DNA of 64,000 bases from Phycisphaerales bacterium (GTDB lineage: Bacteria; Planctomycetota; Phycisphaerae; Phycisphaerales; UBA1924): the NCBI GenBank assembly GCA_020831775.1, contig JAFIFZ010000067.1, positions 1-64,000 of the forward strand, written 5' to 3'. The stretch's first letter is position 1. Each line of letters starts with the position of its first letter. The notes under the pieces are model-generated. The model was not told the DNA's origin, searched no databases, and saw only the letters and a list, made by a program, of their open reading frames with translations. Positions 1-64,000 of the stretch are shown here, piece after piece. Made by a program: the position numbers and the translations under genes.

Positions 1-136
1 TGAGATCCTGCGAGTACGGCGACGCCATCCGTGGCTCCTTCCCGACCCCGAGGGTCGAGGCTCGAAGCTACAACAAACATCACCAAGGCGCAACCGGACA
101 CGCGCCGAACGGCGCTACGAAATCGGTGAGGACGCT

Positions 137-553
137 CTAACTTCCGCCGCCTCCGCGTCTTCCCTTTCCCTCTCGCTCGGGTAACTCTCCGGCCAACCCG
201 AGGTCGATGAGTTTCTCCGCCAGGCGATAGATGTCGTCTTTGCTCCGTTCGCGACGGATCCCGGCGGCAACGAAGATGACAACGAAGGTCAGGCTCACGC
301 CCTCGCCGTCGTCCCGCACCGTGTAGATCGCCCGGTACCGGCCGTAGGTGATCCTGTAACACCCAGACAGCGGTCCGGTCAGGGGCTTGTGGGCCGACCT
401 TGGGTCGGTGCTGGTCAGCAGGCCGTCGGCCTTTTCCAAAAGGCCTCGGCGGACCTTGGCGGGCAGACGCTTGAGACTCTGCTTGGCGGTCTCGGTCCAG
501 TAGATCTTGATTCTGGGCTGTCGTGGCGTTTCTTCCCCCCGCCGCTCAGTCAT
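137..553 (-). CDS. RelE/ParE-family toxin of a type II toxin-antitoxin pair
   Basis: Predicted 138-residue cytoplasmic protein resembling RelE/ParE toxins, which cleave ribosome-bound mRNA or act on gyrase depending on subfamily. The residues IYWTETAKQSLKRLP near the N-terminus, followed by CYRITYGRYRAIYTV and a final FVAAGIRRERSKDDIYRL segment, match the usual order of a RelE fold. The reading frame is open further upstream, but the ATG at 553 overlaps the end of the antitoxin gene by 8 bases, the usual coupled arrangement, so I chose it. The C-terminus carries a low-complexity RRGGGGS tail. The subfamily, and hence the target, cannot be decided from sequence alone. Confidence 0.8.
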   Translation of the reverse strand: MTERRGEETPRQPRIKIYWTETAKQSLKRLPAKVRRGLLEKADGLLTSTDPRSAHKPLTGPLSGCYRITYGRYRAIYTVRDDGEGVSLTFVVIFVAAGIRRERSKDDIYRLAEKLIDLGLAGELPEREGKGRRGGGGS

Positions 554-818
554 CGAGCAACTCCCGCTTGACGGCCTCGTGGTCGTGCAGGCGTCCGGCA
601 CGGATGTCATCGAGGCTTTCAAGCAGCAGTCGGTGCGCCTCGGGGTCGGCCATCACCTCGATGGTTTCGAGAATCGCGGCAAGGTATTCATGGTCGATGA
701 CCGCGAAGACCGGCTTGCCGTGGCGGGTGATTCGGACGACCTTTTCCTCCCTGAGCCGCTCGTCGAGCCTGTTGAACTGGTTCCGGGCTTCGGTGATGTC
801 GAGGTTGGTCTGCTGCAT
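546..818 (-). CDS. Phd/YefM-family antitoxin
   Basis: A 90-residue protein with the Phd/YefM pattern: an N-terminal DNA-binding part (LDITEARNQFNRLDERL, then VVRITRHGKPVFAVIDHEYL) and a C-terminal tail rich in charged residues that would wrap around the toxin. It lies directly upstream of the RelE-like gene on the same strand and overlaps it by 8 bases. The ATG at 818 has a GGAG ribosome binding site 8 bases upstream. Proteins of this family usually repress their own operon, and an inverted repeat sits 48 bases upstream of the start. Confidence 0.85.
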   Translation of the reverse strand: MQQTNLDITEARNQFNRLDERLREEKVVRITRHGKPVFAVIDHEYLAAILETIEVMADPEAHRLLLESLDDIRAGRLHDHEAVKRELLDD

Positions 819-865
819 CGGGAGTGCTCCATCGGGCGCGAGCGGTTCGCGGCTCTGCTTCGTAC

Positions 866-882
866 ATTCTATCGTACAGAAT
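866..882 (-). promoter_or_regulatory. candidate toxin-antitoxin operator
   Basis: The 17-base stretch ATTCTATCGTACAGAAT has perfect ATTCT/AGAAT arms around a 7-base centre and sits 48-64 bases upstream of the antitoxin start. The surrounding 30 bases also contain GTAC three times. It is much more A+T rich than its neighbourhood, and hexamers such as TAGAAT and TATTCT on the minus strand could serve as a -10 element. Binding by the antitoxin is inferred from position only. Confidence 0.35.
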
Positions 883-1025
883 AACGCGCGTACAGGCAAG
901 CGCATTTCTGCGCTTCTCGCGTGGATGCCTCGATCTCCCTTGCGTCTGGCATCCGCTTTGCGGCGGTTCCGCCTGTCCTGCCCTGCGCCCTGAACCCGGG
1001 GGCTCGGGCGGTCGATGGAGTGGGT

Positions 1026-1364
1026 ATGGCCGATCTGCAATCGATCCTGAAGCTTGAGGTCCCGGTGGTTGTCCGCCTCGGGGAGCGGACGATGACCCTC
1101 GCCGATGTGGTCGCCCTCGCCCCCGGCGTGATCCTGGAGCTCCCCAAGCACGCCGACGAGGAGCTGGATCTCCTGGTCAACAACAAGGCGATCGGCTGCG
1201 GCAACGCGGTGAAGGTCGGCGAGAACTTCGGGATCCGGGTCAGCTTCATCGGTGACCTGAAGGACCGCATCGAGGCGATGGGCGGGGCGACGGTCGCCAA
1301 GAAGGCCGAAGCCCAGTCGGACGAGGACAAGCTCGCCGAGGCGATGCTCGCCGGTCAGGGCTGA
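1026..1364 (+). CDS. FliN/SpoA-domain (C-ring-like) protein, orphan
   Basis: A 112-residue protein made almost entirely of a SpoA (surface presentation of antigens) domain as found in the flagellar switch protein FliN. Residues 7-72 contain LKLEVPVVVRLGERTM, a LADVVALAPGVILEL segment, and NNKAIGCGNAVKVGENFGIR, the typical order. The frame is open upstream to 921, but the ATG at 1026 begins right before the domain. A charged 25-residue tail follows. No other flagellar or type III secretion gene lies within the window, so whether it serves a flagellar motor encoded elsewhere or another SpoA-based complex is unknown. Confidence 0.8.
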   Translation: MADLQSILKLEVPVVVRLGERTMTLADVVALAPGVILELPKHADEELDLLVNNKAIGCGNAVKVGENFGIRVSFIGDLKDRIEAMGGATVAKKAEAQSDEDKLAEAMLAGQG

Positions 1365-1557
1365 TCGGGTTGGGGCGCGGGGTGTTGGGCGCGGGGCGCT
1401 GGGGAGGAGGCGGCCTTCGGCCGCGGCTTCTCTTTCGCTTCCTGAGCCCCCAAACAAAGCGTTCAACCCAAGGCGCAAACCCGAGCCAGCATGCAAGCCT
1501 CGGCCGCAGGCCGAAGCTGTCCCTGCGCTCGGTTCCCTGCGCCCGTTCTCCTCCGGT

Positions 1558-3567
1558 TCAGGCGGTGGCGAAGTCCGGCGCGGGCTTGAACATCGGCTTG
1601 CCGGTCAGCTCGGCGTGCTTGCGCAGGTAGTGCAGGCAGACGACGACATAGGTCGAGTGGCTCCATGTGAGCGGGCTGACGGAGATCGGGTCACCGGTGT
1701 AGGGGTGGAACTGCTCGGCCATGACGCCCGAGGGCTCTGCCCGCTGCACGCACCACTCGAGGTAGGGCATGACGGTCTTGCGGAGCTCGTCGACGCTGGA
1801 GGCGACCTCGATGGCGTGCTGGGCCTGCCAGAGGGTGCAGATGACCCAGGGGTTGCCGGGCACCTTCTCGATGTCGTTGCGTTCGATCTGGTGGTAGTAG
1901 TCGCGCTGGTAGCGTGCGCAGCCTCCGATGTCGGTCTTGATCCAGAGCGCTTCCTTGAGCTGGCGCATCTCTTCGATGACCTTGGGGTCGTTGGCCTCGA
2001 ACGCGCCGAAGGCGAACAGGGCGAAGTTCGCCGAATCGCAGGTCATGTCGAGGCGGTAGGTGCCGTCCTCGTTGGGGACGGCCAGGCGTGCGAAGCGTCC
2101 GGCCTGCTCGTTGTAGAGGTGGCGCTTCAGGGCGCCGCGCATGCGCTCGGCGCCTTCCTTGAAGGCCGCGGCTCTGTCGAGCTCGCCGAAATCGCGTGCG
2201 AATGCGGCGGCGGCGTTGAGTGCGCCGATCGTCGCGGCGACGGTGAAGGTCTGGATCCCGCGGCGCTCCTCCCAGAGGTCCCAGCTGGGCAGGGGCAGGC
2301 CGTTGTGGTCGCGGTATTCGAGGATCCACTCGGCGGGCTTTGCGACGAGGGGCTCGTAGAGCGGCTTGACGAACTCGACATCGCGGAAGGTCTCGAAGTG
2401 CTTGCGCAGCGCCCAGACAACGAGCGAGGTCTCGTCCTGCTGGATGGGCAGGACGCGCTGGCCGTCGAGCATCCACGGGTGCCAGCTCGACGCGAGGGCG
2501 CCGGTGGGCGAGTACTTGTGCAGGAAGAAGCCTTGGTCGCCGATGCACCTGGCGCTGTAGCGGAAGAAGCTCCGCGAAAGCTCGCTCTGGCCGGCGAGGA
2601 TGAGGGCGTAGGCGACGAGGGCGCCGTCGCGCATCCAGCAGTACGAGTAGTGGTCGCCGCCGAACTGCGTGACATCCGAGTCGTTTGCGGCGATGATCGC
2701 GCCGCGGTTGTCGATCTGGGTGCGCATGACCAGCTGCGAGCGGTAGAAGAGGTCGCGGACATGCTCGGGCAGGGGCGTCGTGTCGACGGGCTCCTTGCGG
2801 CACCAGAGCTTCCAGTACGCCTCGGTGCGTCCGAGCATGCGCTCGGGGCCGGTTTCGAGGATGCGTCGGTTCAGGTCCTTCACCTCGTCGTAGGCGTGGC
2901 CGAAGGCGATCCATGCGTGGAGGTGGCCCTCGCCCTTTGCGGGGATCTGGAGGTTGAAGCCGACGGTCGCGTCGACGGAGCCCTGGCTGATGGCGTTGCG
3001 TCCGAGCTTGCCGTCCTCGGCGTCGCGCCATGTGCCCTCGGCGCCGCCGAGGCGCTTGGTGCCGATGGCCCAGTGGTCGATGCCGCACTTGTGCTGGTCG
3101 CAGCAGTTGACGAGGAAGTAGTTGTCCTGCTTGTAGATGATGACGGCGCTGGTGGAGGGGTCGTAGTTTGCGGTGTCGCCGACGGCGTTTTCAGCGATCG
3201 AGAGATCGAGGTGGAAGAAGACGCGGACATCGCGGGGGCGGTCTGCGAGGTTGTGGACGACGATCTTGCGGAAGTAGACCGGCTCGTGGAAGTCGACCGC
3301 GTCTGAGCAGTGGAGCTCGAGCTCCAGGCCCTTGTGGACGAGGCGGACATCGGTGACGAGGGTGTCGGCCTTGTAGCGGATCTCCCGCTCCCACTCGTCG
3401 TCCTCGATCCAGGCGAACTCGCCGTCGGCCCAGACGCCGAAGCGCTGGACATGGCCGATGGAGTGGTTGTACCGCCCGACATAGGGGTAGAAGAGGTCCC
3501 TGATGCGGTAGTGGCGGTCGAAGGTGATCAGGAGGTCGCCGTTGCCGACTGGGATATCGCGTGGCAT
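1558..3567 (-). CDS. Glycoside hydrolase family 15 (glucoamylase-like)
   Basis: A 669-residue protein with the bacterial GH15 layout. An N-terminal beta-sandwich domain (residues 1-260) starts MPRDIPVGNGDLLITFD, and an (alpha/alpha)6 barrel follows (about 270-655). The barrel contains YCWMRDGA near residue 310, SWDLWEERRG with the candidate acid Glu433/434, and AEQFHPYTG with the candidate base Glu618. GH15 enzymes release glucose from alpha-glucans or trehalose by inversion. There is no signal peptide, so a cytoplasmic role in glycogen or trehalose breakdown is likely. It is transcribed in the same direction as purM, but 120 bases separate them and a shared function is not obvious. Confidence 0.9.
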   Translation of the reverse strand: MPRDIPVGNGDLLITFDRHYRIRDLFYPYVGRYNHSIGHVQRFGVWADGEFAWIEDDEWEREIRYKADTLVTDVRLVHKGLELELHCSDAVDFHEPVYFRKIVVHNLADRPRDVRVFFHLDLSIAENAVGDTANYDPSTSAVIIYKQDNYFLVNCCDQHKCGIDHWAIGTKRLGGAEGTWRDAEDGKLGRNAISQGSVDATVGFNLQIPAKGEGHLHAWIAFGHAYDEVKDLNRRILETGPERMLGRTEAYWKLWCRKEPVDTTPLPEHVRDLFYRSQLVMRTQIDNRGAIIAANDSDVTQFGGDHYSYCWMRDGALVAYALILAGQSELSRSFFRYSARCIGDQGFFLHKYSPTGALASSWHPWMLDGQRVLPIQQDETSLVVWALRKHFETFRDVEFVKPLYEPLVAKPAEWILEYRDHNGLPLPSWDLWEERRGIQTFTVAATIGALNAAAAFARDFGELDRAAAFKEGAERMRGALKRHLYNEQAGRFARLAVPNEDGTYRLDMTCDSANFALFAFGAFEANDPKVIEEMRQLKEALWIKTDIGGCARYQRDYYHQIERNDIEKVPGNPWVICTLWQAQHAIEVASSVDELRKTVMPYLEWCVQRAEPSGVMAEQFHPYTGDPISVSPLTWSHSTYVVVCLHYLRKHAELTGKPMFKPAPDFATA

Positions 3568-3687
3568 GGAATGATTCTTTGCTCTTGGCGGAGGTCTGGG
3601 TGGCTCGCGGCGCCCGGAGCACCGTTAGATCGTTCAATCGGCTCCGGGAAGGGTGTGTCCTGAGCCCATCCGGCGGACGGGGCGTCG

Positions 3688-4779
3688 TCAGGCGTCAACC
3701 ATCCGGACCTTCCCCCCACCCTCGACAATCCGACCGATCTGGAAAACGCGCTCGCCGAGGCGTTCAAGGCGTCGGGTGACCGAGGCGGCGAAGGTCGGGC
3801 GGACGATGATGCAGTAGCCCACGCCCATGTTGAAGACGCGGTCCATCTCGGCGTCGTCGACGCGGCCGTGCTTCTGGAGGAACCCGAAGACCGGGGGGAT
3901 GTCCCACGAGCCCTTGACGAGCTCGGCGTCGACCATGTCTGGCAGGACGCGGGCGAGGTTGTCGGCGAGGCCGCCGCCGGTGATGTGGGCCATGCCGGAG
4001 ATGACCTTCTTCACCCGATAACTGCGCTGGAGGCGGACGATCGGGGCGGCGTAGAGGCGGGTCGGCTCGAGCAGGACCTCGCCGAGGGTGCGTTCGGGGT
4101 CGAGTTCGGGATAGGTCTTGGTGAGGTCGAGGGAAGCGTGCTCGATGATCTTGCGGACGAGGGAGTAGCCGTTGGAGTGGACGCCGTCGGAGGCCAGGCC
4201 GAGGACGATGTCGCCGGGGTGGACGCGGAGGGGGTCGGTGGCTCTGTGGAGCTCGACGACGCCGACGGCGAAGCCGGCGAGGTCGAACTCGCCGGGCTTG
4301 TAGAGATCCCCCATTTCGGCGGTTTCTCCACCGAGGAGGGCGGCGCCGGACATCTCGCACCCTTTGGCGATGCCTTCGAGCAGGGCGGCGTCGCGGGCTT
4401 TGTCGACGGCGTGGATCGCGATGTAGTCCAGGAAAAACAGGGGTTCTGCGCCCTGGACGATCAGGTCGTTGACGCTCATCGCGACGAGGTCGATGCCGAC
4501 AGTGTCGTAGATTTTCAGCTGCTGGGCGAGCTTGAGCTTGGTGCCGACGCCGTCGGAGCAGGCGACGAGGACGGGGTTTTTGTAGTTGCGCTTGAAGAGT
4601 TGCTCGTTGTAGTCGAGGCGGAAGAGGCCGGCGAAGCCGCCGGGGTTGTCGATGACGCGGGGGCCGTGGGTGCGGCGGATCATCGGGCCGATGGTCCGGA
4701 TAAACGAGTCGTATTTGTCGAGGTCGACGCCCGCTGCGGCGTAGGTGAGACCGGGACCTGGCTGACTCGTCTTGGACAT
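3688..4779 (-). CDS. purM: Phosphoribosylformylglycinamidine cyclo-ligase (AIR synthetase)
   Basis: Catalyses ATP-dependent ring closure of FGAM to AIR in de novo purine synthesis, in the cytoplasm. The 363-residue protein has the normal PurM length and motifs: SDGVGTKLKLA near residue 70, GIDLVAMSVNDLIVQGAEP, GGETAEM, GLASDGVHSNGYSLVRK and HITGGG. The start ATG at 4779 is followed by a short Ser/Gln/Gly-rich leader and then YAAAGVDLDKYD. It stands apart from other purine genes in this window. The gene diverges from metK with about 210 bases between the two starts. Confidence 0.96.
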   Translation of the reverse strand: MSKTSQPGPGLTYAAAGVDLDKYDSFIRTIGPMIRRTHGPRVIDNPGGFAGLFRLDYNEQLFKRNYKNPVLVACSDGVGTKLKLAQQLKIYDTVGIDLVAMSVNDLIVQGAEPLFFLDYIAIHAVDKARDAALLEGIAKGCEMSGAALLGGETAEMGDLYKPGEFDLAGFAVGVVELHRATDPLRVHPGDIVLGLASDGVHSNGYSLVRKIIEHASLDLTKTYPELDPERTLGEVLLEPTRLYAAPIVRLQRSYRVKKVISGMAHITGGGLADNLARVLPDMVDAELVKGSWDIPPVFGFLQKHGRVDDAEMDRVFNMGVGYCIIVRPTFAASVTRRLERLGERVFQIGRIVEGGGKVRMVDA

Positions 4780-4900
4780 GGTCAGAGGGTATCGGGCTCG
4801 GGGGCGTGGCGTAGGTTGGTCGTGCGCGCGGTCTGGGTTGGCGGGTCGGGAGTGGCGGCCTGTGTTTGGTCCGGATTTGTGGTCTTGGGGGCTGATGGTG

Positions 4901-4912
4901 TGCTAGACTAGC
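4901..4912 (+). promoter_or_regulatory. metK promoter: extended -10 inside a palindrome
   Basis: TGCTAGACT (4901-4909) fits an extended -10 element (TG, one base, TAGACT). It is embedded in the 11-base palindrome GCTAG-A-CTAGC (4902-4912), and CTAG occurs twice although that tetramer looks scarce elsewhere in the window. No good -35 box is visible, as expected for an extended -10 promoter. Transcription would start near 4916, just before the hairpin at 4919. The palindrome could be a repressor site overlapping the promoter; that part is inference. Confidence 0.45.
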
Positions 4913-4918
4913 GACCGA

Positions 4919-4944
4919 CATTCATCCGAAGATCCGGATGAATG
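4919..4944 (+). promoter_or_regulatory. Perfect 10-bp hairpin in the metK leader
   Basis: CATTCATCCG (4919-4928) and CGGATGAATG (4935-4944) are exact complements with a 6-base AAGATC loop. The hairpin falls at the very 5' end of the predicted metK transcript, 47 bases before the start codon. The GATC in the loop can pair with a second GATC at 4945-4948, and the ribosome binding region contains GGAG followed by CTCC. It does not resemble any SAM-binding RNA class I know well. Confidence 0.5.
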
Positions 4945-4991
4945 GATCAAGCAACACCCGGCCGCGCGCCGCCCAAAGCCAAGGAGCCTCC

Positions 4992-6182
4992 ATGCCTTCG
5001 CACCTGTTTACTTCCGAGTCCGTTTCGATGGGGCACCCCGACAAGGTGGCCGACCAGATCTCCGACTCGATCCTGGACGCGATGCTGACGGAGGATCCGA
5101 ACTCGCGCGTGGCGGTCGAGACGCTGGTCTCGACGGGCATGGCGGTGGTCGCCGGCGAGGTGACGACCGACGCGTATGTCGAGATCGACGATGTGGTGCG
5201 CGAGACGATCCGGGAGATCGGGTACACCTCCAGCGACATGCGCTTTGACTCGGAGTCGTGCGCCGTGCTGGTGTCGATCAAGAAGCAGAGCGCCGACATC
5301 GCGCTGGGTGTTGACAAAGAGGGCGCGGGCGATCAGGGGATGATGTTCGGCTTTGCGTGCAAGGAGACGCCGGACCTGATGCCGCTGCCGATCCAGCTCT
5401 CACACCGGATCGTCGAGCGACAGGCGAAGGTGCGTCGCGACAAGGGAATCGAGGCGCTGCGCCCGGACGCCAAGAGCCAGGTCTCCGTCGAGTACGACAA
5501 CGAGGGCAGGCCGGTGCGTGTCGACACGGTCGTGCTCTCGACCCAGCACGGGCCGAAGTGGAACGAGCGCCAGAACGATCTGAAGAAGGCGTGCGTCGAG
5601 GAGATCCTCAAGCCCGTGCTCGGCGAGTGGTGGAACGACAACATCACGGTGCATGTCAATCCGACCGGGCGCTTCGAGATCGGCGGGCCGCACGGCGATG
5701 TCGGCCTGACGGGGCGGAAGGTGATCGTCGACACCTACGGCGGGCGCGGGCGCCACGGCGGCGGCGCCTTCAGCGGCAAGGACCCGACGAAGGTCGACCG
5801 CTCGGCCGCGTACATGGCGCGCTACATCGCCAAGAACATCGTCGCGGCGGGGATGGCCGAGGAGTGCGAGGTGCAGCTGAGCTACGCGATCGGTGTCGTC
5901 GAGCCGACGAGCGTGTTCGTGGATTGCCGCGGGACCAACGAGGTTTCGCCGGAGAAGATCGCTCGGGCAGTGCGTGAGGTGTTCCCGCTGACGCCGCGGG
6001 GGATCATGGAGACGCTGCGTCTGAAGGCGCCGATCTACACGCCGTCGGCGCGTCACGGGCACTTCGGCCGCGTGCCGGGGAAGGTCGAGCGGACGAAGGT
6101 GGATGGGACGACGGCGTCGTACGAGACCTTCACCTGGGAGAAGACGGATAAGGCGGAGGCGTTGAAGAAGGCTGTGGGGTAA
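4992..6182 (+). CDS. metK: S-adenosylmethionine synthetase
   Basis: Makes S-adenosylmethionine from methionine and ATP; cytoplasmic, usually tetrameric. The 396-residue protein has the family length and motifs: the N-terminal [12 protein letters not shown], the [12 protein letters not shown] hexapeptide region at about 111-122, and the [19 protein letters not shown] loop. The ATG at 4992 is preceded by AAGGAG six bases away; an in-frame ATG at 4938 lies inside the leader hairpin and is less likely. It appears to be a single-gene transcript with its own promoter, leader hairpin and terminator. Confidence 0.97.
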
Positions 6183-6184
6183 GG

Positions 6185-6284
6185 AAGGCACGGGGCGGGG
6201 AAGGCACGGAGGCACTTAGGCACGGGGGCACGGAGGGGGAGAGACGGGGAGAGAGACGGAGAGACGGAGAGACGGAGAGAGAGA
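6185..6284 (+). repeat. Purine-rich low-complexity tract downstream of metK
   Basis: A nearly pure A/G strand built from two short units. First come variants of GGCACGG (four copies in about 45 bases), then variants of GAGACGGA repeated to 6284. No ORF, dyad or spacer structure accompanies it. The polypurine/polypyrimidine asymmetry could favour unusual DNA structure or replication slippage; no function can be assigned. Confidence 0.7.
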
Positions 6285-6297
6285 TTTGATCTTTTGG

Positions 6298-6328
6298 CGC
6301 CGGCGGGTTTTTGCTCGTCGGCGTTTTT
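6298..6328 (+). terminator. Rho-independent terminator of metK
   Basis: CGCCGGCGGG (6298-6307) pairs with CTCGTCGGCG (6314-6323) over 10 positions with two G-U wobbles and a TTTTTG loop, followed at once by TTTTTCTT (6324-6331). It lies 115 bases after the metK stop and before the next plus-strand gene, so it most likely ends the metK transcript. Confidence 0.75.
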
Positions 6329-6399
6329 CTTGTGTCTTTCGGGCGGATTCGGTAGGCTGGGGCGGGCGGCCTGTGTCGGGGCGGTCGAGGGAGCCGGCG

Positions 6400-6960
6400 A
6401 TGAAGAAACTCAAGTGGGCTGTGCTGGCGGTGGTGTGCGCTTTTGCGGGCGTTGGGGTTGCGGCGTTGCAGGCGCGGGCTCTGGGCGCATTTGGACCGCC
6501 TCCCGGCGCGCTGATGCCGGACCGTTTGATTTTGGTCGATGACGGTCCAAGGCGCTTGATGGCGATGGATTCGTCATTCCTCGGGATCCGCCAGTACGGC
6601 ATGGAGCCCGAGCCTTCGCAGGCTTTTCTCGATAATCAGCCATTCCCTTTCGAAGAGGGCGTCGTGCCGGGGTGGGTCTTGTTGCCCGAGCCGGGGCGGA
6701 ACTCGATCAGCCGCGGGTTCGGGTGGCCGCTGGTTGCGCTGACTGGGACGGAGGTGTACGAGGACCGGCTGATGGTCGAGACGCCGGGGTACGCCGTGGG
6801 CCCGCGGGGCTCGATGATGCCGACACAGGTCAGGCCTGGGCTCCTTGTGAACGGGCTGTTTTTCGGGGGCGTGCTGCTCGGGCTGGTGTGGGGGATCGGG
6901 AAGGTTTGGGGAAGGCTGCGGGAGAGGAAGGCGCCGGCGGGGGCGACGGCGACGGGCTGA
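6400..6960 (+). CDS. Unknown membrane protein, two transmembrane segments
   Basis: A 186-residue protein I do not recognise. It begins MKKLKWAVLAVVCAFAG, an N-terminal signal anchor. A polar middle follows (about 25-145) with GVVPGWVLLPEPG and FGWPLVALTG, then a second hydrophobic helix (LLVNGLFFGGVLLGLVWGIGKVWG) and a short basic tail. Both ends would face the cytoplasm and the middle would be exported. The frame is open upstream, but the ATG at 6400 starts exactly at the signal-like segment. It heads a run of six small exported or membrane genes on the plus strand, none with a clear function. Confidence 0.65.
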   Translation: MKKLKWAVLAVVCAFAGVGVAALQARALGAFGPPPGALMPDRLILVDDGPRRLMAMDSSFLGIRQYGMEPEPSQAFLDNQPFPFEEGVVPGWVLLPEPGRNSISRGFGWPLVALTGTEVYEDRLMVETPGYAVGPRGSMMPTQVRPGLLVNGLFFGGVLLGLVWGIGKVWGRLRERKAPAGATATG

Positions 6961-6982
6961 GGGCAGATGTGAGGGCATGCTC

Positions 6983-7684
6983 ATGTGCGGACTGAACGAT
7001 CAGAAGCAACGGATTTGGGCACGGGCAGGCTCGCTTGTGCATGCAGCGTTGCTGGTGCTCGTCGGATCGCTCGCGGGGTGCGGACCCGAGCCCGAAGGCG
7101 GGTCCACGCAGGAGGGCGGGGAGACCGCTCGGGGCGAGATGGCGGCCGCGGCGATGCGAGAAGCTCTTGGCGGAGTCGACCGGGGGGATGCCCAGATGAA
7201 AATGATGCAGAGCCGCGAGGTCAACATCCCCAGGGGAGTCGAGCCATGGGACGACGGCTACCCCTTGTGGCTTGCGGCCTGGTTGATCCGAAGAGCCGCC
7301 GATGGCACACTCTTTGTCAAGCACGATGGCGAGCTTTCGCTGTGGATGCCGATGATCGGCGGCGATGCTGTTTTTTGGCAGATTGCGCGAGTTACGCGCA
7401 TTCATGGAAGTGGTGAGAAGTGCGTCGTTGGTGGCCCATGGCAGATCTGGCGGTACTACGGCCATATGGTCACGCCAAACCTCGATGAACCCCCCGGCGC
7501 CTATGCACAAGTGCACTACCCACTGGCCGGCGTCTCGCAAGGTGATTTAGCCGAACTAGAAATATACAGAGTGTCGATGGTGTCCTTTCGGAGTATTGAC
7601 GACAAAGATCTGTCTCGCTTGATTGAAGATGATTCGGCGAGATTGGTTTTGCGCCTGCAGGTCCCTGTTGTTGTCAACCCATGA
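6983..7684 (+). CDS. Putative lipoprotein, copy A of a tandem pair
   Basis: A 233-residue predicted lipoprotein. A signal with the lipobox LAGC near residue 34 is followed by an acidic Gly/Glu-rich linker and a conserved core (GETARGEMAAAAMREALGGV, then MQSREVNIP, RRAADGTLFV). I find no known domain. The ATG at 6983 has GAGGG 7 bases upstream; an alternative ATG at 6977 is too close to that site. It is closely related to the next gene downstream, so the two come from a tandem duplication. Residues after about 120 diverge more than the first part. Confidence 0.7.
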   Translation: MCGLNDQKQRIWARAGSLVHAALLVLVGSLAGCGPEPEGGSTQEGGETARGEMAAAAMREALGGVDRGDAQMKMMQSREVNIPRGVEPWDDGYPLWLAAWLIRRAADGTLFVKHDGELSLWMPMIGGDAVFWQIARVTRIHGSGEKCVVGGPWQIWRYYGHMVTPNLDEPPGAYAQVHYPLAGVSQGDLAELEIYRVSMVSFRSIDDKDLSRLIEDDSARLVLRLQVPVVVNP

Positions 7685-7728
7685 ACTAATGATGGTCGCG
7701 GCGGGGCGTCGAGAACCGGAGGTAAGGC

Positions 7729-8451
7729 GTGCGGATGAGAACTCGGACGGACGAGCGTCGACAAACCACGCGGGCGGGCTTGCTCCTGCACGCCGCCTTG
7801 CTGGCGCTCTCCGTATCGCTCGCGGGGTGCGGCCACGAGCCCAAGCCCGAGGGCGGGGAGACCGCCCGGGGCGAGTTGGCGGCCGCTGCGATGAGAGAGG
7901 TGCTTGGCGGAGTCGAACGGGGGGATGCCCGGATTGAATTGATGCAGAGCCGCGAGGTCAACATCCCAAGGAGAGTCGAGCCATGGAACGACGGCTACTC
8001 CTCGTGGCTGGCGGCCTGGCTCGTCCGCAGGGCCGCGGATGGCACGCTGTTTGTCGAGGACAACGGTACACCTGCACTGCATATGACATGGATCGGAGGC
8101 GACAGCGCGTTCTGGTATATCGGGCGAGTGTCAAGGCTTTCAAACGATGGCGTAAGCGATGCTGCGGGCGGGCCCTGGGTGTTCTGGGAGAATCTTAATC
8201 TCATGATTACTCCGTCACCCGACGGCTCGGTCGACAGATCGTTTCGGGAGATCTTTGAGTTGGATGGCGTCTCAGAAGGCGACATCGTTGAACTCGATGT
8301 GTACCGGCTTTCTAAGGTTACCGTGAGCCGGAGCGATCTCGGCAGATTGGATCTATCAGATGCGATCAGCGACGGCTCAGCCAAGCAGATTTTGCGTCTT
8401 CCTCTGCCGGTGATCATCAGATCGGGTGATCCGCCCAGCACGGATCCTTGA
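7729..8451 (+). CDS. Putative lipoprotein, copy B of a tandem pair
   Basis: A 240-residue predicted lipoprotein related to the preceding gene. The shared parts include the lipobox LAGC, GETARGELAAAAMREVLGGV, MQSREVNIPRRVEPW and VRRAADGTLFV. GGAGG at 7718-7722 is best spaced for the GTG at 7729; an ATG at 7735 is the alternative. The C-terminal third differs in sequence but keeps a hydrophobic pattern ending LRLPLPVII, like LRLQVPVVV in copy A. An ATCCTTG/CAAGGAT inverted repeat (8444-8459) straddles the stop codon. Function unknown; outer or inner membrane attachment is likely. Confidence 0.7.
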   Translation: MRMRTRTDERRQTTRAGLLLHAALLALSVSLAGCGHEPKPEGGETARGELAAAAMREVLGGVERGDARIELMQSREVNIPRRVEPWNDGYSSWLAAWLVRRAADGTLFVEDNGTPALHMTWIGGDSAFWYIGRVSRLSNDGVSDAAGGPWVFWENLNLMITPSPDGSVDRSFREIFELDGVSEGDIVELDVYRLSKVTVSRSDLGRLDLSDAISDGSAKQILRLPLPVIIRSGDPPSTDP

Positions 8452-8472
8452 ACAAGGATAGCGGATAGACAA

Positions 8473-9039
8473 ATGAGCGCACCAACCTGTCTTGGCAGAC
8501 GAATGCTCGGGGTGTCCAAATGGGCCGGCGCTTTCGTGTGCGCGGCGTTGGTGACTATCTGGCTGATCAGCGGCTGGCACCGCCTCCGGTGGGACATCGT
8601 GCAAAGCGATTTCCATGGCGTTCATTCGGTCGGCTTCGAGGTATCGAAGGGCGGGCTGCGCATTCACCGGTGGATCGACAGGCAAGGCATGACCGGCTTC
8701 CCGCCCCCGTGGGGATGGCAGCGGACGCGCGTGCAGGATGCGCCGGGCTGGCAGCTCTGGTTCGGCTACCGGGACGGATCGAGCGGCATCCATACCTCAT
8801 GGAACGCCTTTGTCCCGCTCTGGGCTCCGCTGCTTGTATTCGGTCCGCTTACCTATGTGCTCTGGCGACGGAGCCGACGCTTTGACGCTGCGCTCTGTCT
8901 CTGCGGCTACCCACGCGCCGGGCTTGAGGAGGGCGCCACTTGCCCAGAGTGCGGCCGGCGTAAAGACGCGAGCCGCAAACGCCGCGGCCGCCGCGAGCCG
9001 GTGCAACGGCCTGGGTCATCTTCGGGAGCGAAGGGCTGA
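8473..9039 (+). CDS. Two-TM membrane protein with C-terminal zinc ribbon
   Basis: A 188-residue protein with a transmembrane helix at about 15-35 (WAGAFVCAALVTIWLISGW), an exported loop rich in Trp and Gly, and a second helix near 115-135 (FVPLWAPLLVFGPLTYVLW). A cytoplasmic end follows carrying CLCGYPRAGL...CPECG, a four-cysteine zinc ribbon. This architecture with a CGY-x-CPECG tail is frequent in planctomycetes but has no assigned role as far as I know. A basic, low-complexity tail closes the protein. It follows the lipoprotein pair by 21 bases and may share their transcript. Confidence 0.7.
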   Translation: MSAPTCLGRRMLGVSKWAGAFVCAALVTIWLISGWHRLRWDIVQSDFHGVHSVGFEVSKGGLRIHRWIDRQGMTGFPPPWGWQRTRVQDAPGWQLWFGYRDGSSGIHTSWNAFVPLWAPLLVFGPLTYVLWRRSRRFDAALCLCGYPRAGLEEGATCPECGRRKDASRKRRGRREPVQRPGSSSGAKG

Positions 9040-9145
9040 TCGACAGCGCTTTCGCACGCGCGGGACGCCCGTGCCCCGGTCTTTTGTGCATCATCGCGAG
9101 GTTGCGTGATGCGGCTTGGAAGCCCGGTCTGCGGCTGCTCGTCGT

Positions 9146-9190
9146 GATCGACCCGGCCCTTCGCTTTGCTCAGGGGTCGGCGTCACGGGG
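9146..9190 (+). repeat. Structured intergenic repeat, copy 1
   Basis: A 45-base element starting GATCGACCCG and ending in GGTCGGCGTCACGGGG. It folds into a stem (CCGG-CCCT with AGGG, one bulged base, TCGG) around an 11-base loop. A second copy is at 10456-10498 with five substitutions and one missing base, and two of the stem changes are compensatory. It lies in the gap between two small genes, as expected for a REP-like element. Confidence 0.6.
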
Positions 9191-9265
9191 TCGGCGGCTT
9201 GTGTTGGGTTTGGGCTTGCGTCGGTGTTTGAACCGCAAGGGCTTGGGGGGAGTATCAGGACGATC

Positions 9266-10060
9266 ATGCCGACTCGCATCCGAACCGTTTTGTCGTGCCT
9301 GTGCTTCGTGAGCGTTGCAGCGGTCTGCGGCTGCGTCGGGGCGGCTTCGGCGGAGCCTCGGGGAGCGGGCGTGGCCGGGCCGGCGGAGCGGGATTGGTGT
9401 TTGATCGCGATCCGGGCGGATCGTGCTGGAGAGGGGAGTGCGGCGTACTTCTTGGTGCCGATGGCGGCGGGTGTTGAGCCGCCAGAGTGGACGATTGCCT
9501 GCACGCACCTTGCAGGCAGCGTTCGCGTCGCGGGCCCGGTCTTCGGCGGCTTCTCACGATGCGAGGTGATGGCGGGGCTTCGGGAGCGGGCCGATGTCAA
9601 TGCTTCGACGGTGCCGCTGGAGGGCGGGATCGGGCGTGTTGCGCGGGTCGAGGGGGTGTATACCGGCGCGGTCTGCGAGAGCGAGATCCAAAGGCGGCGT
9701 TTGCCCACGACGAAGATGCATCACAGCTATGCGTTCGCGTTTTCGCCTTGCGCCGGGAGCGGGGTTGTGGTGATCGCGGGGATGAACAACTTCATCGGCA
9801 GCGAGCTCGATACGCTGCAGGGTTCGGTGTTTGCCGATGGGGCGGAGGCTCTGCTCGCCAGGCTGGAGGCGGCGCCCAGAACGCGGCTCGTGACGGTCCG
9901 CCGCGGCATGGAGCATGTGGTGGGCCAGATCGAATGGGACGGGGCTCGCGGGGGCGGCTTGCTGCGGGGGCTGCCGCCGAATGACCCTGGGTTTCTCTGG
10001 ATCGAGCCCGTGCTGGCGGCTTACGGCGCCGATTTGAGCGGAGGCGGCGGTGATGACTGA
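9266..10060 (+). CDS. Unknown predicted lipoprotein
   Basis: A 264-residue protein beginning MPTRIRTVLSCLCFVSVAAV with a possible lipobox VCGC at about residues 19-22, so it is probably exported. The body has no domain I recognise; visible features are a basic RRRLPTTKMHHSYAF stretch and alternating hydrophobic strands that suggest a beta-rich fold. AGGA five bases before the ATG at 9266 supports this start over the longer open frame. The stop codon overlaps the start of the next gene by 8 bases, so the two are probably translated together. Confidence 0.6.
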   Translation: MPTRIRTVLSCLCFVSVAAVCGCVGAASAEPRGAGVAGPAERDWCLIAIRADRAGEGSAAYFLVPMAAGVEPPEWTIACTHLAGSVRVAGPVFGGFSRCEVMAGLRERADVNASTVPLEGGIGRVARVEGVYTGAVCESEIQRRRLPTTKMHHSYAFAFSPCAGSGVVVIAGMNNFIGSELDTLQGSVFADGAEALLARLEAAPRTRLVTVRRGMEHVVGQIEWDGARGGGLLRGLPPNDPGFLWIEPVLAAYGADLSGGGGDD

Positions 10061-10415
10061 AGGCGGGAGGCGTTTCTGGTTTGGCGGGGACGCGGTGTGC
10101 CGCGTGATGTGGCTTGTTGTTGTTCCGTGGTTGGTGCTTGCTTCGTTTGCGTTGATGTTCGCGACCTACGCGTACGCGACACAAGGAAGCTTCGGGATAC
10201 CGAGCGGCGGGCGTGCCAACGGGGCGCGGGGGCTGGTCGTGGTGATGTTATGGGCCGGGATCGCCGCCGCTGATCTGCGGCGCGCGTCGTTCGTGGGCGG
10301 CGGCTGCCGCCGGGCACGGATTGTGCTGTCGGTGTATATGTCTGGTCTTTGTGCCGTGGGCCTGCTGATTGTGATCGAGATGGTGGTTTGGGCGGTGCGG
10401 CTTGTGGTGATTTAG
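10053..10415 (+). CDS. Unknown small membrane protein, three TM segments
   Basis: A 120-residue protein with hydrophobic helices at roughly 18-42 (VMWLVVVPWLVLASFALMFATY), 59-73 (ARGLVVVMLWAGIAA) and 88-118 (IVLSVYMSGLCAVGLLIVIEMVVWAV). It begins at ATG 10053 with GGAGG eight bases upstream and overlaps the preceding lipoprotein gene by 8 bases, so the two products may work together. No family can be named from sequence. Confidence 0.6.
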   Translation: MTEGGRRFWFGGDAVCRVMWLVVVPWLVLASFALMFATYAYATQGSFGIPSGGRANGARGLVVVMLWAGIAAADLRRASFVGGGCRRARIVLSVYMSGLCAVGLLIVIEMVVWAVRLVVI

Positions 10416-10455
10416 AGCGGGCGGGATCAGCGCGGCTTTCGGCCACGCGCGGCAC

Positions 10456-10498
10456 GATCGACCCGACTCTTCGCTGCGCTCAGAGGTCGGCGTCCGGG
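10456..10498 (+). repeat. Structured intergenic repeat, copy 2
   Basis: Second copy of the element at 9146-9190. The stem here reads CCGA-CTCT with AGAG, one bulged base, TCGG. Relative to copy 1 a C-G pair has become T-A and a G-T wobble has become A-T, so the fold is kept. It lies between the small membrane gene and the 3' end of nadD. Confidence 0.6.
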
Positions 10499-10552
10499 GT
10501 CCGGGCATGGGACGGACCCGGCTCGGCGAGCCGGGCTGCCTTTGCGGCGTGC

Positions 10553-11290
10553 TTAGGAATTGATGCCGTAGAGGCCTCGGCGGCGGATGATGTCGAGCAC
10601 GGGGGCGGGGAGGAGTGCTTCGAGTGCGCCCGAGTCTGTGCCGCGGCTCTTGAGGATCTCTCTGGCGTCGGTGGCGCTGACGCCCATGGTGGGGACGGGG
10701 GCGATGCGGGCGCGCCAGCGTTCGAGCTCGGCGTCGCTCCACGCGCCGGTTTCGGCGAGCTGATCGAGCAGTGCTTCGGCGGACTCGCTGGGCGTTCTGA
10801 GCATCACCAGCGGCTCTGCGAGCTGGGCGATCTCGGCGTGGTCTTTCCAGCGGTGGAAGGCGAGGGCCTGGTCGGCGCCGATGAGCAGGCGCATGCGGGG
10901 CTTGCCGCCGATGGATTGGCGGGCGCGGCGGAGGGTGTCGACCATGTAGCTCGGCTCGCCGGAGGCCTTTGCGCGATCGATCTCGTCGGTCCAGATGAGT
11001 GTGCGTGGGCGCGCGTCGATGGCGGCTTTGAGCATCTCGACGCGGGCGTCGTCGGGGGCGTCGGGGCCGCCGGGCTTGTGGGGCGAGCGGGCGGCGGGGA
11101 TGTAGACGAGCACGGCGCCGGGCAGGACGGCGTCGCGGGCGAGGGCGGGCAGATCGATGTGGGCGCGGGTCGGCGGGTCGAAGGTGCCGCCGTAGAAGAT
11201 CAGGTCGTCGGCGTCGAGTGGGAGCGTGAGCGGGGTGACGGGCGGCGTTGCCCGCTGGGGGTCTGAAGGCTGCTGTTGGTTCGGGGCCAT
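10553..11290 (-). CDS. nadD: Nicotinate-nucleotide adenylyltransferase
   Basis: Transfers AMP from ATP to nicotinate mononucleotide in NAD synthesis; cytoplasmic. The 245-residue protein has the nucleotidyltransferase signature GGTFDPPTRAH near residue 34, the substrate-binding IGADQALAFHRWKD segment and VSATDAREILKSRG, the family's ISxTxIR motif. A disordered Pro/Gln-rich N-terminal extension of about 25 residues precedes the fold. I see no ribosome binding site at the ATG 11290, so a slightly later start is possible. Confidence 0.92.
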   Translation of the reverse strand: MAPNQQQPSDPQRATPPVTPLTLPLDADDLIFYGGTFDPPTRAHIDLPALARDAVLPGAVLVYIPAARSPHKPGGPDAPDDARVEMLKAAIDARPRTLIWTDEIDRAKASGEPSYMVDTLRRARQSIGGKPRMRLLIGADQALAFHRWKDHAEIAQLAEPLVMLRTPSESAEALLDQLAETGAWSDAELERWRARIAPVPTMGVSATDAREILKSRGTDSGALEALLPAPVLDIIRRRGLYGINS

Positions 11291-11366
11291 TCGGCGATGC
11301 TATGGGCGCGCCGATGGGCGGGGTTTGGGGCACGAGGCTTGTGCGTTCGGGCCCAGGGGCGGGGAT

Positions 11367-11813
11367 TCACCACCCGCCGGGATCGTCTGCGATCATGAGC
11401 TGGCGGGATTGGTTGAGCTCGGGCGTGCGGCCGGTGGGCTCTGAGCCCGCGTCGATCGAGGCGGGGTCGAGGTCGGGGTAGAGGCGGTGGAGCGACTCGC
11501 GGTCGAGGTTGGTGTCGAGGATGAACCCCTGGGCGTCGAGGACGGTGTAGCGCGGGCCGTTGGGGGTGAGGCGGATGCGGAGGCGCTGGGTGCGCCCGCG
11601 GAGCTCGCCGAGGTAGGCGCCCTGCTCATTGCTGAGCTCGGGGGCCATGGAGTCCTGGACTGGTCCCTGGTCTGGGGCCTGGTCTCGTGCGGCCGAATCG
11701 CGCGGATCCGAGAGGATCGCGACGGTCGAGATCGAGGCGACCATAAGCCCGAGGCCGAGGATGTACCCCGAGCGGCGTGTGATGGGGTTGGCGTGCTTGC
11801 CTTCGCGTTCCAT
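11367..11813 (-). CDS. Small membrane-anchored protein of unknown function
   Basis: A 148-residue protein with a basic N-terminus and one transmembrane helix (about 15-34, SGYILGLGLMVASISTVAIL). A disordered acidic Asp/Gln/Pro stretch follows, then a compact C-terminal part (LRIRLTPNGPRYTVLDAQG, ending LMIADDPGGW). No known family is apparent. It lies upstream of nadD on the same strand with 76 bases between, so co-transcription is possible. Confidence 0.5.
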   Translation of the reverse strand: MEREGKHANPITRRSGYILGLGLMVASISTVAILSDPRDSAARDQAPDQGPVQDSMAPELSNEQGAYLGELRGRTQRLRIRLTPNGPRYTVLDAQGFILDTNLDRESLHRLYPDLDPASIDAGSEPTGRTPELNQSRQLMIADDPGGW

Positions 11814-11987
11814 GTGCTGGATATCGGTTGTTCAAACGGGCGAAACAAGCGCGAAAGGCGCACCCCGAGCCGGGGGCGGGCGCAGGGGAGGTCTGCGGGG
11901 GCGGGGCTAGGGATGCGGGGGATGGAGGGGTCTATGATGGGCCCACAAGCGAGCAGGCCGGGCGGCTATCGGGCCCGGCTGAGTCCC

Positions 11988-12062
11988 GGCCCCATCGTCT
12001 AGCCTGGTCCAGGACGCCACCCTTTCAAGGTGGAGACACGGGTTCGAATCCCGTTGGGGTCA
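11988..12062 (+). tRNA. tRNA-Glu (anticodon UUC)
   Basis: A 75-base cloverleaf. Acceptor arm GGCCCCA (11988-11994) pairs with TGGGGTC (12055-12061), discriminator A at 12062. The anticodon stem CCACC/GGTGG holds the loop CTTTCAA with TTC at 12024-12026. The T arm is ACGGG-TTCGAAT-CCCGT. No CCA is encoded. Two runs of six T (12113-12128) lie 50 bases downstream and may mark the transcript end. Confidence 0.95.
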
Positions 12063-12130
12063 CTTTGGTTTCGTGCAGGGTGGCGCGGGGGAGTGCCAGA
12101 CCGTGCCGGAGCCTTTTTTCTTTTTTGCTG

Positions 12131-13144
12131 TCAACGGGTCCGGGTGAGGTAGACGGTCACCCCGGGGAAGCGGCCGGCGAGATCGGCGTGGTCTTCGCCT
12201 CGGGCGAGGATGACGCTGATCGCGGTGGCGAGGGCGTCGGCGGTGGTTGCGTTGGGGGCGACGATGGTGACGGTGTCGCTCAAGATGAGTCCGCGGCCGG
12301 TCGTGGGGTCGATGATGTGCGAGTAGCGCTTGCCGCCGGCGTCGAGGTGCTGGTGGGCGTCGCCGGATGTTGAGACGCCGGCGTGTTGCAGGTCGAGGTG
12401 TTCGGCGTTGTCGCCGGGGAGTGCGATGCGCCAGCCGTTGCGTCCGGGCGGGGCGCGGCCGACGGCGATGTCGCCCCCGAGGCGGACCATCGCCCGTTCG
12501 ACGCCGCGGGCGGTGAATTCGGCCAGCGCCTCGTCGACGGCAAAGCCCTTGCCGATGCCGCCGAGGTCGAGCCGCATCCCCGGCTTTGCGAGGGTGACGG
12601 CGCGTCCGCGGGCGTCGAGGTGCACCGCCTCCCATCCGACTGCCGTTGCTGCTTCGTTGAGGCTCTCTTCGGCAGGCGGCTCGCCCCGTCTTCGGGCCTC
12701 GCGCCAGAGCAGGGTGTGCGGGCCGATGGTCGGGTCGAAGGCGCCGGCGGAGGCCTCGGCGCTCTCGATCGAGGCGAGGAGCACGCGGAAGAGATCGTCG
12801 CTGATCTCGTGCGCCGTGGCGTGGGGGAGCTCGGCGAGCCGCATGAGTTCGCTGTCCACTCGGTAGTCGCTCATCACGGCGTCGAGCCGGTTCATGCGGT
12901 CGAAGGCGGCGGCGGCGTGTGCTCGCGCTGCCTCCTCGTCCCGTGCGTACAGCACCACCGAAGCCTCGGCCGCCATGATGATCGAGCGGAACTCGAACCG
13001 CTCCAACCCGACTTCGGGGTCCTGATCCGGCCCGGCGGCGCACGCGACGGAAGCCAAGGAAATCGCCGTCAGCAGCAACCACGCCACGGCGCGGATCCGG
13101 GGCCGATCTGTTATGTTGACTGACGCGGGCCCAGGTGCGTGCAT
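12131..13144 (-). CDS. apbE: FAD:protein FMN transferase (ApbE family), lipoprotein
   Basis: ApbE proteins attach FMN covalently to threonine residues of exported flavoproteins such as Rnf and Nqr subunits. The 337-residue protein has an N-terminal signal with a lipobox-like ASVAC (Cys near residue 35). It also has the family motifs DAVMSDYRVDSELMRL, GAFDPTIGP, DLGGIGKGFAVDEAL near 200, RLGGDIAVG and HIIDPTTGRG with the metal-binding Asp/Thr region. The ATG at 13144 overlaps the proposed start of the divergent gene by 2 bases. No flavoprotein target is visible nearby. Confidence 0.9.
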   Translation of the reverse strand: MHAPGPASVNITDRPRIRAVAWLLLTAISLASVACAAGPDQDPEVGLERFEFRSIIMAAEASVVLYARDEEAARAHAAAAFDRMNRLDAVMSDYRVDSELMRLAELPHATAHEISDDLFRVLLASIESAEASAGAFDPTIGPHTLLWREARRRGEPPAEESLNEAATAVGWEAVHLDARGRAVTLAKPGMRLDLGGIGKGFAVDEALAEFTARGVERAMVRLGGDIAVGRAPPGRNGWRIALPGDNAEHLDLQHAGVSTSGDAHQHLDAGGKRYSHIIDPTTGRGLILSDTVTIVAPNATTADALATAISVILARGEDHADLAGRFPGVTVYLTRTR

Positions 13145-13994
13145 GGGTCCATGCTACCTGCACCGAGGAGCCGCAACCGTGTTGTTCACGCTCTCGATCG
13201 CGTGCACGGCGCTCGCCGTCAGCGCGGCCCCCGCCTCGCCCGAACCGTTCGTGCAACGGCTGGAAGGCACGACGCTCGAAATGCGTCTTGTCCCCGTGGA
13301 AATCCCAGGCCCGGAGGACGGGCAGCAACAGACGATCTGGATGGGCGCGACCGAGGTCACCTGGGACTGGTTCGATGCCTTTGTGTACGGGCTCGACGAG
13401 GCCGACGCGGAAGCGGACGGCGCGGACGCGCTGACCATGCCCTCGCGTCCTTACATCGCGATGGATCGGGGCTTCGGTCGCGCGGGCTTTCCAGCGATCT
13501 CGATGACCCACAAGAACGCCGAGGCGTTTTGCGCGTGGCTGTCCGCCCGCACCGGCAAGCGCTATCGCCTGCCGACCGCCGAGGAGTGGCTCGCCGCGTG
13601 CGCCGCATCCGGCATCGACGAGCGCAATCTCGACGGCCACGCGTGGCATCGCGGTAACAGCAACGCCAAGACCCAGCCCGTCGGCGCGACACAGGCCGAC
13701 GCCAACGGGCTGTACGATCTTCTCGGCAACGCCGCGGAGTGGGCGACGGATCGGGACGGCAAACCCGTCGTGCTCGGCGGGTCGTACCTCACGCCCGCAA
13801 GCGAGCTCGGCTGCAACACAAAGCAGCGCCCCAGCCCGGACTGGAACGCCAGCGACCCGCAGTTTCCCCCCAGCGAATGGTGGCTCGCCGACGCGGGCTT
13901 CGTCGGCTTCCGCGTCGTGCTCGAAATGCACCCCGAATCACCCGACGGCGACACAACCCCGCGGCCCGCAAACCAGGACAAGAAAAGACCATGA
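13143..13994 (+). CDS. Exported SUMF1/formylglycine-enzyme-fold protein without the catalytic cysteines
   Basis: A 283-residue exported protein of the SUMF1 (FGE-sulfatase) superfamily: WMGATEVTWDWFDAFV, FPAISMTHKNAEAFCAWLSA, RYRLPTAEEWLAAC, NGLYDLLGNAAEWATD and GGSYLTPAS...GFRVV in the expected order. True formylglycine-generating enzymes have a paired-cysteine block after GGSY; here only one Cys is found, so a non-enzymatic or different role is likely. The start is uncertain. ATG 13143 gives a signal peptide with an Arg; GTG 13179 has a better ribosome site (GAGGAG, 8 bases). Its stop overlaps the start of the next gene (ATGA), so they are probably co-translated. Confidence 0.8.
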   Translation: MGPCYLHRGAATVLFTLSIACTALAVSAAPASPEPFVQRLEGTTLEMRLVPVEIPGPEDGQQQTIWMGATEVTWDWFDAFVYGLDEADAEADGADALTMPSRPYIAMDRGFGRAGFPAISMTHKNAEAFCAWLSARTGKRYRLPTAEEWLAACAASGIDERNLDGHAWHRGNSNAKTQPVGATQADANGLYDLLGNAAEWATDRDGKPVVLGGSYLTPASELGCNTKQRPSPDWNASDPQFPPSEWWLADAGFVGFRVVLEMHPESPDGDTTPRPANQDKKRP

Positions 13995-15292
13995 GCTACA
14001 ACGAGAAAGATGTCGTGCGTCGGCCGGGCCTCGGCCTCGGGCGGCGAGAGTTCCTCAAGGTCGCCGCCGCCGGCGCAGCGACCGCCGCGTTCCCCGCGTG
14101 GGGCGCAGCGGGCGGGGCCGATCGCATCCGCGTCGGGCTGATCGGCTGCGGCGGGCGCGGAACGGGCGCAGCGGTGCAGGCGATCCGTGCCGACCCGGGC
14201 GTCGTCATCACCGCCATGGGCGATCTCTTCGAAGACCGCCTCGACAGCAGCCTGTCGAGACTGAAAGAGCACTTCGGCGATCGCGTCGAGGTCGGCGACG
14301 ACCGCAGGTTCACGGGCTTTGACAACCACCAGCGCGTGATCGACAGCGGGGTCGATGTCGTGCTGCTGTGCGCTCCGTCGCACTTCCGCCCGGCGCACCT
14401 GGCCGCGGCGGTCGCGGCCGGCAAGCACATCTTCTGCGAGAAGCCGATGGCGGTCGACGCGCCTGGCCTCCGCTCGGTGATCGCGTCCGCCGAAGCCGCC
14501 CGGATGAAGCAGCTCTCGCTCGTCTCGGGCTTCTGCTGGCGGTACAGCAGCCCCGAGCGTGCGACCTTCGCGAAGGTCCATGAGGGCGCGATCGGCGATG
14601 TCCGCGCCGTGCACACCACCTACCACGCCGCGCCGATCAGGCCGCCCGAGCGCAAACCCGAGTGGTCCGAGCTCGAGTGGCAGATCCGCAACTGGTGGCA
14701 TTACAACTGGGCCAGCGGCGACCACATCGTCGAGCAGGCGTGCCACAGCGTCGACAAGATCAACTGGGCGATGCGGGGCAAAGTCCCGGCCCGAGTCACG
14801 GCGCTGGGCGGACGCCAGGCCAGGCCGCCCGAGCGGTTCGGCAATGTCTACGACAACTTCTCGGTGATCTACGAGTACGAGACCGGCGAACGCTGCTTCC
14901 ACACCTGCCGCCAGGTCGCCAACACCCCCTTCGACAACACCGACTACATCATCGGCGCCAAGGGCACATGCTTCGTCAACGGCTGGGCGCCGACGCACCG
15001 TATCGAGGGCGAAACACCCTCGGAGTACGAGGGCGACCGACCCAACATGTACCAGGTCGAGCACGACGAGCTCTTCGCCTCGATCCGCAGCGGCAAGCCG
15101 ATCGACGACGGCGAGCTGATGACACTCAGCACCATGATGTCCATCGCCGGGCGCATGGCCGCGTACACCGGCCAGACCCTCACCTGGGAGCAGGCGATGA
15201 ACTCCAAGGAAGACCTGACGCCCGAGCACTACGAGTTCGGCGACATCGAGACGGCCCCCGTCCCGGTCCCGGGCGTCACGCCCTTCCGCTGA
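13991..15292 (+). CDS. Gfo/Idh/MocA-family oxidoreductase, Tat-exported
   Basis: A 433-residue NAD(P)-dependent sugar dehydrogenase-type protein. A twin-arginine signal (RREFLKVAAAGAATAAF, about 19-37) is followed by a Rossmann fold (RVGLIGCGGRGTGAA), then the family's EKPMAVDAPGLRSV motif and a C-terminal alpha/beta domain with HIVEQACHSVDKINW. Planctomycetes carry many such exported paralogues, usually next to sugar isomerase and DUF1080 genes as here. The ATG overlaps the previous stop. Substrate unknown; 3-oxidation or reduction of a glycoside is a reasonable guess from context. Confidence 0.88.
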   Translation: MSYNEKDVVRRPGLGLGRREFLKVAAAGAATAAFPAWGAAGGADRIRVGLIGCGGRGTGAAVQAIRADPGVVITAMGDLFEDRLDSSLSRLKEHFGDRVEVGDDRRFTGFDNHQRVIDSGVDVVLLCAPSHFRPAHLAAAVAAGKHIFCEKPMAVDAPGLRSVIASAEAARMKQLSLVSGFCWRYSSPERATFAKVHEGAIGDVRAVHTTYHAAPIRPPERKPEWSELEWQIRNWWHYNWASGDHIVEQACHSVDKINWAMRGKVPARVTALGGRQARPPERFGNVYDNFSVIYEYETGERCFHTCRQVANTPFDNTDYIIGAKGTCFVNGWAPTHRIEGETPSEYEGDRPNMYQVEHDELFASIRSGKPIDDGELMTLSTMMSIAGRMAAYTGQTLTWEQAMNSKEDLTPEHYEFGDIETAPVPVPGVTPFR

Positions 15293-15330
15293 GTCGCCCC
15301 CATCGCCACGCCCAGCAAGGAGCGCCGGAC

Positions 15331-16251
15331 ATGGACCGTGACGCACCGAAGCCGATCGACAGGCGGACCTTCCACGCGATGACGCTCGCTGCCGCGGCCG
15401 GCGCGGCGCTGCCCGGTCTGCGAGCCGCCGGCGCAGAACCCGACGCCCGCCCCGCCAGCCTCCGGCACGCCGTCAAGTACGAGATGGTCGCCTACGACGG
15501 CTCGGTGCTCGACAAGTTCCGCCTGCTCAAGCGCCTCGGCTACGACGGCGTCGAGATCGCAAGCCCCAACGAACTCGACCAGCAGGAAGTCATCGACGCC
15601 CGCGACGAGACCGGGCTGAAGATCCACGGCACCGTCTGCTCGACGCACTGGAGGCTCCCGCTCTCCCACCCCGACGCCGATGTCCGCAGGCAGGCGATCG
15701 CGGGCGTCGAGCGGGCGATGCACGACTGCGTCGCCTACGGGGGAAACACGGTGCTCGTCGTGCCCGCTGTCGTCAACGCCGAGGTCTCCTACGCCGACGC
15801 GTACGAGCGATCGCAGGCCGCGATCCGGCGCCTCATCCCGCTCGCCGAGCATCTGGGCGTCCGCATGGCGATCGAGAATGTCTGGAACCACTTCCTGCTC
15901 AGCCCCCTCGAAGCGGCCCGGTACGTCGACGAGTTCGAGAGCGACGCCGTCGGCTGGTACTTCGACATCGGCAACATCGTCAACTACGGCTGGCCGACGC
16001 ACTGGATCCGAACGCTCGGCGACCGCATCCTCAAGCTCGACATCAAGGACTTCAGCCGCAAGAAGCGCGACGAGGAAGGGCTCTGGCGCGGGTTCGCCGT
16101 CGAGATCGGCGAGGGCGATTCGGACTGGCCCGGCGTTATGAAAGCGCTCGCCGAGATCGGCTACTCGGGCTGGGCGACCGCCGAGGTGCGGGGCGGGGGC
16201 GAGGACCGCCTGCAGGAGATCAAGCGGCGGATGGACAGCGTGCTGCGCTAA
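15331..16251 (+). CDS. Sugar phosphate isomerase/epimerase-family (xylose isomerase-like TIM barrel), exported
   Basis: A 306-residue protein with a Tat-like signal (DRRTFHAMTLAAAAGAAL) and an AP-endonuclease-2/xylose isomerase-like barrel. Visible parts are LGYDGVEIASPNELD, GLKIHGTVCSTHWRLPLS, GVRMAIENVWNHF (Glu as probable metal ligand), WYFDIGNIVNYG (Asp) and LDIKDFSRKK, ending with ATAEVRGGG. AAGGAG nine bases before the ATG supports the start. It follows the Gfo/Idh gene by 38 bases and is almost certainly in the same operon, acting on the same exported sugar or its keto form. Confidence 0.87.
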   Translation: MDRDAPKPIDRRTFHAMTLAAAAGAALPGLRAAGAEPDARPASLRHAVKYEMVAYDGSVLDKFRLLKRLGYDGVEIASPNELDQQEVIDARDETGLKIHGTVCSTHWRLPLSHPDADVRRQAIAGVERAMHDCVAYGGNTVLVVPAVVNAEVSYADAYERSQAAIRRLIPLAEHLGVRMAIENVWNHFLLSPLEAARYVDEFESDAVGWYFDIGNIVNYGWPTHWIRTLGDRILKLDIKDFSRKKRDEEGLWRGFAVEIGEGDSDWPGVMKALAEIGYSGWATAEVRGGGEDRLQEIKRRMDSVLR

Positions 16252-16258
16252 AGCACAC

Positions 16259-17617
16259 TCACCGATCCGAGCCGATCTCCCGCACGCGGATGTTGCGGAA
16301 GCGCACCGGGCCGCTGTGGTTCTGCAGGCCGATGTAGCCTTCCCGCCCGTGTCGCTCGGGCGGGCAGGTCCACTCGCAGACGGTCTCGCCGTTGAGCACG
16401 ACCGTGTAGTCGTGCCCGACCACCGAGATCACGAAGGTGTTCCACTCGCCGGGCGGGTTGGAGGCGAGGCTCGTCGCCGGGGCGTGGTTGTAGATCGCGC
16501 CGGTCATTTGCTCGCCCTCCTCGATGTCGTAGATCTGGATCTCGTGGCCCTTGCGCACGGCGTCCCATGGCGAGTTCGGCGGCTCGTGGAACCGGACGAA
16601 GACACCGGAGTTGTCGCTCGCCTGCTCGTTCTTCCACTCGACAGTGAGCTCGAAATCGCGGAACCGGCGGCGCTCGTACCAGAGCATGCCCATCCCGCCC
16701 GTGGCCAGCAGCACGCCGTCTTCTCCTGGGTTTTCGTGGACAAACTCGCCCGGCCCGGTCATCGCCCAGCCGTCGGTCGATGTTCCGTCGAAGAGCGTGT
16801 ACACGCCGTCGGCGTCGGGCTGTGGTGCATCGGATGCCCAGACGATCGCGTTTGACATCATGCCGACGAAATGCTCGTCTTCGAGCGTGCGCTCGTCACT
16901 CCCGAGCACGGTGTAGAAGACCCGACCGCGCCCGAGGTTTTTCTCCCAGGCGACGGGGTGCGGCATGATGTCGTCCGCGTCGATGACCGGCAGCGCCCGC
17001 GCGAGCACCAGTGATCCGGATTCGTCGAGGCCGCGCAGCCCGTGAAGCTCGGCATCGAGCATCCAACCGCCGGGCAGCCCGCGTGCCACGGAGTGCTCGG
17101 CAGCGTCGATCCGCACACCGATCTGACCGGTCGTGCTCGGAGATCTCAGTCTTCCGCCGATCAGCGGCTCGAACGCTGCGCTGGACACTTCACCTTCGGG
17201 CGCATCGATCCCAACAAAGCCTCCGCCGTCACGCACGCGCTCCACCAATCCCGACCTGAGTTCGGGCGAGAGCGCCCCGAGCCACGCCCGCCCGTGCGCG
17301 ATCACGACATCGAACTCCGTGAATCGGTCCGGCCCGTCGAGCAGGACGCCTCCGCCCCCGCCTTGCCCCTCACGCTCGCCGAGCGTCGCGTGGATGAACT
17401 CGAACCGACCGGGGCTCAGCGCATCGAGCCTCTGCCACAACGACCCGTCCGCGTCCGTGCGCTCGGCGGAAAGCACGAGCGCCCGAACAGGCCCTGGATC
17501 GACGGCGCCCTGGCCAGCGCCAACCCCGGCGTCGGGCCCCCCATGAGCCCCCCGATCAGCCCATGTCCCGCAGCACGAACCCAGCACGATCAGGCCCGCG
17601 GCCAGCTGTTGCTTCAT
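16259..17617 (-). CDS. ThuA-like domain fused to 3-keto-disaccharide hydrolase domain (DUF1080)
   Basis: A 452-residue exported protein. After a signal peptide (MKQQLAAGLIVLGSCCGTWA) comes a ThuA/trehalose-utilization-like class I amidotransferase-fold domain (about 55-270; RALVLSAERTDADG, FTEFDVVIAHG, GGGFVGIDAPEG, LGRGRVFYTVLG). A DUF1080 beta-sandwich follows (about 275-450; YTLFDGTSTDGWAM, FELTVEWKNEQASDNSGVFVR, GYIGLQNHSGPVRFRNIRV). DUF1080 proteins have been linked to 3-keto-glycoside cleavage. The ATG at 17617 has GGAG six bases before it, preferred over 17629. It converges on the isomerase gene with 7 bases between stops. Confidence 0.85.
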   Translation of the reverse strand: MKQQLAAGLIVLGSCCGTWADRGAHGGPDAGVGAGQGAVDPGPVRALVLSAERTDADGSLWQRLDALSPGRFEFIHATLGEREGQGGGGGVLLDGPDRFTEFDVVIAHGRAWLGALSPELRSGLVERVRDGGGFVGIDAPEGEVSSAAFEPLIGGRLRSPSTTGQIGVRIDAAEHSVARGLPGGWMLDAELHGLRGLDESGSLVLARALPVIDADDIMPHPVAWEKNLGRGRVFYTVLGSDERTLEDEHFVGMMSNAIVWASDAPQPDADGVYTLFDGTSTDGWAMTGPGEFVHENPGEDGVLLATGGMGMLWYERRRFRDFELTVEWKNEQASDNSGVFVRFHEPPNSPWDAVRKGHEIQIYDIEEGEQMTGAIYNHAPATSLASNPPGEWNTFVISVVGHDYTVVLNGETVCEWTCPPERHGREGYIGLQNHSGPVRFRNIRVREIGSDR

Positions 17618-17721
17618 CGACGGCTCCATCTGTGTGAGGATTTCTTTACTATACACGACCGCCGGAGCCGGCCCGCTCGGGCGACAGAGCCGCACCAACG
17701 CCCGCCCAGGAGTCCGCGTCC
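17618..17721 (+). promoter_or_regulatory. Divergent promoter region, DUF1080 gene / MFS gene
   Basis: The 104 bases between the two divergent starts contain an A+T-rich island at 17636-17656. It offers TATACA (17650-17655) on the plus strand and TATAGT on the minus strand. No convincing -35 boxes are seen. The transporter ATG has AGGAG nine bases upstream. Confidence 0.35.
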
Positions 17722-19047
17722 ATGAAGCCGCTGCCGACCGCCCTGCTCTCGCGGCTCTCGCTGATGATGTTCCTGCAGTACGCGATCTGGGGCGCCTGGC
17801 TCCCGTTGCTGTACCTCTTCCTCAGCCGCCACCGGGGCTTCGGCGACGCCCAGATCGGCTACCTCTTCATGATCGGCGGGATCGGCGCCGTCTTCGCCCC
17901 CTTCATCGCCGGGCAGATCGCCGACCGTTTCTTCAACACCGAACGCTACCTCGCCATCAGCCACATCGCGGGCGGGCTGCTGGTGTGGCAGCTCGCGTGG
18001 ATCGACGCCTACTGGATGTTCTTCCTCTTCTCACTCCTTTACTCTCTCATCTACTCCCCCACCCTCGCCCTGACCAACTCGATCTCCTTCCACCACCTGC
18101 CAGACCGTGATCGTCAGTTCGGCAAGGTCCGCGTCTGGGGCACGCTGGGCTGGATCGCAGTGGGCATCGGCATCGGGCAGTGGCTCCTGCACAGGCACAC
18201 GCCCCCCGAGGCGTCGGACGCCGAGCAACTCGCCGCGCAGGCCGCCGGCATCGCCGACGCCTTCCGCCTCAGCGCCGTCCTCGGTATCGCGTTGGGGCTC
18301 TACTGCCTCACGCTCCCGGCGACACCGCCGGCCAGGGGCGAGAAGTCCAACGCGACGCTCAAGGCGATCGGCGAGGTCCGCCGTCAGCCCCTCGTCACGC
18401 TCTTCCTCATCGCCGTGCCGATCTCGTGCATCCACCAGTTCTACTTCGTGCACACCGGCGCGTTCCTCGGCACATTCCAAGCGGGTTTCGGCGATGTCGA
18501 CCTCGCCGCGACGATCAACCGCGTCTTCGGCGTCGGGGGCGGCGGGCTGATGACCATCGGGCAGATGTCCGAGATTCTTGTCCTCGCGCTCATCCCGCTC
18601 TTTGCGCGCAGGTTCTCGCGAAAGACGCTGCTGGCCGTCGGCGTCTCGGCCTACGCCGCACGCATGGCCCTCTTCGCCTATGTCGACGCGATCCCGCTGC
18701 CGCCGGTGCTGACGCTGATGCTCGGGGTCGCGCTCCACGGCGTCTGCTTCGGCTGCTTCGTCTTTATCGCCTTCATGGTCGTCGACGAACAGACGACACC
18801 CGGCGTGCGCGCCAGCGCCCAATCCCTCTTCGGCACCATCATCTTCGGCGTCGGCATCATCGTCGGCAGCGTCTTTGCAGGGCAGATCGGCGAATGGGCC
18901 CGCACCGACGGCGTGATGAACTACACCCGCCTCTTCAGCATCCCGATGTGGCTGGCGATCGGCTGCCTCCTCGCGCTCCTCGTCTGCTACCCCGGCGGGC
19001 GTGTTCCTGTTGTCGAGCCGCCACGCCCAGAAGAGGCGAAGAGCTAG
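17722..19047 (+). CDS. MFS transporter, nucleoside:H+ symporter-like
   Basis: A 441-residue integral membrane protein with about 12 hydrophobic segments. The start MKPLPTALLSRLSLMMFLQYAIWGAWLP is typical of the nucleoside-permease (NupG/XapB-type) branch of MFS transporters, and PDRDRQFGKVRVWGTLGWIAVG fits the loop before helix 5. In planctomycetes such carriers often sit in sugar clusters with Gfo/Idh and DUF1080 genes, so uptake of a sugar or glycoside may be its job here. It diverges from the ThuA-DUF1080 gene and lies downstream of the oxidoreductase-isomerase operon. Confidence 0.85.
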   Translation: MKPLPTALLSRLSLMMFLQYAIWGAWLPLLYLFLSRHRGFGDAQIGYLFMIGGIGAVFAPFIAGQIADRFFNTERYLAISHIAGGLLVWQLAWIDAYWMFFLFSLLYSLIYSPTLALTNSISFHHLPDRDRQFGKVRVWGTLGWIAVGIGIGQWLLHRHTPPEASDAEQLAAQAAGIADAFRLSAVLGIALGLYCLTLPATPPARGEKSNATLKAIGEVRRQPLVTLFLIAVPISCIHQFYFVHTGAFLGTFQAGFGDVDLAATINRVFGVGGGGLMTIGQMSEILVLALIPLFARRFSRKTLLAVGVSAYAARMALFAYVDAIPLPPVLTLMLGVALHGVCFGCFVFIAFMVVDEQTTPGVRASAQSLFGTIIFGVGIIVGSVFAGQIGEWARTDGVMNYTRLFSIPMWLAIGCLLALLVCYPGGRVPVVEPPRPEEAKS

Positions 19048-19169
19048 GCGAGTCGCCCAGCACCTGTCAGCCCGATACCTGTTGAGCATTCGGAGCGCAG
19101 CGGAACCCGCCGCAGGCCTTTGGTGGTGGTTGGTGCTGTGGGTTCGGTGAGGACGACCGCCGGTGTTGG

Positions 19170-22100
19170 TTACTGCGGGCGGGGCTTGGGCAGGTCTCTG
19201 GCGAGCGGTTGCTTGGCATCTTGCCCGGCGTGCAGGCGGGCGATGCGTTCAGAGAGCCGTTCGAAGAGGCTGAAGAAGAGCGGGACGAAGAGCGGCGCGA
19301 GGAAGGTGGCCGCGAGCATGCCTCCGATGACGCCGGTGCCGATCGAGTGCCGTGCCGCTGCGCCTGCGCCGGTCGCGACCACGAGCGGAACGACGCCCAT
19401 GACGAACGCGAGGGAGGTCATGAGGATCGGTCTGAAGCGGATTCGAGCGGCTTCTGCCGCGGCTTCCTGGATGGGCAGGCCCTCAAGCCTCTTGGCCATG
19501 CAGAACTCGACGATGAGGATCGCGTTCTTGGCCGAGAGCCCGACGAGGACGAGCAGGCCGATCTGGAAGTAGATGTCCTGCGGCAGCCCCCGCATAAAAA
19601 TCGCGAGCATGGCGCCGAAGACCGCAAAGGGCACGACGAGGATCACGGCGAACGGCATGAGCCATCGTTCGTACTGCCCGGCCAGGACAAGAAGGATGAC
19701 GACGAGGGCGAAGGCGACGAGGACTGGCGCCTGTCGGGCCGCCCGACGCTCCTGGAACGAGGCGCCGCTCCAGTCGATGGCGAAGCCGGGGGGGAGGATG
19801 TCGGCGCCGAGCTGTTCGAGGATCTGCATGGCCTCGCCCGAGCTTCGTCCCGGCGCGGGGACGCCCGTAATGCGGTAGGTCCGGAAGCCGTTGAAGTGCT
19901 CGACGATGTTTGGCCCGGCGCGGAACTCGCTGCTCACGAGGCCGGAGAGCGGGACCATCGCGCCGCTGGAGCTTCTGACATAGAACGATTCGATATCTGA
20001 AGGATCGTCGCGGAACTGCGGCTGGGCCTGGATCTGCACGCGCCAGATGCGCCCGAGCATGTTGAAGTCGTTGATGTAGACGGCGCCGAGGTAGGAGCGC
20101 ATCGTCTGGAAGATGTCGGCGAGGTTGATGCCGAGCGTTTTGGCCTGTTCGCGGTCGACATCGACGAAGAGCTGGGGCAGGCTGTAGCGGAGGGTCGCGT
20201 TCAAGCCGGTCACGCCCGGGTGGTCGTCTGCCCTTGCGAGGAACTCTTCGCCGACCTCGACGAGGCGTTCCAGCGGGGCGCCGCTGCGGTCCTGCAGCTC
20301 GAGCTGGAAACCGGCCCGCTGGCCGATGCCCTGGACGGCCGGGGGCAGGAACGAGAGGACGACGCCCTCGCGGAGGTCCTCAAACTCTGCCGAGAGCTCG
20401 GCGGCGCCGGCCTGCGCTGTGTTGCCGTCGCCACGCTCGGAGAAGGGCTTAAGCGAGATGAAAATCGCACCGGCGTTTGCGCTATTGACGCCCCCGGCGA
20501 GCTGGTCGTAGCCGACGAGCGCGACGACATCCTGCACGGCGGGATGGGCCTGGAGGAATGTCTCGGCCCGGCGGATGACATCGTCTGTCCGGTCGAGCGA
20601 AGCGCCGTCGGGGAGTCGGACACCGGCGAGGAGGAAGCCTTGGTCTTCCTGCGGGATGAAGCCGGTGGGGATGCGGTCGGCGAAGCGGTACACCACCACG
20701 CCGAGGCCGCCGAAGATGAGCAGCGCGATCAGCGCCCGGCGCATCAGCCCTCGGACGGCGCCCGTGTATGCGTCGGTCGCCTTGCCGAAGCCCGCGTTGA
20801 ACCACTTGAAGGGGCGTGCCTGTCTCGATGGATCCCGCGGCCTGAGGAGCAGCCGGCAGAGCGCCGGGCTGAGCGTCAGCGCCACAAAGCCCGAGATCGC
20901 GACGGAGATCGCGATGGTGACAGCGAATTGCTGGTAGAGCGCCCCCGTCAGCCCGCCGAGGAAAGCGACGGGCACGAACACGGCGCAGAGCACGAGCACC
21001 ATGGCGACCAATGCGCCCGAGACCTGGCTCATGGCCTTGACCGTCGCGTCGCGAGGAGAGAGCCCCTCTTCGTCCATGAGGCGTTCGACATTCTCGACGA
21101 CGACGATCGCGTCGTCGACCACGATGCCGATGGCGAGCACGAGGCCGAAGAGTGTCAGCGTGTTGATCGAGAACCCCAGCAGCAGCATGCCCGCGAACGC
21201 GCCGATGATCGAGACCGGGATCGCGATCAGCGGGATCAGCGTCGCGCGCCAGGACTGAAGGAAGACAAAGACGACCAGCAGCACCAGCAGGACCGCCTCG
21301 AAGAGCGTCTTGACCACCTCGGTGATCGACTGCTCGATGAAGGTGGTCGTGTCGTACGGGATTCGGTACTCGACGCCGGGCGGGAAGGCCTCGGAGAGCT
21401 CGTCCATCGCGCGACGGATATGCCCGATTGTCTCCAGCGCGTTGGCGCCGTCCTGGAGGGAGACCATCAGGATGGCGGTCGGGCTGCTGTTGACCCTGCC
21501 CATAAGCTCGTAGCGAAGGGACCCCAGCTCGATCTCGGCGACATCCTTGAGGCGAACGGTCCGGCCGTCGGGGTAGCCGCGGAGGATGATGTTGGCGTAC
21601 TGCTGCGGATCGGTCAGGCGCCCGCGGGTCTGGACCGGGATGGTCAGTTCCACGGCTTCGGGCGTCGGCCGCTGGCCGATCGAGCCGCTGGGGTAGACAT
21701 CGTTCTGATCGCGGATGGCGCTGATGACCTCCGCGACGGTCAGACCGAGGCGGGTGAGCTGCTCGGGGTCGAGCCAGACCCGCATCGAGTACGACTTGGA
21801 CCCGAAGATGCTCACATTGCCCACGCCCGGCTCGCGCCGGATGGCGTTGAGCACATTGACGATGGCGTAGTTGGAGAGGAAGACATCGTCGTAGCGCGGA
21901 TCGTCGGACTCGAGCGCGATGACGGCGAGCATGCCGGCGGAGGACTTCCCGACGGTGATGCCGCCGCGGATCACATCCTCGGGCAGGCGTGGGACTGCCG
22001 CGTTGACGCGGTTTTGCACCTCGACCGCGGCGATGTCCTGGTCGGCGCCGACCTCGAAAGTGGCGGTGATGGAGAGCGAGCCGTCGTTGCCGCTCTGGGA

Positions 22101-22346
22101 GCTGAAGTAGAGCAGGTTGGCGACACTGCTGAGCTGCTGCTCGATCGGTGTCGCGACAGACTCAGCGACGGTCTCCGCGTCGGCGCCGGAGTAGCTGGCG
22201 CTGATCTGGATCGAAGGCGGAACGATGTTGGGGAACCGGTCGACGGGAAGAGTGAAGATCGACACCAGACCGACGAGCACGATCAACAGCGACATGACCG
22301 ATGCGAGCACCGGCCGGTCGATGAAGATCTTGGAGAACGAGTACAC
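19170..22346 (-). CDS. RND multidrug efflux permease (AcrB/MexB, HAE1 type)
   Basis: A 1058-residue inner-membrane proton-driven exporter of the tripartite RND class. It has 12 predicted helices and two large periplasmic loops. The proton-relay pair is present as Asp411-Asp412 (GIVVDDAIVVVENVE), and the partner Lys is in LVGLSAKNAILIVEFC. Start FSKIFIDRPVLASVMSLLIVLVG is typical. Translation begins at GTG 22346 with GGAAGGA eight bases upstream. It is the third gene of an operon with its outer-membrane channel and adaptor; a hairpin lies in the 50-base gap before it. Substrate unknown. Confidence 0.95.
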   Translation of the reverse strand: MYSFSKIFIDRPVLASVMSLLIVLVGLVSIFTLPVDRFPNIVPPSIQISASYSGADAETVAESVATPIEQQLSSVANLLYFSSQSGNDGSLSITATFEVGADQDIAAVEVQNRVNAAVPRLPEDVIRGGITVGKSSAGMLAVIALESDDPRYDDVFLSNYAIVNVLNAIRREPGVGNVSIFGSKSYSMRVWLDPEQLTRLGLTVAEVISAIRDQNDVYPSGSIGQRPTPEAVELTIPVQTRGRLTDPQQYANIILRGYPDGRTVRLKDVAEIELGSLRYELMGRVNSSPTAILMVSLQDGANALETIGHIRRAMDELSEAFPPGVEYRIPYDTTTFIEQSITEVVKTLFEAVLLVLLVVFVFLQSWRATLIPLIAIPVSIIGAFAGMLLLGFSINTLTLFGLVLAIGIVVDDAIVVVENVERLMDEEGLSPRDATVKAMSQVSGALVAMVLVLCAVFVPVAFLGGLTGALYQQFAVTIAISVAISGFVALTLSPALCRLLLRPRDPSRQARPFKWFNAGFGKATDAYTGAVRGLMRRALIALLIFGGLGVVVYRFADRIPTGFIPQEDQGFLLAGVRLPDGASLDRTDDVIRRAETFLQAHPAVQDVVALVGYDQLAGGVNSANAGAIFISLKPFSERGDGNTAQAGAAELSAEFEDLREGVVLSFLPPAVQGIGQRAGFQLELQDRSGAPLERLVEVGEEFLARADDHPGVTGLNATLRYSLPQLFVDVDREQAKTLGINLADIFQTMRSYLGAVYINDFNMLGRIWRVQIQAQPQFRDDPSDIESFYVRSSSGAMVPLSGLVSSEFRAGPNIVEHFNGFRTYRITGVPAPGRSSGEAMQILEQLGADILPPGFAIDWSGASFQERRAARQAPVLVAFALVVILLVLAGQYERWLMPFAVILVVPFAVFGAMLAIFMRGLPQDIYFQIGLLVLVGLSAKNAILIVEFCMAKRLEGLPIQEAAAEAARIRFRPILMTSLAFVMGVVPLVVATGAGAAARHSIGTGVIGGMLAATFLAPLFVPLFFSLFERLSERIARLHAGQDAKQPLARDLPKPRPQ

Positions 22347-22375
22347 GGCGGTTGTCCTTCCGTGGCGGGGCGCCC

Positions 22376-22393
22376 CCCGGCCCGTGGGCCGGG
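22376..22393 (-). promoter_or_regulatory. Intercistronic hairpin between adaptor and RND permease
   Basis: CCCGGCCC and GGGCCGGG form an 8-bp perfect stem with a 2-base centre, four bases after the adaptor stop and 30 bases before the permease start. No T run follows, so it is not a plain terminator. It may protect the upstream mRNA 3' end or tune permease output. Confidence 0.4.
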
Positions 22394-22396
22394 CGT

Positions 22397-23668
22397 TCAG
22401 CCGATCCTGCCGGTCTGCTGCTCGGTTTCAGGGTCTCCGAGCCTGTGCCGGCCGGTGACATTGACCGGCGAGCCCGGGCGGAGCCGGAGGAGGTTGTCGA
22501 CGGCGATGACCTCACCCTCGCTGAGTCCGCTCTCGATGATCCAGCCGTCCTCGTGCCACTCGCCCAGATCGACGGCGCGGGCGTGGACCGTTCCGTCCTG
22601 GTCGATCACATAGACAGACGCGGTCGTGGGCGTCTGGAGCACGGCGCCCTTGGGCACAATCAGCACGCCCACGCGCTCGAACCCCAGCATGCGGATGCCC
22701 ACCGACTGCCCGGGGCGGAGTGTCCGATCGGGGTTGGGCACCGTGGCGCGGAGCGTGACCGTCGATGTGCTCCTGTCGACGGCGACATCGACGAAGGAGA
22801 GGCGGCCCTCGTGCGGGTGGGTGTCGCCGTCGCTGAGGCGGGTCTGGACCGACACATCGTCGCGCTCCGGCCCGGTGATCCGACCGGAGGTCCGCAAGGA
22901 ACGCCAGCGGAGCAGTTCCCGCTCGCTCATCGAGAAGGTGACATAGATCGGGTCGACCTGCTCGACCACCGCCAGCAGGCTGTTGGCGCCGTCGTCGACG
23001 AACGATCCGACATCGCGGAGCGACCGGCCGATCACGCCGTCGATCGGCGACTTGATCGTCGTGTAGCTCAGGTCCAGTTCTGACTTGACCAGTTCGGCCC
23101 GGAAGAGCTCGACATCCGCCAGCGCCGTGAGATACTCGGTCTCCCACTCCTCCAGCTCGGTCGAGGTCGCAGCGTCTTTCTCGAACAGCTCTCGGTAGCG
23201 CTCGAGCTGCCGGTACGCGCGGTCGAGCTTGGCCTCGGCGGCGGAGATTCTGGCCTTGCCTACCGCGACCTCGGCCTCGAAGGGGCGTCGATCGATCTTG
23301 AACAACTCATCGGTTGAACCGACGGTCGATCCTTCGCGGAAGAGGCGCTCGTTGAGGAAGCCGCGGACGCGGGCGCGGATCTCGACGGTCTGCGACGCCT
23401 CGGTCCGCCCGATGTAGCTCGGCGCAAAGGGGATCGACCTCGCCTCGACAACAAAGGCGGTCACGCCGATCTCAGCCGGCGTTCCCTGCACGCCTTCTTG
23501 TTCACCCCCCGATGCGCCGACCGCGATCCAGACCAGCGCGACCACGGCCACGATCGCCAGCGGCGCGATCACGCGACGGCCTCTGCTGAGCATCGATCGC
23601 TTCTTTCCCGCCCGCGACGAAGCCCCCGGGCGAGGCGCCGACCCGGTCGGCGGAGATGGATGACTCAT
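22397..23668 (-). CDS. RND efflux periplasmic adaptor (AcrA-like)
   Basis: A 423-residue membrane fusion protein: a basic Pro/Ser-rich N-terminus, one anchor helix (about 34-51, VIAPLAIVAVVALVWIAV), lipoyl halves (TVEIRARVRGFLNERLFREGSTV and YTTIKSPIDGVIGRSLRDVG) flanking an alpha hairpin, then beta-barrel and membrane-proximal domains. It bridges the RND permease and the outer-membrane channel. Its start overlaps the stop of the channel gene by four bases (ATGA), indicating translational coupling. Confidence 0.93.
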   Translation of the reverse strand: MSHPSPPTGSAPRPGASSRAGKKRSMLSRGRRVIAPLAIVAVVALVWIAVGASGGEQEGVQGTPAEIGVTAFVVEARSIPFAPSYIGRTEASQTVEIRARVRGFLNERLFREGSTVGSTDELFKIDRRPFEAEVAVGKARISAAEAKLDRAYRQLERYRELFEKDAATSTELEEWETEYLTALADVELFRAELVKSELDLSYTTIKSPIDGVIGRSLRDVGSFVDDGANSLLAVVEQVDPIYVTFSMSERELLRWRSLRTSGRITGPERDDVSVQTRLSDGDTHPHEGRLSFVDVAVDRSTSTVTLRATVPNPDRTLRPGQSVGIRMLGFERVGVLIVPKGAVLQTPTTASVYVIDQDGTVHARAVDLGEWHEDGWIIESGLSEGEVIAVDNLLRLRPGSPVNVTGRHRLGDPETEQQTGRIG

Positions 23669-25143
23669 TGCGGTTGCTCCTGTCCCGGCGATCGCTCCCG
23701 CCCATACCCCGGGCCAACGCCCGGACCGTCGGCGTGGTCCAGCGCCGAACGATCGTCGAACGACCCCCCAAGCGCCAGATGGAGATCGATTCTCCTGAGG
23801 TACTGTTCAAGCCTGACGACGAGCTGGCGGCTGCGGGCGTTGAAGTAATCCTGCCGGACCTGGTTAAGCTCGAAGATCGTCAGCACCCCCGCCTCGTACC
23901 GCTCTTCGGCGATCCGGTTGGCCGACGCGAACCGGGCGACGGCTGTCCCCAACTCTTCCGCCCGCCGGTCGAGAAATCTCGCCGCGGCCAGCGAGCTCTC
24001 CGCTTCGGCGAACGCGTCGATCGCCAGCGCGATGTAGTCGGCCATCGCCTGCCGCTGCTGGGCGGAAGCGATCTCGATCTGCGCGTCGATCTCTCCCCCG
24101 GTAAAGAGCGGCGCAAAGACCTGCGCGGCGATCGACCAGACCTCTTCGGCCGGGTTGAACAGCACCCCCGCCGAGGCGCCGATCGTAACGCTGGGCAGGC
24201 GAGCAAGACGCCTGGACTCGGTGCGCAAGAACGCCGCGGCGACACGCTCCTCCGCCGAAACGAGATCCGGCCTGCGCTGCAGGAGGTCCGCGGGCAGGCC
24301 GATCGGGGGCGACGCAGGAAGATCCGGGAGCGAGAACGCCACGGACAACTCAGCGCCCGGGTAGCGGCCCAGCAGGATCTCTAGCGCGCGGACGGATTCC
24401 TCGAAGGCGTACTCGCTGGCGGCCAGCGCCTCGCGCGCGGTCGCGACATTCGCCTGCGCAAAGTCGTCGTCGATCGGCGTGCCGACACCGGCCGCCGAAC
24501 GCCTCGCGGTCGCCTCCGCCGTCGAGCTCTCGGTCATCAGCCGTTCGCGGTCGATGGCGACCTGCTCGCCCGCAACGATGGCGCTGAACCAAGCCTGAGC
24601 GACCAGAGCCGCCAGCGACTGACGGAGAAAGGCGTACTCGAGCGCCGTCGCCTGCGCATCGCGCTGCGCGGCATCGACCGACGCCCGCTGGCGGCCCCAC
24701 AGGTCGATCTCCCACGACGCCTGCAGCTCAAGACTGACCAGTTCCTCGAACCTGGTGCTGCCCTCGTCGCGCGAGATCCCACCCAAAGCTCCGATCCGCG
24801 GGAGCAGCGTGGATCGTGCGAGTCTGACCGAAGCCATCGCCTGGTCACGCACGGCGGCGGCCGACGCGAGGTTCGGGTTCTGGGCGAGCGCCTCGTCGAT
24901 CAGCCCGCTCAGAGCCGCGTCGTTGAAGCTCGCCAACCAGTCATCACGGACCGGGGCGTCTGAATACTCCAGCGGGGCTCGGAAGGCGCCGGGCGGCGCG
25001 ACCAGATCCTTGACGACATCCTGCGGCACGGGCCGGGGGCTGGAACATCCCGTCCCGGCGAGAAACACAGGGACAGATGCGAAACCAGCCAGAACGCGGG
25101 ATCGACTCGGCCGGCAGCGGCAGATGAGATCGTGACAGATCAT
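23665..25143 (-). CDS. Outer-membrane efflux channel lipoprotein (OprM/NodT type)
   Basis: A 492-residue TolC-superfamily protein. The signal ends in LAGTGCSS, a plausible lipobox, followed by the family's DDWLASFNDAALSGLIDEALAQNPNL and two repeats of long helices (SYEIDLWGRQRASVDAAQRDA-type segment and YEAGVLTIFELNQVRQDYF). The chosen ATG 25143 begins right before the signal. It is the first gene of the channel-adaptor-permease operon, an order seen in several Gram-negative pumps, and needs a two-membrane envelope. Confidence 0.92.
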   Translation of the reverse strand: MICHDLICRCRPSRSRVLAGFASVPVFLAGTGCSSPRPVPQDVVKDLVAPPGAFRAPLEYSDAPVRDDWLASFNDAALSGLIDEALAQNPNLASAAAVRDQAMASVRLARSTLLPRIGALGGISRDEGSTRFEELVSLELQASWEIDLWGRQRASVDAAQRDAQATALEYAFLRQSLAALVAQAWFSAIVAGEQVAIDRERLMTESSTAEATARRSAAGVGTPIDDDFAQANVATAREALAASEYAFEESVRALEILLGRYPGAELSVAFSLPDLPASPPIGLPADLLQRRPDLVSAEERVAAAFLRTESRRLARLPSVTIGASAGVLFNPAEEVWSIAAQVFAPLFTGGEIDAQIEIASAQQRQAMADYIALAIDAFAEAESSLAAARFLDRRAEELGTAVARFASANRIAEERYEAGVLTIFELNQVRQDYFNARSRQLVVRLEQYLRRIDLHLALGGSFDDRSALDHADGPGVGPGYGRERSPGQEQPQ

Positions 25144-25474
25144 GGTGGAGTGGACATCACAGACCGGGACGACCCAAGGGCCGGAAGGGAAATGCTCGGG
25201 CAATGCCTTCCGAGCGGGCAGGGTCCGGAAACGACGGAGCCCGATGCGTGGGGATTGTAAGGTCGTCCATCGGGAGCGTCCGCATCATTCCGAGGCAGGG
25301 TCTGTTGCCCAGGCGGTCTTGCCGCCGCCTACTTCAGCGGCGCCCCCTCTCGTCTTGCAAGATTCGATGGGACCAGTATCCGCGAGCGCCGGCGATTTGT
25401 TCCGTTGATCGGTCCGAGATCCGTGAAAACACGGTCGGCTCGCCCGCTGTCGCCCACAATATATGTTGTTGCGG
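25144..25474 (-). promoter_or_regulatory. Leader and candidate operators of the RND operon
   Basis: The 331 bases hold no gene I can support. Two dyads stand out: ACAATATATGTTGT (25456-25469, 12 of 14 positions symmetric, very A+T rich) and CCGTG-AAAA-CACGG (25421-25434). Either could bind a TetR- or MarR-type repressor. The first contains a possible minus-strand -10 box (TATATT). The rest of the leader is ordinary GC-rich sequence. No regulator gene is adjacent. Confidence 0.4.
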
Positions 25475-26683
25475 TTAATCTGCCCGTGTCCGAACCCGGA
25501 CCCCGTCTCGGATGTCATCGCCGGGGTGCACGATCAGTGTTTGGCCGGGTCGGAGGCCATCGAGGATCTGGGCGTCCAGCCCGGTCATCTGGCCGACCTC
25601 GACGGCGCGGCGGCGGGCTCGGCCGTTGTCGATGGTGTAGACGGCCCAGCCTCCTTCGTGGCGGAAGAGCGCGCTGGACGGGGCGATGACGACGCCGTCT
25701 TCTTCCCAGACGACGATGCGGGCCTCGACGCGGTAGGCGTCGCCGAGCGAGGGGCGCTGCTCGGGGGGATCGATGAAGTCGGCGATGATGTACACGCGTT
25801 GCTCCTCGACGCCCAGCGCGGAGATGTGCGTGAATGCGCGGGGCTCGATGAGCCTGACGCGCCCCTCCAGCACGCCGTCGCCCCCCCACCGCTCGAAGAA
25901 GACCCGTGCGCCGGGGACGACGCGCACCGCGTCGGTCGAGAGGACATCGATCTCGACTTCGAGGTCGGTCGGGTCGCCGATCTCGATGAGCGGTGCGCCC
26001 GGCGCGACGACGGCCATGCTCTCCTGGAAGACGCGGAGCACGCGCCCGTCGACGGGGGCGGTGATCTCGATGTGCTCGATTCCGGCGTCGTCGCCGGAGT
26101 CCGGCCTTGTGCGCAGCAGCGCTGCTCGCGCAAGGTCGAGTTCGAAGCGGGCGATTTCTTCTGAGAACTTCGCCGCGTTGAGGAGCTCCAGCGCGGCGCG
26201 GTGCTGCAGCTCGGCGGCTTCGAGCTCCAGGCGCCCGGCGACGCCCCGGTCGAAAGCGGCGCGGACGGCGCCGAGCTCGGACTCGCTGTAGTTGAACTGG
26301 GCGCGTGCCCGTTCGCGTTCGGGCCCGGCCCTCATAAGCGCCGCATCGGCGCGGCGCACGCGAGCTTCCGCCTCGGCGACGGCCCGCGCGTCGAGCAAGC
26401 TGGGGTCGGCCGGCGCGATGGTTGTCAGGCGGGTCGTCCCGGCCTCGACGGGGTCGCCGGCGCGGAGGGATGTGCGCTGGACGCGGCCGGCCAGCGGCGA
26501 GGAGACGATGTAGCGGTCGCGGATTCGCGTGCGCCCGTCGTCGTCGACAGTCACAACCATCTGGCCCTCGCGGACCTGGGCCGTGTCAACGATGACGGGG
26601 GCGGGGATGAAGGCGTACACGAGCCCGGCGACTGCCGCGACGCCGACGGACGCTGCCAGGATTCTGGTGATCGTGAGTTTCAC
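25475..26683 (-). CDS. HlyD/MacA-like periplasmic adaptor of an ABC exporter
   Basis: A 402-residue adaptor with an N-terminal anchor helix (ITRILAASVGVAAVAGLVYAF), a lipoyl half (RDRYIVSSPLAGRVQRTSLRAGDPV), a long alpha-helical hairpin (about 95-190) and a second lipoyl half (HIEITAPVDGRVLRVFQE), then beta-barrel domains. Translation starts at GTG 26683, four bases after the permease stop. With the upstream permease and ATPase it forms a MacAB-like exporter; a TolC partner is not in this operon, though the neighbouring OprM-like channel could serve. Confidence 0.9.
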   Translation of the reverse strand: MKLTITRILAASVGVAAVAGLVYAFIPAPVIVDTAQVREGQMVVTVDDDGRTRIRDRYIVSSPLAGRVQRTSLRAGDPVEAGTTRLTTIAPADPSLLDARAVAEAEARVRRADAALMRAGPERERARAQFNYSESELGAVRAAFDRGVAGRLELEAAELQHRAALELLNAAKFSEEIARFELDLARAALLRTRPDSGDDAGIEHIEITAPVDGRVLRVFQESMAVVAPGAPLIEIGDPTDLEVEIDVLSTDAVRVVPGARVFFERWGGDGVLEGRVRLIEPRAFTHISALGVEEQRVYIIADFIDPPEQRPSLGDAYRVEARIVVWEEDGVVIAPSSALFRHEGGWAVYTIDNGRARRRAVEVGQMTGLDAQILDGLRPGQTLIVHPGDDIRDGVRVRTRAD

Positions 26684-26687
26684 GGAT

Positions 26688-29054
26688 TCATGCCTGCGAC
26701 TTAAGGACTGCGATGAGGTCGAGGCGGTCGAGCCGCCGACGGACGATAAGGCCGGAGAGCGTCGCCGCGACGATGGTGACGGCGATGGCGTACGCGTAGG
26801 TCTGACGCCCGATGAAAACGGGAAAGCGTTGGTGCTCGGTCTGGAGGGCCTCCATGGCGAAGGCGCCGAGCTCGCGCCCGATCACGAGGCCGAGCGGGAT
26901 GGCGATGAGGGTGAGCAGGCCGAGCTCGCCCAGGAGGATACGTGAGATCTCGGCGCGTGTGAACCCGATCACGCGGAGCGTGGCGAGCTCTCTGCCCCGT
27001 TCAGAAAGGGAGATGCGGGCGCTGTTGTAGATCACGCCGAAGGCGATGATCGTCGCGAAGGAGATCGTAAACGCGCGGAGCAGCAGCAGGCTCTCGGCGA
27101 TGGTTTCCTCGAAGCTGTCGATCGCCGCGGCCTTGATGGTGACTCCGGCGACACCCGGTGTCAGGCGGAGCTCGGAGAAGAGGGCGTCGGCGCCGTCGGG
27201 ATCGACCTTGAGAAACGCGCCGGAGATCGCGTCCTGCTCGCGCATGAGGCGGTGCAACGCGTTGATGTTCATGTAGACCGACTGCCCCGAGTAGTCGGCG
27301 ATGACGCCGGCGATGGGGACGGCCCGGACCGGGCGCCGGCCCTCCATGACTTCGACCTGCACGCTCTGGCCCGGGCGGACGCCGAGGATCTCGGCGAGGC
27401 TCTCTGAGATCAGCAGGCCGTCGGGCGGGAGGGCGACTTCTCTCGCGTCCTCGTCGAGCAGGCGGCGCAGGTCGCGCTGCTCGGGCAGGCCCATGAGCGC
27501 GACACGGCGCGAGACCTGGCCGGAACGGACACGGACCGCGACGGCTCTGAACGGCTCGGCGTACAGCACGCCGGGCAAGCGTTCGACCTCTCTCAGCGAA
27601 CGCCCCGAGGTCGGCTCGACAAACGAGACGGTCATGTCCTGGCGCTGCGTCCAGAAGAACTCGTGCTTGATGAGACGGTCGATGATCTCGGCGTTGAGGT
27701 TGCCCAGCACCATGATCGCGACGGCCAGCGACATGCCAAGGCAGGTGAGCGAGCTGCGGAGGGGCTGGCGCTCGATGTTCCGCAGGACCATCCTCGCCGG
27801 CTGCGAGAGCGAACGCTGCAGGCCGAGACGTTCGATGACAGTGGCGCGGAAGTCCGGGGGCGGCTCGGGGCGCATCGCCTCGGCCGGGGGCAGTCGCACG
27901 GCGCGACGGAGGGCCCAGGACGCCCCGGCGCCGGCGGCGAGCAGGCTCAGCAACGCCGCGACCACGACCGCCCCGACATCGAAAACCAAGTCGAGACGGG
28001 GGAAGCGGAAGAAACGGACATACATGTCGACCATCGCGCCGCCGAGCCACCACCCACCGATTGCGCCCAGCAGCACGCCAGCGAAGACGATGAGCCCGAC
28101 AAAGCCCGCGTAGTGGCCCCCGATCTCCGCGTTCGAGTAGCCGAAGGCCTTGAGCGCCGCGATCTGCTCGCGCTGCGACCGGATCATGCGCGAGATGACC
28201 ATGTTGAAGAGGAAGGCCGTGACGGCCAGGAAGATCGCGGGGATGAGCAGGCTCATGCCGCGGAGCTGATCGATCTCGCTCTCGAGGACCTGGTGGGAGA
28301 TCTGCTCGTCGCGTCCGTAGGCGCCGAGCCCGCCGTAGGGCGCGAGGAGCTCGTCCAGACGAGCGATGACCTCGGCCTTGGCGGCGCCGGGCATGAGGCC
28401 GAGCGAGACATCGTTGAACGCGCCGTCGAGGTCGTAGGCCGGGCCGAGCTCTCGCCTGCTCATCCAGAAAACGCCGAAGCGGAGCGGGTCGGGCAGCATC
28501 TCGCCCGGACGGATCTCGTAGACATACTCGGGCGAGAGGGCGATCCCGACGATGGTCAGCTCGCGCAGGCGTTGGTTGATGACGGCCCTGACGCTGTCGC
28601 CCGGACGGAGGCTATGGGCTTCGGCGAACGCCTCGCTGACGAGCGCCTCGCCGGGGCGGTCGGGCTCGATCCAGCGTCCGCGACGGAGGTACGGCGCGTT
28701 GAGGGCGGGCTCGCCCCGCTCGGGCAGGGAGACGAGGCGTCCCACGGCGGGCTCCGGGCGGGTGTCGATGAGCAGGTTGACATCCGCGACGACGCGCGTC
28801 TCGACCCGGGCGACGCCGGGGATCGACACGATCCGCTCGCGGAGCGGCTCCGGCGCTCGCTTGAGATGGGCGAACACATCGGCGAAGCGCTGGTCGCGGT
28901 AGTAGCTCTCCATCGAGCGTTCGACGGAGACGAGCGTCGTCATCGACATGATGTACATGGCGACGCCGCAGGCGAGCACGACGCTGATGGCCAGGGCTTG
29001 GGCCCACGAGCCCCGGAGGTCTCTGATGAGTTTTCTGTCAAGGGCCCTCACCAC
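26688..29054 (-). CDS. ABC transporter permease with two FtsX domains
   Basis: A 788-residue inner-membrane protein with two FtsX/MacB-type units. An N-terminal helix and periplasmic domain are followed by three helices (about 265-385); the pattern then repeats (helix near 440, exported domain, three helices about 660-780). This duplicated layout resembles large permeases of lipoprotein- or peptide-export ABC systems rather than single-unit MacB, which also carries its own ATPase. It overlaps the ATPase stop by 7 bases (GTG start at 29054; a second GTG at 29051). Substrate unknown. Confidence 0.88.
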
Positions 29055-29821
29055 CGGAGCTCGCTGGCGGGGACCTTTCGGTCGTTGCGCCGGACCTCGG
29101 CGATGCGTCCGTCGTAGATCGACACGACGCGGTCGGCCATCTCGGCGATGGAGACATTGTGCGTGATGACGGCGGTCGTCGCGCCGATCTCGCGGTTGAC
29201 GCGGTCGAGCGCTTCGAGCACGACGATCCCGGTCTTGACATCGAGCGCGCCCGTCGGCTCGTCGCAGAGGAGGACCCGCGGACGCTTGGCGATGGCGCGG
29301 GCGATCGCGACCCGCTGCTGCTCGCCCCCCGAGAGCTGCGAGGGGAAGTGGTCCATCCGATCCGGGAGCCCGGCGATCTCGAGCGCCTCCTCGGGCGTCA
29401 TCGGGTCGCGGGCGATCTCGGTCACCAGCGCGACATTCTCACGGGCGGTCAGGCTCGGGATGAGGTTGTAGAACTGAAAGACGAAGCCGACATGGTCGCG
29501 CCGGTAGCGGGTCAACGCGGCGTCGCCGGCGCCCGAGAGGTCCTGGTCCATGTAGCGGACGCTTCCGGCGGTGGGGACATCGAGCCCGCCGAGGATGTTC
29601 AGCAGGGTGGACTTGCCGCTGCCCGAGGGGCCGAGCAGCACAACGAACTCGCCGCTGTACAGGTCGAGGTCGACGCCCCGGAGGGCGTGGACTTCGACAG
29701 CGCCCATGGTGTAGACCTTGGTGACGCCCCGCGTGCTGAAGACAGCCTCGCCCCCGCGCCGCCCGTCCGCTGGCGCCGGGGCGGCTGTTTCCGTCGGTCG
29801 GTGGTTGCTTCGCCCTCCCAT
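29048..29821 (-). CDS. ABC transporter ATPase, LolD/MacB type
   Basis: A 257-residue nucleotide-binding subunit: Walker [11 protein letters not shown]-loop [18 protein letters not shown], signature [14 protein letters not shown], Walker [13 protein letters not shown] and the H-loop [13 protein letters not shown]. All catalytic residues are intact. A poorly conserved 25-residue N-terminus precedes [21 protein letters not shown] 29821 is preferred over a TTG nine bases upstream. It is the first gene of the ATPase-permease-adaptor operon and powers that exporter. Confidence 0.92.
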
Positions 29822-29866
29822 AGCCGTCAAGCGTATCCGCCGGAGGGGCGGGGCCGCCGACCGGGG

Positions 29867-31720
29867 CTACCTCCTCCAGTGCTCCCGGGCGAACTGGTTT
29901 CTGTAGAGGCTGAAGTAGCGCCCGCGTTTAGCCATGAGCTCGTCGTGGGTGCCCCGCTCGGTGATCACGCCCTCGTTGATGACGAGGATCGTGTCGGCCG
30001 AGCGGATGGTGCTCAGGCGGTGGGCGATGACGAAGGCGATGCGGCCCTGCAGCAGCGTCTCGATCGCGTCCTGCACGAGGCGCTCGGTCTCGGTGTCGAC
30101 CGAGCTTGTGGCCTCGTCCATGATGACGATCTGCGGGTCGGCGAGCAGGGCGCGCGAGAGCGAGACGAGCTGGCGCTGGCCCGTCGAGAGGCGCTGGCCG
30201 CCCTCGCCGACCTCGAACGACAGCCCGCCTTCGAGGCGCTCGATGAAGCCCCAGGCGTTGGCGGCCTTCGCGGCTTCGATCAGTTCCTCGTCGGTCGCGT
30301 CCAGTCGGCCGTAGCGGATGTTGTCCCCCACCGTGCCCGAGAACAGGTGCGGGGTCTGCTGCACGACGCCGAGGCTGGACTGCAGCCAGCGGAGGCTTCG
30401 CTTGCGGTAGTCGACGCCGTCGATGAGGATCTCGCCCCGCGTGGGCTCATAAAAGCGTGCGGCCAGCGAAACGATGGTGCTCTTTCCCCCGCCGGTCTGG
30501 CCGACGAGCGCGACCGTCTGCCCCGCGTCGACCGTGAGGTCGAAGTCCTTGAGCACCGGCTCGCCCGGCTTGTACTCGAACCAGACGCGCCGGAACTCGA
30601 CGCGGTCGATCTTCGCGGGCAGGCCGTCTTCGGCGATCGACCGATCGTCGGCGCCGGCGCTCGACGCGTGTGCGCCGATCGCGCTCTGCACTTCCGGCGA
30701 GTCGGATATCTCCGGCTCGGTGTCGAGGAGGGACTGGATGCGTTCGGCCGCGGCCTGGCCGCTCTGGAGGTCGGTGAACCTCGCCGCGAGGTCCTGGATC
30801 GGCATTGCGAAGAGGCCGGTGAACTGCATGAAGGCGATGAGCTCGCCGACAGACAGCGCCCCGCCCCCGGGCTTTGCGACCTCGACGCCGCCCTTCCAGA
30901 GCGCAAGGCCGGCGCCGACGGAGCCGAGCACGATCACGGCGGGCAGGTAGATCGCCGACTGCAGCCGGTTGCGCATCGAGCACTCGTGCATGGTGTCCGA
31001 GAGCCTCTGGAACTCGCCGAGGTTGGCCTCTTCGCGCACCAGGCTCTTGGTCGTCTTGACGCCCATCAGCTCTTCGGAGTACGAGGCGGTGATCTGCGAG
31101 TTGGTCCGCCGGATCTGGCGCGAGCTGGAGAGCAGGCGCCGCTGGAAGTACGCCGTCACGAGCACCAGCGGCGGCACAATCAAGAGGACCGTCAGCCCGA
31201 GGGGCCAGTGGAGCATCAGCATCGCGATCGAGATGCCCACGAGCATGCACGAGCCCCAGACCACATCGAGGCTGAACCACGGGATGATGCGACTGATCTT
31301 GTCGCAGTCGCTGGTGAGGCGCGAGACCAGCCAGCCGACGGGGCGCGTGTCGTAGTAGGAGAACGAGAGCTCCTGGAGACGGTCGAACGAGCCGCGGCGC
31401 AGGTCGTAGGCGATGCCCGTCGCGATGCGCCCGGCCATCACGATGAACCAGAGCACGCAGGCGCAGAAGACCGCGATGCAGAAGGCGTAGACGAACGCGA
31501 GGTTGACCAGCATCGAGCGGTCTTCGCCGGCGATAGCGCCGTCGACGAGGCGGGCGGTGAGGATGGGGATCGAGATCTCGACCGCCGCGATGATCAGGCC
31601 GCTGAGGCCCATGCCCGCGATCAGCCATCGGTAGGGCCATGTGTGGCGCGCGATGCGCATCCAGAGCTTCGGGTCGAAGCGTCCGGAGTAGTGGTCGTCG
31701 TGGAGTGCGTGCTCAGCCAT
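29867..31720 (-). CDS. Heterodimeric ABC exporter subunit B (canonical catalytic Glu)
   Basis: A 617-residue type IV ABC exporter half: six-helix domain (about 30-330) then an ATPase domain with Walker A GQTGGGKST, Q-loop VVQQTPHLFSG, H-loop VIAHRLST and Walker B IVIMDEATSSVD with its catalytic Glu. The signature motif is LSTGQRQ instead of LSGGQ. That deviation, with the Asp-for-Glu change in the partner encoded just upstream, is what is known for heterodimers with one degenerate ATP site such as TM287/288 and BmrCD. It overlaps the partner gene by 8 bases. ATG 31720 starts MAEHALHDDHY. Confidence 0.92.
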   Translation of the reverse strand: MAEHALHDDHYSGRFDPKLWMRIARHTWPYRWLIAGMGLSGLIIAAVEISIPILTARLVDGAIAGEDRSMLVNLAFVYAFCIAVFCACVLWFIVMAGRIATGIAYDLRRGSFDRLQELSFSYYDTRPVGWLVSRLTSDCDKISRIIPWFSLDVVWGSCMLVGISIAMLMLHWPLGLTVLLIVPPLVLVTAYFQRRLLSSSRQIRRTNSQITASYSEELMGVKTTKSLVREEANLGEFQRLSDTMHECSMRNRLQSAIYLPAVIVLGSVGAGLALWKGGVEVAKPGGGALSVGELIAFMQFTGLFAMPIQDLAARFTDLQSGQAAAERIQSLLDTEPEISDSPEVQSAIGAHASSAGADDRSIAEDGLPAKIDRVEFRRVWFEYKPGEPVLKDFDLTVDAGQTVALVGQTGGGKSTIVSLAARFYEPTRGEILIDGVDYRKRSLRWLQSSLGVVQQTPHLFSGTVGDNIRYGRLDATDEELIEAAKAANAWGFIERLEGGLSFEVGEGGQRLSTGQRQLVSLSRALLADPQIVIMDEATSSVDTETERLVQDAIETLLQGRIAFVIAHRLSTIRSADTILVINEGVITERGTHDELMAKRGRYFSLYRNQFAREHWRR

Positions 31721-33584
31721 GGGCGGAGACCTCGTCTGAATCTGGGGTGCGGTCGGGGTCGGGCGTGTAGTTGTCTGTGGGCTTGCGGTCCTGCGTCGTG
31801 TCGCCGGCGGTCTGGAGCTTCCAAAGCCTGCGGTACAGGCCCGGCTCGTCGACCAGCGAGCGGTGGTCGCCGGTCTGCACAACGCGGCCCTTGTCGAGCA
31901 CGACGATCGTGTCGGCGTGCATGACGGTGGAGACACGGTGGGCGATCACGATGCTGGTCCGCTCGTGACGGCGCTGGCGGAGGGCGTCGATGATGGCCGA
32001 CTCGGTGTCCATGTCCACGGCGCTCAGCGCGTCGTCGAGGACGAGCACCGGCGGGTCCTGCAGGAGGGCGCGGGCGATGGCGACGCGCTGGCGCTGCCCG
32101 CCCGAAAGCGTCACGCCCCGCTCGCCGACAACGGTGTCGTACCCGCGCTCGAAGCGCTCGATCGACTCGTGGACCGCCGCGAGCCCCGTCGCTTCGGTCA
32201 CCACGGAGTCGGGCGCGTCCGGCCTCGCGATGCGCAGGTTGTCGCGGATGGTCTTTGAGTACAGGAACGGCTCCTGCATCACCACGGCGATCCTCCGGCG
32301 CAGCTCGCGACGGTCGTAGCGCTCGATCGGGCGCCCGTCGATCAGGATCTCGCCCTCGCTGGCGTCGTAGAAGCGAAGCAGGAGGTTGATGATCGTCGAC
32401 TTGCCCGAGCCCGACGGGCCCATCAGCGCCAGGGTCTGCCCGGGCTCGACCCTGAAGGAGACATCTTCGAGCACGCGCTGCGTGCCGTGCACGCAGCCGA
32501 CGCCCCTGAACTCGATCTCGCCCCGGATCGGGGTTCCGGTGGCGATCGCCGGCGCGTCCGACGCGTCTTCCTCGATCAGTTCGAGGATCTCTTCGAGGCG
32601 TCCGAGCGCGACCATCGCCTTGCCGAGCTCTGTCAGCACGCGCCCCATCATGCGGACGGGGAAGATGAACATCGTGACCACCGAGAGGAAGAAGTAGAAC
32701 GCGCCGACACCGAGCGATCCCTCGGCCAGCCAGTAGATCCCAAAGCCGATCACCAGCCCCTTCTGCGTCAGGCAGAGGAGGTCGGAGGTCGACCAGAAGC
32801 GGCCCATGAGCACATACAGGCGGTTGTCCAGGTCGCGGTGCTCGGTGTTGACCTTGTCGAACCGCTCGCGCTCAAAGTCCTGGCGAGCAAAGGCCCGAAC
32901 GACGCGGATGCCCGAGAGGTTCTCCTGAATCGAAGCCGTCAGGCGGCCCTCGGCCTCGTCCTTCTCCTTGAACGCGCTGCGGATGCGGAAGAAGTAGTAC
33001 GCCGAGAAGAACGCGATCACCGGGACCAGCACCAGCGAGACCAGGGCCATGCGCCAGTCGATCATCACCATCAGCGGGATCGGCAGCAGCAGCATGAACG
33101 CGCACCGGCCGATCTCGATGACATGGCTGGAGAGGAACAGGCGCAGCGTCTCGACATCGGAGGTGCAGCGCTGCACCAGGTCGCCGCTCTCGGCGGTGTC
33201 GTAGTAGCGCATCGGCAGGCGCTGGAGGTGGTCGTACAACCGGTCGCGCACGCGCCGGACGATGCCCTCCGACGCGCCCGCCGCCCAGCGGTCGCGCAGG
33301 TAGGTCAGCCCGCCCGCGAGCAGGGTGAAGCCGACGATGGCGATCGCCGGGATCCACAGGTTGGCCAGCACCCGTTCTTCGCCGCCCATCAGGTTCAGCA
33401 GCCACCCGCCCGGGCCGGCGCCGTCTGTGTCGTGCTCGGGGGCGAGGACGCGGTCAATGGTCACTTGAGGCACGAGCGGAACGAGGTACAAGACGCCGGC
33501 CGCAAGGACCAGCACTACAAGCGCAGAGGCGTAGCGCAATCGCTGGCCCTGCATGAGTTTCCAAATCGGTTTCAGCGCGTGCAT
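31713..33584 (-). CDS. Heterodimeric ABC exporter subunit A (degenerate ATP site)
   Basis: A 623-residue exporter half with six transmembrane helices (about 15-330) and an ATPase domain: Walker [11 protein letters not shown]-loop VVMQEPFLYS, signature [17 protein letters not shown]-loop IAHRVST. Walker B reads VLVLDDALSAVD, with Asp where the catalytic Glu belongs, so its own ATP site is probably slow or inactive. ATG 33584 begins MHALKPIWKLMQGQ; the open frame extends further upstream, but that part is GC-biased filler. About 290 bases upstream on the same strand is a 17-codon ORF with a strong promoter. Confidence 0.92.
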   Translation of the reverse strand: MHALKPIWKLMQGQRLRYASALVVLVLAAGVLYLVPLVPQVTIDRVLAPEHDTDGAGPGGWLLNLMGGEERVLANLWIPAIAIVGFTLLAGGLTYLRDRWAAGASEGIVRRVRDRLYDHLQRLPMRYYDTAESGDLVQRCTSDVETLRLFLSSHVIEIGRCAFMLLLPIPLMVMIDWRMALVSLVLVPVIAFFSAYYFFRIRSAFKEKDEAEGRLTASIQENLSGIRVVRAFARQDFERERFDKVNTEHRDLDNRLYVLMGRFWSTSDLLCLTQKGLVIGFGIYWLAEGSLGVGAFYFFLSVVTMFIFPVRMMGRVLTELGKAMVALGRLEEILELIEEDASDAPAIATGTPIRGEIEFRGVGCVHGTQRVLEDVSFRVEPGQTLALMGPSGSGKSTIINLLLRFYDASEGEILIDGRPIERYDRRELRRRIAVVMQEPFLYSKTIRDNLRIARPDAPDSVVTEATGLAAVHESIERFERGYDTVVGERGVTLSGGQRQRVAIARALLQDPPVLVLDDALSAVDMDTESAIIDALRQRRHERTSIVIAHRVSTVMHADTIVVLDKGRVVQTGDHRSLVDEPGLYRRLWKLQTAGDTTQDRKPTDNYTPDPDRTPDSDEVSAHG

Positions 33585-33787
33585 GGTGGGAGCACTCGTC
33601 GATGACGCCCCGCCCGGCTTGGGGGCCGGGGCGGTCGCTGGGGTTCGTTCTGATCCGCCGCGCAGCCGTGATTGTTGGGGGTTCAGGGGTTCGGGGGTGG
33701 TGCTGCGCGGAACGCCGCGGCCCGCTGGCCGGCGCAGATGTCCGCGCCGGCAGGAACCGGTGTTCAAGGTGTCATTTGGGACAACGA

Positions 33788-33823
33788 CCGGGCGGGATGC
33801 AGCAAAAACAACAACCCGCCCGG
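33788..33823 (-). promoter_or_regulatory. Hairpin between the small ORF and the ABC exporter genes
   Basis: CCGGGCGGG (33788-33796) and CCCGCCCGG (33815-33823) form a perfect 9-bp stem. On the transcribed (minus) strand the 18-base loop is T-rich and the sequence after the stem is only weakly T-rich, so it could be an attenuator or a processing site rather than a strong terminator. It lies 48 bases after the 17-codon ORF and about 200 bases before the exporter start. Confidence 0.5.
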
Positions 33824-33871
33824 ATTGAGCTCAGGCGGGGGCAGCAGTGCACGGTCTGTGCGCCGATGCTC

Positions 33872-33925
33872 TTACCCGCCGTTGCTCACGGCAAAGTCGG
33901 TGGTGTGGGGGTATGCGAGCATCAT
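33872..33925 (-). CDS. 17-residue small ORF upstream of the ABC exporter (leader or exported peptide)
   Basis: Encodes MMLAYPHTTDFAVSNGG, stop TAA. It has a purine-rich ribosome site GAGGAGAGG three bases before the first ATG and lies about 30 bases inside a transcript from a strong promoter (TTGCAT, 17 bases, TAATCT). The peptide has no signal sequence, no Lys or Cys, and is not one I recognise. Downstream on the same strand come a 9-bp hairpin and then the two ABC exporter genes. It could be a regulatory leader peptide, as known for some ribosome-controlled ABC efflux genes, or a short product exported by the pump. Translation is inferred. Confidence 0.5.
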   Translation of the reverse strand: MMLAYPHTTDFAVSNGG

Positions 33926-33956
33926 GGTCCTCTCCTCGTTGCTTGCGGTCGCGGCA

Positions 33957-33985
33957 AGATTAGCCCGGATTCTGTCAGGATGCAA
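33957..33985 (-). promoter_or_regulatory. Strong sigma-70-type promoter for the small ORF / exporter transcript
   Basis: On the minus strand TTGCAT (33980-33985) and TAATCT (33957-33962) are separated by exactly 17 bases. Transcription would begin near 33950, giving a short leader before the ribosome site of the 17-codon ORF. This is the best -35/-10 pair I found in the window. Confidence 0.65.
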
Positions 33986-34030
33986 GCGGACCTCGCGGGT
34001 ATTTTGGCGTAGTGGTTCTCGGAGCTCATT

Positions 34031-34064
34031 TGTTAGTATTTTGATTGCAGTTTTCTGAAACTGC
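34031..34064 (+). promoter_or_regulatory. Candidate extended -10 promoter and dyad upstream of kamA-like gene
   Basis: TGTTAGTAT (34031-34039) fits an extended -10 element. Starting 8 bases later, GCAGTTTTCTGAAACTGC (34047-34064) has perfect 7-base arms around TCTG. It could be an operator or a hairpin at the 5' end of the transcript, the same layout as at metK. The region is clearly A+T-rich compared with its surroundings. Confidence 0.4.
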
Positions 34065-34290
34065 TGGCCCTCTCGTATGGCTTCGGTTACCATGCAATGA
34101 CTGGTGGATCGGGTCTGGGCGTCCATTCGAGGACGCCCGACGAACCGCCCCCGGGTTTGCAGCGGCGATGAGCCGCGGCCCCCCTTCCGAGCAGCAACCG
34201 TTGCTCCATGTTCATCGCTCGGCCCAGTTCGTGCCGTTCCCTGAATCGGTGTGTTCGCAGGCCGGGCCCCGCCCACGCGGAGGAACGCCC
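34065..34290 (+). other. Long structured leader of the kamA-like gene
   Basis: About 226 bases without a supported gene. It contains a perfect 8-bp hairpin GGGCGTCC/GGACGCCC (34117-34138, loop ATTCGA) and a smaller CGGC-GATGA-GCCG hairpin near 34164-34178. The length and structure would suit an RNA regulator, but no known riboswitch class is recognised. Confidence 0.35.
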
Positions 34291-35739
34291 ATGACGACCG
34301 ACAAGTCGGCCGCCAACGAGCGGTACCGCGCCATCACCCGCAACAACATCTCCAAGCTGCCGCAGTGGGAGACGCTGGACCCCGAGCTCCGCGAGGCGGT
34401 CGAGGTGGTCTCGGCCGTGCTCCCGTTCCGGACCAACGCGTATGTCGTTGACCGGCTGATCGACTGGGACAAGGTGCCCGACGACCCGATGTTCCAGCTC
34501 ACCTTCCCGCAGCGCGGGATGCTCAACGAGGACGACTACCGCGCCGTGCGCAAGATGATCCGCGATGGAGCGGACAAGAAAGAGATCGAGCGCGAGGCCA
34601 ACCGCATCCGCCTGAGCCTCAACCCCCACCCCGCCGGGCAGATGACGCACAATGTGCCGACGATCGCCCTCGACGACGGAACGGTCGAGCCCGTGCAGGG
34701 CGTGCAGCATAAGTACCGCGAGACGCTGCTCTTCTTCCCCAGCCACGGGCAGACCTGCCACGCGTATTGCACCTTCTGCTTCCGCTGGGCGCAGTTCGTC
34801 GGGCTGGAAGACCTCAGGTTCGCCAACAAGGAGGCGGACCAACTCGTCGCCTACCTGAAGCAGCACCCCGAGGTCACCGATGTGCTCTTCACCGGCGGCG
34901 ACCCGATGATCATGAAGTCGAAGGTTTTGCGCCAGTACATCGAGCCCGTGCTCGCTGTCGAGTCGGTCAAAACCGTTCGAATCGGCACCAAGAGCGTCGC
35001 GTACTGGCCCCAGCGCTTCGTCACCGACAACGACGCCGACGACGCCCTGCGTCTGTTCGAGGATGTCACCAACGCCGGCAAGCAGCTCGCGATCATGGGC
35101 CACTACAACCACCCCGTCGAGATCTCGACGGGCGTCGCCGAAGAGGCCGTGCGGCGGATCCGCTCCACCGGCGCCAATGTCCGCATGCAGAGCCCGCTGA
35201 TCCGCCACATCAACGACGACGCGAACGCGTGGGCCGAGCTCTGGTCGCGGGGCGTCCGCCTCGGCGCGATCCCCTACTACATGTTCGTCGAGCGCGACAC
35301 CGGCGCTCGCAGCTACTTCGAGCTCCCCCTCGCCAAGTGCTGGGAGATCTTCCGCAAGGCCTACCAGCAGGTCTCGGGCATGGGCAGGACGGTCCGCGGG
35401 CCGAGCATGTCCTGCTTCCCGGGCAAGTGCCATGTGCTGGGCGTCAGCGAGGTCGCCGGGCAGAAGGCGTTCGTCCTCGAGTTCCTCCAGGCCCGCGACC
35501 CGGACCTCGTCCGCCGGCCGTTCTTTGCGAAGTTCGACCCGACCGCGACCTGGTACGACCAGCTCCAGCCGCTGACGGCCTCGGACCGCAAGTTCTTCAT
35601 CAAGCCCGAGCAGGTCCGCCCCACCGTCGAGGTGACCGTCGGACGCGACGCGGACCGCAGCGGGCACACCAACGGCCACACCAACGGACGCCACGCCGGC
35701 GTGCCCGACGAGGCCCTCCGCTCGCAGGACCCGCAATAA
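34291..35739 (+). CDS. KamA-family radical SAM protein (lysine 2,3-aminomutase-like)
   Basis: A 482-residue radical SAM enzyme. The [4Fe-4S] motif is CHAYCTFCFRW with Cys156, Cys160 and Cys163; TGGDPMIMKSKVL follows as in lysine aminomutases. The usual PLP-lysine motif PGGGGK is not seen; instead MSCFPGKCHVLG near residue 380 offers a Lys in a different setting, so PLP use and substrate are uncertain. The C-terminus has a GHTNGHTNG repeat. GGAGGA seven bases before ATG 34291 fixes the start. It diverges from the ABC exporter transcript and ends at a clear terminator. Confidence 0.82.
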   Translation: MTTDKSAANERYRAITRNNISKLPQWETLDPELREAVEVVSAVLPFRTNAYVVDRLIDWDKVPDDPMFQLTFPQRGMLNEDDYRAVRKMIRDGADKKEIEREANRIRLSLNPHPAGQMTHNVPTIALDDGTVEPVQGVQHKYRETLLFFPSHGQTCHAYCTFCFRWAQFVGLEDLRFANKEADQLVAYLKQHPEVTDVLFTGGDPMIMKSKVLRQYIEPVLAVESVKTVRIGTKSVAYWPQRFVTDNDADDALRLFEDVTNAGKQLAIMGHYNHPVEISTGVAEEAVRRIRSTGANVRMQSPLIRHINDDANAWAELWSRGVRLGAIPYYMFVERDTGARSYFELPLAKCWEIFRKAYQQVSGMGRTVRGPSMSCFPGKCHVLGVSEVAGQKAFVLEFLQARDPDLVRRPFFAKFDPTATWYDQLQPLTASDRKFFIKPEQVRPTVEVTVGRDADRSGHTNGHTNGRHAGVPDEALRSQDPQ

Positions 35740-35768
35740 CACTCGCGGGCCGCTCCCGGAAAAACCGC

Positions 35769-35803
35769 CGCCCCCGGCTCTTTCGTAGCGCCGGGGGCGT
35801 TTT
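35769..35803 (+). terminator. Rho-independent terminator of the kamA-like gene
   Basis: CGCCCCCGGC (35769-35778) pairs perfectly with GCCGGGGGCG (35790-35799), loop of 11 bases, followed by TTTT (35800-35803). It lies 30 bases after the stop codon and before the next plus-strand gene. Confidence 0.8.
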
Positions 35804-35865
35804 CTGCGCCTTCGGCACGGATCCGACGATTTGCCCGGGGGGCGGGCGCGACGAATACTCGCCAC

Positions 35866-37458
35866 ATGAACCCACCACGCCCCGCAGCCCTCGCGACGCT
35901 CGCCCTGGCCCTCCTCGCGGGGCTCGCACCCGCTTCTGACCGCCCGGGGTCGGGGCTCTACCCCGTCCGCAGCGACGCCCGCCCGGTCATGCTCGACGGA
36001 TCAGTGGACGAGTGGCCCGAGGGCGTCGTCGCGATGGCAGACGAATCCTTCGTTTACATCCGCTTCCGCGTCGACGGGCCGCCCCGAGCGATCCAGTCCG
36101 CCGACGAAACGCTCACGATCCTGCTCGACCTCGACGGCAACGCCGCGACCGGCCTGCAGTTGCCCGAGCCCGCCGCCGCGGCCGAGCTCGGCGCAGACCT
36201 CCGCATCCGCCTGAGCCCGCGCGGGCGCGACGGGCTGCGGGGCGGGGTCGAGGTGCATGTCTTCTCCGCCGACGGGCGCGAGACCCGCATCTCCCACGCC
36301 GACGCCGGCTTCATCGTCGCCCCGACGCACGCCGTAGAACCCGACGAGCGGGGCGAGCCCGGCTGGTACGAGGCCCGCATCGCCCGTTCAGCCCTCAACT
36401 TCCGAGCCCCGACCGAGCGGGCGGAGCGAATCGCCCAGCGCGACCGCGAGCGACCCTCGCGCGGCGCCCTGCCAGACACCGGCACGCAGGGACAGCCCCT
36501 GGACATCACCCCCCGCGGCATCCCCCCGCTCGGCTGGGGCGCTGGCGTGATCCTGAGCAAGGACGAACAGGGCGAACTGCTCGGCTGGTCCGACGCGTTC
36601 GCCTTCCGCATGCCGGCGCCGGCAGAGCCCGCGCTCTCAGACCTCGTCGCGCCGCCCAAGGCCGTCAACGCGGTGCGCGTGCTCTCTTACAATGTCGAAC
36701 GGGCCGCGCCCAACAACAACCCCGCCCCCTTCGCCCGCGTGATCAACGCCCTCGAACCAGACATCATCCTGGTGCAGGAGTGGGACGGCGCCTCGAACTC
36801 CGACCTCGTCTCGTGGATGCAGCGCCATGTCGGGGGCGAGTGGCATGCCGTCAGCGCCCCCGACCGCGGCGTCGCCATCATCACCCGCTACTCCGTCGTC
36901 CGCTCGGTGACCGAGCCCGTCTACGCCGAAGAGCATGCCAACCAGCGCCCCGTCCGCAGCGTCACCGCCCTGCTGCAGACGCCCATCCGCGACACCGTCG
37001 TCACCAGCGTCCACTTCAAGTGCTGCGGCGGCTACATGGGCGCCGAGGACCACACCCGCGTCGCCGAAGCCGTGGCCCTCAACACCATGATCGGCAGCCT
37101 CCCGCGACGCTTCGAGACCACCAGGATCATCGGGGGCGACCTCAACCTCGTCGGCTCGACCGCCCCGCTCATCACGCTCGCCCAGGGCCTCGACCTCGAC
37201 GGCAGCGAGCTGAGCGTCGCCCCCGCCGAAGTGCTCGGCGACGCGACGCAGCACACCTGGGCGCGCGCCCGCAGCTCGTTCTCGCCCGGACGCCTCGACT
37301 ACATCCTCTACAGCGACTCCAACGCCCGCGTCAGCGCCGCGTTCACGCTCGATACGAGCGTGCTCAGCGACACGGCGCTGCAGACGATGGGCCTGCACCG
37401 GACAGACTCAGAAGCCAGCGACCACCTGCCGATGGTTGTTGACTACATCGCGTATTAA
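35866..37458 (+). CDS. Exported endonuclease/exonuclease/phosphatase-family protein with CBM9-like N-terminal domain
   Basis: A 530-residue exported protein. After a signal peptide (ALATLALALLAGLAPASD) comes a domain with LDGSVDEWPEGVVAM and FVYIRFRVDG, resembling CBM9/DOMON-like sandwiches (about 30-245). The second half is an EEP domain: RVLSYNVERAAP, DIILVQEWDG, GVAIITRYSVV, GGDLNLVGS, RLDYILYSD and a final SDHLPMVVDY, with the expected Asn, Glu, Asp and His residues. It probably cleaves nucleic acid or a phosphodiester outside the cytoplasm. It converges with the S1/P1 nuclease gene, and the two stops overlap by 4 bases. Confidence 0.82.
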   Translation: MNPPRPAALATLALALLAGLAPASDRPGSGLYPVRSDARPVMLDGSVDEWPEGVVAMADESFVYIRFRVDGPPRAIQSADETLTILLDLDGNAATGLQLPEPAAAAELGADLRIRLSPRGRDGLRGGVEVHVFSADGRETRISHADAGFIVAPTHAVEPDERGEPGWYEARIARSALNFRAPTERAERIAQRDRERPSRGALPDTGTQGQPLDITPRGIPPLGWGAGVILSKDEQGELLGWSDAFAFRMPAPAEPALSDLVAPPKAVNAVRVLSYNVERAAPNNNPAPFARVINALEPDIILVQEWDGASNSDLVSWMQRHVGGEWHAVSAPDRGVAIITRYSVVRSVTEPVYAEEHANQRPVRSVTALLQTPIRDTVVTSVHFKCCGGYMGAEDHTRVAEAVALNTMIGSLPRRFETTRIIGGDLNLVGSTAPLITLAQGLDLDGSELSVAPAEVLGDATQHTWARARSSFSPGRLDYILYSDSNARVSAAFTLDTSVLSDTALQTMGLHRTDSEASDHLPMVVDYIAY

Positions 37459-38294
37459 CTGCCGACAGGCACCGCCGCCTCGTCGTCGACCGCGGCGTCG
37501 CGTTCGTCGCCCTCGCCCAGCAGCTCGTTGAGCATCTGCGCCAGCCGCACGCCCGCGATCGAGAGCCTCGCGTCGACGATCGCGATGTTCCGCTGCACAT
37601 ACTCCTCGTCGAGCTTGCCGTCGTCGGGGATCGCGTACGCGAAGGTCACCGCGAGCTGGTACGACTCGGTCGTCCAGACCTCGGGGTCGAGGCTCGACCA
37701 CGCGCCGCGCTGGTGGTCGGTGATCCGCGCGTGCAGGCGGTCGGCGTACTCCGGCCACGGGCCGACCTCCGCCGCTCGCATCAGCCCCGAGTCCCAGACC
37801 GCGTGCAGGTTGAACGCCCGGCCCAACAGCTCGACCCGGATGTCGTTGCCGCCCCGATCGTGAGCGAAGCCCGCGTGCAGGGGCTGGTGGATGTCACCGA
37901 CAAAGTGAATGAGAAACATCAGCGCGTCGCGCCGCTGATCGTCGGTGAGCTCGGGGTCGACGAGTTCCTGGCTGAACCGCTTGATCGCCGCCACGGCGCA
38001 CCCTTCGGGCGGGCTGTGGCGTTCGAAGACAAACGCGGGCTCGCCGGGCGGGATGTTGCTGTAGTGCAGCGGGGCGGACCAGCGGTACGCGGGCTGGCGC
38101 CGGACCTCGTCCGCCCACGAGCCGACCTCGACCATGTGCCGCCCATCGAGGATCTCCGTCACCCGCTCGCGGACCTCGGGCGAGAGCTCGCGGTCCGCGA
38201 TCTCGGAGATCACCGCGTGCCCGTCGCGCCCCCATCCGAAGGCGATCGACGCGGACAACAAGAGGACGAGAAACGCCGCAATCAGGCTGCGCAT
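37455..38294 (-). CDS. Exported S1/P1-type nuclease
   Basis: A 279-residue zinc nuclease that cleaves single-stranded nucleic acid to 5'-nucleotides. The signal peptide ends AFG and the mature protein would start at Trp21 (WGRDGH), as required because this Trp is a zinc ligand. Other ligands are visible in WADEVR, APLHYSNI, LIHFVGDIHQPLHAG, GGNDI and LHAVWDSG. The acidic tail (EGDERDAAVDDEAAVP) is probably disordered. The convergent neighbour is another exported phosphodiesterase-fold protein, which suggests nucleic-acid scavenging. Confidence 0.93.
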   Translation of the reverse strand: MRSLIAAFLVLLLSASIAFGWGRDGHAVISEIADRELSPEVRERVTEILDGRHMVEVGSWADEVRRQPAYRWSAPLHYSNIPPGEPAFVFERHSPPEGCAVAAIKRFSQELVDPELTDDQRRDALMFLIHFVGDIHQPLHAGFAHDRGGNDIRVELLGRAFNLHAVWDSGLMRAAEVGPWPEYADRLHARITDHQRGAWSSLDPEVWTTESYQLAVTFAYAIPDDGKLDEEYVQRNIAIVDARLSIAGVRLAQMLNELLGEGDERDAAVDDEAAVPVGS

Positions 38295-38370
38295 CGGTGT
38301 GCTCCATCGGCGCCGGCGGCCGCCGGCACGAACAGAGCGTAGCGCTGAACCGATCCGTCCCGGGGCCCGC

Positions 38371-40404
38371 TCAGTGCTCCTTCGTCACCCTGAGCACTTC
38401 CTTGACGCTCGTCATCCCGTTCGCGGCTTTGGCCATCCCGTCGGTTTGCAGGCTGACCATCCCGCGCTCCAGGCACATCCGCCGGAACTCCGAGACATTG
38501 GGGTTGCGGGCGATCACATCGCGCAGGTAGTCGTCGACCACCAGCAGCTCGTACACACCCACGCGCCCCGCGTAGCCCGTGTTGCGGCACTTGTCGCACC
38601 CCTCGGCGACCCAGTGCTGCGACTTGTCCAGCCCCTGCATCTGCAGGAACTCGGCCATGTCCTCGCTCGGCTCGGACTGCTTCTTGCACCCGGCGCACAG
38701 GCGGCGCACCAGGCGCTGGGCCAGCACCCCGTTGAGGGCCGCGCCCACCAGGAACGGCTCCAGCCCGATGTTCACCAGGCGCGTCACCGAGCCCGGCGCG
38801 TCGTTGGTGTGCAATGTTGAGAGCACCAGGTGGCCCGTGAGCGCGGCCTGCACCGCGGTGTGCGCCGTGTCGTGGTCGCGGATCTCACCGACCATGATCA
38901 CATCGGGGTCCTGACGCAGGAGGGCCTTGAGCGCCGCCGCGAAGGTCATCCCGATGCGGTCGTGCGTCTGCGTCTGGGTGATCCCGTCGAGGTGGTATTC
39001 GACCGGGTCTTCCACCGTCGAGATGTTCAGCTTGTTCTTGTCGAGCTGGCGGAGCGACGAGTACAGCGTGGTCGTCTTACCCGAGCCGGTCGGGCCCGTC
39101 ACCAGCACGATCCCGTGCGGCGCCTGCACCTGCGTCTTCCAGAGCTCCAGCGTGCGGGACTCGAAGCCGAGGTCCTCGAGCTGCACATTGATCGACCGCG
39201 TATCGAGGATACGCATGACCGTCTTCTCGACGCCCACCGCCGTCGGAAGCGTTGACATACGAAGGTCGAGCTTGCGACCCTGCACCGTGCAGCGGATGCG
39301 CCCGTCCTGGGGGATGCGGCGCTCGGAGATGTCCAGGTTCGCCATGATCTTCAGGCGGCTGGTGATCGCCGCGGCCATCGAGACCGGCGGGTTCATCATC
39401 TCAAACAGGATGCCGTCGATACGGAAGCGGACTTTGAGCTTCTTCTCCTCCGGCTCGATGTGGATGTCCGACGCGCCTTCTTTGATGGCGGTCTGGATGA
39501 TGTAGTTCACATAGCGGATGACGGGGCTCTCGCCCGCCCGCTGTTCGAGGTCGACCGCCTCGCTGGACTTCTGCTGGACCTCGACATCGCCCTCGTCCAC
39601 ATCGGCGAGGATGTCGTTGAGGTCTTCCTGCTGGGTGTCGTCCTCGCCGAGGATCTCAAGGGCGCCGCGGACATCGTAACCGGTCACCAGCACGAGCTTG
39701 ACCGCCGGCACGCCGAGGCGCCGCCGGATCTCGTCGAGCAGGAAGACATCGTCGGGGCGCGTCGTCCCCACCACCGCCCGCTTGCCCTCGGTCCGCAGCG
39801 GGACGACCAGGTGCTTCTTGCAGAAGTCCGAGCCGAGGCGCTGGAGCAGCTTGCCGTCGAACCCGCCGTCGAGCCCCTTTTCAAGATCGATCCGCTCGAA
39901 GGGCACATGGGCGAGCTGCGCGACGACCGCCTGGATCGGCGCCTCGTCGGCCCCCTGCTCGATCAGCACATCGACGAGCCGGCGCCCGGGTGACTGCTTG
40001 ATGACATTCTTCGCGGAGGTGAGCTGCTCTGGCGAGACGGCCTTGGCGGCCAGGAGCGCCTCGCCCAGCTCCGTCGCGGCGCCGCTGTTGTCGCCCTCGC
40101 CCGCCTCGGGGCGGTACAGATCGCTGACCGCCTGGCCGACTCGCGTTGTCGGGGCCGACGAGTTCTGCTTCACCGCCGGGTCGTTCTCAGAGTCCTTCCG
40201 CCGCTGGGCAGAGGGCATCGCAGGAAGCGGGCTGAACGAAGACTCGGCCTTGTCGATCGTGTGCGCCCGCTTGGTCTTCTGGTGGTCCTCCAGACGGCGC
40301 GGGGGCTTGGGCGCGGGGCGGTTGGGCGCAGCAGAGCCGCCCTTGGGGGCCTCGTTCTCGGCGCCGAGCTGCGACAGGATGTCGTCGATGTTGTACTTGC
40401 CCAC
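38371..40404 (-). CDS. GspE/PilB-type secretion or pilus assembly ATPase
   Basis: A 677-residue hexameric assembly ATPase. A disordered first 100 residues are followed by an MshEN-like module (about 110-255), then the N2 domain and RecA core: Walker A GPTGSGKTT (437-445), Asp box STVEDPVEYHLDG, Walker B DVIMVGEIRD, His box LVLSTLHTNDAP, and a tetra-cysteine zinc finger (Cys570, 573, 603, 606). It starts with GTG at 40404 and is the last gene of the pilM-N-O-P-like operon, so it should drive assembly of a type IV pilus or type II secretion pseudopilus. Confidence 0.93.
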   Translation of the reverse strand: MGKYNIDDILSQLGAENEAPKGGSAAPNRPAPKPPRRLEDHQKTKRAHTIDKAESSFSPLPAMPSAQRRKDSENDPAVKQNSSAPTTRVGQAVSDLYRPEAGEGDNSGAATELGEALLAAKAVSPEQLTSAKNVIKQSPGRRLVDVLIEQGADEAPIQAVVAQLAHVPFERIDLEKGLDGGFDGKLLQRLGSDFCKKHLVVPLRTEGKRAVVGTTRPDDVFLLDEIRRRLGVPAVKLVLVTGYDVRGALEILGEDDTQQEDLNDILADVDEGDVEVQQKSSEAVDLEQRAGESPVIRYVNYIIQTAIKEGASDIHIEPEEKKLKVRFRIDGILFEMMNPPVSMAAAITSRLKIMANLDISERRIPQDGRIRCTVQGRKLDLRMSTLPTAVGVEKTVMRILDTRSINVQLEDLGFESRTLELWKTQVQAPHGIVLVTGPTGSGKTTTLYSSLRQLDKNKLNISTVEDPVEYHLDGITQTQTHDRIGMTFAAALKALLRQDPDVIMVGEIRDHDTAHTAVQAALTGHLVLSTLHTNDAPGSVTRLVNIGLEPFLVGAALNGVLAQRLVRRLCAGCKKQSEPSEDMAEFLQMQGLDKSQHWVAEGCDKCRNTGYAGRVGVYELLVVDDYLRDVIARNPNVSEFRRMCLERGMVSLQTDGMAKAANGMTSVKEVLRVTKEH

Positions 40405-40434
40405 GCGACCGCTCTCCGCCCGGATGGTTCCGGA

Positions 40435-41115
40435 TCAGTCGTTGCCCAGCGGGACGACCGCCATGTCGCGCCCCATGCGCAGCTCGTAACGCTCCCCGTT
40501 CGCCTTGACCACGACACGCCCCGCGTCGATCGCTTCGACAGTGAAGAAGTCGTCGATCTTCTCGCCGACACGCACGAGCCTGCCGTTGACATTCGCGATC
40601 GGGTTCCGACCGCCCATCGCGCTCTGCAGACGCAGCCTCGACAGGCGCACCTGCAGCTCGCGCCGGCGTTCGGTCATGCGGCGCTCCTCCTCCTGCGCCG
40701 CGCGCTGACGCTGACGCTCGAGCTCGGCGAGCTGGCGGGCGTCCGCCTCGGAGTTGTCGGCCATCATCACCTTGAACGGGTCCTGGCGGAAGGCGTGCTC
40801 GGGCACCTCGATCGGGGCACGGCTGTGCGCCAGCGCCTGGATCGCCTGCTCGTACTCCGCCTGGGCGGCGGGCGTCTTCAGCGAAGACTCAAACGCCGCG
40901 GGCGCCGACTGAAAGTCCATCCCAGACTCGGTGCCGACCTGGCGCATCCAGATCACGCCCACGGCGCCGCCGAACGCGATGACGCCCATGACGATCTGGA
41001 AGCCGGTCAGCTTGCCCTTCTTGGCCAGCGCCGCGCCCTCGGGCCCGGCGAACGGCTGGGACTGGTCGAGCTCGTCCTCGCCCATCTGATTCATCTGGTC
41101 GCGTTCCTCGATCAT
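40435..41115 (-). CDS. PilP/GspC-like inner-membrane protein
   Basis: A 226-residue single-pass protein: acidic N-terminus, one helix (about 37-54, GFQIVMGVIAFGGAVGVIW), a coiled coil rich in Glu, Arg and Gln (about 125-170), and a C-terminal module PIANVNGRLVRVGEKIDDF...VEAIDAGRVVVKANG. That last part matches the beta fold of PilP and the GspC homology region that contacts the secretin. It overlaps the PilO-like gene by 4 bases and precedes gspE, so the assignment rests on domain and position together. Confidence 0.7.
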   Translation of the reverse strand: MIEERDQMNQMGEDELDQSQPFAGPEGAALAKKGKLTGFQIVMGVIAFGGAVGVIWMRQVGTESGMDFQSAPAAFESSLKTPAAQAEYEQAIQALAHSRAPIEVPEHAFRQDPFKVMMADNSEADARQLAELERQRQRAAQEEERRMTERRRELQVRLSRLRLQSAMGGRNPIANVNGRLVRVGEKIDDFFTVEAIDAGRVVVKANGERYELRMGRDMAVVPLGND

Positions 41116-41651
41116 CGATCGCCCTCCTCACGCATGAAGTAGATGCTCAGGGTGAACTCGATCTCGAGCGGCTCGTCGACCTTGCGACGCTGGAGCTTCA
41201 GATCGGGGATCCTCGTCAGACGGGGCAGGTTCTCCAGGCTCCGAACAAACTCGACGAAGTCCAGGAACTCGCCCGTCGTCTTCATCTTCAGGGGCTGCTC
41301 CCAGTAGAGCGCAGCCCGGATCGGCTCGTTCGTCTCCATGTCCGGCGCCGCCAGACCCGCACGCACCGCGATGTTCGAAACCTGGCGGATCACCGCCGAC
41401 AGCTCCTTGTTGCTGGGCAGCATGTCCTCCAGCGAGCCGATCTCCGCCTCAAGACGCTCGTTCTCCTCGCGGATGTTGTGCGTCCTGGCGGTCTCCTCTC
41501 GGTGACGCTGCAGCAGGCTCTCGCGGTGATCGATCTCCGCACGAGCCGAGGCGATCGCCTCGTTCTGCGGCTTGAACACCAGGAAGAAGCTCGCCATCGG
41601 CATCGCGACGAGCACAGCAAGCAGCACAAGTTCTCGCACGCCGAAGCTCAT
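41112..41651 (-). CDS. PilO-like inner-membrane assembly protein
   Basis: A 179-residue protein with one N-terminal helix (ELVLLAVLVAMPMASFFLVF), a long coiled coil (about 30-80), and a ferredoxin-like periplasmic domain (YWEQPLKMKTTGEFLDFVEFVRSLENLPRLTRI). PilO dimerises with PilN and forms the alignment complex of type IV pili. It lies between the PilN-like and PilP-like genes, overlapping the latter by 4 bases, which is the standard gene order. Confidence 0.82.
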   Translation of the reverse strand: MSFGVRELVLLAVLVAMPMASFFLVFKPQNEAIASARAEIDHRESLLQRHREETARTHNIREENERLEAEIGSLEDMLPSNKELSAVIRQVSNIAVRAGLAAPDMETNEPIRAALYWEQPLKMKTTGEFLDFVEFVRSLENLPRLTRIPDLKLQRRKVDEPLEIEFTLSIYFMREEGDR

Positions 41652-41654
41652 CGC

Positions 41655-42533
41655 TCAGTTCTCCTTGCCCGCGTCGACGCCGGCGACCTCGGAGCTCTCG
41701 GTGTTCTCTGTATCCTCGGGCGTTTCGCCCGCCGCCGCGGCCGCCTCCAGCACGGCCTCGACCGAGACCGCTTCCTCGGGCTCGGCAACGCCCTCGGCCT
41801 GCGCCAGCGAGCGCAGCAGCGGCCCGTCGTCCCTCAGAGAGGCGGTCATCTCGAACCGGCGCAGCTCGCGGTTGTCACGACGCGTCTCGGCGATCCGGCG
41901 CAGCTCGACATCCTTCAGGATCGGCGAGCGACGCAGCGCCGCGTAGTAGTCCGCGACCGCCGTGTTCGTCGGGCTCACGCCCTGGATGTTCATCGAGAAC
42001 TCGAAGCGGGGCGGCGCGATCGCAGGACGCTCCTCGCGGGCCTGCTGGTTCTGCTGGTTCACATTCGCCGTGCGGCTGAGCGAACGCACCTGCCCGGCCT
42101 GGCGGGGCTGCTGCTGCTGCTGGGCCGTCTGCAGACGCCGGCCCCGGAGCTCGATGAGCCCGAGCTCAAGGTCCGAAGGACGCGCCTCGTCGAGCGCCTG
42201 CAGCAAGAGAAGCCTCGGCGTCGGGTCGCGGAGAGCCGTCGCCACCGCCTGACGCTCGATCAGCGTCCTGCGGCTGGCCTCAAGCCGGCGCAGCTCCTCT
42301 TCCTCGACCTTGACGAGGTTGAACTCATCGTTGATCTGATCCTGGCGGTCGCGCACATCCACCCACCGCTGGTTGGTGATCCAGAACGCGCTGACCACGC
42401 AGAACATCACCACCACAAACAGCAGCACCGCGATGAAGTTTGTGCGGATGTCTTCGCGACCCCGCACATACTCCTCGGGCAGGAATGTCCCGCCCTTGCT
42501 TTCGCGTCCCTTGCCAAAGTCCTTCAGCATCAT
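41655..42533 (-). CDS. PilN-like inner-membrane assembly protein
   Basis: A 292-residue single-pass protein. The cytoplasmic N-terminus contains FLPEEYVRGRED (the PilM-binding NLLP-type position in PilN), then a helix (FIAVLLFVVVMFCVVSAFW) and a coiled coil. A Gln-rich insertion (about 135-165) is unusual for PilN, as is the acidic Glu/Ala tail of about 40 residues. A ferredoxin-like domain lies between them. It follows the PilM-like gene and precedes the PilO-like gene by 3 bases. Confidence 0.8.
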   Translation of the reverse strand: MMLKDFGKGRESKGGTFLPEEYVRGREDIRTNFIAVLLFVVVMFCVVSAFWITNQRWVDVRDRQDQINDEFNLVKVEEEELRRLEASRRTLIERQAVATALRDPTPRLLLLQALDEARPSDLELGLIELRGRRLQTAQQQQQPRQAGQVRSLSRTANVNQQNQQAREERPAIAPPRFEFSMNIQGVSPTNTAVADYYAALRRSPILKDVELRRIAETRRDNRELRRFEMTASLRDDGPLLRSLAQAEGVAEPEEAVSVEAVLEAAAAAGETPEDTENTESSEVAGVDAGKEN

Positions 42534-42551
42534 CGCGCCTCCCGAACCGAG

Positions 42552-43754
42552 TCAAAGGTCCGTCGGGCTCAGGCACGCCCCGAGCGCCTGCGCCCAGCCC
42601 GGTTGGGCCTGGGAAAAGTCCACGCCCGTTGAGGGCTCACGACCCGTCCTTGCAACGCCCGCCATCGGATCGGCGATCTGCGCTTCGACGCGGATCGCCC
42701 TGGCCACCGACTCGCCCAGAGCACGGTGGCGCGCCTCGCCCCCCACCAGCACCGCACGCTCGACACGCCGCCCACCGAACAGCGACTCGTGGTATCGCAG
42801 GCAGTGCCCGATCTCGTCGACGAGCATCTCCAGCGGCTCAGACAGATCCGCCTTCACCCCCGCCTTCGTCTTCGCCCGCGTCGCGCCGCCCCCCGCCTTG
42901 GCCATCCCCGCAGACAGCATCGCCATCTGCTCGCCCCCCTCGCCCTCCGGCGCAGTGGCCTGGACGCCGGGCGTCACCCGCTCCATCGCCAACCGCTCGC
43001 GACGCGCCTCTGACAGCGGAAGCTTCGTCTGCCCGCACACCGCCTCGTCGAACGCCCGCCCCCCAAGATCGATCAGGCGGGCGAAGACCATCCGGTCGCC
43101 GTGCGCGATCACCACCTTCGTCCGCGTCCAGCCCATGTCCATGTACAGCGTCGGACGCGCGTCCTCCCCGCCCGTCTCCCGGATCCCGCGGCAGGCCCGC
43201 AACAGCGAGCCGAACTCGTTGTGGATCCCCACCGGTTCGAGCTTGCAGCCCCGGAAGAGCGTCATCAGCCTCGCCACAAGTTCGCGGGGCGTCGCCATGC
43301 AGATCACCTCGGCCTTGTGGTGCTGCTCGCTGACGCCCTCGACCTCCGTGTGCCGGTACACCACCGCCGCCGTAGGGCACCCGAGCTGCTCGGGCAGCAG
43401 GGCGTCGATCATCGATCGCAGCGCCACGCCCTCGGTCTTCTGGATCTGCAGGTGCTTGCAGAAGGTCCGCCCCGCCGGCACAACAGCCACGACCTTCTTG
43501 CCCTTGAACCCCGACGACTTCAAGAGCGCCGGGAGCTGCTCCATCTGGAACGCCAGACGCTTGCCCTCGTCGTACAGCATCGTGTCGGGCGTCGGCAGGG
43601 TCGCCGCGGCGATCAGCGTCGGCGTCTCCGACCCGCTCACCTGGAGCAGCTTCAGCGCCGTCGACCCGAAGTCGACCGCGATCGGGAGCGTCCCCTGGCG
43701 GAGAAGCCCCACCGAAGCCTTCTGCTTGAAGAGAGACAAGCCTCCCAACGCCAT
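42552..43754 (-). CDS. PilM-like actin-fold assembly protein
   Basis: A 400-residue cytoplasmic protein of the PilM/FtsA-like ATPase fold: IAVDFGSTALKLLQVSG (phosphate 1), VVAVVPAGRTFCKHLQIQK, PTLYMDMGWTRTKVVIAHGDRM (phosphate 2) and RAVLVGGEARHRALG (adenosine). A Gly/Ala/Glu-rich insertion lies at about 260-295. The ATG at 43754 has GGGAG eight bases upstream and begins MALGGLSLFKQK. It is the first gene of the operon and should bind the N-terminus of the PilN-like protein. Confidence 0.85.
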   Translation of the reverse strand: MALGGLSLFKQKASVGLLRQGTLPIAVDFGSTALKLLQVSGSETPTLIAAATLPTPDTMLYDEGKRLAFQMEQLPALLKSSGFKGKKVVAVVPAGRTFCKHLQIQKTEGVALRSMIDALLPEQLGCPTAAVVYRHTEVEGVSEQHHKAEVICMATPRELVARLMTLFRGCKLEPVGIHNEFGSLLRACRGIRETGGEDARPTLYMDMGWTRTKVVIAHGDRMVFARLIDLGGRAFDEAVCGQTKLPLSEARRERLAMERVTPGVQATAPEGEGGEQMAMLSAGMAKAGGGATRAKTKAGVKADLSEPLEMLVDEIGHCLRYHESLFGGRRVERAVLVGGEARHRALGESVARAIRVEAQIADPMAGVARTGREPSTGVDFSQAQPGWAQALGACLSPTDL

Positions 43755-43967
43755 CTTCAACACTCCCTGCCTGCTCCGAGCGCCGGGGCCCGGTGTTCGC
43801 CTCTGGCCCAGCACAATGGCGGGGCCCGCAAAGGGTGTCGGCTTTCAGCGTCGATCGGTCCAGCCCCGCACCATTGATCCCCGTTCTCCATCTCGACCCA
43901 CCCGCGCACGCGACACAACCCCACCCCGGGGTCAACGCGTTCTCGGACTGCTTTCAACGCTCGGGAT

Positions 43968-44696
43968 TCAGCCCCGGAGGATCGCCCCGATCCGTTCCAG
44001 CCCCGCCATCGCTCCGGGCATGTCCCAGACCTGCCGGTCGCGATCGCCCGTGGTGTTGCTCACCACCCGGACCTCCGCGAAGGGCGTCCCGAGGCGCATC
44101 GCCGTTAGGCCGACCGCCGCCCCCTCCATCGCCTCGACGATCGCGCCCGTCCTGGCCCCCACGCCGACCGCCCCCGCGTCTGACCCCGAGCACGACGAGA
44201 CCGTCGCCACCACGCCGGTCTGGTCGATCACCCCCATCCCCGCCAGCGCTCTGAGCAGCACCGGATCCCCCGCGACCCCGTCGCCGGCGTCCCGGTCACC
44301 CGTCGCGGGGACCGGCGGGAACCCGAATGCCGCCAAAGACCGAAAACCATCGGGACCCGCGACCCCCTCGTCGGCAAAGACCGACTCGCTCGCCCCGATC
44401 ACCCGCCCGAGCTGCCGGTCCGGGGCGTCCCGCTCCAGCGTGCCCCCGATCCCGACATTCAGCACCGCGCCGTGCACGCCGGGATCGAGCACCAGCGCCG
44501 TCGCGCCCGCCGCGTTCGCCTTCCCAACCCCGCTCAGAATCAGGTCGAGATCGTCCGCAACCGGGAATATCTCCCACTCCGCGGGCGGTTCGACACCCGG
44601 GTTCAGCCCGCGAAGCAGCGCGATCGCTTCGTTCTTCGCGGCAACAACAAGCAGCACGCGCCCGTCGCTCGGCAGATTCAGCCTCGTGGTCAGCAC
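43968..44696 (-). CDS. mqnB: Futalosine hydrolase
   Basis: Cleaves futalosine to dehypoxanthine futalosine and hypoxanthine in the alternative menaquinone pathway. The 242-residue purine-nucleosidase fold shows LSGVGKANAAGATALVL, NVGIGGTL, ASESVFADEGVAGPDGF, VATVSSCSGSDAGA, AIVEAMEGAAVGLTAMRL and VRVVSNTTGDRDRQVWD. The PDGF and RDRxxW features separate it from MTA/SAH nucleosidases. It starts at GTG 44696 and stands alone; no other mqn gene is in the window. Confidence 0.88.
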   Translation of the reverse strand: MLTTRLNLPSDGRVLLVVAAKNEAIALLRGLNPGVEPPAEWEIFPVADDLDLILSGVGKANAAGATALVLDPGVHGAVLNVGIGGTLERDAPDRQLGRVIGASESVFADEGVAGPDGFRSLAAFGFPPVPATGDRDAGDGVAGDPVLLRALAGMGVIDQTGVVATVSSCSGSDAGAVGVGARTGAIVEAMEGAAVGLTAMRLGTPFAEVRVVSNTTGDRDRQVWDMPGAMAGLERIGAILRG

Positions 44697-44876
44697 GAGC
44701 CGAGCATAGCCGGGACCGGGAATCTACCTCGAAGCGGCGGTTTCGGCATCGCTCCGGAGATTCCCCTCGAATCCCCGGGAACGCATAGAACCCTGTAAGG
44801 CTCGGCCGGTACAACCGGCGACGGCGCACACCATCCCGGCTCGTTCCGGGGAGAGACTCTGACGGCAGGACCGCAC

Positions 44877-46634
44877 ATGCAGACCAAAGACAAGTCACGG
44901 CGCAAGGGCAGAGGCTTCGGCGCCGGCAAGATCATCACCGTTCTCGCGGTCGTCTCGCTCGCCGGGGTTGGGGGTATCTACCTCGCCCAGAGCGGCGAGG
45001 GCGACTCCCGCGTCCTGAGCGCCGAGCTGCACCCCGCCAGCATCATGGATTTCGAGATCACAGCCCTCGCCTCGGGCGAGCTTGAAGCCGCCCGCTCGAT
45101 CGAGGTCAAGAACCCGCTGGATGTCTCCTCGACCATCGAGGAACTGGTCTCCGAGGGCACCTTCGTCCGCCGGGGCGATGTGCTCGTCAAGCTCAACACC
45201 GAGGAACTCCAGAACCGGCTCCAGCAGGAGGAGCTCGCGGTCGTCAACGCCCAGAACGACTTCGACCAGGCCGACGGCGCCCTGAAGATCCAGCTCTCCG
45301 AGAACGCCACACGCCTCCGCGACGCCAAGCTCCGCGTCGAGCTGGCCGAGCTGGCCCTCAATCGCTGGAAGGATGGCGAGGTCTCCAAGCGCCGCGAAGA
45401 GCTCCGCATCGCCAACGAGCGCGCCACCCGCGAGCTCAAGCGGCTCTCCGACCGCTTCGAGCGGAGCCAGACCCTCCACGCCGACGGCTTCCTCTCATCA
45501 GACGAGCTCCAGCGCGACGAGATCTCCTACCTCGAAGCGATCGCCACGCTGAAGATCGCCGAGCTCAACACGCAGATCTATGAAGACTTCGAGTACCCCG
45601 AGGCCGAGAAGAGCCGAATGGCGGATGTCACCAACGCCGAGGACAACCTCGCCCGCACCATCGAGCAGAACGAGATCAACCGGCTGAACCGTGAGGCCGC
45701 GCTGGAGACCAGACGCGAGCAGCTCCGCCTGCGCATCGAAAACCGCGACAAGCTCCGCGTCCAGGTCGACGCCGCGATCATCACCGCCCCCGCCGACGGC
45801 CTGGTCGTCTACGAGAGCACGATGCAGAGCAGCCGACGCTCGATGAACGACGGCCCGCTCTCGGTCGGCCAGCAGATCCGCCCGCGCGAGACACTGATCT
45901 TCCTGCCCGACACGAGCGAGATGGTCGCCGCGGTCCGCATCCACGAGAGCCTCCAGGGCCGCGTGCGTCAGGGCCAGAAGGCCACCGTCCGCGTCGACGC
46001 CGTCGACGCCGAATTCTCAGGCATCGTCCGCTCCGTCGGCCTGCTCGCCGAAACCGGCGGCTGGCGCGACCCCAACCGGCGCGAGTACACCGTCCGCATC
46101 GCCCTCGACCGCGACCAGAACGGCCTCGATCGCGTCAAGCCCTCGATGCGCTGCGACGCGACCATCGTCATCGGCCAGGTCGAGCAAACGGTTTCGATCC
46201 CCGTCCAGGCCGTCTTCTCACGCGGGCCCGTCCAGTATGTCTATGTCCCCGAGGGCCAGCGGGTCCGGTCCGTTCCCGTCTGGGTCGGACGCCGATCCGA
46301 CACCTTCGCCGAGATCCGGGGCGGCATGGAGCCCGGCGCGCCGGTCCTCCTCCGCGAGCCGCGTTCGGGCGAAGCCATGTCCCGCGACTGGACCCCCGAG
46401 CAGCTCGCCCAGGCCGCCTACCTGATCAACGACGAGGGCGAGATCGTCCCCGATTTCGAAAAGCGGGGCATCCGCCGCGGAGGCCCAACAGGAGCGGCCG
46501 CCGCCGCAACCGGGCAAGGCGCCCAGCCAGGCGAACGCCCCTCCGCCCAGACCGGCGATCAGCAGGCCTCGGGCCAGTCCGAGCAGCGCCAACGCCGCCG
46601 CTCTGCGGATCAGGCCTCCACGCCCTCGAACTGA
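44877..46634 (+). CDS. HlyD-type periplasmic adaptor, orphan
   Basis: A 585-residue membrane fusion protein: basic N-terminus, anchor helix (IITVLAVVSLAGVGGIYLA), a lipoyl half (DVSSTIEELVSEGTFVRRGDVLVKLN), a long coiled-coil hairpin (about 115-300), a second half (IITAPADGLVVYES), barrel domains and a disordered 70-residue Gln/Ala/Arg tail. AGGA lies seven bases before ATG 44877. Such adaptors normally sit next to an MacB-like ABC or RND permease; here the neighbours are mqnB and an HD-GYP gene, so its partner is unknown. Confidence 0.82.
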   Translation: MQTKDKSRRKGRGFGAGKIITVLAVVSLAGVGGIYLAQSGEGDSRVLSAELHPASIMDFEITALASGELEAARSIEVKNPLDVSSTIEELVSEGTFVRRGDVLVKLNTEELQNRLQQEELAVVNAQNDFDQADGALKIQLSENATRLRDAKLRVELAELALNRWKDGEVSKRREELRIANERATRELKRLSDRFERSQTLHADGFLSSDELQRDEISYLEAIATLKIAELNTQIYEDFEYPEAEKSRMADVTNAEDNLARTIEQNEINRLNREAALETRREQLRLRIENRDKLRVQVDAAIITAPADGLVVYESTMQSSRRSMNDGPLSVGQQIRPRETLIFLPDTSEMVAAVRIHESLQGRVRQGQKATVRVDAVDAEFSGIVRSVGLLAETGGWRDPNRREYTVRIALDRDQNGLDRVKPSMRCDATIVIGQVEQTVSIPVQAVFSRGPVQYVYVPEGQRVRSVPVWVGRRSDTFAEIRGGMEPGAPVLLREPRSGEAMSRDWTPEQLAQAAYLINDEGEIVPDFEKRGIRRGGPTGAAAAATGQGAQPGERPSAQTGDQQASGQSEQRQRRRSADQASTPSN

Positions 46635-46652
46635 ACAATTCCGCCTCTGAAC

Positions 46653-47900
46653 TCACGACGCCAGTCGCGACCTGAGCTCTTCCGCTCGGTTGGCCTGGCG
46701 TCGTGCCGTTGCGCTCAGATCGAACTCGTCGGGCTTGGCCGGGTAGAAATTGTCGGCGCCGACCGGCTGCCCCTCGGCAAACTCGATCCGCAGCTCCGGC
46801 ACTTCGCGCAGGTCGACTTGCTCGCCGGTGATGTCCGGCTCGCTGATGGTCGGATCAAAGTCCGGCCCGCCCAGCACCTCGACCGTCGGGCGGCACGGAT
46901 CCAGCGGCGACCACGACGAGACCACGCCCGTCATCCCGTTGCTCAGACGCACCACAGAACCCGCCGGGTACGCCGGAACCACCGCGATCAGACCAGCCCG
47001 CACCACGGGGTCGACCCAGCGGCAGAACGGCGGCTCCTGCAGCAGCTTCAACGCGCGCACCGCGGGCATCGGCCCGCCGTCCGGAGCGCCGTAGCGGTGC
47101 AGACGGTCGTACAGATCCGCCGCGGCCGCGACCCGCGCGAAGATATGGATCTCGGTCCCGGAGGCGCCCCTGCCCTTCGGGAATCCCGAGCCGTCGTAGC
47201 GCTGGTGGTGGTTGAGCACGACCGAAGCCGCCGCGGGCTCGATCTCGCCCTTGACCATGTCGTAACCCACCTCGACATGGCCCCGCCACTCGGGGTCGTC
47301 CGGGCAGCCCTCGACACCCCAGCAGCCCTCGGGATGGTCTTCGACCCGGGTCATACCGATGTCGTGCAGCATCGCGCCGACGCCGAGACTGGTCACATCC
47401 CGGGCGTGGACCGCCGACAGCCTCGCCCGCTCGCGCACCAGGTAGAATTCCAGCTTCAGCCCTGTCAGCAGGCTCAGCATGCAGACATTGGCCGAGTGCG
47501 TCAGCAGCTCTTGAGGGCCGGTCAACAGCTCGTACATGTAGCTGCAAGCACCGGGCTTGGCGATCAGCTGTTCCACCAACGCGCCGACCGACCGCTTGTA
47601 CATCGGGTAGTCCAGCCTCGTGTCCACGCCGGCGTTGAGCGCCGAGAAGTCCTGGTTCAACTGCCCGACCAGCTGCGCGTGCAGCCTCATGGCGCCCGCG
47701 TTCAGGCAGTCGGCCACCATCTCCAGCCTCGGGTAGCGGATCCACAACTCCGACACACGCAACTGGCGCAGCCGACCGATCGCCGGGGCCCGGAGCTCAA
47801 CGCCGTCGCGCAGCAGCACCGTGCCCGGGCGTTCGGGGTGCAGCACCGGCAACGCCAGCGTCATCCCCGCCCTGGCCTGGCTCAGCGAGACACGCAGCAT
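46653..47900 (-). CDS. HD-GYP domain protein (putative c-di-GMP phosphodiesterase)
   Basis: A 415-residue cytoplasmic protein with a poorly conserved N-terminal region (about 1-125), an HD-GYP domain (about 130-285) and an acidic C-terminal part. Visible motifs are THSANVCMLSLL, MLHDIGM (the HD pair), HVEVGYDMVKGE and NHHQRYDGSGFPKG. The usual HHE...GYP reads HHQ...GFP here, so activity is likely but not certain. It may act on c-di-GMP levels sensed by the MshEN-like region of the nearby GspE-type ATPase; that link is inference. Confidence 0.85.
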   Translation of the reverse strand: MLRVSLSQARAGMTLALPVLHPERPGTVLLRDGVELRAPAIGRLRQLRVSELWIRYPRLEMVADCLNAGAMRLHAQLVGQLNQDFSALNAGVDTRLDYPMYKRSVGALVEQLIAKPGACSYMYELLTGPQELLTHSANVCMLSLLTGLKLEFYLVRERARLSAVHARDVTSLGVGAMLHDIGMTRVEDHPEGCWGVEGCPDDPEWRGHVEVGYDMVKGEIEPAAASVVLNHHQRYDGSGFPKGRGASGTEIHIFARVAAAADLYDRLHRYGAPDGGPMPAVRALKLLQEPPFCRWVDPVVRAGLIAVVPAYPAGSVVRLSNGMTGVVSSWSPLDPCRPTVEVLGGPDFDPTISEPDITGEQVDLREVPELRIEFAEGQPVGADNFYPAKPDEFDLSATARRQANRAEELRSRLAS

Positions 47901-48037
47901 CTAGCGGCTCCCTTCTGTCCGGACACGGCTATCGGCTTTGCCGAAGCCCGGGCATCAGCCGCACCGCCGCGCAGCCATCCCAGAAGGGGCGAAGAGCCGG
48001 ATCCGGCAAACGGGGCGATCTCGCCAGCGGGCGATAA

Positions 48038-49081
48038 CTACCCCTTCAGCCCCAGGTACACCATGTACAACAGATACGACAGGAACAGAAATCCGCCCCC
48101 CACCCTCGACACTCGTTTTCGCATCAACGGCAGGCAGACCAGCGCCGCCGCCAGCATCACCCAAATGTCGCGCGAGACAATGTCGGACGGGACATCCATC
48201 GGCCGGACCAGCGACGCCACCCCCAACACAGAAAGAATGTTGAAGACATTCGACCCGAGGATGTTCCCCGTCGCGATGTCGCTCTCCTTCTTCAGCACCG
48301 CGTTCAGGCAGGTCACCAGTTCAGGCACGCTGGTGCCGAACGCGACGATCGTCAGGCCGATCACGCTGGCGGACACCCCCATCGAGACGGCGACCGACGA
48401 TGCCCCAAAGACGAGCAACTGCGCGCCCACGCCCAAGGCCGCGGCCCCGACGACAACGAGCACCACCTCGCGCCAGATCCTCTTCCCTTCCGGCGGCGCG
48501 TCGCTGGGCGGCTCGACCGCCTCGACGAGCTTGGCCGCGACCGTCCCCTCCAGCCCGCTCGACGCCTCGCGACGCCCGCGGGTGTAGAGCCAGAAGGTGT
48601 AGCCGAAGATCCCAAGGGTCAGCACCACGCCCTCGATCCGCCCGACGACCCCGCCCGTCCCGATCGCCAGCATCCCGATCGCCGTCACGCCGATCATGGC
48701 GGGCACATCCTCGCGCACCAGCCGCGGCGTGCACGACACCGGACGCAGAAGCGCCGTCAGCCCGAGGATCAGACAGATGTTGGCGATGTTCGAGCCGACG
48801 ACATTGCCGATCGCCAGCGCCCCCTCGCCCTTGAGCGTCGCCTGCACGCTGGCGCCCAGCTCGGGCGCGCTGGTCCCGAAGGCGACGACCGTCAGGCCGA
48901 TCAGCAGGTGGCTCACGCCCAGACGGCTCGCCAGACGCGCCGAACCGTCGACCAGCCAGTCCGCCCCGAGCACCAGCAGCGTGAGCCCGACCACCAACGC
49001 CGCCCAGTCCAGCGAGAACGGCAGCAACGCGCCCCCCAGCGCAAAACCGATCGCCGCGATGATGAACTGCGTCCGTTCCAA
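48038..49081 (-). CDS. Calcium/sodium antiporter (CaCA family, YrbG type)
   Basis: A 347-residue inner-membrane exchanger with about ten helices and the two inverted alpha repeats. GLTVVAFGTSAPELGASVQA with GNVVGSNIANICLI lies in the first half, GLTIVAFGTSVPELVTCLNA with GNILGSNVFNILSV in the second. The conserved Glu and Asn/Ser residues that bind cations are present in both. The first codon appears to be TTG (49081), as no ATG or GTG fits before the first helix. Confidence 0.92.
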   Translation of the reverse strand: MERTQFIIAAIGFALGGALLPFSLDWAALVVGLTLLVLGADWLVDGSARLASRLGVSHLLIGLTVVAFGTSAPELGASVQATLKGEGALAIGNVVGSNIANICLILGLTALLRPVSCTPRLVREDVPAMIGVTAIGMLAIGTGGVVGRIEGVVLTLGIFGYTFWLYTRGRREASSGLEGTVAAKLVEAVEPPSDAPPEGKRIWREVVLVVVGAAALGVGAQLLVFGASSVAVSMGVSASVIGLTIVAFGTSVPELVTCLNAVLKKESDIATGNILGSNVFNILSVLGVASLVRPMDVPSDIVSRDIWVMLAAALVCLPLMRKRVSRVGGGFLFLSYLLYMVYLGLKG

Positions 49082-49132
49082 TGCTCGGCCCGAATCTCCG
49101 TCCTGGCTGCAAAGTCCGGAGTCCGCCGGACG

Positions 49133-50005
49133 CTACCGCTCCGCCCGACGCCCCAGGAGCGAGTAATGCTCCGGAACCGACGGGATGAGCACGACCACCC
49201 GCGCCGCGGGGCGTTGAGGATAGCTCCCCCGAGGGGAAATCCCCGTCCGGAAGACCGTTTCGCCCAAGTGCGGCGGCCTCGGCGGGGCTGGCGGACCGAC
49301 GGGCTGGTCCGCCTCGCCCGTTCGCTCCTCCTCCTCCGTCTGGACACGCAGATCCGGATCGAACGGGGCGATGATGAACGCTTCGCCCGAGAGTGCCGCG
49401 AGCGACGCCGAAAGACGCTCCAGCGGGAGCCCGTCCTCGCCCGGCCGGTCGACCCTGAAGCCGACAGGAGCCCGCCCCGCATCGGCGATCCGGGGCAGCA
49501 GCTCGACCCGCATCCTGCCCCCGACCCCCTCGTCGGCGATCATCGGCTCGACCCAGCACCGGACCAGGAGCTCCGGACGCTCGCCAGCGAGGGGCAGGGG
49601 CCCCGAATCCAGGAGGATCAACCGCTCGCGGGCCGAGCCCGAGTCGGCCAGTCGCTGCCACCCGCCGTCGGGGGCGATCCAGCTCCGCTCGACGGACCCG
49701 GTCCGCTGCATCGCGGCCCTCAGCTCGGGCAGGCGTCCTCGGTCGACGCGGAAGACGCGCAACGCGTTGGCCCGCCACGCCTCGGCGTTGTCGACCGCCT
49801 CGTCGCCTTGCTGCGCCTCGGCGAGGGTGTTGAGCAGGAACTGCGAGCCGAGCGTCACCGTCCAGACCTGGACCTCAACGCCCGTCTCGCCCCGGAGCGG
49901 GGCGTCCAGCGCGTCGGGAGCGTCGGCCCGATGCTGCTGGGGGGTGCACGACGCGCTCCCGAACGCCGCGACCAGCGAGAGGACCAGGAGGACGCCGGCT
50001 CGCAT
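49133..50005 (-). CDS. Unknown predicted lipoprotein coupled to a LOG-family gene
   Basis: A 290-residue protein with a short signal and lipobox-like GSASC (MRAGVLLVLSLVAAFGSASC). No domain is recognised; the body has WTVTLGSQFLLNTLAEAQQGDEAV, a run of predicted beta strands, a Pro-rich stretch (VGPPAPPRPP) and a final RVVVLIPSVPEH. It starts at ATG 50005, sharing one base with the stop of the upstream LOG-family gene (TGATG), so translation is coupled. Confidence 0.65.
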   Translation of the reverse strand: MRAGVLLVLSLVAAFGSASCTPQQHRADAPDALDAPLRGETGVEVQVWTVTLGSQFLLNTLAEAQQGDEAVDNAEAWRANALRVFRVDRGRLPELRAAMQRTGSVERSWIAPDGGWQRLADSGSARERLILLDSGPLPLAGERPELLVRCWVEPMIADEGVGGRMRVELLPRIADAGRAPVGFRVDRPGEDGLPLERLSASLAALSGEAFIIAPFDPDLRVQTEEEERTGEADQPVGPPAPPRPPHLGETVFRTGISPRGSYPQRPAARVVVLIPSVPEHYSLLGRRAER

Positions 50006-51123
50006 CACGCGGGGTCGCAGTCGTTGATTCGGTCGATCAGTCGCCGGACGAGGCCGTAGTTGTAGCGGGTGTGGGTAAAGGCGAGGCGGGGCAGGTCGAG
50101 GTGGTCGTCCTCAACCTCGTAGGGCCCGCGCTGCACGATCGAGCCCCGCGCGATCAGCGACGAGAACTCATCGGTCAGCCGGTCGACATCCTCGCCCTTC
50201 AGCCTGTGCTTGAGGCGGATGACCAGATCGTCGCGCACATACCGCGATGAGTGATAGTTGCGGTAAAACCGCTTGATGTGCTCGACGGCATCCTCGGGCG
50301 ACGAGGCGATGTAATACAGGTACTCGTCCTCGGTGCTGATCAGCCCGCGCGCGAGCAGCTTCTCCTCCACGAAGTCCTGCCACTGCTCCCAGTACGCGTT
50401 GCCCTCGCCCTCGAGCATGACGATGGGGATCATGCTCGCCTTGCCGGTCTGGACGAGGGTGAGCGTCTCGTACGCCTCGTCGAGTGTGCCGAAACCGCCC
50501 GGGAAAAGGGCGACCGCGTCGCACTGACTCAGGAACATCAGCTTGCGCGTGAAGAAGTAGCGGAAGTGGATGAGCTTCTGGTCGCCGGTGATGATCGTGT
50601 TGGCGGTGGTCTCGAAGGGGAGGCGGATGGCGACGCCGAAGCTCGCCTCAACGCCCGGCCCCTCGTGCCCGGCCTTCATGATCCCGTCGCCCGCCCCGGT
50701 GATGCACATCCACTCGCTCTCGGCCATCATCCGCCCGAAGTCGACAGCGGCCTTGTAGTCGGGGTGCTCCGGAGGCGTGCGCGCAGAGCCGAAGATCGTC
50801 ACCTTGTACCGGTCGGGATACTGGCCGAAGACGCGGTAGGCGTAGCGGAGCTCTTTGAGAGCCGCGGCCATCAGCTTCAGGTCGCCCGTGTCCCGACCGT
50901 CTGGGATCAGCTTCAGCCCTGCCACCAGCAGCTCACGAACAAGCCGCCCGTCGTAGGTCGTCGGGTCGCCCCCGACGCGGGAGATCAGCTCGTTGAGCAC
51001 CTCGGCGATATCGGGAGAGTCGGCCCGGAGCTGTTCGGCCCGCTCCGGCGGCGCCGCCGTCTCGTCCTTGGGCGAGGTCGAGGCGGCAGGGTCGAGCTCT
51101 TGTCTGTGGTGCTTGTCGTTCAT
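50005..51123 (-). CDS. LOG-family (TIGR00730-type) Rossmann-fold protein
   Basis: A 372-residue protein whose central part (about 105-290) is a LOG/lysine-decarboxylase-like fold: VTIFGSARTPPEHPDY, CITGAGDGIMKAGHEG, LPFETTANTIITG and the signature PGGFGTLDEAYE. Such proteins hydrolyse nucleoside monophosphates to base and ribose 5-phosphate, as in cytokinin activation, although bacterial roles vary. It is longer than typical LOG enzymes, with a disordered N-terminus and about 80 extra C-terminal residues. ATG 51123 begins MNDKHHRQEL. Confidence 0.87.
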   Translation of the reverse strand: MNDKHHRQELDPAASTSPKDETAAPPERAEQLRADSPDIAEVLNELISRVGGDPTTYDGRLVRELLVAGLKLIPDGRDTGDLKLMAAALKELRYAYRVFGQYPDRYKVTIFGSARTPPEHPDYKAAVDFGRMMAESEWMCITGAGDGIMKAGHEGPGVEASFGVAIRLPFETTANTIITGDQKLIHFRYFFTRKLMFLSQCDAVALFPGGFGTLDEAYETLTLVQTGKASMIPIVMLEGEGNAYWEQWQDFVEEKLLARGLISTEDEYLYYIASSPEDAVEHIKRFYRNYHSSRYVRDDLVIRLKHRLKGEDVDRLTDEFSSLIARGSIVQRGPYEVEDDHLDLPRLAFTHTRYNYGLVRRLIDRINDCDPA

Positions 51124-51182
51124 TGTCCGCGATGGTACGGGGCCCAGCGGGGGGCCGACGGGCGGGACACCGGGGGGCAGCC

Positions 51183-54100
51183 TCATCGCTCCGGGTCGGA
51201 CGATTCGGTCCGCCGGGCCCGATCGCCCACGCGCCTGGCCAGGGCCCGGTTCTGCTCCATCCGCTCCCGCAGGTCCAGCAGGCGGCGTTCCTCGGCGCTG
51301 GGCTCACGCCCCAGGAGGCGACGGATCAGGTCCCGCGTGCCCGGGAGCGGCTCGGTGACGATCCGCGTCGAATCCACCGGACCGACCACACGCGCCACGA
51401 TCAGCTCGTCGCGGAACTGCTCGACGATCGGGCTCAACAGCGGAATAGGGCGGACAGCTCGCGAGGCGAGACGGAGGTCGAGCTCACGGCTCGGCCAATC
51501 CATCGTGCCGTAACCGAACACCTCGACCGTCTCGGTGAAGATCGAGAGCTCGTCGAAGGTGACGCGGTCGTTCTCGACGAAGAAGCCGAGGATCGCCAGA
51601 TCGAAGCGTCCGGACCTTGGGAGCTGGAGATTACTGACCTCGATGAGGCGCCCGAGCAGCGGGAGTTCGAGCACCGGCCCCGCGCCGATCTGTGCGACCC
51701 CGCGCCCCCGCCTGCCCCGCGTCGTGCCGACCCAGCCCCCGAGCGAAAGCTCCGCGCTGATCAGCCCGCGCGAGCCATCGGGCGGATCGCCGAGCTGCGC
51801 TGTCAGGCTCTCGGGCGGCTCGCCGACGGCCCCGAGATCGGCGAGCACCGGCGCCAGGCGGACATCCGAGAGGCGGATGCTCGCGGTGTAGGCCCGCCTT
51901 CCGCCATCGGAGGTCTCGATCAGAGCGTCGGCCCCGATGCGCCCGCCGTGACAGTCCGCCGAAAACCGCTCCAGCCGGGTCGAACCCGGTCGCGAGCCCG
52001 AAGTGATCTGTGCGCTGATGTTCCTGGCCCCGATCCCCGCCAAGCGGGCCGTCGGCGCAAAGGCGTCGATCTGGAACCGCTCCCGCCGGTCTCCCTGTTC
52101 GTCGCGCTCGTCGCGGATCTCGAACGCGAGGCGCCCCGTCGCCTCACGCAGCTCAACCCCGACCTCGGCCTTGGCGCGATCGAACTCCAGCGTGCCCGCG
52201 GCGCTGTAAGGCGGGTTGTCCGAGCCGTCCAGCTCCACGCCAAACTCCTGAAGATCCAGCGCGAGCGGCCCCTCGATCACGCCGGCGATCGCGTCGATCC
52301 GCTCGCGCAGCATCCCCGGGACCACCGCAAGCAGGTCACCGGAAAGGCTCTCGGCGTTGATCCGCAAACGCGCGTCGGCGCGTGTCGGCCCGTCTTCGGC
52401 GGCCCGAACCTCGCCCGCGAGCTCGCCCGACCAGCCCACGCCCTTGAACGCCAGGCCGCTCAGACGCAGCCCTCGCTCGAGGAGCTCGATCGCCCCTTCG
52501 ATCTCCGTCAGGATCACCCGCCGCCCCTCGCGGTCGAAGGCGAGCCGCGTCGGCTCGACACGACCCGTCACGACAGGATCCGCCTCCGGATCGCTCGGGG
52601 GCGAGATCCGCAACAGCCCGTTGAATCGCCCCGCCGGGTCGAGCGTGTCGTGCAGCTCGGCGGCACGCTCTCCGAACACACGCTCCAGGATCGCGCGGAA
52701 CAGGCCCGACTCGACCCTCGCTTCCGCGATGCGGGCGTTGACCCCCTCGCTTCCGGCGGGGTCGGGTTCGCCCAGCGGGTAGCGCCCGTCGAGGCGCACC
52801 TCCGCCGCGACTTCGCCGTCGTGCATGAGCGTGGCGTCGAAGGCGTCGAACCCGAGCAGTTGCCCGGGCAGCACGCGCAGCGTGCCCCGCTCGCCACTGA
52901 ACGCGACCCGCCCGAACGGCGTGAGGATCGAGACATCCATCGGGCGGCTGAGGCTCAATTCGGGAGTGTCTTCGTCCGCCGAGCGGTAACGCAGCGCCAC
53001 ATCGGCGCGTCCGCTTGGGCGCAGGCGATCGATCGCCGTCGCCAGAGCCTCGCCCGCCTCTGGCGAAAAGACGCGGGCCGCCCTGTCGAGCGGGAGGCCA
53101 AGCTCGAGCGATCGCGCGTCCATCTGCGCTTCGACCAGCGCTTCTGGCAGTTCGCGCGGGAATCGGACCAGCGCCTTTGCGTCGAGGTCCCCCGCCGGCC
53201 CGTCGTCTTTGAACGCCCGGGCGAAGATGTCGACCGTCGCGTCGGTCTCGGTCACGACCACCGAACCGTTCACCTCGCGTAGAACCACGCCGCCGAGCGC
53301 CCCCGCACGCCCGACCTCCGCGACCAGCCCGGCCAGATCAATCCACGCGTCGACGCCGATCGACCCGTCGTCGCGCTCGCCGACCGACACGCTCGCATCG
53401 ACCAGCCCACGCAGGTGCATGCCGGGAAGCAGGCGGGCCAGGGCCGCTCGCTCGCCCTCTTCAGCGCCCGGCCGGGCGGCGCCGGCGTGGACCACCGCGT
53501 ACTCAAGCAACGGCCCCGCCGGGACCTCCCTCGCCCCCACACGGACATCGGGCGAGGCGCCGCCATCGGAGAGATCCAGGTCGATCGCGATCTGCGCATC
53601 CCCTCCCGCGAGGCTCGTGAAGTGCTCGCCCGTGACGCGTGCGTCGTTGTTGAGGACATCGATCAGCACGCCCCGGGCGATCAGCGGAATGGGAAACGCA
53701 CGCGGCACCAAGCGGAGCTCGTCGAACCGAACCTGGACCTCGGTCGTCCAGATCGACTCCTTCCCGAGCTCGCGGCGCACCCGCACATCGATGTCGCTCA
53801 CGCCCCCGGTCGCAAACGCCGCCTCGCCCTCGCCGAGCAGGCCCCTGGCGCGAAGCTCCGCCTCATGCTCGTCGTCGATGAGCTGCGAGACGATGTCGCC
53901 CCTCGTGCCCAACGCCTCCTTCATCAGGTCGTCCAGCGGCGCGTGCTCGACCTCGACGCGGATGTCCACCTCCGCGATGTCGGTCGGCGGGCCGATGACC
54001 CCCGAGGCGAACATCGTCGCCCCGCTCGCCGACCGACCCGAGAGCCGACGGATCTCGATACGGTCGCTGTCAAAGAGAACGATCCCCTCCATCCGCTCGA

Positions 54101-55382
54101 ATGGGTAAGGGAAGTCGCGGAAGCTCGCCGTGCCGTTGCGGACCTGCAGCCACCCGCCAACCTCGACGGGGCCGATCAGGCCCAGATCGTCCACCCGCCT
54201 CTGGATGGTCACCGTCGCGTCGAGGTCCGCCGTCGGACTCGAGAAGAGCTCCAGCCGCTCGACCACGAGCCTCGGGACGAACGGGAGCAGCGCCGGGCGC
54301 GCCTCGAGCCTGAAGTTCGTCGTCTTCATCTCCGCCTGGAAAGGCGCATTGGCGTCGATGCCCTTGTAATCGAGCGTGACCGTGTAGCGGAGGTCCTCGA
54401 AAAGCCCGTCGAGCGTCGCCTCGACCCCGCGCGGGCGCAGCTCGATCCGCCCGTTCACATCGCGCATGCGGATCAGCGGGCCGCCCTCGGTCGCCGCGAA
54501 CGGCAGCGTGACGCCCACGCGAGAAACGCTCGCCTTCAGGTTCGGCCCGTCCTCGCGCGTCAGCGTGAACTCGGCCGAATCCACAACGCCGTCGAGCGAG
54601 AGCAGCTCCATCGCCCCGCGGATCGAGGGCGGCATCGACGACGCGGGCCAGCGAGAGAGGTCGATCGAGCTCGTTCGGATCTCCAACTCTTCGGCGACGA
54701 TCGTCCCGTCGAAGCGCAGCGGGCTGGACCGACCCCCCGCCCGCTCGATCAGCGAGATCGTGTACCCCTCGTCCGGCGCTCGGGTCAATTCACCATCCGC
54801 CAGCACGCGCGCCAGCGAGCGGTAGCGTGTCGCGTCGTGCTCGCCGAGCTCGATCATCACGCCGTGCACGCGGACGCTCGGGATCTCGAAGACACCGGGC
54901 CTCCCGCGGCGTGTCGGCACGGGGATCGACTCGATGTTCAGCGTCCCGTTGGCCAGCGACTCGCTGATCCGGACCACCGGGTCGTACAGGTCCATCGAGG
55001 TCAGCCGCCCGGCGCCGATCCTCGCGCTGATGCGCGGCACCTCAAGAAAGTCCGCCGCGATCCCGTCGTACCCCGGCACGCTCAGCGTCACACCGACCAT
55101 GCGCACGGCCCCGTCCAGCCCGATGCGGGCCCGATCGACCCGGACATCGACATTCAACGCGGCACGGATCCGAGACTCGGCGATCTTCGCCGCGATCGGC
55201 CCCCGCGTCGAGACAAACACCGCCCCCAGCAGCACGCAGAGCGTCAGCGTGAAGATGAGAAGCGTCCTGCGCAGCGGCCCCTTCCGGCGCAGCAGCCCGA
55301 GCCGAGGGCCGTCCCGCGCCGGCCCGGGTTCGGCCGGACGCTTGCTCCCCTCCCCGCCGGCGATATCGTCCGCGTCCGCCAT
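51183..55382 (-). CDS. Giant AsmA-like/TamB-YhdP-type envelope protein
   Basis: A protein of about 1399 residues: basic cytoplasmic N-terminus, one anchor helix (about 40-60, LLIFTLTLCVLLGAVFVST), then about 1300 residues of beta-strand-rich repeats and a charged C-terminal tail. AsmA-like features include IAESRIRAALNVDVRVDRARIGLDGAVRMVG at the start and GYGTMDWPSRELDLRLASRAVRP near the end, close to the AsmA C-terminal domain. AsmA-like proteins of this size are thought to form grooves that carry phospholipids to the outer membrane. The start at ATG 55382 is a choice; ATG 55439 would overlap radA. Confidence 0.75.
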   Translation of the reverse strand: MADADDIAGGEGSKRPAEPGPARDGPRLGLLRRKGPLRRTLLIFTLTLCVLLGAVFVSTRGPIAAKIAESRIRAALNVDVRVDRARIGLDGAVRMVGVTLSVPGYDGIAADFLEVPRISARIGAGRLTSMDLYDPVVRISESLANGTLNIESIPVPTRRGRPGVFEIPSVRVHGVMIELGEHDATRYRSLARVLADGELTRAPDEGYTISLIERAGGRSSPLRFDGTIVAEELEIRTSSIDLSRWPASSMPPSIRGAMELLSLDGVVDSAEFTLTREDGPNLKASVSRVGVTLPFAATEGGPLIRMRDVNGRIELRPRGVEATLDGLFEDLRYTVTLDYKGIDANAPFQAEMKTTNFRLEARPALLPFVPRLVVERLELFSSPTADLDATVTIQRRVDDLGLIGPVEVGGWLQVRNGTASFRDFPYPFERMEGIVLFDSDRIEIRRLSGRSASGATMFASGVIGPPTDIAEVDIRVEVEHAPLDDLMKEALGTRGDIVSQLIDDEHEAELRARGLLGEGEAAFATGGVSDIDVRVRRELGKESIWTTEVQVRFDELRLVPRAFPIPLIARGVLIDVLNNDARVTGEHFTSLAGGDAQIAIDLDLSDGGASPDVRVGAREVPAGPLLEYAVVHAGAARPGAEEGERAALARLLPGMHLRGLVDASVSVGERDDGSIGVDAWIDLAGLVAEVGRAGALGGVVLREVNGSVVVTETDATVDIFARAFKDDGPAGDLDAKALVRFPRELPEALVEAQMDARSLELGLPLDRAARVFSPEAGEALATAIDRLRPSGRADVALRYRSADEDTPELSLSRPMDVSILTPFGRVAFSGERGTLRVLPGQLLGFDAFDATLMHDGEVAAEVRLDGRYPLGEPDPAGSEGVNARIAEARVESGLFRAILERVFGERAAELHDTLDPAGRFNGLLRISPPSDPEADPVVTGRVEPTRLAFDREGRRVILTEIEGAIELLERGLRLSGLAFKGVGWSGELAGEVRAAEDGPTRADARLRINAESLSGDLLAVVPGMLRERIDAIAGVIEGPLALDLQEFGVELDGSDNPPYSAAGTLEFDRAKAEVGVELREATGRLAFEIRDERDEQGDRRERFQIDAFAPTARLAGIGARNISAQITSGSRPGSTRLERFSADCHGGRIGADALIETSDGGRRAYTASIRLSDVRLAPVLADLGAVGEPPESLTAQLGDPPDGSRGLISAELSLGGWVGTTRGRRGRGVAQIGAGPVLELPLLGRLIEVSNLQLPRSGRFDLAILGFFVENDRVTFDELSIFTETVEVFGYGTMDWPSRELDLRLASRAVRPIPLLSPIVEQFRDELIVARVVGPVDSTRIVTEPLPGTRDLIRRLLGREPSAEERRLLDLRERMEQNRALARRVGDRARRTESSDPER

Positions 55383-55431
55383 CGGAAGATGGTATCGGCC
55401 CCGGAAGGGGCGACGCGGAGGCAACGGGTCC

Positions 55432-56817
55432 ATGGCCAAGGCGAGAAAGGTCTACATCTGCGCGTCCTGCGGGTCGGTCCAGCACCGCTGGATCGGTAAA
55501 TGCCCCGACTGCGGGACCTGGGACAGCCTTGAGGAACAGACCGTCTCCAAAGGGGCGTCCGCCGACCCCCATGAGGAGGCGAAGGCCTGGACCGCCGCGA
55601 TCGCCGCCCCCGAGGCCCGCCCGATCGCCGAGGTCGGCGCTGATGCGCCACCGACCCCGCGCATGGCCACCGGCATCGGCGAGCTCGATCGTGTGCTCGG
55701 GGGCGGGCTGGTGCCGGGGTCGACCGTGCTGCTGGGGGGTGAGCCGGGGATCGGAAAATCAACACTCCTGCTCCAGGCGGCCGGAGCGCTCGCGGGCGAG
55801 CGCACGCCCGTGCTCTATGTCTCCAGCGAGGAATCGGCCGAACAGGTCCGCCTGCGTGCCGAGCGGCTCGGGCTCGACACCCGCGCCGGGCTGCTCGTGC
55901 TCAGCGACACCAACCTCTCCCGCATCGCCGAGCAGGCTCGCAAGACCTCGCCCCGCGCGATCGTCATCGACTCGGTGCAGATGGTCTACAAGGGCGACCT
56001 CGACGCCCCGCCCGGCTCGATCACGCAGCTGCGCCGTTGCGCCGGCGAGCTCGTCGCCCTCGCCAAGGCCTCTGGGATCGCGCTGGTGCTCGTCGGGCAT
56101 GTGACCAAGGACGGACGCCTCGCCGGGCCCCGCCTGCTCGAACACCTCGTCGACGCAGTGGTGAACTTCGAGGGCGACCGGGCCCACGCGCACCGCGTCG
56201 TGCGAGCGGTCAAAAACCGCTTCGGCGCAACACTCGAAATCGGCCTCTTCGAGATGACCGGCCGAGGCCTGCGCGAAGCGCCCGAGGGCCTCGCCTCGCC
56301 CGCGAGCTCCTCAGCAGAGCCCCGCCCGGGCACCGTCGCCTGCCCGGTCATGCACGGCTCGCGCTGCCTGCTCGTCGAGATCCAGGCCCTCACCGCCACC
56401 GGCTTCCTCGGAGCCGCCAAACGCAAGGCCAGCGGCCTGGATTCCAACCGCCTCGCCGTGCTCATCGCGGTACTCGAACAGCACGCCGAGCTGCGCCTGG
56501 CCGACCGCGACATCTTCACCCAGGCGGTCGGCGGCGTGCGCGTCGCCGAGCCCGCGGCCGACCTCGCCCTGCTCCTCGCCATCGCCGGGGCCCACCTCCG
56601 CCGTGCCCTCGAGCCCGCCTCGTGCGTGATCGGCGAGGTCGGGCTGGCGGGCGAGCTGCGCCCGGTGGGCCATCTCGAACAACGCCTGCGCGAAGCCGCG
56701 CGGCTCGGGTACAAGCGGGCGATCATCCCCAAGGCCGGTATGGAGCCAGAGCCCGTGCCGGGGATCGAGCTGGTGCGGGTCAAGGATGTCGACGGGGCGA
56801 TCCAGCAGTTGGGCTAG
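55432..56817 (+). CDS. radA: DNA repair protein RadA (Sms)
   Basis: A 461-residue RecA-like ATPase helping branch migration in recombination. It has the N-terminal zinc finger (Cys10, Cys13, Cys24, Cys27), Walker A GGEPGIGKST (102-111), Walker B-like AIVIDSVQ, the RadA signature KNRFG (261-265), and a Lon-like C-terminal domain (SRCLLVEIQALTATGFLGAAKRKASGLDSNRL, then GEVGLAGELRPV). GGAGG ten bases before ATG 55432 supports the start. It diverges from the AsmA-like gene and converges with the thioesterase gene, overlapping it by 4 bases. Confidence 0.96.
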   Translation: MAKARKVYICASCGSVQHRWIGKCPDCGTWDSLEEQTVSKGASADPHEEAKAWTAAIAAPEARPIAEVGADAPPTPRMATGIGELDRVLGGGLVPGSTVLLGGEPGIGKSTLLLQAAGALAGERTPVLYVSSEESAEQVRLRAERLGLDTRAGLLVLSDTNLSRIAEQARKTSPRAIVIDSVQMVYKGDLDAPPGSITQLRRCAGELVALAKASGIALVLVGHVTKDGRLAGPRLLEHLVDAVVNFEGDRAHAHRVVRAVKNRFGATLEIGLFEMTGRGLREAPEGLASPASSSAEPRPGTVACPVMHGSRCLLVEIQALTATGFLGAAKRKASGLDSNRLAVLIAVLEQHAELRLADRDIFTQAVGGVRVAEPAADLALLLAIAGAHLRRALEPASCVIGEVGLAGELRPVGHLEQRLREAARLGYKRAIIPKAGMEPEPVPGIELVRVKDVDGAIQQLG

Positions 56818-57230
56818 CCCTGCAGCCACTCGGGCAGAGGCGTCAGCTTGCCGTCGCGGCCGACGCAAGCGAGGGTCGTCGAGCCCGTCACCAGCACATC
56901 GCCGGTGGCGCTCGGCGAGTTCTCCGTCAGCGAGCGTTCCTTCAGAATCACGGCGTACTCATGCACAAGCTTGACGCGCGTCGTCGAGGCGAGCTTCACG
57001 CGGATGTCGAGCACATCGTCGTAGCGGGCGGGCCGCCGGTACTGCAGCTCCAGCTTGGTAACAACGAGAAACAGCCCGTCGGCCTCCATCTGGGCGTAGG
57101 TGCGTCCCTGCCCCCTGAGCATCTCGGTGCGGGCCTCTTCGAGCCACGCTGGGAAACTGCCGTGGTGGGCGACGCCCATCGGATCGCACTCGCAGTAGCG
57201 GACGCGGAGGGATGTTGTAAATTCAGCCAT
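56814..57230 (-). CDS. Acyl-CoA thioesterase, YbgC/hot-dog family
   Basis: A 138-residue hot-dog-fold protein. The N-terminus has VRYCECDPMGVAHHGSFPAWLEEAR, matching the family active-site pattern with catalytic Asp, followed by a strand-rich body (ELQYRRPARYDDVLDIRVKL). The canonical Tyr after the active-site His region is Phe here. ATG 57230 starts MAEFTTSLRV; the frame is open further upstream without coding character. YbgC often belongs with Tol-Pal genes, none of which is near. Confidence 0.87.
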   Translation of the reverse strand: MAEFTTSLRVRYCECDPMGVAHHGSFPAWLEEARTEMLRGQGRTYAQMEADGLFLVVTKLELQYRRPARYDDVLDIRVKLASTTRVKLVHEYAVILKERSLTENSPSATGDVLVTGSTTLACVGRDGKLTPLPEWLQG

Positions 57231-57273
57231 GGGCGGATGGTAAGTCCGGCCGCGGCCTGCGAACGATGCCCCC

Positions 57274-58383
57274 ATGCCCAACTCCCCTGCCGACCCGCTC
57301 GTTTCGCCCCTGCAACTCGGGCCGCTGACGCTCCCCAACCGCGTGCTGATGGCGCCGCTGACGCGTTCGCGCTCCAAACAACCCGGCGACATCCCGTGGG
57401 AGCTCAACGCTCGGTACTACGCCCAACGCGCCTCGTCGGGGCTCATCATCGCCGAGGCCTCGCAGATCTCGCCCCAGGGCAAGGGCTACGCCTTCACACC
57501 CGGCATCCACACCGACGATCAAGCCGAGGGCTGGCGTCTGGTGACCGACGCCGTGCACGCCGCGGGCGGCAGGATCTTTCTCCAGCTCTGGCATGTCGGC
57601 CGCATCTCGCACAGCGACCTGCAGCCCAACAAGCAGCCACCCGTCGCCCCCTCGGCCATCCGCGCCGAAAGCATGACCTACACCAGCAAAGACAGCGGTC
57701 GCGTGCCCGTCTCTGAGCCGCGGGCGCTCGAGGCGGGCGAGATCCCGGGCATCGTCGAGGACTACAGGCTCGCCGCACGACGCGCGATCGACGCCGGGTT
57801 CGACGGCGTCGAGATCCACGGCGCCAACGGCTACCTGCTCGATCAGTTCCTCCGCCTCGCGTGCAACAAACGCACCGACGAGTACGGCGGATCCCTCGAA
57901 AACCGCATGCGCTTCGCGCGCATGGTCGCCGAAGCGATCGCCGCAGAGATCGGCCCCGAACGCACCGGCTACCGCATCACCCCCTGCGGCGGCCTCGACG
58001 ACCCAAACAATCCCGCCGACCACCCGGCCGAAACCTTCGGCGCCCTGGCCGAAACGCTCTCAAGCATCGGCCTGGTCTACATGCACGCCGTCGAACGCTT
58101 CCGCACGAGCCCCGACGAGAACCGCCTCGAAAGCACGCTGGGCGCGATCCGCGAACGCTTCAAGGGCGTCTACATCGCCAACGGGGCGTACACCGGCGAC
58201 ACGGCCCGCCACCGGATCAGCAGCGGGCTTGCCGACGCAGTGGCCTTCGGCCGCCTGTTCATCAGCAACCCCGACCTGCCGATGCGGCTGTACAAGGGGG
58301 CGGAGCTGGTCGAGCCCGACCAGTCGACCTTCTACATCGGGGACGAGCGGGGGTACACGGACTATCCGGCGATGGACCTTTGA
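57274..58383 (+). CDS. Old Yellow Enzyme-family alkene reductase (NemA-like)
   Basis: A 369-residue FMN-dependent reductase of activated alkenes: PLTLPNRVLMAPLTRSRS, FLQLWHVGRISH, the substrate-binding EIHGANGYLLDQFL with His and Asn (the HxxN pair), and ANGAYTGDTA, AFGRLFISNPDLP for the FMN phosphate. Length and order fit the NemA/OPR group with an (beta/alpha)8 barrel. It diverges from the thioesterase gene with 43 bases between starts. The physiological substrate is unknown. Confidence 0.93.
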   Translation: MPNSPADPLVSPLQLGPLTLPNRVLMAPLTRSRSKQPGDIPWELNARYYAQRASSGLIIAEASQISPQGKGYAFTPGIHTDDQAEGWRLVTDAVHAAGGRIFLQLWHVGRISHSDLQPNKQPPVAPSAIRAESMTYTSKDSGRVPVSEPRALEAGEIPGIVEDYRLAARRAIDAGFDGVEIHGANGYLLDQFLRLACNKRTDEYGGSLENRMRFARMVAEAIAAEIGPERTGYRITPCGGLDDPNNPADHPAETFGALAETLSSIGLVYMHAVERFRTSPDENRLESTLGAIRERFKGVYIANGAYTGDTARHRISSGLADAVAFGRLFISNPDLPMRLYKGAELVEPDQSTFYIGDERGYTDYPAMDL

Positions 58384-58391
58384 AGTCTGAA

Positions 58392-58414
58392 ATCTGAGAT
58401 CTCAAATCTCAGAT
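58392..58414 (+). other. A+T-rich hairpin after the alkene reductase gene
   Basis: ATCTGAGAT (58392-58400) and ATCTCAGAT (58406-58414) are exact complements with a CTCAA loop, nine bases after the stop codon. No T run follows, so it is a weak terminator at best. Its composition differs from the GC-rich surroundings. Confidence 0.4.
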
Positions 58415-58445
58415 CCAGAACTCCACCTGCCCGCAAAGACATGGC

Positions 58446-58479
58446 AATAAAAACGGCGCGATCCCTCGATCGCGCCGTT
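58446..58479 (-). terminator. Rho-independent terminator of the PrkA gene
   Basis: AACGGCGCGATC (58452-58463) and GATCGCGCCGTT (58468-58479) form a 12-bp perfect stem with a 4-base loop. On the minus strand it is followed by a run ending GTTTTTATT. It sits 20 bases after the PrkA stop. Confidence 0.85.
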
Positions 58480-58499
58480 CTGATTCATCGACCAGCCCC

Positions 58500-60644
<2,145 letters not shown>

Positions 60645-60999
60645 GGCGACCCTCCGTGGACCGTTCGGCGTCGACAACCCGGGGCGATGCCCCGTCTGTC
60701 CGCCAAGCCCTTGACCGAGGCCGCAAGGCCCCGCCCGGGCGGGAGGCAGGCGCCTGGTCACGCCTCGACCGAGAGAATCCGGCCAAGACTCGGTATCGAC
60801 CAGCGCCGGGCCCGGCACAACTGATTTCAGGTCGGCCCGGCCCTCCCGGCTATACGGACCACATCTCGCGCGGGATCGGCCCGCTCGCGCGAAGTGCGTG
60901 CTTTCCCCCCAGCCGCCGCACACACCCCGTGCAAACCCATGCGACACCAAGCCCGCCCCCGGGCCCTTCCGCAGGCCACAGCAGGGGAACAATGCGACC
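60645..60999. other. Divergent intergenic region, PrkA kinase / trmB
   Basis: The 355 bases carry no supported gene. A CGGGGC-GAT-GCCCCG hairpin (60680-60694) lies in the PrkA leader. A weak minus-strand promoter is possible: TTGTGC (60815-60820), 17 bases, GATACC (60792-60797). The palindrome GCCGGGCCCGGC (60805-60816) falls within the spacer. Confidence 0.3.
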
Positions 61000-61740
61000 A
61001 TGTCGTTCGGGCTGAGCAGAGGTCGCCGTCTTGATGTCGCCCCCGGGGTCGTGGGGATCGATCGCGCCGAGATCCCGCCCCTGCCCGACGAGATCATGCA
61101 GGACCCCGAGGCCGGGTGGATCGACCTCCACGCCCTGTTCAGGGGAGCTGGCAATCCGGACCGTCCCCTCGAGATCGAGATCGGCCCGGGCAAGGGCTCG
61201 TTCCTGCTCGCCCACGCCGCGGCGTACCCCGAGGTCGACCTCCTCGGGATCGAGCATGCCGGAGAGGTCTGGGCGTACGCCGCCGACCGCGTCCGGCGCC
61301 GGGGACTGGAGAATGTCCGCCTGCTCTGCGCCGACGCGACGGAGTTTCTCAGGTGGCGGACGCCGACCGGCACGGTGCGGACCATCCACCTGTACTACTC
61401 AGATCCGTGGCCCAAAAAGCGGCACCACAAAAACCGTGTGGTCCAAGACCGGTTCCTCGCAGACGCCTGGCGCGTCCTCGAGCCCGGCGGCGAGCTCCGC
61501 GTCGTCACCGACCACGACGAGCTCTGGGCCTGGTGCGAAACGCACTTCGATCGCTGGACACAAGGCGAGCCACCGGCCAAAGCGCCGGGCATACCAGAAG
61601 GCGGGCCGGTGTTCGAGCGTCTGGACTTCATCCCGCCGCCATGGGCGAAAGAGGGCGAGGTCGTCGGCACCAACTACGAACGGAAGTTCTGCTCGCCAGA
61701 GAAACGCCCCCACGCGGCGGTCCTCCGCAAGCTCGGCTGA
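61000..61740 (+). CDS. trmB: tRNA (guanine-N7-)-methyltransferase
   Basis: Methylates G46 in the tRNA variable loop using SAM. The 246-residue protein has [19 protein letters not shown] (SAM motif I), [21 protein letters not shown], the signature [20 protein letters not shown], and [12 protein letters not shown], all in TrmB order. The ATG at 61000 begins [16 protein letters not shown]; longer versions lack coding character. Its stop is 5 bases from the convergent small membrane gene. Confidence 0.92.
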
Positions 61741-61745
61741 CCGGC

Positions 61746-62156
61746 TCACCCCTCGGGGATCTTCGCCATCGTCAGGCACCACTTCGGGCCCCTCAGCTCC
61801 CGCCCCGCGATCTTCACCTTCGCCGAGAGCCAACCCTCGCGCACAAACTCGACCGCCTCCCACGGCACGCTCGCCGGGCGCAGCCGGATCACGCGTCCCA
61901 GGGGCGAGGGACGCAGGTGCAGGTGCCTCTCATCCACCGCGACATCGACCGACCACCCGAGGTTGAGCATGCCCGCGCTGAACGACTGCCAGCGCTTGAC
62001 GACCGCGTCGGGCGCCGGCTCGACTGGCGGATGGGCCTCGGCGATCGGCGTCCAGCTGTCCCGCACGAGCATCGGAATGACGAACCCAAAGATGATCACC
62101 GCCTGCACGACGGCGAACGATGTCAGCACCAACGCAATGATGATGTGGACGGTCAT
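61746..62156 (-). CDS. Unknown small membrane protein, one TM
   Basis: A 136-residue protein with an N-terminal helix (MTVHIIIALVLTSFAVVQAVIIFGFVIPMLV) and a basic soluble C-terminal part of beta character (LHLRPSPLGRVIRLRPASVPWEAVEFV, then GRELRGPKWCLTM). No family is recognised. It lies downstream of the ClC channel gene on the same strand, 45 bases away, and may share its transcript. Confidence 0.55.
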   Translation of the reverse strand: MTVHIIIALVLTSFAVVQAVIIFGFVIPMLVRDSWTPIAEAHPPVEPAPDAVVKRWQSFSAGMLNLGWSVDVAVDERHLHLRPSPLGRVIRLRPASVPWEAVEFVREGWLSAKVKIAGRELRGPKWCLTMAKIPEG

Positions 62157-62201
62157 CTGGAGGCGATTGTTGCCAAGAGACGAAGCCGCGTTTCACCGGC
62201 T

Positions 62202-64000
62202 TCACCCCTCCAGCGCGACGCGATACCGCCGGATCACTTCCTGGCGTGAGATCATCGCCATGGGCAGGGTCGCGTCGATCGGGCTGACGACGACGAGGCT
62301 CGATGTATCCGCTCTCGAGAACTTGTCCATCACCGTCTCAAGCGTCTCGTCGCGCGAGACGGTCGGCAGGTCCGAGCGGAGCAGCTCGGCAACCAGCAAC
62401 AGCGGGATCGCCTCGCGGTCGATGAGCGCGGTTCGGATGTCCGTGCCCGTGACCATGCCCAGATAGGCGCCCGTCTCCTGATCGACCACCGGGAAGTCCG
62501 GCAGGTGGTGCTGGGCGTGCAGCGTGATCAGCTTGCTGAGCGGGTCGGACGGGTAGACCGGCTCGGGGGGCAGGCGGCTGAGCTCGCAGCTGGCCACCGG
62601 CACGCTCCGCAGCGCCGCCAGATCGGTTGACCAGCCGAGCAGCACGCCCGCCTGCTTGAGCTTGGAGGTGTAGATCGAGTCGCGCATCATGAGCTGCCCG
62701 CTGACGGTCGCGATGACGGCGGCGAGCATGATCGGCAGCAGCACCAAAGGCTCGCGCGTCAGCTCGAAGAGCAGCAGGATCGCCGTGAGCGGGGCGAAGG
62801 TTGTCGCGGCGACCACTGCGCCCATCCCCACCAGCGCGAAGGTCGCCGGGGAGGATCCGGCGGGGAGGACGCCCGTGTTGGCGAGCACGAGGCCGAACGC
62901 GCCGCCCGCCGCCGCCCCGACGAAGAGGCTGGGGGCGAAGACGCCGCCCGATCCTCCCGAGCCCAGCGTGAATGTGGTCGCGACCGTCTTAAACGCCACC
63001 AGCAGCGCCAGCAGGATGAACGAGACACGGAGACCGGTCTCTGCGCCCAGGCCCGGCGCGCCGCGACCGTCGGCGCCGTAGCTCGCAGGATCGATCGTCC
63101 AGCGGATCGTCTCGTACCCGTTGCCGAAGAACGGCGGGACGACCGCCTCCATATCGGCGCGGCTGGTGATCGCGACAAACAGCAGGCCCGACAGCCCCAG
63201 CAAGAGCGCGCCGAAGACGGGGCGGGCCACGGGGTGCAGACTGAGGCGCTCGAACGCGTCCTCGCCCGCGTGGAGCGTCTTGGTGAACGCGACGCCGATC
63301 ATCGCGCACAAGAGGCCGAGCAGGATGTAGAACGGGAGCTCAGAGAGCGTGAACTGGTACCCCTCCAGCGTGCTGGCGAAGATCGCGTCGTCGACCCCGA
63401 GGATCGCCTGGGTCAGGGCGGTCGAGAAGACGGCGGCGACGACGATCGGGGTGAAGGTTTTCAGGCTGAAGTCGCGGAGGATGATCTCCATGACAAACAG
63501 CACGCCGGTGATCGGGGCGTTGAACACCGAGGCGATGCCCGCCGCCGCCCCGCAGCCCACCAGCGTGTTCTGGTGCTCCGCACCGGCGCGCATGAAGCGG
63601 CCGAGGGCCGAGCCTGCTGTGGCGCCGATCTGCACAATGGGGCCCTCAGCGCCCGACGAGCCGCCGCTGCCGACCGTCGCGATCGAGGCGAGGACCTTCA
63701 CGACCCCGACGCGGATCGGGATCACACCCTTCTTCACCGCGACGGCGTGGATTACCTGCGGCACGCCGTGGCCCCGGGCGTCACGCGCGCAGTAGTGCAC
63801 CAGCAGGCCCGTCACCAGCGCACCCGCCATCGGCACGAGGACGATCCACCCCCACCACAACTCCATCGCCTCTCTGGACCGGTGCTCGGTCCAGACCAGC
63901 GCCTCGTGAAAACCGATCGCGCCCAGCGCTGTCACGCTCCCGACGACCGCGCCCATGATGATCAGCGACCAATCACGCTCGAAACCGAGGCGCTGGACAA
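62202..64000 (-). CDS. ClC-type chloride channel/transporter with CBS domains (5' end outside window)
   Basis: At least 599 residues; the frame stays open to the window edge, so the true start lies beyond 64000. The ClC signatures are HGVPQVIHAV, GSGGSSGAEGPIVQIGA (with the gating Glu) and GSGGVFAPSLFVGAAAGG. Two CBS domains follow (PPEPVYPSDPLSKLITLHAQ... and LRSDLPTVSRDETLETVMDK...), which in this family often bind nucleotides. About ten helices are visible. Whether it is a channel or a Cl-/H+ antiporter cannot be decided here. Confidence 0.93.
   Translation of the reverse strand, partial: VQRLGFERDWSLIIMGAVVGSVTALGAIGFHEALVWTEHRSREAMELWWGWIVLVPMAGALVTGLLVHYCARDARGHGVPQVIHAVAVKKGVIPIRVGVVKVLASIATVGSGGSSGAEGPIVQIGATAGSALGRFMRAGAEHQNTLVGCGAAAGIASVFNAPITGVLFVMEIILRDFSLKTFTPIVVAAVFSTALTQAILGVDDAIFASTLEGYQFTLSELPFYILLGLLCAMIGVAFTKTLHAGEDAFERLSLHPVARPVFGALLLGLSGLLFVAITSRADMEAVVPPFFGNGYETIRWTIDPASYGADGRGAPGLGAETGLRVSFILLALLVAFKTVATTFTLGSGGSGGVFAPSLFVGAAAGGAFGLVLANTGVLPAGSSPATFALVGMGAVVAATTFAPLTAILLLFELTREPLVLLPIMLAAVIATVSGQLMMRDSIYTSKLKQAGVLLGWSTDLAALRSVPVASCELSRLPPEPVYPSDPLSKLITLHAQHHLPDFPVVDQETGAYLGMVTGTDIRTALIDREAIPLLLVAELLRSDLPTVSRDETLETVMDKFSRADTSSLVVVSPIDATLPMAMISRQEVIRRYRVALEG

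Follow-up and report, generated by a model that had tools for sequence, protein, structure and literature searches.

An ApbE gene kept beside SUMF1-like and Tat-type Gfo/Idh genes suggests flavin-dependent sugar oxidation outside the cytoplasm

How an exported Gfo/Idh oxidoreductase with bound NAD(P) disposes of its electrons is not obvious. The question is raised by six adjacent genes of a Phycisphaerales bacterium, contained in the 64,000 nucleotides of contig JAFIFZ010000067.1 (positions 1 to 64,000, forward strand) that were analysed and are called the window here. A first-pass annotation had named five of the encoded proteins, and all five are open reading frames whose Pfam scores exceed the curated cut-offs. 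It had missed the ApbE gene, which lies on the minus strand and is directly divergent from the SUMF1 gene. The genes are:

12131..13144, minus strand: ApbE (FAD:protein FMN transferase); Pfam ApbE 211.3 bits, cut-off 25.6
13143..13994, plus strand: SUMF1/FGE-fold protein; Pfam FGE-sulfatase 60.8 bits, cut-off 23.3
13991..15292, plus strand: GfoA, a Tat-type Gfo/Idh/MocA oxidoreductase; three Pfam Gfo/Idh/MocA domains, 32.7-46.3 bits
15331..16251, plus strand: TIM-barrel sugar isomerase/epimerase-like protein, Tat-type; Pfam AP_endonuc_2 143.8 bits
16259..17629, minus strand: ThuA + DUF1080 fusion (3-keto-disaccharide hydrolase family); Pfam 3keto-disac_hyd 149.5 bits (cut-off 26.8), ThuA 77.2 bits (cut-off 33.4)
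17722..19047, plus strand: MFS carrier of the nucleoside:H+ symporter group; Pfam Nuc_H_symport 286.6 bits

The five genes had been taken for one compact operon of 6 kb. They do not form one because the ThuA-DUF1080 gene is read from the minus strand, towards the TIM-barrel gene and away from the MFS gene; a single operon of all six genes is likewise ruled out by the strands. The tight plus-strand run comprises only the SUMF1, Gfo and TIM-barrel genes, with a 4-bp overlap followed by a 38-bp gap, and the strand layout suggests separate expression of the genes. A promoter scan, uninformative for this phylum, found none. Since the annotated SUMF1 start overlaps the ApbE gene, the true start may lie downstream of 13143.

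GfoA has the Tat-like motif RREFLK and the TIM-barrel protein the motif RRTFHA, both recognised by eye, and the arginine pairs (R18/R19 and R11/R12, respectively) are nearly invariant in the relatives, which agrees with the export previously proposed for both and, with the AP_endonuc_2 match, with the isomerase fold of the second. By eye, the N-termini of ApbE (LASVAC) and of the ThuA-DUF1080 protein are lipoprotein-like, and the SUMF1-like protein has a Sec or lipoprotein signal. GfoA carries the NAD-binding and C-terminal domains of the Gfo/Idh/MocA family together with its conserved Lys and His; K151, E248 and H252, which we take to be these functional residues, occur in 21 of 21 aligned sequences. 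ApbE matches ApbE structures in the PDB with E values down to 2.8e-30 and is the only ApbE found in the assembly, as the single match in its own genome. Its catalytic Ser, His and Asp, as defined in the accessible part of PMC12052999, are kept in 70/71, 71/71 and 65/71 aligned sequences, the window's included.

Among 100 genomes of the family, ApbE and SUMF1 are both present in 52 and both absent in 37; 10 have ApbE only and one has SUMF1 only. A divergent ApbE lies 86-503 bp away from 48 of the 53 family SUMF1 genes, the distances being those between matched stretches, not gene ends (53 of 61 SUMF1 rows were entered; the eight left out had E values of 8.7e-58 or weaker). The 104 ApbE places entered, after removal of eight second fragments of split matches and two weak short matches, include 48 in the SUMF1 cluster, while a further 47 adjoin Gfo genes in a second operon; these 95 lie within 2.5 kb of SUMF1 or of those Gfo genes. 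The second operon is built differently, as Gfo-ApbE-Gfo with a haem protein and without SUMF1, and it is tight: the median gap from ApbE to Gfo is 2 bp (36 cases), that from Gfo to ApbE 22 bp in 33 cases and that from Gfo to the haem protein 12 bp in 31 cases. The two locus types are separated in the ApbE tree, and the Gfo tree has clades A, B, S2a and S2b. Of the Gfo matches listed, the 94 strongest were entered. Two Gfo paralogues are common in the relatives; the window's cluster has neither a second Gfo nor a haem gene.

The arrangement extends beyond the family. In named genomes of several phyla, mapped with tblastn since the gene caller fails in low-GC genomes, the gene next after SUMF1 is a Gfo in 46 of 59 loci. 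ApbE is near this type of SUMF1 in 20 of the 59 loci, versus none of 21 loci with a distant SUMF1, controls that come partly from other phyla so that the comparison is unmatched by lineage; in the other 39 loci no ApbE occurs within the stretch covered. The named set consists of the best 80 of at least 349 confirmed relatives and overlaps the family set at least at one locus, since L130 and G074:C2 have the same length, 763,427, and are one contig. The linkage counts from both sets show that ApbE, SUMF1, Gfo and the TIM barrel are associated beyond chance. ApbE is near SUMF1 in Bacteroidota, Verrucomicrobiota and Acidobacteriota, with differing gene orders. A redox context is seen in two genomes: in Maribacter the order is SUMF1-YceI-ApbE, and an Opitutales genome encodes SUMF1 fused to PSCyt1 haem domains, with ApbE nearby. 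No Gfo was seen in five ApbE-SUMF1 loci (L141, L143, L163, L173 and L177), two of which, L163 and L173, start at the contig start. Because these five show no Gfo and the second operon lacks SUMF1, no single partner explains all ApbE loci.

The linkage of ApbE might be no more than an accident of descent, with a divergent promoter region shared by the genes and passed down in a single family. Family inheritance alone would keep such an arrangement, and the catalytic residues of ApbE are silent on its target. Arguing against this view are the persistence of the ApbE-SUMF1 arrangement in loci whose Gfo proteins mostly share 48-59% identity with that of the window and whose other neighbours vary, the second and differently built ApbE-Gfo operon, and the other gene orders in the three phyla named above; we regard it as very unlikely. 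The conserved core is made up of ApbE, the SUMF1-like protein and a Tat-type Gfo/Idh protein, commonly with one or two TIM barrels and a second Gfo and sometimes with a carrier. That this set is often kept together in relatives and in bacteria of other phyla suggests flavin-dependent sugar oxidation outside the cytoplasm.

The SUMF1-like protein, which had been left unexplained, belongs to this core with ApbE and Gfo. Alignments place it in a conserved subfamily with E71, W132, R142, N172, E199, D238 and W246 as conserved residues, and its profile matches the structures of PorK, PvdO, TvpA-type proteins and FGE. At alignment columns 217 and 222, presumably the positions of the copper-binding cysteine pair of FGE, cysteine occurs in none and in three of 38 sequences, respectively, and the PvdO model (NF051459) gives 38.6 of 500 bits, below its curated cut-off. 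A role as sulfatase activator is disfavoured by the absent cysteine pair and by the annotation of 13 recurrent neighbour families, none of which is a sulfatase. The subfamily without the FGE cysteines thereby gains a genetic context.

The locus had been read as an oxidise-cleave-import route for glycosides: Gfo would oxidise C3, ThuA-DUF1080 would cleave the resulting 3-keto-glycoside and the MFS protein would import the products. On such a route ApbE and SUMF1 would be accessories. Part of this reading stands. A Gfo, a TIM barrel, a full-length PF06439 domain (profile positions 4-187 of 187, 149.5 bits against a cut-off of 26.8) related to solved DUF1080 proteins, and an MFS carrier do lie together, and related gene sets act via 3-keto-glycosides according to the accessible parts of PMC10628242, PMC9007349 and PMC11300592. 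The second of these describes a Caulobacter DUF1080 gene beside the lactose 3-dehydrogenase as important for lactose use, the third BT2158 as a periplasmic glycoside 3-dehydrogenase. The 3-keto-D-glucoside 4-epimerase 6wn6 is among the weak matches of the TIM-barrel profile (E 2.6e-5). What does not stand is DUF1080 as a conserved cleaving step. The gene lies on the opposite strand and is uncommon beside the cluster: DUF1080 occurs within 5 kb of SUMF1 in 6 of 51 SUMF1-bearing relatives, and the ThuA-DUF1080 query matches in two more. Among 41 family loci, in which the gene caller missed some SUMF1 genes, ThuA-DUF1080 was seen so arranged in just two, that of the window and that of a genome of the same genus (G045); the 40 family stretches were picked among the strongest Gfo matches and are neither random nor complete. 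The protein is the only PF06439 match in its own genome. DUF1080 is therefore a local, lineage-specific addition and not a conserved part of the cluster. Moreover, GfoA scores 33.8 of 750 and 20.8 of 650 bits with the models of B. theta-type glycoside/disaccharide 3-dehydrogenases (NF058561, NF058563), far below the BT_2158 and BT_2159 cut-offs, so that C3 oxidation is a family-level guess, and the route leaves the conserved genes ApbE and SUMF1 unexplained. As an account of the whole locus it is possible but doubtful; 3-keto-glycoside chemistry as such is plausible here, though unproven.

The TIM barrel could be taken for an eliminase of the OGE/CGE type. In the accessible part of PMC10628242 the catalytic His of OGE stands two residues after the first metal ligand (His132/His134). 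The candidate metal-site residues E182, D212 and E285 of the TIM-barrel protein are present in 20 of 20 sequences, and position 237 is D in 13 and H in 7. The residue two places after Glu182, its equivalence with the OGE ligand being judged by motif, is Val184 in all 20, so the eliminase His is absent and the assignment was rejected. Against the PDB the profile gave 27 sequences, mostly 3-epimerases and none named CGE or OGE; OGE is described as unrelated to CGE in sequence, so the missing names carry little weight.

The substrate may instead be inositol, a free sugar or a nucleoside, handled by an IolG-like dehydrogenase, a 3-epimerase or IolE/IolO-like TIM barrel and a nucleoside-type carrier. 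This reading agrees with the highest NCBIfam scores of the three proteins, inositol 2-dehydrogenase for GfoA (67.7 of 355 bits), L-ribulose-5-P 3-epimerase for the TIM barrel (64.3 of 200 bits) and the nucleoside permease TIGR00889 for the carrier (229.8 of 446.1 bits). All three are below their cut-offs, and DUF1080 points to glycans, as do genes of the alpha-L-fucosidase family, which lie close to the cluster in 8 of 51 relatives; this makes the reading unlikely.

The fate of the electrons bears on the role of ApbE. Outside the cytoplasm no free NAD is to be expected, so the electrons must leave the cofactor bound to GfoA. They would not have to leave the protein's reaction cycle if GfoA were a self-contained sugar-sugar oxidoreductase that reduces a second sugar, ApbE acting elsewhere. 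Glucose-fructose and aldose-aldose oxidoreductases recycle their own bound cofactor in this way, the best PDB match of GfoA is the aldose-aldose oxidoreductase 5a02 (E 2.6e-12), lower matches include glucose-fructose oxidoreductases, and the frequent pairs of Gfo paralogues would fit. GfoA matches 5a02 only distantly and in part, however, and neither the ApbE linkage nor the haem protein of the second operon is explained; we consider such an enzyme improbable here.

If electrons are passed on through a flavin, ApbE needs a target. The usual ones are nearly absent from the family: FMN_bind was found in 2 of 100 genomes and NqrB/RnfD over the cut-off in the same two, with a third NqrB/RnfD match (G069) below it. 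In the window's own genome neither domain was found. The flavinylation motif D-x-x-[ST]-G-A-[ST] is conserved in none of 13 cluster families, one protein of which has it, and it is not enriched in the genome, with 34 DNA matches versus 30 in the reversed control for a pattern blind to AGY as the codon of the final Ser. The motif is actually spelled by 28 of these matches, one of them with an internal stop, and five of the 28 lie in called genes. One of the five products is exported-looking and by eye LPS-transport-like, and is not compelling as an ApbE target. Of the marks of a flavinylation-associated redox cluster, FMN_bind and NqrB/RnfD were thus not found in this genome, nor a conserved motif in the 13 cluster families.

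In the model we favour, GfoA would be exported folded with NAD(P) bound and would act in the periplasm, oxidising one hydroxyl group of a sugar or glycoside. The keto-sugar would then be epimerised, isomerised or hydrated by the TIM-barrel protein, in this genus ThuA-DUF1080 could cleave a 3-keto-glycoside, and the MFS protein would import the product. ApbE would install covalent FMN on a partner, either the SUMF1-like protein or an unlinked one, which would pass the electrons onward. That the oxidation takes place outside the cytoplasm, and that the TIM barrel serves in this way, is what we infer; any choice of flavin carrier or of substrate is speculative. We read the locus as an exported sugar-oxidation module in which electrons probably pass through an ApbE-dependent flavin, and we give about even chances to its being the form that an extracytoplasmic sugar-redox module of this kind takes in one lineage. 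The family keeps nearly all its ApbE genes beside Gfo/Idh genes without the usual targets, which points to an unrecognised ApbE substrate, and the module supplies a short list of candidates. A bolder proposal, advanced tentatively as a serious possibility, is that the protein flavinylated by ApbE, in the module or close to it, is a substrate of a new kind (the SUMF1-like protein, Gfo/Idh or a haem partner), forming a flavin wire from the exported NAD(P)-bound Gfo/Idh to the respiratory chain and defining a new class of periplasmic sugar dehydrogenases in several phyla. In the literature accessible without subscription no paper joining Gfo/Idh/MocA proteins with ApbE was found, and among the matches listed for ApbE with SUMF1 none named ApbE. 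In two surveys of flavinylation (PMC8238504, PMC11334425) the words 'gfo', 'sugar' and 'planctomycet' are absent from the main text; PMC11323493 mentions both ApbE and planctomycetes.

Several known systems resemble the locus in part. The FGE/PvdO fold family shares the FGE-sulfatase domain, by Pfam and PDB profile, with the SUMF1-like protein, which differs in lacking the FGE cysteine pair and in falling far short of the PvdO model. Extracytosolic flavinylation systems, in which ApbE acts with FMN_bind, Nqr, Rnf or other proteins, likewise place a triad-bearing ApbE beside presumed extracytoplasmic redox genes, but the window's genome lacks FMN_bind and NqrB/RnfD, and the partners are Gfo/Idh and SUMF1-like proteins without a conserved canonical motif. 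The stepwise 3-keto-glycoside pathways (BT2157/BT2158 of B. theta, the GlycDH/OGE/HYD/Gfo operon of A. tumefaciens and the PUE C-glycoside operon) also combine Gfo/Idh with TIM-barrel and/or DUF1080 proteins and proceed through keto intermediates. In the window, by contrast, ApbE and the SUMF1-like protein are linked to a Gfo and a TIM barrel that both look Tat-exported; the eliminase His is missing from the TIM barrel, and DUF1080 is optional. Caulobacter LacABC with DUF1080, as far as described in the accessible part of PMC9007349, offers periplasmic sugar 3-oxidation, DUF1080, and nearby epimerases, a reductase and a transporter; its dehydrogenase is membrane-bound, whereas the window has a Gfo/Idh protein that presumably keeps NAD(P) bound.

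The window is part of contig C77 of a 3.55-Mb assembly that is 95% complete. It contains the following genes:

12131-13144, minus strand: ApbE
13143-13994, plus strand: SUMF1-like protein (FGE-sulfatase domain)
13991-15292, plus strand: Gfo/Idh oxidoreductase (GfoA)
15331-16251, plus strand: TIM-barrel isomerase-like protein
16259-17629, minus strand: ThuA-DUF1080 protein
17722-19047, plus strand: MFS protein

The SUMF1 and Gfo genes share 4 bp, and 38 bp separate the Gfo gene from the TIM-barrel gene. All of the proteins named for 13143-19047 in the first-pass annotation are real and present as genes. The single operon into which it had placed them is ruled out by the strand layout, since the ThuA-DUF1080 gene, located on the minus strand, is convergent with the TIM-barrel gene and divergent from the MFS gene. 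An AcrB-type RND pump and an HlyD-type fusion protein lie beside the MFS gene (19170-23668, minus strand), outside the conserved unit, and a tRNA-Glu (ttc) gene is found near the 3' end of apbE (11988-12063, plus strand).

Matches to the Gfo protein with E values of 1e-3 or better occur in 79 of the 100 related genomes searched. Genes were called and then clustered in 41 loci, consisting of the window and 40 neighbourhoods picked from the strongest Gfo matches. The called genes included SUMF1 (30 loci), ApbE (27), the TIM-barrel protein (23), an additional TIM-barrel family (14), the MFS family (12) and a distinct DUF1080 family (5); the remaining neighbours were variable. The usual order is a divergent ApbE gene followed by SUMF1, GfoA, the TIM barrel, a second oxidoreductase (GfoB) and the second TIM barrel. 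GfoB is absent from the cluster of the window. Among the 41 loci, ThuA-DUF1080 has the layout of the window only in the window itself and in the same-genus genome G045; in locus L126, too, the ThuA-DUF1080 query has a match close to SUMF1. Counts over the whole family do not depend on the choice of the 41 loci: of the 100 genomes, 62 match Pfam ApbE and 53 match the profile of the SUMF1 subfamily, with both in 52, SUMF1 only in 1, ApbE only in 10 and neither in 37. A divergent ApbE accompanies 48 of the 53 SUMF1 genes, with 86-503 bp separating the matched stretches; these linkage counts come from related genomes, not independent events, and the best guards are a set of named genomes and a second operon. 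In 8 of 51 relatives, a gene of the alpha-L-fucosidase family is found close to SUMF1 (L051, L039, L042, L043, L044, L050, L058, L061; 10279-12150 in L051, where Pfam was tested), which hints at fucosylated substrates.

The second operon has the order Gfo (S2a), ApbE, Gfo (S2b), with median gaps of 22 bp from Gfo to ApbE (33 cases) and 2 bp from ApbE to Gfo (36 cases). It is often preceded by an MFS gene, which lies no more than 5 kb away in 19 of 32 loci, and usually followed (27 of 32 loci) by a gene for a protein of some 256 residues, at a median gap of 12 bp from Gfo (31 cases). The gene was called in 31 loci; its product contains hydrophobic segments and a conserved C-x-x-C-H haem motif, and the one representative compared with Pfam gave no match. 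It lies outside the window, directly after the second Gfo, for example at L074:1847-2614 (minus strand) and in 30 further family loci. In the ApbE tree, 33 of the 35 tips of one clade belong to the SUMF1 unit (L109 and L110 are the exceptions) and all 33 tips of another belong to the second operon, with three tips outside both clades; the Gfo tree resolves clades A, B, S2a and S2b. From the two locus types and these clades it follows that the link between ApbE and Gfo/Idh exists twice, each time in a different architecture.

Of 104 ApbE places entered for the family, 48 are in the SUMF1 unit, 47 are with second-operon Gfo genes (within 2.5 kb of ApbE) and 9 are elsewhere. By our estimate, not a computed control, in which a 3.4-Mb genome is taken to have perhaps 20 genes of the Gfo type, a small percentage of randomly chosen places would fall within 2.5 kb of such a gene. 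Two of the nine, L112 and L128, are operons that also hold the FMN_bind and NqrB/RnfD matches of the family; they are of the Rnf type, with a further, separate ApbE. L127, grouped with these Rnf-type operons, has its ApbE at a contig end, next to two gene families that they also contain; the ApbE of L220 is at a contig end too. Isomerase, DUF1080, MFS or fucosidase genes are near ApbE in L109, L110, L111 and L100; L217 has no such neighbour.

The SUMF1 alignment was used to scan named genomes, and the best 80 of 349 loci were divided into a subfamily (59 loci, E 8e-26 or better) and distant SUMF1 controls (21 loci, E 1e-21 or weaker). In 46 of the 59 subfamily loci, but in none of the 21 controls, the gene immediately after SUMF1 is Gfo. 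ApbE is present in 20 of the 59, and 18 have a TIM-barrel relative, whereas both are absent from the controls (Fisher p = 0.001 for ApbE); the mean stretches were 14.2 and 13.2 kb, respectively, and the controls, partly from other phyla, are unmatched by lineage. According to their titles, the ApbE-bearing loci among these 80 belong to Planctomycetota, Bacteroidota (with Rhodohalobacter), Verrucomicrobiota and Acidobacteriota. ApbE is divergent from SUMF1-Gfo in Gimesia and Acidobacteria; the order is SUMF1-Gfo-ApbE in Neolewinella, Pedobacter and Sphingobacterium, ApbE-SUMF1-Gfo in Ferruginibacter and SUMF1-ApbE-Gfo in Verrucomicrobia. A loose R[RK]-x-hydrophobic pattern stands ahead of the Gfo domain in 44 of 45 sequences from the named genomes. 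In the Opitutales-type loci L141 (7200-8921) and L143 (3704-5452), a SUMF1-like domain near ApbE is fused to N-terminal C-x-x-C-H segments, identified in L141 as PSCyt1. Two Maribacter loci without Gfo encode SUMF1, YceI (Pfam) and ApbE (L177:7734-10346) or SUMF1, a YceI-like protein and ApbE, followed by a PSCyt1/DUF1553-like protein recognized by eye (L173:71-2550).

Of 71 ApbE sequences, 70, 71 and 65 have the Ser, His and Asp, respectively, of the triad described for FMN transferases (PMC12052999). FMN_bind occurs in 2 of the 100 family genomes and NqrB/RnfD exceeds the cut-off in the same two (L112, L128), a third NqrB/RnfD match being below it; neither was found in the genome of the window. 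A conserved D-x-x-[ST]-G-A-[ST] motif is absent from every cluster family. Both Pfam and the PDB profile assign an FGE domain to the SUMF1-like protein, which keeps invariant residues of its own across phyla; in the alignment it lacks the cysteines at what we take to be the FGE positions. Gfo has three Gfo/Idh domains, with K151/E248/H252 in 21 of 21 sequences; it is remote from solved enzymes (best match 5a02), and its score reaches the cut-off of none of the eight listed NCBIfam models. In the TIM-barrel protein E182, D212 and E285 are found in 20 of 20 sequences, with D or H at 237. By profile it is nearest to sugar 3-epimerases, and the weaker matches include a 3-keto-D-glucoside 4-epimerase. 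An assignment as an O- or C-glycoside beta-eliminase was rejected, as the protein lacks the eliminase histidine described in PMC10628242. ThuA-DUF1080 has a full PF06439 domain, the sole one in the genome.

The natural reading of the Tat-type Gfo/Idh protein, with signal peptides read by eye, is that GfoA would oxidize an extracytoplasmic substrate, either a sugar or a glycoside. The TIM-barrel protein would act on the resulting keto compound, DUF1080 would serve, in the genus of the window, to cleave 3-keto-glycosides, and the MFS protein would import the product. GFOR is an exported relative with bound cofactor. Because of the Tat route and such exported relatives, we infer that the cofactor is exported bound to GfoA. 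The need to discharge bound NAD(P)H would give a reason for ApbE, which may provide a covalent flavin carrier. We hypothesize an onward path to the respiratory chain, with which the haem-motif protein in the second operon and the SUMF1 proteins fused to haem segments are consistent. We found no partner protein with an established flavin site. Counting against the proposed reading, among the best 80 of 349 loci, are the lack of ApbE in the examined stretch of 39 of the 59 subfamily loci and of Gfo in five ApbE loci (L141, L143, L163, L173, L177), two of which start at a contig start.

A 2024 Nature paper reportedly describes a broad-specificity pathway of the 3-keto-glycoside type. Pathways for 3-keto-glycosides formed by Gfo, TIM-barrel and DUF1080 proteins are known (PMC10628242, PMC9007349, PMC11300592), as is ApbE-based extracytosolic electron transfer (PMC8238504, PMC11334425); in the literature searched, no paper joined the two. 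The proteins of the window are not assigned as members of the glycoside 3-dehydrogenase, O- or C-glycoside beta-eliminase or formylglycine-generating enzyme families, and the module probably works like a periplasmic sugar-oxidation pathway.
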